Shown piece after piece: positions 1 to 32,068 of a DNA stretch of 32,068 nucleotides (its first letter is position 1; every line of letters starts with the position of its first letter). This DNA is from a virus. A program made the position numbers and the translations under genes. The stretch spans positions 1 through 32,068 of the IMG/VR virus record IMGVR_UViG_3300013132_000152; one strand, 5' to 3'. The notes under the pieces were generated by a model. That model was not told the origin of the DNA, did not search any database, and saw only the letters and a program-made list of their open reading frames with translations.

Positions 1-1
1 A

Positions 2-793
2 GCTGATGCACAAAGAAAGGGTCATTTACCTGTACTCATAATCACAGAGAAGAAATGGAATTGGGCTCATGCTGTTGAATTGGGGTTGAATGCTGAACTC
101 AATGAAGATGGTGAGTGGGATGGTGATTTCATATTCAATGATTCATTTGATTATATTGAGCAAATGACTGATTTTATAAATGAAATTATTGATGAGCAAG
201 AAAAAGGTGATTTACCGTATTCAATTTTATTCTTGATTGATAGTATTGGATCCATACCTTGCAAAATGACTTATGATGGTAAGGGTGGCAAAATGCACAA
301 TGCAGCAGTTCTTGCAGACAAGGTTGGGATGGGCTTGCATTCAAGAATATCAAAATCAAAGAAGGAAGATTATCCTTACTATAACACAATGGTGGTTATT
401 AACCAACCTTGGGTAGAATTGCCAGATTCACCATTTGGGCAACCAACAATCAAGGCAAAAGGTGGTGAGGCATTATGGTTGGCATCTTCATTAATATTCT
501 TATTTGGAAATCAGAAGAATGCTGGTATTAACCATATAACAGCAACAAAGAATGGTAGAACTGTTTCCTATGCAATTAGAACAAAAGTATCCATATTGAA
601 AAACCATGTAACAGGTATAGCATATAAGGATGGCAAGATACTGGCTGTTCCCCAAGGTTATTTACCTGATACAAAAGAATCCATTGAAAAGTATAAGAAA
701 GAATATTCACAATACTGGAATGGTATTTTATCTGGGGATGGAGATATTACATTCTCTGAAAAAGAAGAAGAGGAAACTATAATTTTTGAATAA
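2..793 (+). CDS. uvsX: RecA/UvsX-type recombinase, 5' part outside window
   Basis: The frame is open from the first bases of the window to a TAA at 791-793, so 263 residues of the C-terminal part are visible and the true start lies upstream. I see a RecA-fold core: a Walker B strand (LFLIDSIGSIP, about 225-257), the strand leading into loop L2 with its conserved Asn-Gln (VVINQPWV, about 390-412), then a Gly-rich segment followed by an ALWLASSL strand like the RecA GGxALKF region. The tail is acidic (EKEEEETIIFE), as in RecA and UvsX. The Walker A motif would be upstream. By family knowledge the protein forms filaments on single-stranded DNA and drives strand exchange during recombination-dependent phage replication. 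Its place beside a flap nuclease and a replicative helicase fits. UvsX as opposed to another RecA-family phage ATPase is an inference. Confidence 0.78.
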   Translation, partial: ADAQRKGHLPVLIITEKKWNWAHAVELGLNAELNEDGEWDGDFIFNDSFDYIEQMTDFINEIIDEQEKGDLPYSILFLIDSIGSIPCKMTYDGKGGKMHNAAVLADKVGMGLHSRISKSKKEDYPYYNTMVVINQPWVELPDSPFGQPTIKAKGGEALWLASSLIFLFGNQKNAGINHITATKNGRTVSYAIRTKVSILKNHVTGIAYKDGKILAVPQGYLPDTKESIEKYKKEYSQYWNGILSGDGDITFSEKEEEETIIFE

Positions 794-794
794 C

Positions 795-1784
795 ATGAAG
801 AAAACCCTACTAATAGATGGAAACAATTTATTTACAATTGGTTTTCATGGTGTCCGTGAATTTTATTCTGAAGGAAAACATATTGGTGGGGTTTTCCATT
901 TTTTAAATACAATAAGATTATTTCTTGAAAAACATAATCATGATAAAGTTGTTGTATTCTGGGATGGGAATGAAAATTCACTAGTAAGAAAAAACATATA
1001 CCCAAGGTATAAGGAAAACCGTAGGATTTCTATGGATGAACACAAATATGAATCATACTTATATCAGAGGGATAGAGTTAAGGATTATCTTGAAGAAATA
1101 TTTGTTAGACAATGCCAGGTGGATCAGAATGAGGCTGATGATTTAATTGCCAATTACACACAAGTGGCAAATGATGAGAATATGATTATTTTTTCTGGTG
1201 ATAAAGATTTAACACAATTAATTAAAAATAATGTAACAATATATTCACCAGTTTCTAAGGTTTATTATAAGAATGGAGATTTAATAAACTTTAAAGATAT
1301 TGATATTCCCCATAATAATGTCTATGTTTATAAAGTCTTAGTTGGGGATACATCAGATAATATATATGGCATAGCAAATTTTGGAGAAAAGAAATTAAAA
1401 ACATTGTTTCCAAATTTTGAAAAAAGGGATTATACATTGAATGAAATTATAAGTGAGGCAAAGTTAATGTATGAACAAACCAAGAGTAAAACTTTGAATA
1501 ATATAATATCTGGTGTTAGTAAATCTGGTTTGGTTGGGGATGAGTTTTTTGAAACAACTGGTAAAATAATTGATTTAAAAAATCCACTTATAACAGATGA
1601 AGGCAAGAAAATGGTGCAGGAGATTTATAGTGAAAAATTAGACCCAACTGACAGAAGTTATAAGAACTTATTAAAATTAATGAGGGATGATGGATTCTTT
1701 AAGTTCTTACCAAAGAGAGAAGATGCTTGGGTTGATTTTGTTAGACCATTTATGAAATTAAGTAGAAAAGAGAAAAAAAATTAA
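795..1784 (+). CDS. 5'-3' exonuclease / flap endonuclease (T4 RNase H-like)
   Basis: A 329-residue FEN/PIN-like nuclease. Acidic active-site residues occur in the expected order: D8 in LLIDGNN, D57 in VFWDG, E113/D115/D116 in QNEADD, D136/D138 in FSGDKD, then D185/D188 in VLVGDTSDN, followed by a helix-hairpin-helix-like GIANFGEKK. A basic arch-like segment RKNIYPRYKENRR lies between. By family knowledge it removes RNA primers and 5' flaps from lagging-strand DNA. T4 RNase H is about 305 residues, so the length fits. I chose the ATG at 795 over an in-frame TTG at 786: the latter falls inside the upstream gene, and the family starts just before the LIDGNN strand. It follows the recombinase gene after one base, suggesting co-transcription and perhaps translational coupling. 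Confidence 0.88.
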   Translation: MKKTLLIDGNNLFTIGFHGVREFYSEGKHIGGVFHFLNTIRLFLEKHNHDKVVVFWDGNENSLVRKNIYPRYKENRRISMDEHKYESYLYQRDRVKDYLEEIFVRQCQVDQNEADDLIANYTQVANDENMIIFSGDKDLTQLIKNNVTIYSPVSKVYYKNGDLINFKDIDIPHNNVYVYKVLVGDTSDNIYGIANFGEKKLKTLFPNFEKRDYTLNEIISEAKLMYEQTKSKTLNNIISGVSKSGLVGDEFFETTGKIIDLKNPLITDEGKKMVQEIYSEKLDPTDRSYKNLLKLMRDDGFFKFLPKREDAWVDFVRPFMKLSRKEKKN

Positions 1785-1802
1785 TAAATTAAACAAACAA
1801 TT

Positions 1803-2261
1803 ATGAGACAGAGCGAAACAACAAAGGTGGAGTTTTTATTAACATTAAACAACAACATTATTGTTCAAAGATTTTTAAACATTAAAAACATTAATCCAAA
1901 TGCAAAGGATTCTTTGGAAATTTATGATTTTGTTAAATACTTTTCTGATGACCTTGAAAAGTATTTAAAGATGAAATCAATAGGTTATCTTGTTGACAAC
2001 AAAGATAGCATTTTGTATGACCCAACCATTATGGAAACTTCATCAACAGATGAGCCAGAATTATTTAACATTTATGTTAAAATTGCAGATCAGATTGTAT
2101 CTCATAGAATTCTTGATGGAAAGCAATATCCACCAAAAGTTAGGTACACTGTTGACATTAGACACTTCATTAAGGATTCTTTAAAAGAATTAACAAATAT
2201 CCTAATAAGTGAGAATTTAACACACCAGTATTTAGAGAAGAATTTATTGTCTAACCACTAA
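1803..2261 (+). CDS. Hypothetical protein between nuclease and helicase
   Basis: A 152-residue protein that I do not recognise. It starts at an ATG behind an A-rich leader and ends nine bases before the helicase gene. The sequence is mixed charged and hydrophobic with no signal peptide, membrane segment or metal-binding motif. Predicted-looking helices dominate the middle (DDLEKYLKMK) and the C-terminus (IKDSLKELTNILISENL). Its place between a flap nuclease and a DnaB-type helicase makes a replication accessory role, such as a helicase loader or single-strand-binding factor, a reasonable guess, but this rests on position alone. Codon and base use match its neighbours. Confidence 0.8.
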   Translation: MRQSETTKVEFLLTLNNNIIVQRFLNIKNINPNAKDSLEIYDFVKYFSDDLEKYLKMKSIGYLVDNKDSILYDPTIMETSSTDEPELFNIYVKIADQIVSHRILDGKQYPPKVRYTVDIRHFIKDSLKELTNILISENLTHQYLEKNLLSNH

Positions 2262-2270
2262 TATTTTTTT

Positions 2271-4031
2271 ATGTCAAAGAATTTTGATTACTTGGGTCAA
2301 ACATTCCAACTGCAACTAATCAATCAAATTATATTGGATAAGGAGTTTGCAAGAGCAATATTAGATTTCATTAAGATATCTTATTTTGAGAATAAGTATT
2401 TTAAGTTAATCATTCAGATGATTAAGGAATATCATAAGAAATATGATGCTGCCCCAAACTTTGAGACATTGAATATGATTGCCAAGTCTGAAATTTCCCA
2501 AGAATTGGCATTAAAGATTGTTATTGATACAATAACAAATATTAGTAATGCCCCCCTTGATGGTGTTGAATTAGTTCAAGAGAAAGCATTAAAATTCTGT
2601 AAACAAGAAGAAGTTAAGATTGTTCTGGAAAAAGCACAGAAGGTAATTAATGAGGGAGATTTTGAATCTTATGATCAACTTGAAACTTTATTAAGATATG
2701 CTTTACAAGTTGGTGTTAAAGAGACAAATGGTTTTGAGGTTTTTAATGATTTGGTTGGTGTATTAGATGAGGATTATAGACACCCAATACCAATGGGTGT
2801 GAAGGGCATAGATTTCCTTTTAAAGGGGGGTTTGGCAAAAGGTGAGGTAGGAATAGTATTTGCTGGCCCAGGTATTGGCAAATCAACTCTATTGACCTTA
2901 ATTGCAAACACAGCATTCAATAATAATTATAATGTGTTGCATATCTTTTTTGAAGATAATCCAAAAATCATTCAGAGAAAGCATATAACCCTATGGACAA
3001 AGATATCACCAGATGAATTGCCAAATCATAAAGATGTTGTTTTTGAAACTGTTAATAATATAAAAGAATCCCATACAAATAAATTAATATTAAAGAAGTT
3101 ACCATCTGACACATTAACAATGAATCAGATAAAGAATCAGATTAGAAAAGTGATTGCTGATGGTATTAAACTTGATTTGGTTGTTTTGGATTATATTGAT
3201 TGTGTTGTTCCAGATAGACAAGGTGGTGATGATTGGAAAAATGAAGGATCAGTTATTCGTCATTTTGAGGCTATGTGTCATGAGTTGAATATTGCTGGAT
3301 GGCTTGGTACGCAAGGAAATAGATGTGTTTCTTTAGATACTATTGTGGATATTGAGAATAAAGGATTGGTTCAAATAAAGGATGTTGTTGTTGGAGATAA
3401 TATTCTAACTCATAAAGGATATAAAGCAATTAGTTATATATTTCCTATTGAGAAGCAGCCTGTTTATAGAATTAAGACAAAAAGTGGAAAGGAAATAAAA
3501 GTGTCAGCAAAGCACAAATTTCCAACATTAGGTGGGGGGTTCTTATCCATTGATAGTGGTTTGTCTGTTGGTAATACGCTTTTTATTAAAGATAAGAATA
3601 ATATTTTTGATGAAATTGAATCAATTGAATTGGTAGGTGAAGAGGATACAATTGACATTACTGTTGATGATACCCATATGTTTTATGCCAATGACATTTA
3701 CACACACAACTCATCTATTTCTGCAAATGTGGTAACGAATGACCAGATGGGGGGTTCAATTAAGAAAGCCCAGGTTGGGCATGTTATTATTAGTATTGCA
3801 AAGAGTTTGCAACAGAAGGAGATGAACTTGGCCACAGTTGCAATAACCAAGTCAAGGATTGGTAAAGATGGCATTGTATTTGAGAATTGCAAGTTTGATA
3901 ATGAAATGCTTGAAATTGACACAGACACAACAGCAACATTTTTAGGATTTGAAGAACAACAAGTGGAGCGCAAGAAAGAAAGGATTAAAGAATTATTGGT
4001 TAAGAAAAATAGCAATGATAATTTTTTATAA
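2271..4031 (+). CDS. dnaB: Replicative DNA helicase (DnaB/gp41-like) containing a mini-intein
   Basis: A 586-residue precursor. Residues 1-150 form a helical N-terminal domain of DnaB type. The RecA-like motor follows, with Walker A at residues 199-206 (GPGIGKST), a catalytic-Glu-type strand (HIFFEDN, about 224-230) and Walker B (LDLVVLDYID, 301-310). Residue 351 is the Arg of a TQGNR motif equivalent to the conserved Q-x-N/S-R motif. There the reading frame runs into a 129-residue intein (residues 352-480), after which the motor resumes with SSISANVVTNDQMGGSIKK. The spliced protein would be 457 residues, close to T4 gp41 (475). By family knowledge it forms a hexamer that unwinds DNA 5'-3' on the lagging strand and partners with a primase, which is not seen here. 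Start: ATG nine bases after the previous stop. Confidence 0.9.
   Translation: MSKNFDYLGQTFQLQLINQIILDKEFARAILDFIKISYFENKYFKLIIQMIKEYHKKYDAAPNFETLNMIAKSEISQELALKIVIDTITNISNAPLDGVELVQEKALKFCKQEEVKIVLEKAQKVINEGDFESYDQLETLLRYALQVGVKETNGFEVFNDLVGVLDEDYRHPIPMGVKGIDFLLKGGLAKGEVGIVFAGPGIGKSTLLTLIANTAFNNNYNVLHIFFEDNPKIIQRKHITLWTKISPDELPNHKDVVFETVNNIKESHTNKLILKKLPSDTLTMNQIKNQIRKVIADGIKLDLVVLDYIDCVVPDRQGGDDWKNEGSVIRHFEAMCHELNIAGWLGTQGNRCVSLDTIVDIENKGLVQIKDVVVGDNILTHKGYKAISYIFPIEKQPVYRIKTKSGKEIKVSAKHKFPTLGGGFLSIDSGLSVGNTLFIKDKNNIFDEIESIELVGEEDTIDITVDDTHMFYANDIYTHNSSISANVVTNDQMGGSIKKAQVGHVIISIAKSLQQKEMNLATVAITKSRIGKDGIVFENCKFDNEMLEIDTDTTATFLGFEEQQVERKKERIKELLVKKNSNDNFL
3324..3710 (+). other. Mini-intein (129 aa) in the replicative helicase
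   Basis: An in-frame insertion bounded by Cys1 (TGT at 3324) and a terminal His-Asn (CAC AAC, 3705-3710), with Ser as the +1 residue. Splicing blocks visible: block A CVSLDTIVDIENKGLVQIKD, block B with an S-x-x-H (VSAKHKF), block F (VDDTHMFYANDIYTHN). No LAGLIDADG or other endonuclease motif lies between blocks B and F, and 129 residues is near the lower limit reported for functional inteins. It interrupts the TQGNR/SS junction of the helicase motor. All splicing residues look intact, so I infer it still splices but cannot home by itself. Confidence 0.9.
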
Positions 4032-4108
4032 AAAATTGATTTTATAATCAAAATTGGATACTTTTATTTTCTGGTTTCATATTTATCTTAACCAATAAAA
4101 AAAAATAT

Positions 4109-6862
4109 ATGAAGAACATTTTTGAAAAGAGGGTGAATATTTTGCCTTATGAATATCCATCCTTATTAGCATATAAGGATGCAATTAGACATGCTTACTG
4201 GCTTCATTGTGTTGGAGATAACCAACGTGTAGTGACTAGTGAAGGTATGTTTACTGTTAAAGAATTGTATGAACAGGATAAAGAATTGATTTTATTTGAT
4301 GGGGTTAAAGAAGTTAAATCATCAAAGATGATAAGGACTGGTCATAGAAGTATATATAGACTAACAACAAAAGAGGGTTATGTACATGATGTGACTAATG
4401 ATCATAGGGTATTAACCAAAGATGGTTGGAAAGAAGTTAAAGATTTGGTTGTTGATGATAAATTAATAATACAAACAAAAAAAGGTTTATTTGGTAATGA
4501 ACATTTTCCTGAATTGGCTTTTCTAATAGGGCACTACCAAGGGGATGGTCATAATCATGGGAATGGATATGCTTGGCATGTTTGGAGTCATAAATATCAT
4601 TTCATTGATGAATTAGAATTAGCCTTAAATAAAGTTTATTCTCATTATGACTTAAAAGGTAAAGTTCCAACATTTGGTGCAGAGCATATAACTAGCCAAA
4701 ATGTTAGAAGTAGGAAAATGATTTCCAAAAGAATACCATATACATTTGTTAAGGGTGTTGTTCCTGAATTGGTTTGGAGAGGTACTGAAGAAACTATTAA
4801 AAGTTATTTAAAAGGTTTGTATATTACTGATGGGTGTGTTTATCAGAGTAAAAAACATCAATCTATAAAAATATCACAAAGTAATTATGATTTTATATGT
4901 GAAATACAATTATTATTACTTAATTTAGGTATTAAATCAACAGTTTATAAAAAAAATGGTTCTAAGCAATTAATGCCAGATGGTAAAGGTGGTTGTGATT
5001 TATATAATGTTAAAGATAACTACACAATTGAAGTAACACATTATGAATCAGTTAAGCTAATTAATGAATTTACAAACTTATTTGAATCAAGGGGTAAAGT
5101 GCATAGGGAAATCACAAATCCAAATAAATCTAATCCAATAATTGAAGCTAGATTTTTATCTTTAGAATATCTTTATGATGATTATGTTTATTGTGTTAGT
5201 GTGGATAATAAAGAATACCCTGCATGGGTGTGTAATGGATTTGTAACACATAATACTGAATTCAATTTCACAACTGATATTGATGATTATAGAACAAAGA
5301 TATCAAATGAGGAAAGAGAGGTTATTAAAAGGACAATGTTGGCAATTGCACAAATTGAGGTGAATGTTAAAACATTCTGGGCTGATCTCTATAAAAGAAT
5401 GCCAATAACTGAAATTGGTGATGTTGGTATGACCTTTGCAGAATGTCATGGTGAGGGTACTGAAATACTAACACCCAAAGGCTGGGTTAACTTTAAGGAT
5501 ATTGATATCAATACAGAAGTCATTCAGTATGATTTAGAAACAAATACAATGACATCTGTTTTACCAAGTAATGTTATCAATGAACCTTATAAGGGAAAAA
5601 TGCACAGGATTGAGAACCAAACATACAATGCATTACTAACCCCCAACCATAATATCTACTACAAAACAAGGAGTGGTAATATTATAAAGAAGCCTATAAA
5701 AGATATTGCTAAATTTAGTAGTGATATGAAATTGCCTTTTTCTGGTAAATTTGTTAATGAGGGGGTTGATGAGTTGAGTTTAGAGGATAAACTTAATATT
5801 GAAAACTTTGATTGGGTTGACTTATCAAACAAATCTGAAAAATGGTGCAATTCCTTTATTGATGAATTAACAAAATTGGGGGTATTTAAACTTGATAGTG
5901 ATAATCAAAATGGTGAATATGTTATTAAGTATCAAACTATTAGTAAATTATTTGCAGATAAGTTGCAAGTTATAGGTATTTTTGCTGGATATGCAGTTGA
6001 TATAACTAATGATAAAGATGTATATACTATTAGTTTTGTAAACACAGAGCCTTATTCCTCAATAACATATACACCTACCATTGAAGATTATGATGGTAAC
6101 ATCTATTGTGTTACAGTTCCTACTGGATGTATTGTGACTAGATACAATGATAAAGTTTTAATTTCAGGAAACTCGGAAGTTCGCCATAAGGATGCTTATG
6201 CTCAATTATTAAGAATTCTTGGATTGGAGGATGAGTTCCAGACTGTTATTGAAATCCCTGCCATAAAGAACAGAATCAATTACTTAACAAAATATTTGGA
6301 TGGAACTAGGAGCAAAGAGAATAAAATGTACACAAAGTCTGTATTATTATTTTCATTGTTTATTGAACATGTAAGTTTGTTTAGCCAGTTCTTGATTATG
6401 ATGTCCTTTAATAAGGAAAAGAATTTATTCAAGGGTATTTCAAATGTAGTTGAAGCCACCTCAAAAGAGGAAGAAATTCATGGCAATTTTGGATCAGAAC
6501 TTATCAATATTATTAAGCAAGAAAATCCAGAATGGTTTGATGAAGAGTTTGAAGCATTGGTTGTATCAGCTTGCAAGAAAGCATATGCTGCTGAATGTGG
6601 AATATTGGATTGGATATTTGAGAATGGTGAATTAACTTTCTTATCAAAAGAAACAATTAAACAATTCATTCAAAATAGATTTAATAATTCATTAAATAGA
6701 ATTGGAATGAAGTCAATATTTGATGTTGATTTTACAGAGATTGAAAAAACATTATGGTTTGATGTGGAGATTTTATCAACAAAGGAGGGGGATTTCTTCT
6801 ATAAGAAATCAGTGGATTATAATAAAAAAAGCAAGAGCATAACAGAGGATGACTTATTTTAA
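4109..6862 (+). CDS. nrdB: Ribonucleotide reductase class I small subunit (NrdB) with two inteins
   Basis: A 917-residue precursor that becomes about 325 residues after removal of inteins at residues 34-382 and 446-688. In the precursor the metal ligands are visible as E417 (first ligand, Glu rather than the Asp of E. coli D84), E690 and H693 (EVRH, matching E115/H118), E753 (FIEHVSLF), and E788/H791 (EEIH). Y697 lies four residues after H693, the position of the radical tyrosine Y122. By family knowledge NrdB makes the diferric-tyrosyl radical that NrdA uses to reduce ribonucleotides. The ATG follows a 77-base gap, one of the larger gaps in this module, and an A-rich leader. The end overlaps the first possible nrdA start by 14 bases. 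The lack of stops through both insertions argues for inteins rather than introns. Confidence 0.93.
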   Translation: MKNIFEKRVNILPYEYPSLLAYKDAIRHAYWLHCVGDNQRVVTSEGMFTVKELYEQDKELILFDGVKEVKSSKMIRTGHRSIYRLTTKEGYVHDVTNDHRVLTKDGWKEVKDLVVDDKLIIQTKKGLFGNEHFPELAFLIGHYQGDGHNHGNGYAWHVWSHKYHFIDELELALNKVYSHYDLKGKVPTFGAEHITSQNVRSRKMISKRIPYTFVKGVVPELVWRGTEETIKSYLKGLYITDGCVYQSKKHQSIKISQSNYDFICEIQLLLLNLGIKSTVYKKNGSKQLMPDGKGGCDLYNVKDNYTIEVTHYESVKLINEFTNLFESRGKVHREITNPNKSNPIIEARFLSLEYLYDDYVYCVSVDNKEYPAWVCNGFVTHNTEFNFTTDIDDYRTKISNEEREVIKRTMLAIAQIEVNVKTFWADLYKRMPITEIGDVGMTFAECHGEGTEILTPKGWVNFKDIDINTEVIQYDLETNTMTSVLPSNVINEPYKGKMHRIENQTYNALLTPNHNIYYKTRSGNIIKKPIKDIAKFSSDMKLPFSGKFVNEGVDELSLEDKLNIENFDWVDLSNKSEKWCNSFIDELTKLGVFKLDSDNQNGEYVIKYQTISKLFADKLQVIGIFAGYAVDITNDKDVYTISFVNTEPYSSITYTPTIEDYDGNIYCVTVPTGCIVTRYNDKVLISGNSEVRHKDAYAQLLRILGLEDEFQTVIEIPAIKNRINYLTKYLDGTRSKENKMYTKSVLLFSLFIEHVSLFSQFLIMMSFNKEKNLFKGISNVVEATSKEEEIHGNFGSELINIIKQENPEWFDEEFEALVVSACKKAYAAECGILDWIFENGELTFLSKETIKQFIQNRFNNSLNRIGMKSIFDVDFTEIEKTLWFDVEILSTKEGDFFYKKSVDYNKKSKSITEDDLF
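4208..5254 (+). mobile_element. Intein 1 of NrdB (349 aa) with LAGLIDADG endonuclease
   Basis: It lies between WLH and TEF of NrdB. Cys1 (TGT at 4208) opens block A; block B has T-x-x-H (VTNDHRVLT); the end is VTHN followed by Thr as +1. In the middle are two LAGLIDADG-type motifs, each with its acidic residue: LIGHYQGDG (about 4521-4547) and LKGLYITDG (about 4807-4833). The endonuclease therefore looks intact and the element may be able to home. The usual block F His is replaced (VDNKEYPAW). Its ends and several internal stretches resemble intein 2 of NrdA. Confidence 0.92.
5444..6172 (+). other. Intein 2 of NrdB (243 aa), endonuclease degenerate
   Basis: It lies between FAE and SEVRH of NrdB, one residue ahead of a metal-binding Glu. 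It begins CHGEGTEILTPKGWVNF (TGT at 5444), has block B T-x-x-H (LTPNHNIYY), and ends KVLISGN with Ser as +1. The penultimate residue is Gly, not the usual His, so the mode of Asn cyclisation differs from the standard one. No LAGLIDADG motif remains. The stretch from DWVDLSNKSEKW to FAGYAVDI resembles the last part of a LAGLIDADG half-domain (a Y-x-T-x-S-x-x-LA-D pattern), so I infer a decayed endonuclease. Confidence 0.87.
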
Positions 6863-6875
6863 AAAAACAAATAAA

Positions 6876-9800
6876 ATGAATAAAGAAAAATATTATTGGC
6901 TAAATGATGAGAGTAGGCTTTTCTTATCAAGGGGGTATATTAATGAAACCCCCGAGCAAAGAATAAAAGATATTGCAAATAAAGCAGAAGAATATTTAAA
7001 GATTGATGGGTTTGCTACCAAGTTTGAAGACTATATGGCAAGGGGTTTTTATAGCCTATCAACACCTGTATGGATTAATTTTGGTAAGGAGAAAGGATTA
7101 CCAATTAGTTGTCTAGCAGGTGATTCATGGATAAATACTTATGATGAAGGTGGTAAACAAATTAAAGATATAGAAATTGGAGACTTAGTTTTAACACATA
7201 AAGGTAGATACCGCAAAGTAACAAACAAACAAGTACGAATGTCTGATAATGATATTTTTGAATTAAAAGTACAAACAAGATTAACACCTATTAAAATAAC
7301 TGGTAATCACCCTGTTTTAACAAATCTTGGATGGGTAAGGGTAGATGAACTTGATGATAAAAAACATTATATAGCTACCAATTATTTTATAGAGCATATT
7401 GAAAAAAACCATAAAATTAATTTTAAAACTCCAGTTCAAAATGAAAATGGAATGTATCGTGCAAAATCTGTTTTGGATATAGAAGTTGATGAAGATTTTG
7501 CTTGGGCTCTTGGTTTGTGGTTTGCAGAAGGATCATTAATCACAAATAAAGGAAAACCTACTGGTATTAGAATAACTATGAATGTAAATGAAGAAGATAA
7601 AGTAGATAGATTCCTTAAAATAATTAAAGACAAAACAGGACTTAATGGCAGTTTTACTAAATCAGTACTTGTTAGAGATGGTAAAGAAATTAATTGGATT
7701 ACTTGTAACATAAGTTCAACTATTTTGGCGGCTTACTTTGAGTCTGAATTTGGTAATTCTTGTAAAACAAAAAATATTAAACCTTGGGTTAAAGAATTAC
7801 CAAAAAAAATGCTTGAAGAATTTGTAAAAGGATTTTATGATGGGGATGGAAAAAAAACATCAAATCATAAATATTTTACAATATCAAACCCAAAGTTAGC
7901 AATGTCAATTTATGAATTGTCTCTTAGAAGCGGGTATTTTGTTGGTCTTCAAATGCAAGAAAAGGCTGGAAAGTTAGCAACTACTAAATATGTATATAGA
8001 GTGTCTTATTATAAAGATGATAAAAAAATATCACTAAATAGGAATTACAAGGATTCTAACATTATTTTTGATAAATTAAGATTTTGTCCATTTTCTTTAT
8101 CTAAAAAAACGCATAATGAATATGTTTATGATATTACAGTTGAAGAAGATCATTCTTTTAGTGTGTCAGGAGTAGTTGTACATAACTGTTATGGTTCCAA
8201 TATTGACGATACTTTAGACAGTATTTTAAATGCTGGAAGGGAGATTGGAATGATGTCAAAATATGGTGGTGGAACAAGTGCCTATCTTGGTAATATTAGG
8301 GCTAGGGGTAGCAAGATTTCAACAGGGGGTACAGCAGATGGTCCGGTTCATTATGCAAGGGTATATGATACAGTTGTTGATGTTTGTAAGCAATCAGAAG
8401 CAAGGAGGGGTGCATGTGCAGTTTGGCTACCAATTGAACATGATGATATTTTGGAGTTCTTGGATATTGGAACAGAAGGCAATCCAATCCAGAATTTGCA
8501 ATATGGTGTTACAGTTACAGATAACTGGATTAATGATATGAAAGGTGGAGACCCCCAGAAAAGGAAGATATGGGCAAAGGTTATTCAAAGACGCAATGAG
8601 TTTGGTTTTCCATATATTATGTTCAAAGATAATTCAAACAATAACACAACACCATACAAAGAATTGGGTATGGAAATAACTGCCTCAAATCTTTGTTTAA
8701 CAGAAGACCAAAGAGTTGTTACATCAAAAGGTTATTTGACTGTTAAAGAATTGTATGAGAGTGGTGAGGAATTGGTTTTATTTAGTGGAAATGAAGCAGT
8801 TAAATCATCTCCTATGTTATTAAGAAATGAAGATGCTGAAATATTGAAAATAACATATTCAAATGGAATGACACAAAAGGTGACATTTAATCATGGAATA
8901 CCAGTTCTTAATGATACAATGGGTAAAATTCAAAGAGTTGAAGCAAAAGATTTAAAAATTGGTGACTATGTTGCTTTACAAACAGAAAAAGGTTTATTTG
9001 GTGATTTGGATATGCAAGATGAGGCTTATTTGTTGGGTGCAGCAAATAGTCTTTTGAGTGAAGATAAACCTAAACACATTGTTCCATCATACATATGGAA
9101 ATCAAATGAAGAAACTGTTAAATCTTATTTATATGGATTATTTAATACATCTGATAATAATTTTAATGGGGTATATGTTGGGCAAAGTGATTTTATTTCT
9201 GATTTGCAAATATTATTTAGTAATTTAGGAATTAATTGTAATATTGAAACTTTGAATAGTAATACATCAAAAATTACAATCAAAAAACATAATGGTGAGT
9301 TGGGGGTTAAGGTTGTTGCAATTGAACAAGTAGATAATGAGCCAGTATATTGTCCAACAGTTGATAATGATGAGCATATCTTTGTATCAAATGGTTTGAG
9401 AACATTTAACTGTTCAGAAATCCAATTGCCAACAGACTCACTTAATTCTTTTGTTTGTTGCTTGGGTTCATTAAATTTGCTTCATTGGGATGAGATTAAA
9501 AATAGTGATGCAATTGAGATTTATGTTATGTTTTTGAATGCAGTTATGGATGAATTTATTCTTAAATCTGGTAAGATGGCAGGAATGAAGAGGGCTAATA
9601 GATTTGCATCACAACATAGAGCAATTGGTTTGGGGGTATTAGGTTATCATTCATTATTCCAATCAAAATTAGTTCCATTTGAATCTTTGATGGCAAAGCA
9701 ATTAAATAATCAAATTTTCAAAACAATTAAGGAAAGATCAGATGCAACATCAAGATATTTGTTTGAGGAAAAAGGTTACAAGTCATTAAGAGATGGCTAT

Positions 9801-10298
9801 GCAAATACAACATTAATTGCCGTAGCACCAACCAAATCAAGTTCATTTATTTTAGGACAGGTAAGTATGGGTATTGAGCCAATAAAATCAAATTATTTTA
9901 TTAAAGATTTGGCAAAATCAAAAACAATTTATAAGAATCCATTTTTGGAAATTGAGTTAGATAAATATGGTTTAAATACGCCAGAAATCTGGGAAAGCAT
10001 TTTGAAGAAGGATGGATCAGTTCAGCATCTGGATTTTCCAACCAAGGAGGTGTTTAAATCATTTATTGAAATATCACCAAAAGAACTTATATTACAAGCA
10101 GCACAAAGGCAAAAATATATTGACCAATCACAATCACTTAACTTGATGATTCATCCATCAGTCCCAGCAAAAGATATAAATCAGTTATATTTATATGCTC
10201 ATGAGGAGGGTGTTAAGACTTTGTATTATCAGTTTAGCCAAAGTTCAGCACAATCATTTGCAAGGAATATAAATGAATGTGTGAGTTGCGAATCATAG
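6876..10298 (+). CDS. nrdA: Ribonucleotide reductase class I large subunit (NrdA) with two inteins
   Basis: A 1140-residue precursor; about 542 residues after removal of inteins at residues 79-437 and 607-845. After splicing, catalytic motifs appear: PISC at the first redox Cys (C438, like E. coli C225), N605-L-C846-S-E848 (N437/C439/E441, the thiyl radical site), C861 in CCLGSLNL (like C462), Y1117-Y1118 in KTLYYQ (radical path), and a C-terminal C1135-V-S-C1138. There is no ATP-cone at the N-terminus, and the mature enzyme is much shorter than E. coli or T4 NrdA (about 750), so overall-activity control by dATP is probably missing. I chose ATG 6876, behind an A-rich leader and giving MNKEKYYWLN. 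An in-frame ATG at 6849 overlaps nrdB and is the alternative. It ends in TAG just before a terminator. Confidence 0.93.
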   Translation: MNKEKYYWLNDESRLFLSRGYINETPEQRIKDIANKAEEYLKIDGFATKFEDYMARGFYSLSTPVWINFGKEKGLPISCLAGDSWINTYDEGGKQIKDIEIGDLVLTHKGRYRKVTNKQVRMSDNDIFELKVQTRLTPIKITGNHPVLTNLGWVRVDELDDKKHYIATNYFIEHIEKNHKINFKTPVQNENGMYRAKSVLDIEVDEDFAWALGLWFAEGSLITNKGKPTGIRITMNVNEEDKVDRFLKIIKDKTGLNGSFTKSVLVRDGKEINWITCNISSTILAAYFESEFGNSCKTKNIKPWVKELPKKMLEEFVKGFYDGDGKKTSNHKYFTISNPKLAMSIYELSLRSGYFVGLQMQEKAGKLATTKYVYRVSYYKDDKKISLNRNYKDSNIIFDKLRFCPFSLSKKTHNEYVYDITVEEDHSFSVSGVVVHNCYGSNIDDTLDSILNAGREIGMMSKYGGGTSAYLGNIRARGSKISTGGTADGPVHYARVYDTVVDVCKQSEARRGACAVWLPIEHDDILEFLDIGTEGNPIQNLQYGVTVTDNWINDMKGGDPQKRKIWAKVIQRRNEFGFPYIMFKDNSNNNTTPYKELGMEITASNLCLTEDQRVVTSKGYLTVKELYESGEELVLFSGNEAVKSSPMLLRNEDAEILKITYSNGMTQKVTFNHGIPVLNDTMGKIQRVEAKDLKIGDYVALQTEKGLFGDLDMQDEAYLLGAANSLLSEDKPKHIVPSYIWKSNEETVKSYLYGLFNTSDNNFNGVYVGQSDFISDLQILFSNLGINCNIETLNSNTSKITIKKHNGELGVKVVAIEQVDNEPVYCPTVDNDEHIFVSNGLRTFNCSEIQLPTDSLNSFVCCLGSLNLLHWDEIKNSDAIEIYVMFLNAVMDEFILKSGKMAGMKRANRFASQHRAIGLGVLGYHSLFQSKLVPFESLMAKQLNNQIFKTIKERSDATSRYLFEEKGYKSLRDGYANTTLIAVAPTKSSSFILGQVSMGIEPIKSNYFIKDLAKSKTIYKNPFLEIELDKYGLNTPEIWESILKKDGSVQHLDFPTKEVFKSFIEISPKELILQAAQRQKYIDQSQSLNLMIHPSVPAKDINQLYLYAHEEGVKTLYYQFSQSSAQSFARNINECVSCES
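7110..8186 (+). mobile_element. Intein 1 of NrdA (359 aa) with LAGLIDADG endonuclease
   Basis: It starts CLAGDSW (TGT at 7110) after LPIS and ends VVVHN, with the catalytic Cys of CYGSNIDD as +1. Block B is ITGNHPVLT, block F is VEEDHSFSVSG; both key His are present, as is the canonical His-Asn end. Two LAGLIDADG motifs carry acidic residues: LGLWFAEGS (about 7507-7533) and VKGFYDGDG (about 7823-7849). All splicing and endonuclease signatures are intact by eye, so it is the best candidate here for an active homing intein. Confidence 0.93.
8694..9410 (+). other. Intein 2 of NrdA (239 aa), decayed relative of NrdB intein 1
   Basis: It starts CLTEDQRVVTSKGYLTVKEL (TGT at 8694) after ASNL and ends GLRTFN, with the radical-site Cys of CSEIQLP as +1. 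Block B is VTFNHGIPV and block F is VDNDEHIFVSNG. The penultimate residue is Phe instead of His. It matches NrdB intein 1 over block A (DQRVVTS-G--TVKELYE), QT-KGLFG and EET-KSYL-GL. The first LAGLIDADG motif has become LLGAANSLL, about 60 residues after it are missing, and the second reads LYGLFNTSD. I infer loss of endonuclease activity with splicing kept. Confidence 0.88.
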
Positions 10299-10315
10299 AT
10301 TCAATTTGTTAAATA

Positions 10316-10359
10316 AAAAACCCCCAAACATCCTATTAAATTAGATTTTGGGGGTTTTT
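10316..10359 (+). terminator. Intrinsic terminator, probably bidirectional
   Basis: A perfect 13-bp inverted repeat: AAAAACCCCCAAA at 10316-10328 and TTTGGGGGTTTTT at 10347-10359, with an 18-base loop. It has a G/C core flanked by an A run on the left and a T run on the right, so it could stop transcription from both sides. It lies 17 bases after the nrdA stop and closes the replication/nucleotide module before the baseplate genes. Confidence 0.8.
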
Positions 10360-10416
10360 ATTTGGATTAATTTTAAAATTTGTGAAAAAGATATATTTAT
10401 ATTTAAATAAGTTTTA

Positions 10417-10893
10417 ATGCCTGAAGGGTTTACATATGGGGTGAAATTTCCTTTTGATACATCAACAAGGGGTGATGCCTTAAAAATGACAGAAACAGCA
10501 GCAGACGAGGTTAGGTCTGCATTATTGCATTTATTGTTAACAAGAAAAGGGAGCAGATATTATCTTCCTGATTTTGGAACAAGACTTTATGAATATTTAT
10601 TTGAACCAATGGATATTGTATCATTTGATATTATTGAAAATGACATACGTGATGCTATTTCAAAGTATATACCTAATTTGATTATTAATAATATAACCAT
10701 TGAACCAATTGCTCAAGATGAAGAAGTTCAAACAACAAAACTAAATCTTGATGATGTTGGATTAAGTTCAGCAGATAAAATTTACAGATCACCAGGAAAT
10801 GGTACATACCAAAATACAGCAAAAATAAAAATAGAATATACTACAAATAATAATACTTTTGCTGGTAGTGATTTTGTTATAATAAATATATAA
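10417..10893 (+). CDS. Baseplate wedge subunit, gp25/GPW-like
   Basis: A 158-residue protein. The N-terminal half carries the gp25 family pattern: VRSALLHLLLTRKGSRYYLPDFG followed by TRLYEYLFEP, then a helix ending in the NDIRDAISKYIPNL segment and a beta strand with NNITIE (the longer stretch is read from about 10507 to 10700). T4 gp25 is 132 residues; here an extra C-terminal segment of about 50 residues follows. By family knowledge gp25 joins the baseplate wedge to the gp6 ring and helps start sheath assembly, marking a contractile tail. It is the first gene after the terminator and is followed after one base by the gp6-like gene, its known partner. The 57 bases before the start are very AT-rich, with no promoter I can name. 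Confidence 0.87.
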   Translation: MPEGFTYGVKFPFDTSTRGDALKMTETAADEVRSALLHLLLTRKGSRYYLPDFGTRLYEYLFEPMDIVSFDIIENDIRDAISKYIPNLIINNITIEPIAQDEEVQTTKLNLDDVGLSSADKIYRSPGNGTYQNTAKIKIEYTTNNNTFAGSDFVIINI

Positions 10894-10894
10894 T

Positions 10895-12730
10895 ATGGCA
10901 GATAGAAAAATATCATATGGTGTTAGAGACTTTCAGAGTATAAGAGCTGAATTATTAAATTATGTAAGTACATACTACCCTAATTTAATAAATGATTTTA
11001 GTGATGCTTCCATATTCTCTGTATTCCTTGACTTGAACGCAGCAGTTGCAGATAATTTGCATTATCATATTGATAGAAGTTTACAAGAAACAGTATTGCA
11101 ATATGCACAGCAAAAATCATCTATCTATAATATAGCAAGAACTTATGGGTTAAAAATACCAGGGCAAAGAGCTTCATTAACCTTATGTGATTTTTCAATA
11201 ACTGTTCCAGTATCTGGGGATCAGCCAGATTATAATTATGCAGGTGTTCTACAAAGAGGAGCACAAGTTTTTGGAAATGGAGTTTCATTTGAAACAATTA
11301 ATGATATTGATTTTAAATCAACTTATAGCACACAAGGTGTAAGTAATTTAACTGTAATACCAAACAAATTAAATAACACTATAATTAATTACACATTAAC
11401 AAAAAGAGAACCAGTTATAAATGGAACAACAAAAGTATTAAAAAGAGTTATAACACCATCAGATGTTAGACCATTTTTTGAATTATTCTTACCAGATAAG
11501 AATGTTTTGGGTATAACAAGTGTATTATTGAAAGATGGACAAATAAGTACAGTTCCACCATCATCAGAATTCATTGGTGAAACAAATAAATGGTATGAGG
11601 TTGATTCTTTGGCAGAAGATAGGGTTTTCATTATTGACCAAACAAAAGATACTGGGAATGCTGGTATAAAAGTTGGTAAATACATTCAAACAGATAATAG
11701 ATTTATAAGTGAATTTACAGCAGAAGGGTTTAAGAAATTAACATTTGGAAATGGAGTTAATACAGCATTGGAACAATTAAACCAATTTACAACAACAGGG
11801 CAATTACCAATGTTGCAGAATTATTTGAATAATTTCTCATTAGGTAGAACTTTAAAACCTAATAGCACATTGTTTGTTCAGTATAGAGTTGGTGGTGGTT
11901 TAAATACAAATCTTGGGCCAAATACAATAAATCAAATTGGGACAAATGTATTCACAATAAATGCAGGAAATCCAGCCCAAGAAGCAGCTGTAGTTAATTC
12001 ATTGAGAGTCAATAATAACTTTCCAGCAATTGGGGGTGCTGGATTACCATCTACGGAGGAAGTTAGAAATTTTGTTTCGTTCAATTTTGCAGCACAAAAA
12101 AGAGCAGTAACAATAAACGATTATGAGGCAATAATTAGAAATATGCCAGCCCAATTTGGTGCACCAGCAAAAGTTGCAATTCAAGAAGTGGATAATAAGA
12201 TTGAAGTTCTTGTTTTATCTTATGATTTAAATGGAAAGTTAATTAGTGATAATTCAAAATTCTTAACAGATAATATTGCAAATTATTTATCAAATTATAG
12301 AATGATAAATGATTACATTGTTGTATCATCTGCAAAAGTTATAGATATTGGTGTTGAGGTTGCTGTAACAATATCAACAGGGTTTAATACAAAAGATATT
12401 ATAAATAATATTATTTCAACAATTAATACTTATTTATCACCTCAAAATATGCAATTAGGTAAAGATATAAACATATCTGAAATAAAGAGCAATATCCAAA
12501 GTTTGAATGGTGTTGTTGCTGTATCAAATATTTTATTTAAAAATTTGGTTGGTGGCAATTATTCTGGTGGTGAGCCAGTAGTAGGGTATTATCCACCAGC
12601 ATCAAATAGAATTATTGTGGCATCTAATGAGATAATTTATGCAGATTCAAATGAGATATATCATATAAGATATCCTGAAAAAGATATTACAGTCAAAGTT
12701 AATACAAATAGTGGATTGACCATTATTTAA
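10895..12730 (+). CDS. Baseplate wedge protein, gp6-like (baseplate J family)
   Basis: A 611-residue protein; T4 gp6 has 660. The N-terminus (about residues 10-100) shows the family pattern: a DFQSIRAELLNYV helix, then FSDASIFSVFLDLNAAVAD, a tyrosine/histidine-rich HYHIDRSLQET, and a later AARTYGL-like helix (IARTYGLKIPG). The middle has a beta-rich domain with FGNGV (about residues 284-290). The C-terminal half has NFAAQKRAVTINDYEAII and a repeated alpha/beta domain (VEVAVTISTGFNTKDIINNI, KDINISEIKSNIQSL) as in baseplate J proteins. By family knowledge gp6 dimers form the ring that ties wedges together and rearrange on tail contraction. It starts one base after the gp25-like stop. Confidence 0.87.
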   Translation: MADRKISYGVRDFQSIRAELLNYVSTYYPNLINDFSDASIFSVFLDLNAAVADNLHYHIDRSLQETVLQYAQQKSSIYNIARTYGLKIPGQRASLTLCDFSITVPVSGDQPDYNYAGVLQRGAQVFGNGVSFETINDIDFKSTYSTQGVSNLTVIPNKLNNTIINYTLTKREPVINGTTKVLKRVITPSDVRPFFELFLPDKNVLGITSVLLKDGQISTVPPSSEFIGETNKWYEVDSLAEDRVFIIDQTKDTGNAGIKVGKYIQTDNRFISEFTAEGFKKLTFGNGVNTALEQLNQFTTTGQLPMLQNYLNNFSLGRTLKPNSTLFVQYRVGGGLNTNLGPNTINQIGTNVFTINAGNPAQEAAVVNSLRVNNNFPAIGGAGLPSTEEVRNFVSFNFAAQKRAVTINDYEAIIRNMPAQFGAPAKVAIQEVDNKIEVLVLSYDLNGKLISDNSKFLTDNIANYLSNYRMINDYIVVSSAKVIDIGVEVAVTISTGFNTKDIINNIISTINTYLSPQNMQLGKDINISEIKSNIQSLNGVVAVSNILFKNLVGGNYSGGEPVVGYYPPASNRIIVASNEIIYADSNEIYHIRYPEKDITVKVNTNSGLTII

Positions 12731-12764
12731 ATTATTTATTTTGTGGGGATATTCTTTATTCTTT

Positions 12765-12772
12765 TATAAATA
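12765..12772 (+). promoter_or_regulatory. Possible late promoter box (TATAAATA)
   Basis: The 79-base gap before the 1690-residue gene contains TATAAATA, the T4 late promoter consensus, 37 bases upstream of its ATG. The spacing would leave a short leader. The DNA is so AT-rich that a chance match is likely, and no late sigma factor is visible in the window. Confidence 0.28.
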
Positions 12773-12809
12773 ACATATAATAAAATATTTATAAACAATA
12801 AAGAATAAA

Positions 12810-15800
12810 ATGCAAAATAGTTTTAGAATTAAGACTGACATTGGTCAAGATAAAGTTGTTAATTTTCAATTAGATCAGAATATTGAATTCCTTGAAATTC
12901 TATCTTTCAAAATAAGGCAATCTGAAGTATATACATTGGATTGTGCAAACTATGGTGTTGTTGCAGGAAGGATTACAGCAAATAATGGTTTTGGTATTCC
13001 AAATGCTAGAATTTCAATTTTTATTCCATTAAGTGAAGAGGATGAGAACAATGAGTTAATTACCTCCATATATCCATACAAAACAATAAATGATAAGAAT
13101 GAGGATGGTTATAGGTATAACTTATTGCCTTATGAACCATCATATCCTGGGCATGTTGCAACAGGGACATTTCCCTCATTGAATGATGTTATGTTTGATG
13201 GTCAAGCCATTGAGGTGTATGAGAAGTATTATAAATATACAGTAAAGACAAATTCAAGTGGGGATTATATGATATTTGGCATTCCAGTTGGAAGTTATAC
13301 CATATTAATGGATCTTGATTTGTCAGATATGGGGGAGTTTTCATTAACACCCCAAGATTTGATTAGAATGGGAAGGGCAACAGAGGCTCAATTTAAAGGA
13401 AATTCATTTCAAAGTTCATCTGATTTAAGTTCATTGCCACAAATTGTTTCCCTATCAAAAGGTATTACCATATCTCCACTATGGGGTGATCCTGAAACTT
13501 GTGATTCAACCATAAATAGAATTGATTTTGATTTAAGGGATGATGCTAGTATTGATATACAGCCAACATCTATTTTCATTGGTTCAATATTTGGAACAAG
13601 CAATATAGATAGTGTAAGAATTAATTGCCGAGTAAAGGAAAGTATGGGTAATTTATGTCAACTTGAAACTGGTCCTGGTCAAATATTGGCCATAAGGCAA
13701 ACAAGGAATAATGATGCAAATAGTTTACCTATTCTTGAGCAATATGAATTAGATAATAATGGTAGAGTTATAGATGGTGATGGTACTTGGGTTGTTGAAT
13801 TACCTATGAATTTGGAATATGTCACAACAGATGAAGCTGGAAATCAAATAATAACAAATGATGAGAAAATAGGAATCCCAAGAAAAGGTAAATATAGATT
13901 TAAGGTAAAGTGGCAAGATGTTGATAATTCAACAGATACATCAAGAAAAGCACATTTTTTAGTCCCAAACATTAAGGAGTATGGTTGGGGGGCTAGTGGT
14001 AGTATTAATCCTATTAATTCTACTAATCCTAATGTAAAAAAAGAATTAGCAGGTTCATATTATTTTGGTTTGGATTGGGATGGTTACACAAATAAAGATG
14101 CTGCAATAAGGTGTGAAGATACTTTTTATGAATTTGAATATAATAAAGTATATACAGTAGCAGGATTGGTTGACCAATATCAAGGGGGTGAAGGTCAAGG
14201 TAAATTCATAGGAATAAAAGAAATATCAGATAGAAGTTGTGAACAAAATGTTAATAAGTATCCAGTTAATGATGGGGTTAAGAATTTTGATTTGTTATAT
14301 TTTCTATTTTCCCTAATAATTCAAATATTTCAGTTTATTAATATTCCTATAATATTTGGATATCATTTGGTTGCATTTTTGTGGAACTTTTTTGCACAAA
14401 TATTATTACCAGCAATTCTTGGGCTTGTTTCATTTTTATTAGCAAAAGAAATTATTGATTTGATAAAGTGGTTAACAACAGCTTCGTATTCACTTGCAAC
14501 TTTTAATCCTTTAAGTCCACTATTTAGTGCTTTCTTATTTGGAATGTTAATTAAGGATTTTGCAGGTATAGTAGTTTTAACAACTTTGAATATATTTTTA
14601 ATAAGAAATTTTAGAAAAATAATAAGAAGAAAAATAAAAAAAATACATTTACCCAACATAACATATCCAAATTGTGAACTTTGTGATTGTGAAATGGAAG
14701 AAGTAGATGTTGATTTGGAGGGGTTGGAACAAAATAATGGATTATTATCACAACTATCAAATTATTCACTATATTATGATAATTTTTCTCAAAACTTTAA
14801 TTGGACTAACTTAAAAGAAATTGTTAAAAGAGAAGATGAAAAATATGTAGATGATACTTTATATGAAGATGATAAACCTTTGATGATTTTTGCAATAACA
14901 CAAGCTATTGCAGGTAGAGCAACAAATTCATCTGGTGTGAAACCCAAGAACATAGGTGAAACAGATATCAAAACGCCAAGGTCTGACAAATATATGTTGT
15001 CTACCTTTGCAAAGAATTTTTCAGTTTATAGTGAAACATTACCAGTTGGGGAAAGAATTAATTATTTTAATTTGAGAAATAGTTATTTCTCTGGTAAAAA
15101 TAAAATAAAAGTTTCTTTTGCAAATGATTTAAATAAAGGAACTCATCATTATGACAATGTTATTGTTGTATTATCTGACACTTTAATTGAGTCAGGGGAA
15201 TTATTGAGTTTTGTTAACAGTAGTTTATCAAAAGATGTTAATTTTAGATACACAGGGACAACAGCAGATGGTGAAGTATTTTTTGGAAAACCAGGAACTA
15301 TTAAAATAACTAATCAAAATAAAAATATAATTGTAAGATATGCAACAACACAAGATAAAGATGAAACTAAAACATATACTTTACCAGTTTTAACAGGATT
15401 AACAGATACATCTTATTATGCTTCTGACTTGGAGTATTTTCAAGTGTTAACTGGTATGACATATTATGAATATTTAAATATGTCAGACAAAACAAAAAAA
15501 GGTTATTTACCAAGTGTATTAACATCACCTGCTGTATTAAGGGTTAAGATAGGCAATCAAGATGTTGTTGGGGATGAGGTGATTATAAATAACCCAATTG
15601 AGTATTTTCAAAATATAGAAAACCAGTATGTGTTAATTATACAAAGAGGTGTTGACCCTTACTCACCTGAATATGCAAACAAATATGGGATAGGTAAGAT
15701 TTTTGGTTATGACAATGAGGATCAAATTAGTTTCACTGTTAATACCAAACTAAATATACCAATACAAAAACTTAATGACTTCAATAACGGAAGTATTTAT

Positions 15801-17882
15801 AAAAATAATGTAACAATACAAACATTAACAGACCAAAATGACATTTCATTTGATTCATATGTATTTGAACCTGGACAAGATTATGAACCATATAATACAG
15901 ATTCTGTATCTTATTATGCTGGTATATTAAATAATAGAAGTCCAATAACAAGGAAAAAAATATCAAAATTAGGACTTGATGATGTTACAGTTAGATTTTT
16001 AAAAAACTGGACAATAGCATATCCATTTGATAGGGATGATAATTTCTTTATACAAAATGGTGAACGTGCTGGAACAAATAAATATTTCCCAAAAAATACA
16101 CCAAATAGTTTAATTGATTCAAAATATAATTTATCAAGATTAGATTTTAATGGTGGTACTTATATGACTGGAATTGGTAATGTGAAAGATAGTAACCAAT
16201 ATGATGGGGATACAACTGATTTAATTTATCTTGCTGGTATTTTTGATCTTGTGGGTATGTTATTTAGGCAACCAAAATTAATGTTATATTTTTCATATAG
16301 TTCACATCTTGAATTAAAAGATAAGCCATTATCATATTTAAATAAAAATAAAATAGTATTAAGGACTGATAGACTCCCAACATCAGATGGTTTGGATGGT
16401 AAAAACTGGGTTAACAATAGTGTTGGTATATTACAACAGAATAATAATTTTAGGATTTACACATACCCCAAATCTTCACAAGGTCAAGGATTACCAGCTG
16501 AAGCCAACCCACTTTTTGATGCTAGTATAGGTAGCAATGATATTTCTGGTTTACCAAATGCTTCAGATGTGTTGAATACATTTAATTTATGTAATAAATT
16601 AGTTCCGTATTCTTGTTATTCAAATGATGGGGGTAATATAGTAATAAGCGAGTATTGTAAATCATCAAAATATCAAAAGATATATATGAAGGATGGTTGT
16701 TATCAGTTGGTTAGAAGACCAATACTTGATTTAATTCCTGATATAAATGCTTTCCGTGAATGGATTTTTAGATTTAAATTAAATTATGGTATATGTAGGG
16801 GTGTAATTTCTGAAACATTTGTTAATAACTGGGTAAACGGATCATTATTTATGTTTTCTTTTAGAGCAAATACAAATAAGACAAGTCCAGAGTATTGCAA
16901 AGATTTAGTTTATTATGATAATAGTACAAATAATTTTTATTATAGAAGTTCACCATATGATGATACTAAATTTAAATTTGTTGGTAATAATAATACAAAA
17001 GATAGTAAAAGTAGGTTAAATAATTATAATTTAATGTATCCAACTACAATTATTAATTTGGGTGTAAAGAATAGGCAACAGAGGTCATTTAGTGATTTTA
17101 GCACTTATGGATATATTATGAATGCAATTAATACAACAAGCCATTATGATAATTCTGATTTAGTCAATTTCTTTGTAATTAGTAGAATATTAGATTCTAA
17201 TGTTTTGAAAGGGCTTATTCTAAATAATACAATTATAGATTCATTCTTTAGTCGATCTGTAAAAAAATTAGATGGAGATTTGGCTCAATTATTATCAATT
17301 AATTCTGAATTTGGAGTTGTTAAATTTTCACCAGAATTATATGAATTTAAAACAAACAATTCACCTACCATAATTTTTAGAGAAAATAATAAGAATTATA
17401 TGGGTGTATTCTACTCATCATCACAAAATGATTTACAATTAAAAGATTATATTACCCCAGGTAGAGTTAATTTTAGAACAGAGGTCACAAATGCTTTAAT
17501 TACTCAAAATTATGGAAATACTTCACAAGAAGTGCCCTTTTATTCTTGGAAATTATCTAAAAATTCAAAAACAATTTTTGGAACAGACCAGAATACTTGG
17601 GGAACAGCACAGACAGACATTAAGAAGAAAAAATATCAATATCTTGAAAGAATAAAGTTTACATCAGGAGATACTGCAACAGATTATTTTTCAGATTCAT
17701 CTTATGATTTGAGTTACAATAATGATAGGGGTTATATTTTTGCACAAAAAAACAATGTATATAACAAAGATGATAGGAAAATTGATTCTTTCATAGTTGG
17801 AGCTCCATTCCATTTTTATTTTGGAATAAAGAAAGGTTTTTCTGCCTTGGATAAATTTAAAACAAAGTATTTGAATGAATAA
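12810..17882 (+). CDS. Giant baseplate/tail protein with hydrophobic core segment
   Basis: A 1690-residue protein, the largest here, not assignable to a named family. Residues about 48-75 and 146-185 look like two halves of a carboxypeptidase-regulatory-type beta sandwich (VVAGRITANNGFGIPNARIS, then a G-Y-x-x-x-G-I-P-x-G-S-Y pattern). Residues about 493-600 are strongly hydrophobic, enough for three or more membrane helices (LLYFLFSLIIQIFQF, FAQILLPAILGLVSFLL, VVLTTLNIFLI), and end in a basic run RKIIRRKIKKI. A C622-x-x-C625-x-C627 cluster follows. The rest is beta-rich, Asn/Tyr-rich structural sequence. Its place after gp25- and gp6-like genes suggests a wedge or baseplate arm component, perhaps standing where gp7 does in T4. 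The membrane-like part could contact the host membrane on ejection; that is inference. The end overlaps the next gene by eight bases. Confidence 0.8.
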   Translation: MQNSFRIKTDIGQDKVVNFQLDQNIEFLEILSFKIRQSEVYTLDCANYGVVAGRITANNGFGIPNARISIFIPLSEEDENNELITSIYPYKTINDKNEDGYRYNLLPYEPSYPGHVATGTFPSLNDVMFDGQAIEVYEKYYKYTVKTNSSGDYMIFGIPVGSYTILMDLDLSDMGEFSLTPQDLIRMGRATEAQFKGNSFQSSSDLSSLPQIVSLSKGITISPLWGDPETCDSTINRIDFDLRDDASIDIQPTSIFIGSIFGTSNIDSVRINCRVKESMGNLCQLETGPGQILAIRQTRNNDANSLPILEQYELDNNGRVIDGDGTWVVELPMNLEYVTTDEAGNQIITNDEKIGIPRKGKYRFKVKWQDVDNSTDTSRKAHFLVPNIKEYGWGASGSINPINSTNPNVKKELAGSYYFGLDWDGYTNKDAAIRCEDTFYEFEYNKVYTVAGLVDQYQGGEGQGKFIGIKEISDRSCEQNVNKYPVNDGVKNFDLLYFLFSLIIQIFQFINIPIIFGYHLVAFLWNFFAQILLPAILGLVSFLLAKEIIDLIKWLTTASYSLATFNPLSPLFSAFLFGMLIKDFAGIVVLTTLNIFLIRNFRKIIRRKIKKIHLPNITYPNCELCDCEMEEVDVDLEGLEQNNGLLSQLSNYSLYYDNFSQNFNWTNLKEIVKREDEKYVDDTLYEDDKPLMIFAITQAIAGRATNSSGVKPKNIGETDIKTPRSDKYMLSTFAKNFSVYSETLPVGERINYFNLRNSYFSGKNKIKVSFANDLNKGTHHYDNVIVVLSDTLIESGELLSFVNSSLSKDVNFRYTGTTADGEVFFGKPGTIKITNQNKNIIVRYATTQDKDETKTYTLPVLTGLTDTSYYASDLEYFQVLTGMTYYEYLNMSDKTKKGYLPSVLTSPAVLRVKIGNQDVVGDEVIINNPIEYFQNIENQYVLIIQRGVDPYSPEYANKYGIGKIFGYDNEDQISFTVNTKLNIPIQKLNDFNNGSIYKNNVTIQTLTDQNDISFDSYVFEPGQDYEPYNTDSVSYYAGILNNRSPITRKKISKLGLDDVTVRFLKNWTIAYPFDRDDNFFIQNGERAGTNKYFPKNTPNSLIDSKYNLSRLDFNGGTYMTGIGNVKDSNQYDGDTTDLIYLAGIFDLVGMLFRQPKLMLYFSYSSHLELKDKPLSYLNKNKIVLRTDRLPTSDGLDGKNWVNNSVGILQQNNNFRIYTYPKSSQGQGLPAEANPLFDASIGSNDISGLPNASDVLNTFNLCNKLVPYSCYSNDGGNIVISEYCKSSKYQKIYMKDGCYQLVRRPILDLIPDINAFREWIFRFKLNYGICRGVISETFVNNWVNGSLFMFSFRANTNKTSPEYCKDLVYYDNSTNNFYYRSSPYDDTKFKFVGNNNTKDSKSRLNNYNLMYPTTIINLGVKNRQQRSFSDFSTYGYIMNAINTTSHYDNSDLVNFFVISRILDSNVLKGLILNNTIIDSFFSRSVKKLDGDLAQLLSINSEFGVVKFSPELYEFKTNNSPTIIFRENNKNYMGVFYSSSQNDLQLKDYITPGRVNFRTEVTNALITQNYGNTSQEVPFYSWKLSKNSKTIFGTDQNTWGTAQTDIKKKKYQYLERIKFTSGDTATDYFSDSSYDLSYNNDRGYIFAQKNNVYNKDDRKIDSFIVGAPFHFYFGIKKGFSALDKFKTKYLNE

Positions 17883-19518
17883 GTATAATATTGTTCCAAG
17901 TGCATTTAAGAATAAAGTATCAGATGATGATGGTTCACAGATATCAATTGAGTTAGAATCATCAATCAAGGAACTTACCGAATTTGATAGGGATGTTACT
18001 ATTGATTTGAAGAATTTGTATAATCAAGAAAAGAGTAATTCATTTAAGATAAGACCAGTTTTCAGTATAAACTTTACTTACAACAATTCTTATTCTGGAA
18101 TTACAACAACCAAGTATAAAAATGAATTAATATATCCAGTATTGAATTCATTTTATATTCAAGATGATAAGGTAAAGAAGGGATTTCTTCAAGCATATGA
18201 ATTTGATTTTTTTAGACCACCAAAGTTAACAGCATATGGTTATGAAACATCAAAAGCATTTAATTATAATTGGGGTTATTATTTGACATATCCTTATAGT
18301 GGGGATAGTAAGCAAAGTCTTAATATAAAGATTGGTAATTCATTTTTTGATTGGGTTGCAGAAGATGGAATACCATTTGTTGGTAATCAAATTATTATAA
18401 ATGGATTTGATGTAATAAGAATCACTTGTGGTGTTGAGCATAATATTAAGGAGGGTGAAAGTATTTTGATTGATGATGTTGTTTATGATGTTTATTCATT
18501 TGGAGATGCTTCTTATGGTTCAGATAAATATATTATCAATGTTCTTAATGTTAATAATCAAATTAAATCAAATATTTTTAACACATTAAAACGTGTTATT
18601 ATTGGAGGCAATTCAGGTGAAACAACATCAAGATATTACATTAGAAAACATAAAGTTATTGATGGGGGTGATAAATTAATTGTCACAAAATCTGGTTTTC
18701 AGAGAGGTGTTTTTGATGGTCGCAGTGTTTTGAGTTATAATAATAATTCATTTTCTGGTTACACAAAAGAATCAAATTATTCATATAATTTTACAGTACA
18801 AAATGAAATAAATATTGATGACATTGTGGATAATCATAATAGACCAATAACAGAATTATATTTAACAATTGTTTTCAAAGGACAATCTGGATTTTTTGCA
18901 TCAAGAAATGAGAGGATGAAGAAAGGTTGGGAATTTAATATTCTTAATAATAAGGCATGGTGGGAAAGCAGAAATCCAAAATCTGATAGCAATATTAGTA
19001 CAATATTATATTTTGATAATGATAATAAAGAATTCTTTTATTATAGCCACCCAAAGGAGTTTGATGGTGATTTTTGTGAATATAATGATTATGATCAAAC
19101 AGAGATAGTTATTTCAGATTTTTATTATAAAATAAAACATTCTCAATCAATTTTTGATATAAATGATAATGAGAAGGGATATTATTATAAACCACACAAT
19201 AAATTGCAATTAAAAGTATTTTCAGATTATGTTGAAACAGTTGATAAAAATTTGGCAGATAATCTTCCAAATTATGCTTTTTATTCAAAAGTGGATAATC
19301 AATTTAGATGGAGGGATATTTATAGTGTTGGATTTTTTGATGAAAATAATAATGGGGTTAATTACCCATTTGTAAATGGAGCATTTTATCCATTTGTTAA
19401 TAATGTTTTTAAATTATTTCCAGAAGGATATGATTATTATAATGAGGTTATTGAAAAATCAACAAATGTTGATGGAAATTCTTTAATTGTAAAACCTGTG
19501 ATTGATGAGTGTGAATAA
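17875..19518 (+). CDS. Unrecognised structural protein of the tail module
   Basis: A 547-residue protein that I do not recognise. It begins at an ATG overlapping the last eight bases of the giant gene, which suggests translational coupling and a joint role. Composition is rich in Asn, Tyr, Phe, Ser and Asp with short alternating strands, as in phage baseplate or fibre proteins. A W/Y-rich stretch lies in the middle (KAWWESRNPKS, about residue 361). No catalytic motif, signal peptide or membrane segment is seen. The last 14 bases overlap the next gene. Confidence 0.82.
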   Translation: MNKYNIVPSAFKNKVSDDDGSQISIELESSIKELTEFDRDVTIDLKNLYNQEKSNSFKIRPVFSINFTYNNSYSGITTTKYKNELIYPVLNSFYIQDDKVKKGFLQAYEFDFFRPPKLTAYGYETSKAFNYNWGYYLTYPYSGDSKQSLNIKIGNSFFDWVAEDGIPFVGNQIIINGFDVIRITCGVEHNIKEGESILIDDVVYDVYSFGDASYGSDKYIINVLNVNNQIKSNIFNTLKRVIIGGNSGETTSRYYIRKHKVIDGGDKLIVTKSGFQRGVFDGRSVLSYNNNSFSGYTKESNYSYNFTVQNEINIDDIVDNHNRPITELYLTIVFKGQSGFFASRNERMKKGWEFNILNNKAWWESRNPKSDSNISTILYFDNDNKEFFYYSHPKEFDGDFCEYNDYDQTEIVISDFYYKIKHSQSIFDINDNEKGYYYKPHNKLQLKVFSDYVETVDKNLADNLPNYAFYSKVDNQFRWRDIYSVGFFDENNNGVNYPFVNGAFYPFVNNVFKLFPEGYDYYNEVIEKSTNVDGNSLIVKPVIDECE

Positions 19519-20308
19519 ATATAGATTATTACAACCAAGGGTTGAGGATTTGGTTATAAATTTACCTATTAAAATGGATTTTGATAATCTTGGATATCAA
19601 GATACCATAGATACTTATGGGGGGGAGATTTTATCAAATTCAATAAATCCATTAATTGATTATGAAATTGTTCGTTTTTCACATAAAGGTCAACAAGAAG
19701 GATTTCCTGACCCATCAAAAACCTCAACACCAACACCTACCCTTACGCCAAGTGTCACATTTACACCAACACCAAGTGCCACATTTACACCAACACCAAG
19801 TGTCACATTTACTCCTACGCCAAGCATAACACAAACTACTACAACAACCCCAACAGTAACGCCAACATGTAATAATAATTTATGTATTTGTTATAGTGTT
19901 ATTGCTAATACATATGGAGGGGCTTGCACAACAACATATTATAATTGTAATGGAGTTCAAGATTCTATAACAATACCAGTTCAAGATAATGGTCTTGAAT
20001 TTAAAATATGTGTAAGAAAAGACTTGGGTAATGATGGTATAATATCTAATGACTGTGGCTTTACTGCAATATCACCAGAGTGTGGTTGTAATTGCACAAA
20101 TCAAAGTTGTAATGATTGTGATGTAGAGACAACACCAACATCAACGCCAACTAGTACAATAACACCTACACCAAGTAGAACAACCAATGCAACCCCAACT
20201 GTAACACCAACTAATACAACAACTCCAACACCAACCCCAACTGTAACACCAACTGAATTAAGGTATTATTCATCAAATAATTTAATTGGGTTTAATCAAA
20301 ATTGTTAA
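19505..20308 (+). CDS. Modular tail protein with Thr/Pro linkers and Cys-rich domain
   Basis: A 267-residue protein with four parts: an N-terminal anchor (residues 1-73), a Thr/Pro linker (about 74-121) holding three eight-residue units of the form PSVTFTPT, a cysteine-rich domain (about 122-208, with clusters such as NNLCICY, CGCNCTNQSCNDCD), and a second Thr/Pro linker (about 209-250) with a short tail ending in Cys. I chose ATG 19505 rather than the TTG just before it. The layout is that of a tail spike or fibre: globular domains on extended, protease-resistant linkers. The role as receptor-binding or accessory fibre protein is inference from design and position. Confidence 0.82.
   Translation: MSVNKYRLLQPRVEDLVINLPIKMDFDNLGYQDTIDTYGGEILSNSINPLIDYEIVRFSHKGQQEGFPDPSKTSTPTPTLTPSVTFTPTPSATFTPTPSVTFTPTPSITQTTTTTPTVTPTCNNNLCICYSVIANTYGGACTTTYYNCNGVQDSITIPVQDNGLEFKICVRKDLGNDGIISNDCGFTAISPECGCNCTNQSCNDCDVETTPTSTPTSTITPTPSRTTNATPTVTPTNTTTPTPTPTVTPTELRYYSSNNLIGFNQNC
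19748..19819 (+). repeat. Tandem 24-bp repeat, three copies
   Basis: Three consecutive 24-base units (19748-19771, 19772-19795, 19796-19819) encode PSVTFTPT, PSATFTPT and PSVTFTPT. Copies 1 and 2 differ by one base; copy 3 has a few synonymous changes at its end. The strand is C/A-rich and G-poor. Such units expand and shrink by slippage or recombination, changing linker length. Confidence 0.9.
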
Positions 20309-20313
20309 TAAAT

Positions 20314-21228
20314 ATGACAGATTTTAATATATATGCAGGTTCTGCTCCAACCCCAAGCGGTTGTGGAAGTTGGTTTACACATTCTACTAGTGGAGATGCT
20401 TGTAATTCAATATTTTGTGCAACATCACCAACAAATTGTGTGGGGGATTGTGATACATTGTATGTAAACACATCAAGAACGCCACAAAAAATAGAAACTG
20501 GTGATACAATATATACTAAGGTAGATGGGATTTATACTAAATTATCAGAAGGTTGGTATGTTAGTAGTACAAATGGCACAGTCTTTAATATTGATTCAAG
20601 TGGGGTACTAACAAGTGTAAATACTTGTTCTGGTGCAACCTATGTTAGGGATTATGATGGAAATTATTATGGAACAGCAGTAATTGGAACACAAACTTGG
20701 TTTACAGAAAATTTAAGAACAACAAGATATAATGATGGAACAGTTATTCCAAATATCACAGATAAGAGAACTTGGAAGAATTTAACAATAGGTGCATATT
20801 GTGCATATAACAATGCAACTGATAATTGTTTTGGATATTTGTATAACTGGTATGCCACTTCTAATGCTGGGGGTTTATGTCCTACTGGGTATCATATGCC
20901 AACAAATGCTGAATTAACCACATTAAGCAATTATCTTGGTGGCAATGGTGTTGCTGGTGGAAAGATGAAAACAAAGGGTTTGGTTTGGTGGGATTCACCA
21001 AATGATGGTGCAACAAATAGTAGTGGATTTAATGCTTATCCAGCTGGGAGAAGGGTTTATAATGGTAATTTTAATTTTTTTGGGGAAACAGCAACATTCT
21101 GGACACAAACAAATGGAAGTGGACTTAACTTCAAGAAATTAGGTCAATTAAAATATAATAATGATAATTTGGATTTTCAAGAAGATGATCCAAATAATGG
21201 GTATTCAATTAGGTGTATAAAAGATTAA
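20314..21228 (+). CDS. Tail protein with FISUMP-type C-terminal domain
   Basis: A 304-residue protein. The first 115 residues include a Cys-rich start (SGCGSW, CVGDCD) and a domain with TPQKIETGDTIYTK and LSEGWYVSS. From about residue 118 to the end is a Fibrobacter-major-paralogous (FISUMP) type domain: RDYDGNYYGTAVIGTQTWF, ENLRTTRYNDGT, CPTGYHMPTNAE (with W/Y pairs such as YLYNWYA), and the closing GYSIRCIKD. This domain is common in surface proteins of Bacteroidota and has a C-type-lectin-like look, suggesting ligand binding. I chose ATG 20314; an in-frame TTG at 20302 overlaps the previous stop. As a tail protein it is a candidate receptor-binding tip. Confidence 0.85.
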   Translation: MTDFNIYAGSAPTPSGCGSWFTHSTSGDACNSIFCATSPTNCVGDCDTLYVNTSRTPQKIETGDTIYTKVDGIYTKLSEGWYVSSTNGTVFNIDSSGVLTSVNTCSGATYVRDYDGNYYGTAVIGTQTWFTENLRTTRYNDGTVIPNITDKRTWKNLTIGAYCAYNNATDNCFGYLYNWYATSNAGGLCPTGYHMPTNAELTTLSNYLGGNGVAGGKMKTKGLVWWDSPNDGATNSSGFNAYPAGRRVYNGNFNFFGETATFWTQTNGSGLNFKKLGQLKYNNDNLDFQEDDPNNGYSIRCIKD

Positions 21229-21232
21229 TGAA

Positions 21233-21820
21233 ATGGGGATTGATTATAGTTTAAATATAAATTTTAATTTTTATAATGGAAAAGGATTGAATTCAATTGA
21301 TAATTGGAATTCAACATACTTAACCCCAAGCAACAATTTCTTGGATATAGATATAAAGAATGTATCAAATAGTTTCAATAATTCTTTTTTCAAATTAGAT
21401 TATTATGATACCCCATTTAGCAAATCTCAAAAAATTTATCTAACAACAATCTTACAAGCAAGTAATGGGATTAAATCTGGGGATATTACTATACCAACAT
21501 ATAATTTGGATTTTGTGGATAACACAGAAGGTTTTTTTATATATTGGTTAAAAGACAAGGAAATATTTAATTTTGATACATTCTATGTTAGTGCAACATT
21601 CTTTAATGGTAAAGATGGTGGGTTTAAAAGAATGGCAAATGTTTGTCAATCCACATTGAGTGATAAATATAATTTGAATGATGTTTTTGATTTTTATTAT
21701 AAAATAGAATTGGATTATAATACATATACATATGCGTATTATAGTATAAAAGATGGTGGCAAACAAGTTGGAGTTAAAGGAAATCCTATGGCTTGGTATG
21801 AATATGTAACAAAGAAGTAA
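21233..21820 (+). CDS. Unrecognised tail-module protein
   Basis: A 195-residue protein without a family I can name. It has an aromatic, Asn-rich N-terminus (LNINFNFYNG), a GFFIYWLKDKE segment near the middle and a charged end. It looks like a small beta-sandwich structural protein. It starts four bases after the previous stop, and its TAA shares its last A with the ATG of the next gene, so the two are probably translated together. Confidence 0.82.
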   Translation: MGIDYSLNINFNFYNGKGLNSIDNWNSTYLTPSNNFLDIDIKNVSNSFNNSFFKLDYYDTPFSKSQKIYLTTILQASNGIKSGDITIPTYNLDFVDNTEGFFIYWLKDKEIFNFDTFYVSATFFNGKDGGFKRMANVCQSTLSDKYNLNDVFDFYYKIELDYNTYTYAYYSIKDGGKQVGVKGNPMAWYEYVTKK

Positions 21821-22866
21821 TGGTATATAAAATTAAAATATCCCCAGAGTCATTATCATCCATAATTAAGGAGGTCACATATAGTGGAAACACCTTTGGG
21901 GTATATACTGGAATGACCAGCCTGCTGACTGGGGGAATAAATGGGGCATCCACTTTGACAGGACTTACAATCCCCATATTACTCACACAAGATTGTATAG
22001 ATGTTGGATATTATTCAACATTTGATGGTGCAATACAACAAAAAGAAACTGCCTTAAACTATCTTTTCAGTGCAGAGACTAGTCACAAGTATTGTGTTTA
22101 TAATACATCAGTTTTAAACTCATATACCAAAGATTCAGAATATCAAATATATTGGGGGGATGGAAGCAATATTGAACCTATGAGTGGTGTTAAAATATGC
22201 CATACTTATCCAAATACAAATGCAACATATGTTATAAGATTGGAGCAGAAGAATAATTTTGGAACAAATCTTATAAGTAAAACAATAACCATACCATTTG
22301 ATAAAGATAAAGTTAGCAATAACCCAAATGGAACAGTTGACTTTGTCCCAAGTGGGGGTCCTTGGAAAAATTCACAAATAAGTTATAATTATATCTTTAC
22401 TGGTGATACCGGAATGGATATTGATGATTATTTGTATGATAGTGAGGTAACTATTACAGGTTATACAAAATCTAATTTGTTTGAATTATCATTATATGGT
22501 GGCAAAACATATGATGTCAATAGAGAAATAAAAAAGAATGGGGAAACATATGGTAAAGTAACAGATATAAATAGTTCATTCACAGCATACACAATACAAG
22601 ATATTAAATATACTGATTATCCTTTTGGTGTTACAACTTTTGAGTTTAAGAGTAAGGGTCTGAAAAAAGAAACCACAGTGCTAAGTGCAATAACAAAAAA
22701 TGAAGCATTAATGAAATCAGTGGATGATGTTCAAATTTTCTCAAATGTTTTTGTGGAGAGGGGAAAGAATTCAGGATATGAGAAAGTCCAGAGGCTTGGT
22801 GAGGTGAAGACATTGCAAGATATGGAAAAATATGGATATGGGTATTTTAAATTAACAAATAAATAA
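21820..22866 (+). CDS. Tail-module protein with PKD-like segment
   Basis: A 348-residue protein. Around residues 108-150 there is a PKD-type beta-sandwich signature: YQIYWGDGSN, then ICHTYPNTNATYVIRL, matching the W-x-F-G-D-G-x and H-x-Y-x-x-x-G-x-Y-x-V pattern of the family. The rest is unknown, with a Gly/Thr-rich start (GMTSLLTGGINGASTLTG). By family knowledge PKD domains mediate protein or glycan contacts in extracellular proteins. The start codon overlaps the previous stop by one base. A role as baseplate-associated adapter or adhesin is inference. Confidence 0.8.
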   Translation: MVYKIKISPESLSSIIKEVTYSGNTFGVYTGMTSLLTGGINGASTLTGLTIPILLTQDCIDVGYYSTFDGAIQQKETALNYLFSAETSHKYCVYNTSVLNSYTKDSEYQIYWGDGSNIEPMSGVKICHTYPNTNATYVIRLEQKNNFGTNLISKTITIPFDKDKVSNNPNGTVDFVPSGGPWKNSQISYNYIFTGDTGMDIDDYLYDSEVTITGYTKSNLFELSLYGGKTYDVNREIKKNGETYGKVTDINSSFTAYTIQDIKYTDYPFGVTTFEFKSKGLKKETTVLSAITKNEALMKSVDDVQIFSNVFVERGKNSGYEKVQRLGEVKTLQDMEKYGYGYFKLTNK

Positions 22867-22900
22867 AGAACTAAACTATTTATAATTAAATAATAATAAT

Positions 22901-23794
22901 ATGGCAATTGGTACATATGGAACAGTTAGACCTAGTGATGTCAGCCCTGAAGATGTGGAGATAGTTATGGTGTATTCTCCAACTAGGGATCAAACAGACT
23001 TAATTACACAAAAAAAACTAGATGCTACAACAATATTGAAACCATATTTTGATAATGAAAATCAAGATGAGGTTTTGGGTGGTTTATATAATTTAACATT
23101 ACCAGCAAATGAATTTACAGCACTTGGTTATTATACATTATATCTTAGACCTTCACAGATTAGAACCAAAATAACTGATTGTGGGATTTTAAGTGCTTTG
23201 CCAAATGTTAAAGGCATTGTGGTGGATTTAAATAATGTACCAAGTGAGTTTAGGAATAAATTTGAAACACCACAAGAATTAGTTGGTTATAGAATTGAAT
23301 ATTTGAATAATAAACAAAAAGTCCCAAACTTTTTTAGGATAATAACATCTTCTTTTTTTTGTGAACCTATTGTAACAAATGAAGTTAATACTAACCAAAA
23401 ATCAATAAGATATAAGTATGTAGATAATAATACAAATTTAGTTTTCCTAACATTAACACCAAGTAATTCCCCATCAAATAAAACAAATGCAACACCATTT
23501 ATTGGCCAACCAAATCAGCAAATAATTATAACAAATACATATTTTAATCCAACAACACTAGAGATTGAAATTGCTGAACACGATATTTCAACATTAGCAA
23601 TTGGTTTATTTGGAAATCAAACAAAATCAATTGAAGATGGTGTATATACATTATATGACACAACAAGTAATATATACAAGCAATATAATTTATTTGAAGT
23701 TAGAAATCAATTTAATGAGTTGTTATATGAGGTTAGAGAGGATCGTGGAGATGATATTGATATAAGTAAAAATTTTGATAATATAGTAGAATAA
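22901..23794 (+). CDS. Unrecognised structural protein
   Basis: A 297-residue protein that I cannot assign. It follows the largest gap between 12.8 and 30 kb (34 bases, AT-rich, no ribosome binding site). Features: a start with GTYGTVRPSDVSPEDVEIVM, a middle with YYTLYLRPSQIRTKITDCG, and an acidic end (REDRGDDIDI). No enzyme motif is seen. Its last base is shared with the start codon of the next, large tail gene, so it probably works with it. Confidence 0.82.
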   Translation: MAIGTYGTVRPSDVSPEDVEIVMVYSPTRDQTDLITQKKLDATTILKPYFDNENQDEVLGGLYNLTLPANEFTALGYYTLYLRPSQIRTKITDCGILSALPNVKGIVVDLNNVPSEFRNKFETPQELVGYRIEYLNNKQKVPNFFRIITSSFFCEPIVTNEVNTNQKSIRYKYVDNNTNLVFLTLTPSNSPSNKTNATPFIGQPNQQIIITNTYFNPTTLEIEIAEHDISTLAIGLFGNQTKSIEDGVYTLYDTTSNIYKQYNLFEVRNQFNELLYEVREDRGDDIDISKNFDNIVE

Positions 23795-26784
23795 TGCCTA
23801 TAATTTATGTTAAAAATGTTCCAGATGGAGGAACACCTAGTGCTTTTGATAATTTGGTTGGATACCAGTTGGTAAATGGTGGAGGGTTAACTTATGGAAC
23901 TTTTGAATTTTTTCCTAGTATAACCGAAACTATCCCTCGTAAGTTTTTAACAAATGTTTTTGATTCACCTATTAATCTTGAAACATTAGGTATTTCTAAT
24001 ATTGGTGATATAAAAACTATATTAACAAAAGAATTTGAAGTTTATCCTAACTATGACATAAGTCAAGTTATGAATTTTGTTATGTATGGGTCATTATCAA
24101 AAAGATTTTCAGTATCAATAACAAATATAATAAACAATTTTCCAGCATCTATTGATATTAACTTTTATGATAACAATCTAAATACGGGTTATACTGCAAC
24201 AAATATTGTTTATAATGCATTGACAGATTATACAACTTTTGATATTGATATTAGCAAGATACACAATCCACTTGGTGTTGATTTTAGCAAAAATGCAGAA
24301 AACAATTTATCATCAAAAGAAATTAAAGTTTCAGAATATAGGAATATTACAGAATATTATTCAGAATATGCTTTATCAATAAGTGGTATTACATATCCTA
24401 TTTTACTTTTAAACCCAAGTGTATCATTAAATGATGGGACATTAAACATTACTGTTTCTGGTTCACCTTTTGGAGTATCAGCAACAGATAGTATTACTTC
24501 TTATATTATAAGACCAAATGATTATCTATATAATTTAGTTCTTAAAAGTCAATTTGATGAATTTGAACAATACATTTTAAATACAATATCTTCACCAATA
24601 TACACAATGACATTACAAGTTCCACAAGAAAATGAAGATGGACAATTTAGTATAGTAAATACAAATATAACTTTCCCTTTGGATGGTGTTTGGAATATAG
24701 ATATTATAACTCCAAATTTTGATAATTATTTAAATACAATACAAGAAATTGCAACATATTTTGATAATGTTAGAACAAATCTAATATCAAGATTTTTTGT
24801 ATCTGACTCATTAAAAGAATTTGATACTTTTGATAGAAGAATTGAAAGTATGTTTCAAATATATGGAAGAAGTTTTGATGAGGTCAAAAAATTTATTGAT
24901 TCTTTGGCATATATGAATTCAGCCAATTATACTCCAAAAAATGATATACCATCACAATTATTGTTGAATTTAAGTAAAACTTTGGGTTGGGAGGATAATT
25001 TCCAATTTCTTACAGATCAAAATTTAATAGATTCAATATTTGGTAATACAAGTGATTTTAAATATCCTGCATATGACAGATCACAAACACCATTAGAATT
25101 AAATTATGCATTTTATAGAAATTTAGTTATAAACTCATTTTATTTATTCAAATCAAAAGGAACAAGAAGGTCAATTGAATTTATTCTTAGATTAGTTGGT
25201 GCGCCAGAGGCTTTAGTTGAATTTAATGAACATATTTATATTGCTGACCAAAAAATAAATTTGACAAAATTTAATACAGAATTAGATAAATTACAGACAG
25301 GTAGATATGTGAACACTGACCCAGTTTTTACACAAACAACATACAAGGTAGAGGGCGGCAATGTAGTATATACTGGAATAACACAAAACACAACATCAAC
25401 ATTAGTAAACTTTAATTCCTCAAATTATCCAGTAAATATAAAAACTGGTTACCCACAACAATCAACTAATACAAGTCAGTTATTCTTTCAGATGGGTGCT
25501 GGGTGGTATCAATTAACTCCAAAACATAAGAGTCTTGAGATAGCAACAAGAACTGGAGTTGCACCAAATGTACAATATGGTACAGAATTTGAACCATTTA
25601 CATATGGAAACAAATATTTAGATATTTTTAGGAAATTTCCATATATTGATGAAGGTTTTACTATATCAAAATTTATTGATAATAAAAAGTCTTGGTCAAG
25701 AGATAATACATTATTAAGAGTATCATCAGATGGTAATTATAATGCATATTATTCTGTAAGTGATGAAAGATTATTGTTAAATGTTAAGAATGTTAATGTA
25801 TTTTTAAATCCAGCACAAGGTTTATTATATGATGTTTGGGTTCAGTCAGTTGATAATAATTATCCTATTCCACAAAGTGGTTTAACATATCCATACCCCA
25901 CAAGTGGTGGAACTGATGCTACATTTATCAATCCAGAACCAAAAACAAAATCATTTTTTGAATTTGCATCAACATTTGCAAAGAATATGATTAACACAAG
26001 AAATAGAATGTATATAACAGATGGTAAAACTGGTGGTTATCCAACACTTCAATCTATTTTCTGGAAGTATTTGGAAGCACCAAACACTGTTAATATACCA
26101 ACAAACAAATATACATATGATAAACTAATTAAATTTGTTGAAGGTATAAATCCATATTGGATTAAATTGGTTGAACAAATGATACCAGCAACAACATTAT
26201 GGATGGGTGGGATTAAGTTTGAGAATTCTATATTTCATAGACAGAAGTATGTTTATAAGAGACAAATGCCTATTTGTACAGTAGGGGCAATACCAAAGAA
26301 GATAACATTTAGTGATATTCAAATTAGTTCTGTATTTATACCAATTGCAAGTGGGGATGATTACATTACTTCACCAATTTTTAGTGATATATGTATTAAG
26401 AATGGTATAACAATGGTAGCAACACCTACAGAATCATTTGCATCAATTTTAGGAAATGCAATAACATCAACAATAGATGAATTTGATTTGAATTGTGGTT
26501 CTGATAATGTATTAACAAGTTGGTATAGTGAACTTATATTAAACAATACCATTGTTGCAAAGATTAAGTTTTATGATGGTATAGGTAATGATGATGTGCC
26601 AACAACAGCACAATGGGAATCAGCATTACTTAGTGCTTTACCTAATTTATATTATTTTGATGTAAATTATGAAAATCCAAGCAATGGTTTTATGAAAATT
26701 ATTGATTTGGATTGTGTTGATGAAATTGCGGTTGATAAGTTATTAACCATAAATGTTGGTGTGGATGTAAGTATAATATGTTAA
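23794..26784 (+). CDS. Large tail/baseplate protein with P2-gpI-like segment
   Basis: A 996-residue protein. The middle (residues about 330-480) has helical sequence around YRNLVINSFYLFKSKGTRRS and IEFILRLVGAPEALVEFNE. The K-G-T followed by a helix and Gly-x-Pro resembles the K-G-T-x-x-x-I/L motif of P2 gpI-type tail proteins that sit at the baseplate. Repeated strands and W/Y residues mark the rest. The last 100 residues resemble the C-terminal region of the next gene (DVP, a helix with L-S-A-L/I-P, LLTINVGVDVSIIC). The function is thus a structural baseplate or fibre-attachment protein, by inference. It starts with a one-base overlap and ends three bases before the SprB-repeat gene. Confidence 0.8.
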   Translation: MPIIYVKNVPDGGTPSAFDNLVGYQLVNGGGLTYGTFEFFPSITETIPRKFLTNVFDSPINLETLGISNIGDIKTILTKEFEVYPNYDISQVMNFVMYGSLSKRFSVSITNIINNFPASIDINFYDNNLNTGYTATNIVYNALTDYTTFDIDISKIHNPLGVDFSKNAENNLSSKEIKVSEYRNITEYYSEYALSISGITYPILLLNPSVSLNDGTLNITVSGSPFGVSATDSITSYIIRPNDYLYNLVLKSQFDEFEQYILNTISSPIYTMTLQVPQENEDGQFSIVNTNITFPLDGVWNIDIITPNFDNYLNTIQEIATYFDNVRTNLISRFFVSDSLKEFDTFDRRIESMFQIYGRSFDEVKKFIDSLAYMNSANYTPKNDIPSQLLLNLSKTLGWEDNFQFLTDQNLIDSIFGNTSDFKYPAYDRSQTPLELNYAFYRNLVINSFYLFKSKGTRRSIEFILRLVGAPEALVEFNEHIYIADQKINLTKFNTELDKLQTGRYVNTDPVFTQTTYKVEGGNVVYTGITQNTTSTLVNFNSSNYPVNIKTGYPQQSTNTSQLFFQMGAGWYQLTPKHKSLEIATRTGVAPNVQYGTEFEPFTYGNKYLDIFRKFPYIDEGFTISKFIDNKKSWSRDNTLLRVSSDGNYNAYYSVSDERLLLNVKNVNVFLNPAQGLLYDVWVQSVDNNYPIPQSGLTYPYPTSGGTDATFINPEPKTKSFFEFASTFAKNMINTRNRMYITDGKTGGYPTLQSIFWKYLEAPNTVNIPTNKYTYDKLIKFVEGINPYWIKLVEQMIPATTLWMGGIKFENSIFHRQKYVYKRQMPICTVGAIPKKITFSDIQISSVFIPIASGDDYITSPIFSDICIKNGITMVATPTESFASILGNAITSTIDEFDLNCGSDNVLTSWYSELILNNTIVAKIKFYDGIGNDDVPTTAQWESALLSALPNLYYFDVNYENPSNGFMKIIDLDCVDEIAVDKLLTINVGVDVSIIC

Positions 26785-26787
26785 TAA

Positions 26788-28947
26788 ATGGCAGCATTTG
26801 ATTATTTTTTAAGCGTAACCGGAGATTGTTCAAACACAAATGTAGGTGCTATATCATTATCTTTAACTGGAGGTACACCTCCATATACTATTGAATGGGT
26901 TGAACCAGACTTGGGTGTCACAATCACAACAGAAGATTTTCCTATACTTCAAACCGGGTTATCAGCCACAACATATGGTGTTAGAGTAAATGATTCAACA
27001 TTAAGTGAGAATTTAGAATTCTTTATAAATATACCAGTTTCAAGTGGCTGCTGCGGTTCAATTGTCGCAACTAGTAACACTACATGTGGAGATACAAATG
27101 GATCTGTTACAGCAACAACAAATTCTAATTTTTCAACAACTGATTGTTATTTATACACAAGTGGTAATACATTAATTTCAAACAATATTTTTAGTTCTGA
27201 ATTTGTTGTTTTTGATAATTTGAGTGCTGATACATATTACATATACGTTGAAGACATTGGGGGTTGCACAGCAAAGACAGAAAGTTTTATAATCAAATCA
27301 TCAACAACATTTGATTATGGATTCTATACTATAAATGCTTCACCTTGCTTTAGTGGCAATACAGGTAAAATATATATTACAGGTCAGACAAATCCTGGTC
27401 CATACACCTATTTCTGGAATGATGGTTCAACAGGTAACACATTAAGCAATTTATCTGCTGATACTTATTCTGTTAGTGTTACAGATGGTGAAGGTTGCAC
27501 ATTAACAAAATCAGTTGAGATAGTTAACGCTTCCACAATTGGGCTTGTTAATATAATACCCACACAACCAACCTGTTTTACAGCAACTGGAAAATTAGAT
27601 ATAACCATAAGTGGTGGAACAACACCATATTATTATTCAGCAAATACTGGATATTATGATATAACTTATAATAATAATTTTTTGATGACCGGATTAACAT
27701 CTGGATCATATGAAATTTTGGTTAAAGATGCTGCATTATGTGAATATTCAATATTCACAAGTCTGGATAATGACAATGGAGTAACTTCTGTTTCCATAAA
27801 TGGAACAAATTCAACTTGTTCATCATCAAATGGATTAATTAATATTAGTTTGGTGGGGGGAACTGGGCCTTATACTTATGGGTTAATAAATCCAAGTGGA
27901 AATACCACAACAGTTAATACAACATCAACAAATTATATATTTGATAGTTTACCAAGTGGAACATATACAGCATATATGCAAGATTCCACAGGCTGTTATT
28001 ATGATAAGCAAATAACCATAATAGCAGAAGATAAATTCACATTAGGATATTCAACAACTGGAACAACTTGTAGTTCAAACAATGCAAGTATATTTGCATT
28101 TGTAAGCACAGGAGCAACACCACCATATGATTATTATTTGAACACAACTTCAATAATTGATACAAATTTGACAGGTGTAACATTCCAGAACATAGCACAA
28201 GGTCAATATGAATTAAGGGTTGTGGATGCAACAGGATGTGAACAGAGGGACAATATACAAGTAACATCAAGCAATGGAATTGATTTCTCATTATACCCCA
28301 CATCTTGTGTAAATGGAAATGATGCAACAATCACAGCATTAATCACAGATGGTACACCACCATTTACATTCACATGGTCAAGCAATGTAACTGGCAATCC
28401 ACAATATATAGTAGCAACAGGATTAACAAGTGGAAATTATAGTTTAACATTACAAGATGCCAATGGTTGCTCATTAACAAGAGAAACAAGCATAAATTGC
28501 TTTAGTGTAAACACATCATATAAGATATATGTTGTGGATTCACAAAATTTTTCATTACAGCCATTAAATAACTTTGGATTATTGGACTTTTTAAATGAGG
28601 GTTTTAGTGATTTGGTGAATATGGAGTTTAGTGGATCAACCACCATAACAAATCCAAAATGCAATTTAAATTCAGCAATATTTACAACTGAATATACATT
28701 AGAGCCAAGTGGCATTACAAGTGCAAATACCTTCTATACAGGTTATACAAGAACAGATGTTCCAACAGATTCAGTTTATGTGGATTCTATTGTTAGTTTA
28801 GTTAGTGCAATCCCTGGGATTGATAGTGTATCTTATGATTTAATAACAAATACAATAAACATTATAGCAGAACCAGATGATACCATTACATCCCAGGTTT
28901 TAACCATAAACTTGAAAATAGCATATGATATTAGTTGCATACCATGA
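26788..28947 (+). CDS. Phage adhesin with seven SprB-type repeats
   Basis: A 719-residue protein. About residues 1-570 consist of seven units of 65-85 residues (approximately 1-85, 90-170, 182-247, 258-325, 337-412, 422-493, 500-570). The pattern is Cys near the start, a G-x-I/V strand, G-G-T-P-P-Y or similar, then L-x-x-G-x-Y-x-V-x-V-x-D followed by G-C, as in the SprB repeat family of gliding-motility adhesins in Flavobacterium. Examples are SLTGGTPPYTIEW and SADTYSVSVTDGEGCT. The C-terminal 140 residues form a separate domain resembling the end of the preceding 996-residue protein. By family knowledge such repeats build long surface filaments; here they probably form a side fibre or receptor-binding protein. 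There is no signal peptide, as expected for a virion protein. Confidence 0.87.
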   Translation: MAAFDYFLSVTGDCSNTNVGAISLSLTGGTPPYTIEWVEPDLGVTITTEDFPILQTGLSATTYGVRVNDSTLSENLEFFINIPVSSGCCGSIVATSNTTCGDTNGSVTATTNSNFSTTDCYLYTSGNTLISNNIFSSEFVVFDNLSADTYYIYVEDIGGCTAKTESFIIKSSTTFDYGFYTINASPCFSGNTGKIYITGQTNPGPYTYFWNDGSTGNTLSNLSADTYSVSVTDGEGCTLTKSVEIVNASTIGLVNIIPTQPTCFTATGKLDITISGGTTPYYYSANTGYYDITYNNNFLMTGLTSGSYEILVKDAALCEYSIFTSLDNDNGVTSVSINGTNSTCSSSNGLINISLVGGTGPYTYGLINPSGNTTTVNTTSTNYIFDSLPSGTYTAYMQDSTGCYYDKQITIIAEDKFTLGYSTTGTTCSSNNASIFAFVSTGATPPYDYYLNTTSIIDTNLTGVTFQNIAQGQYELRVVDATGCEQRDNIQVTSSNGIDFSLYPTSCVNGNDATITALITDGTPPFTFTWSSNVTGNPQYIVATGLTSGNYSLTLQDANGCSLTRETSINCFSVNTSYKIYVVDSQNFSLQPLNNFGLLDFLNEGFSDLVNMEFSGSTTITNPKCNLNSAIFTTEYTLEPSGITSANTFYTGYTRTDVPTDSVYVDSIVSLVSAIPGIDSVSYDLITNTINIIAEPDDTITSQVLTINLKIAYDISCIP

Positions 28948-30563
28948 CAAGAATTGTATTTACAAGTTTAAGTGGAAGCACACCTTTGAACATTTATGTA
29001 TCTGATGCATTTGGTGGGAATGAGACATATTTGGGTCAGATAAGCACTTTACCTATAGTAGGAGAGGTTTACTTTGACTTACCAGAAATCTTTCATCTTG
29101 CGCCACAAGTGACAGTTATAGTTCAAGATAATACAGGATGCAAAACATCAAAGAAATATAATTGTTATATAAATTGTGATATAATTTATAATATAACAGA
29201 TATCACATCAATAACACCAACACCAACTCCAACTCCATCTGCAACACCAGGATATATACCAACACCAACCACAAGTAATACCATTACATTGACAGCACTT
29301 ACTGGGGCAACTCCTTTAAGCATATACATATCTGACATAAATGGAAATTATGAAACATATGTTGCAACCATTGTGAATACAGCCTCATTACCAGCAATAA
29401 TAGGAGTTCCAGCCGTATTTGATGGAGCAGACCAAATAATGATAACCATCAAGGATTCAAATTCTTGTAGTTATTTTAAGTTAATAGATTGTGGATTTGT
29501 GTCAACATCACCAACTACAACACCAACCAATACAATAACCCCAACAGTTACGCCAACAATTCCAACATCACCAACAGTTACAGCAACAAATACAACAACC
29601 CCAACAGTTACATCAACAATTCAAACATCACCAACAACAACGCCAACAAACACAAGAACCCCAACAGTTACATCAACAATTCAAACATCACCAACAACAA
29701 CCCCAAGCAATACAATAACTCCAAGTATAACACCAACTAGTACAGTTACACCTACAGTTACATCTACAGCTACTCCTACAACATATACTATTTGGGATGA
29801 AAGCATAAATGGATTTATGTCTAATTCTGCAGGTTCACCAACTGTTGTAACTTTAAATAACGGTAACGGCTTAGTTACTGCTTCTGTAGTGGGTAATAGT
29901 GATTATTTTACTTTTACCGTACAGAATAATCAGATATTAAATAAAATTTTTCTTAGAAGTTACAGTTCTTCTGATAATGTTGCTTGGTTGGGTATTCAAT
30001 CTGGTTCTGCATGGACTGCAGGAGATAATCCTGGCTTGATGTTAGCACAACAACATTTTGGATCCGGAAATATAAATCAAGAAATTTTAGGAGGAGCATC
30101 TCCTTATAATTCTGGCAATTATACAGTGAGAGTACAGCAGCTAGGTTCCAACACTAATTATACTTTAGAATTACAAGTTTTAGCTGCCCCTACACCAACG
30201 CCTACTCCAACCATAACCCCAACCAACACAAATACAATAACTCCAACAGTTACACCAACCAATACAATAACCCCAACAGTTACACCAACCACTAATTCTA
30301 ATGTTTTCTGTATAGCTATTACTGGGTGTACATCTGGGTCTATTTGTGATTGTACTGGTAATCCAAATATAACTATGTATTATTCTGGAACTTTGAATGA
30401 ATTTAATAATCCAGATAGTGGTGTTTTTTATCAAACATTAAACAATTGTCAAAATGTAATACCTGATTATAATGGATTAACTTATTTCTTGGATACTTTT
30501 AATCAATTATATTGGCAGCCAGATATAAATGGGGCAATAAATGGTTATAATATCTGCTTATAA
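28944..30563 (+). CDS. Modular fibre protein: duplicated domain, PPC-like domain, Thr/Pro linkers
   Basis: A 539-residue protein starting at ATG 28944, which overlaps the upstream TGA (ATGA); a TTG at 28935 is the in-frame alternative. Order: domain A1 (1-78, TSLSGSTPLNIYVSDAFGG), Thr/Pro linker, domain A2 (about 112-190, TALTGATPLSIYISDINGN), a long linker (about 189-281) with 20-residue repeats, a beta-rich domain (about 282-413, from IWDESINGFMSN to NYTVRVQQLGSNTNYTLELQ), linker three (about 415-452), and a C-terminal domain (453-539). A1 and A2 are clear duplicates. The beta-rich domain resembles pre-peptidase-like domains of secreted proteins. The role as tail fibre is inferred from the architecture and neighbours. 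Confidence 0.85.
   Translation: MTRIVFTSLSGSTPLNIYVSDAFGGNETYLGQISTLPIVGEVYFDLPEIFHLAPQVTVIVQDNTGCKTSKKYNCYINCDIIYNITDITSITPTPTPTPSATPGYIPTPTTSNTITLTALTGATPLSIYISDINGNYETYVATIVNTASLPAIIGVPAVFDGADQIMITIKDSNSCSYFKLIDCGFVSTSPTTTPTNTITPTVTPTIPTSPTVTATNTTTPTVTSTIQTSPTTTPTNTRTPTVTSTIQTSPTTTPSNTITPSITPTSTVTPTVTSTATPTTYTIWDESINGFMSNSAGSPTVVTLNNGNGLVTASVVGNSDYFTFTVQNNQILNKIFLRSYSSSDNVAWLGIQSGSAWTAGDNPGLMLAQQHFGSGNINQEILGGASPYNSGNYTVRVQQLGSNTNYTLELQVLAAPTPTPTPTITPTNTNTITPTVTPTNTITPTVTPTTNSNVFCIAITGCTSGSICDCTGNPNITMYYSGTLNEFNNPDSGVFYQTLNNCQNVIPDYNGLTYFLDTFNQLYWQPDINGAINGYNICL
29521..29700 (+). repeat. Tandem 60-bp repeat, three copies
   Basis: Units at 29521-29580, 29581-29640 and 29641-29700 encode 20-residue Thr/Pro blocks of the form T-P-T-N-T-x-T-P-T-V-T. 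The last 40 bases of copies 2 and 3 are identical. The following 60 bases (29701-29760) are a more diverged relative. It lies in the long linker of the modular fibre gene. Confidence 0.9.
30231..30290 (+). repeat. Tandem 30-bp repeat, two copies
   Basis: Two adjacent 30-base units (30231-30260 and 30261-30290) differ by a single T/C change. They encode NTITPTVTPT twice in the third linker of the fibre gene. Most of the unit also occurs near 29529-29552, so the linkers share sequence at DNA level. Confidence 0.9.
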
Positions 30564-30577
30564 ATTATAAATAAAAA

Positions 30578-32068
30578 ATGTCAAATTACACAATAATTGT
30601 AATAAATACGGATCCAATATGTGAGAATAGTGTTGAGAACATCATTTCAGGTGTTACAGCTTGCTCAAGATATTTTTTACAATTAAATCCAGCATCCCAT
30701 TCAAAAGGACCATTTGACATATATCTTAATTCAACAAGTTCAACACCATTATATGATAATATAACAAGGGAGCAATTCTTGATTGGGGTTACAGTGGAAA
30801 TACTATGCACAACTCCAACACCAACTCCTACCATAACACCAACTATATCCATAACCCCAACTATAACCCCAACCATATCCATAACACCATCAAATACAAG
30901 AACTCCATCTTTAACACCAACAAGGACAATAACCCCAACAAATACACCAACAAGAACAAAGACACCAACACCAACCATAACTCCAACTGTAACACCAACA
31001 ACACCAGAAGAACTTGATGCTTATTTGTTTATTGAACCAATTAATTTAAATGCTGATTTTAGCAATTGGATGAGCGGAAGTTTATTTAGAGGATTTTCAA
31101 ATGGCATTGGTCCATCCATAAGTGCAAACACATTCAATGATGAATTAAATAGATATATATCATTCTCTGGTTGGGGCATAACAGCACCACAAGTAAGAAC
31201 AGCAAAGATAAGCCAGAACAGTGGGGGTTTTGATGATTATGGCAACTCAATTCAAGCGTATCTATTCAAGACACATGAAGTTCCAGCATATACCACAACA
31301 GGATATTCTTGGTACACTTGGGTTATTCCAAATTTGAATACAAATAGAAGTCTTGTTAGCAACATAGGGGTTAATGAATATAGTGATCCAACAGCATTAA
31401 CACCTGTCAATGTGAATATGTTATACGCTTCATTGACCGTTGAATATTCAGGTTTTACCATACCACAAGATTTTTATCATATTTATAGCACATTTAGCAA
31501 TACAAATTTCAGATTAATAAATAATAATAATAAGATATATTTTAGGGGAAATTCATTGATTCCAGACGCAAATGCTTGCAATTGCTTTGATGTTTATGTT
31601 GATTCAACAGGAACATTAAGTTGTTATGATGTTTGCCGTAATGAACCAAATACTGAAATATGTGGAAAGACAACCTTATTTGATGGGTCAAGTGGGCAAA
31701 CATATTATGTTGATTTTCAATCTTGTTTAAATAACAATACTAGTGGTTGGGGTGGAAGCAGAAACTTTAGCAGAAATGGGTATTGTTATTCCACAAATTC
31801 AGTTGGAATGATAACAGGTTCAACCATATGTCCATCTCCAACACCAACTCCAACAAACACACCAACATCATCAATAACACCTACAAACACAAGAACACCT
31901 ACTATGACACCAACTAATACAATTACACCAACAGAAACAGCAACTCCTACTGAAACCCCTACCAACACAATAACCCCAACAGAAACACCAACTCAAACCA
32001 TAACCCCTACCAACACAATCACACCAACCAACACAATCACACCAACCAATACAATTACACCAACAGAA
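30578..32068 (+). CDS. Modular fibre protein with Thr/Pro linkers, 3' end outside window
   Basis: An open frame from ATG 30578 to the window end with no stop: 497 residues visible. N-terminal domain (1-77) with a Cys-bounded fold (DPICENS to VEILCTT), Thr/Pro linker one (about 78-146), a large unrecognised domain (147-417) with W/Y-rich and Cys-containing parts (GYSWYTWVIPN, ANACNCFDVY, GWGGSRNFSRNGYCY), and a second linker (from about 418) still running at the edge. It starts 14 bases after the previous stop behind an AT-only leader. The design matches the two other linker proteins here, so it is likely another tail fibre or spike with more domains downstream. Confidence 0.87.
   Translation, partial: MSNYTIIVINTDPICENSVENIISGVTACSRYFLQLNPASHSKGPFDIYLNSTSSTPLYDNITREQFLIGVTVEILCTTPTPTPTITPTISITPTITPTISITPSNTRTPSLTPTRTITPTNTPTRTKTPTPTITPTVTPTTPEELDAYLFIEPINLNADFSNWMSGSLFRGFSNGIGPSISANTFNDELNRYISFSGWGITAPQVRTAKISQNSGGFDDYGNSIQAYLFKTHEVPAYTTTGYSWYTWVIPNLNTNRSLVSNIGVNEYSDPTALTPVNVNMLYASLTVEYSGFTIPQDFYHIYSTFSNTNFRLINNNNKIYFRGNSLIPDANACNCFDVYVDSTGTLSCYDVCRNEPNTEICGKTTLFDGSSGQTYYVDFQSCLNNNTSGWGGSRNFSRNGYCYSTNSVGMITGSTICPSPTPTPTNTPTSSITPTNTRTPTMTPTNTITPTETATPTETPTNTITPTETPTQTITPTNTITPTNTITPTNTITPTE
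32009..32062 (+). repeat. Tandem 18-bp repeat, three copies, at window edge
   Basis: Units 32009-32026 and 32027-32044 are identical (ACCAACACAATCACACCA); 32045-32062 has synonymous changes. Each encodes a six-residue Thr/Pro unit (TNTITP in protein frame). The array may go on past the window end. Confidence 0.88.

Follow-up and report, generated by a model that had tools for sequence, protein, structure and literature searches.

The nrdA gene studied here raises the question of why two inteins in one viral ribonucleotide reductase (RNR) should each sit directly before a cysteine of the active site, and whether this placement regulates the enzyme or offers the inteins a safe harbour. In the window, by which we mean the whole stretch of 32,068 nucleotides of viral DNA that was analysed, the gene and its inserts are arranged as follows:

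6849..10298, + strand: nrdA, class Id-type RNR alpha subunit with two inteins; 1149 aa precursor, 551 aa spliced
7110..8186, + strand: intein A1, 359 aa, with a LAGLIDADG homing endonuclease, before the C225 equivalent
8187..8189, + strand: +1 Cys codon of A1; precursor C447, spliced C88, E. coli C225
8694..9410, + strand: intein A2, 239 aa mini-intein, endonuclease lost, before the C439 equivalent
9411..9413, + strand: +1 Cys codon of A2; precursor C855, spliced C257, E. coli C439, the thiyl-radical Cys

The region 6849-10298 is a single open frame of 1149 codons with no stops, in which A1 and A2 are both in frame, and the precursor matches TIGR02510 at 645 bits against a cut-off of 602. When both inserts are removed, the resulting 551 aa protein matches PDB 6dqx, its closest structure, nearly end to end (E 3e-197) and is also similar to 6dqw; the TIGR02510 match, these similarities and the cysteine triad C88, C257 and C272 mark it as a class Id-type NrdA. 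In a global alignment to E. coli NrdA, C225 corresponds to spliced C88, C439 to C257 and C462 to C272, and the equivalents of Y730/Y731 are retained along with the active-site cysteines; 6dqx, 6dqw and human R1 (3hnc) give the same cysteine correspondence. It had been proposed in the first-pass annotation that A1 lies between PIS and the C225-equivalent Cys and that A2 places the thiyl-radical Cys at +1, and these alignments bear out both statements, since each +1 Cys falls on an active-site cysteine of class I RNR structures and not elsewhere. The junctions (marked by slashes) read PIS/CLAGD...VVVHN/CYGSN for A1 and SNL/CLTED...LRTFN/CSEI for A2. The span 7107-9413 given in that annotation is that of the exact intein limits (7110-8186 and 8694-9410) plus one codon on each side, and its C438 and C846 are precursor C447 and C855, numbered from an ATG 27 nt downstream.

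A1 has the residues of a class 1 intein, namely Cys1, T64/H67 in block B, D341 in block F, the terminal pair H358-N359 and the +1 Cys; it scores above the Pfam PF14890 cut-off, and its predicted structure (pLDDT 81) matches intein-endonuclease structures. The endonuclease contains two LAGLIDADG motifs, whose acids E140 and D246 are invariant across 11 A1-family sequences; it is apparently intact, and A1 has probably retained its ability to home. Besides two near-identical loci, 15 more viral loci have an A1-family intein at the C225 bond, and those read all have a +1 Cys.

A2, which is only just above the PF14890 cut-off, is predicted to adopt a Hint fold (pLDDT 84), and the model matches intein structures; structure modelling used sequences from the window and related loci, leaving out LR756511 and the other phage-record entry. 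Cys1, T64/H67 (block B), Asn239 and the +1 Cys are present, position F:4 is occupied by Cys220, and Phe takes the penultimate place. A2 is 137 residues shorter than its nearest full-length relatives, the missing part being the endonuclease (LAGLIDADG) region; the deletion in the window is common to L090 and L092, and the inteins of L140, L152 and L160 are shortened otherwise. The same A2 junction residues recur in many relatives. Some matches cover only part of A2 (residues 1-119 or 1-142) and could suggest split inteins, a reading that was rejected because those loci carry full-length in-frame inteins, and a search of bacterial and archaeal genome contigs with A2 gave three relatives only, too few for a census.

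The window also holds the gene for the partner subunit, which has two inteins of its own:

4109..6862, + strand: nrdB, class Id-type beta subunit with two inteins; 14 nt overlap with nrdA
4208..5254, + strand: intein B1, 349 aa, LAGLIDADG domain, after WLH, +1 Thr; two residues past the W48 equivalent
5444..6172, + strand: intein B2, 243 aa, +1 Ser; directly before the E115/H118 metal-ligand motif

In total, the nrdBA pair carries four inteins, each at a radical-chemistry motif. B2 has 243 aa as against the 327 aa form in relatives, and B1 of NrdB is homologous to A2 of NrdA (pairwise E 9e-28) despite having +1 Thr where A2 has +1 Cys. In the related locus L130, NrdA has a second intein at a different site (SQGS/CYIEG...VCGN/TRRG), which is related to B2 (28% identity, E 2e-34). 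Because of the homology between B1 and A2 and the B2-like intein in L130 NrdA, the A2/B1 and B2 intein families appear to have passed from one gene to another. In A2 (C220), B1 and B2 the Asp of block F:4 is replaced by Cys, with Cys1 kept, and A1 alone has Asp; judged by these residues, A2, B1 and B2 show what is an unusual combination of class 1 and class 3 features.

Comparison with relatives that lack the inteins bears out the boundaries of A1 and A2, both being in-frame inserts that are absent from close homologues. All four nrdBA sites are empty in 69 of 80 viral relatives, including L005, whose NrdA is 97% identical to that of the window; these relatives were retrieved with an intein-free query, which favours empty alleles, so this count should not be taken as a population frequency. 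Intein queries served to retrieve the filled alleles, and the state of each site was called from local identity around each junction. A1 is filled and A2 empty in L087, A2 is filled and A1 empty in L091 and L093, and both are filled in L177-L181, L187 and LR756511. In a marine survey that covered about 18,700 viral RNRs, inteins are reported for eight sequences (PMC12918982). It had been claimed that the site cannot be lost from the host protein, which fits the published view that an intein at a conserved site is protected and that such sites are an obstacle to host immunity (PMC2814812), but the inteins themselves are readily absent, as the 69 empty loci demonstrate.

Divergence between alleles points in the same direction as their patchy occurrence. 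Between the window and L087, dS is 0.188 for A1 as against 0.787 for the NrdA extein, and between the window and L090-L092 it is 0.22-0.28 for A2 as against 0.56-0.75 for the extein, from which A1 and A2 are estimated to be far younger than the host genes. A low intein dS would be the signature of horizontal gain and then endonuclease erosion, as in the homing cycle; causes other than transfer may also make intein and extein dS differ. Synonymous extein differences are dense right up to the A1 junction, and therefore little of the flank was co-converted. Since A2 is without an endonuclease and yet appears younger than nrdA, its spread would need trans-acting cleavage or ordinary recombination. 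The dN/dS of A1 and A2 is 0.11-0.27, which would fit kept splicing, and that of the NrdA extein is 0.04-0.09 in the genome pairs measured.

Because of this presence/absence polymorphism and the low intein dS, A1 and A2 are in all likelihood mobile inteins of a largely selfish character that target invariant active-site codons. Homing endonucleases would aim at DNA whose sequence the host must keep, which would bring inteins to invariant active-site Cys codons; at such codons imprecise removal would be impossible, and the inteins would persist there. A1 would cleave DNA in this way, and A2 would be an eroded mini-intein, kept because its splicing is essential. We infer from their residues that A1 and A2 splice, each being expected to do so by Cys1, the block B His, the C-terminal Asn and the +1 Cys, with the last becoming C225 or C439 once the reductase is mature. 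Inteins are known to prefer conserved codons and active sites, which the literature explains by evasion of both deletion and host immunity (PMC2814812, PMC5784728), and the active-site placement seen here is already known in kind, as the usual location of such mobile elements. Of the 551 extein residues of spliced NrdA, 80 are C, S or T, and for two insertions placed at random before C/S/T the probability that each falls on one of the three active-site cysteines of the barrel is about 0.001, or about 0.025 if limited to the 16 C/S/T common to 6dqx and E. coli. The cysteine placement exceeds chance, and preference for invariant sites accounts for most of the excess.

The C439 bond holds inteins well beyond the relatives of the window. 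One example is the bnrdE gene of SPbeta (SPBc2, NC_001884), whose annotated intein is homologous to A2 and interrupts the same bond before the C439 equivalent (SNL/C...GN/CSE), but which encodes an annotated class Ib NrdE rather than a class Id NrdA and has an intein of 385 aa with an endonuclease; no intein was found at the C225 site of this gene. The bond is likewise filled in staphylococcal SPbeta-like nrdE, in Vibrio PG07 and Proteus PM135 (both with an aerobic class Ia annotation), in the triphosphate reductase of Thermus G20c (N-junction NP/C), and in a Halobacteriales MAG (NP/C...HN/CGEQ), with only the N-junction, NP/C, seen in a Thermoflexus MAG. The C439 site is, on these matches, a widely reused target across several RNR types and domains. 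Closer to the window is nrdA of LR756511, a 595 kb uncultured phage, which has homologous inteins at the A1 and A2 sites with +1 Cys in each, but its A2 is full length (367 aa) and its A1 is about 48% identical.

A different arrangement is found in L130 and L133, where an A2-family intein lies one codon later (SNMC/C...HN/SEI and SNLC/C...HN/SEI), so that the catalytic Cys is at -1, Ser is the +1 nucleophile, and splicing would restore the catalytic Cys. The NrdJ-1 split intein also sits just after the radical Cys (NPC/SEI). The statement of the first-pass annotation that the splicing nucleophile is the very residue needed for catalysis therefore holds for A1 and A2 of the window and is not obligatory; because L130 and L133 place the catalytic Cys at -1, identity of the two residues is frequent and not required, with the target sequence as the common factor.

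That an unspliced NrdA chain is inactive can soundly be inferred, and it had been suggested that the inteins keep the enzyme switched off until a redox or timing signal sets it free, the placement on catalytic cysteines being adaptive as a form of conditional protein splicing. Cys1 and the +1 Cys in both inteins, plus C220 of A2, could form disulfides, and there are precedents. In Mycobacterium smegmatis (Msm) DnaBi1, a P-loop intein, the host active-site serine doubles as splicing residue, as the host cysteines do in the window, and a disulfide at the F-block Cys, a residue shared with A2, blocks splicing (PMC6195587); DnaBi1 is, however, a class 3 intein in a helicase whose redox response was measured, whereas the window inteins are known from sequence. 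The Aquifex aeolicus R2 intein, which raises iron loading, is also an RNR intein among active-site residues, lying between metal ligands (PMC8772380), but it is in a bacterial beta subunit and its extein +1 Cys230 is itself no metal ligand. The intein dN/dS below 0.3 shows constraint, yet constraint is expected from keeping splicing alone; block F:4 of A1 is the ordinary Asp, the A1 and A2 alleles are young and mobile, and the catalytic Cys is flipped to -1 in relatives. The easy absence of inteins in near relatives, down to one with 97% NrdA identity, argues against a needed switch. Redox or timing control is unsupported, in that no sequence feature demands it, and adaptive gating of this kind is unlikely. 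A narrower form, in which A2 splicing would be redox-gated via a three-Cys centre (Cys1, Cys220 and the +1 Cys) and the phage reductase completed only in a reducing cell, is highly improbable.

It is very doubtful, too, that the inteins no longer splice and that nrdA is a decaying gene. A2 has neither a penultimate His nor the Asp of block F, and degeneration of an intein-bearing nrdA has been proposed for Campylobacter phages (PMC3653736); splicing without a penultimate His has, however, been published, in a JBC 2000 paper as cited in PMC8772380. Decay also fits poorly with the open, stop-free frame of nrdA, the retained active-site cysteines and Y730/Y731 equivalents, the low dN/dS of extein (0.04-0.09) and inteins, and the identity of A2 junction residues in many relatives.

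Present evidence favours safe harbour over regulation, with A1 and A2 as mobile elements at codons that cannot change. The locus offers one enzyme with both inserts on essential cysteines, for which empty, filled, full-length and eroded alleles are available, and the one-codon shift of the insertion in relatives, by which the catalytic Cys ends up at -1 instead of +1, makes the choice between the two testable in one gene family. If the inteins did gate the reductase, protein splicing would be linked to phage nucleotide supply.

The genes around nrdBA bear on the kind of virus involved. Exonuclease and DnaB-like helicase genes lie upstream of nrdB at 786-4031, and baseplate wedge-like genes follow right after nrdA at 10417-12730, these gene neighbours indicating a contractile-tailed phage.
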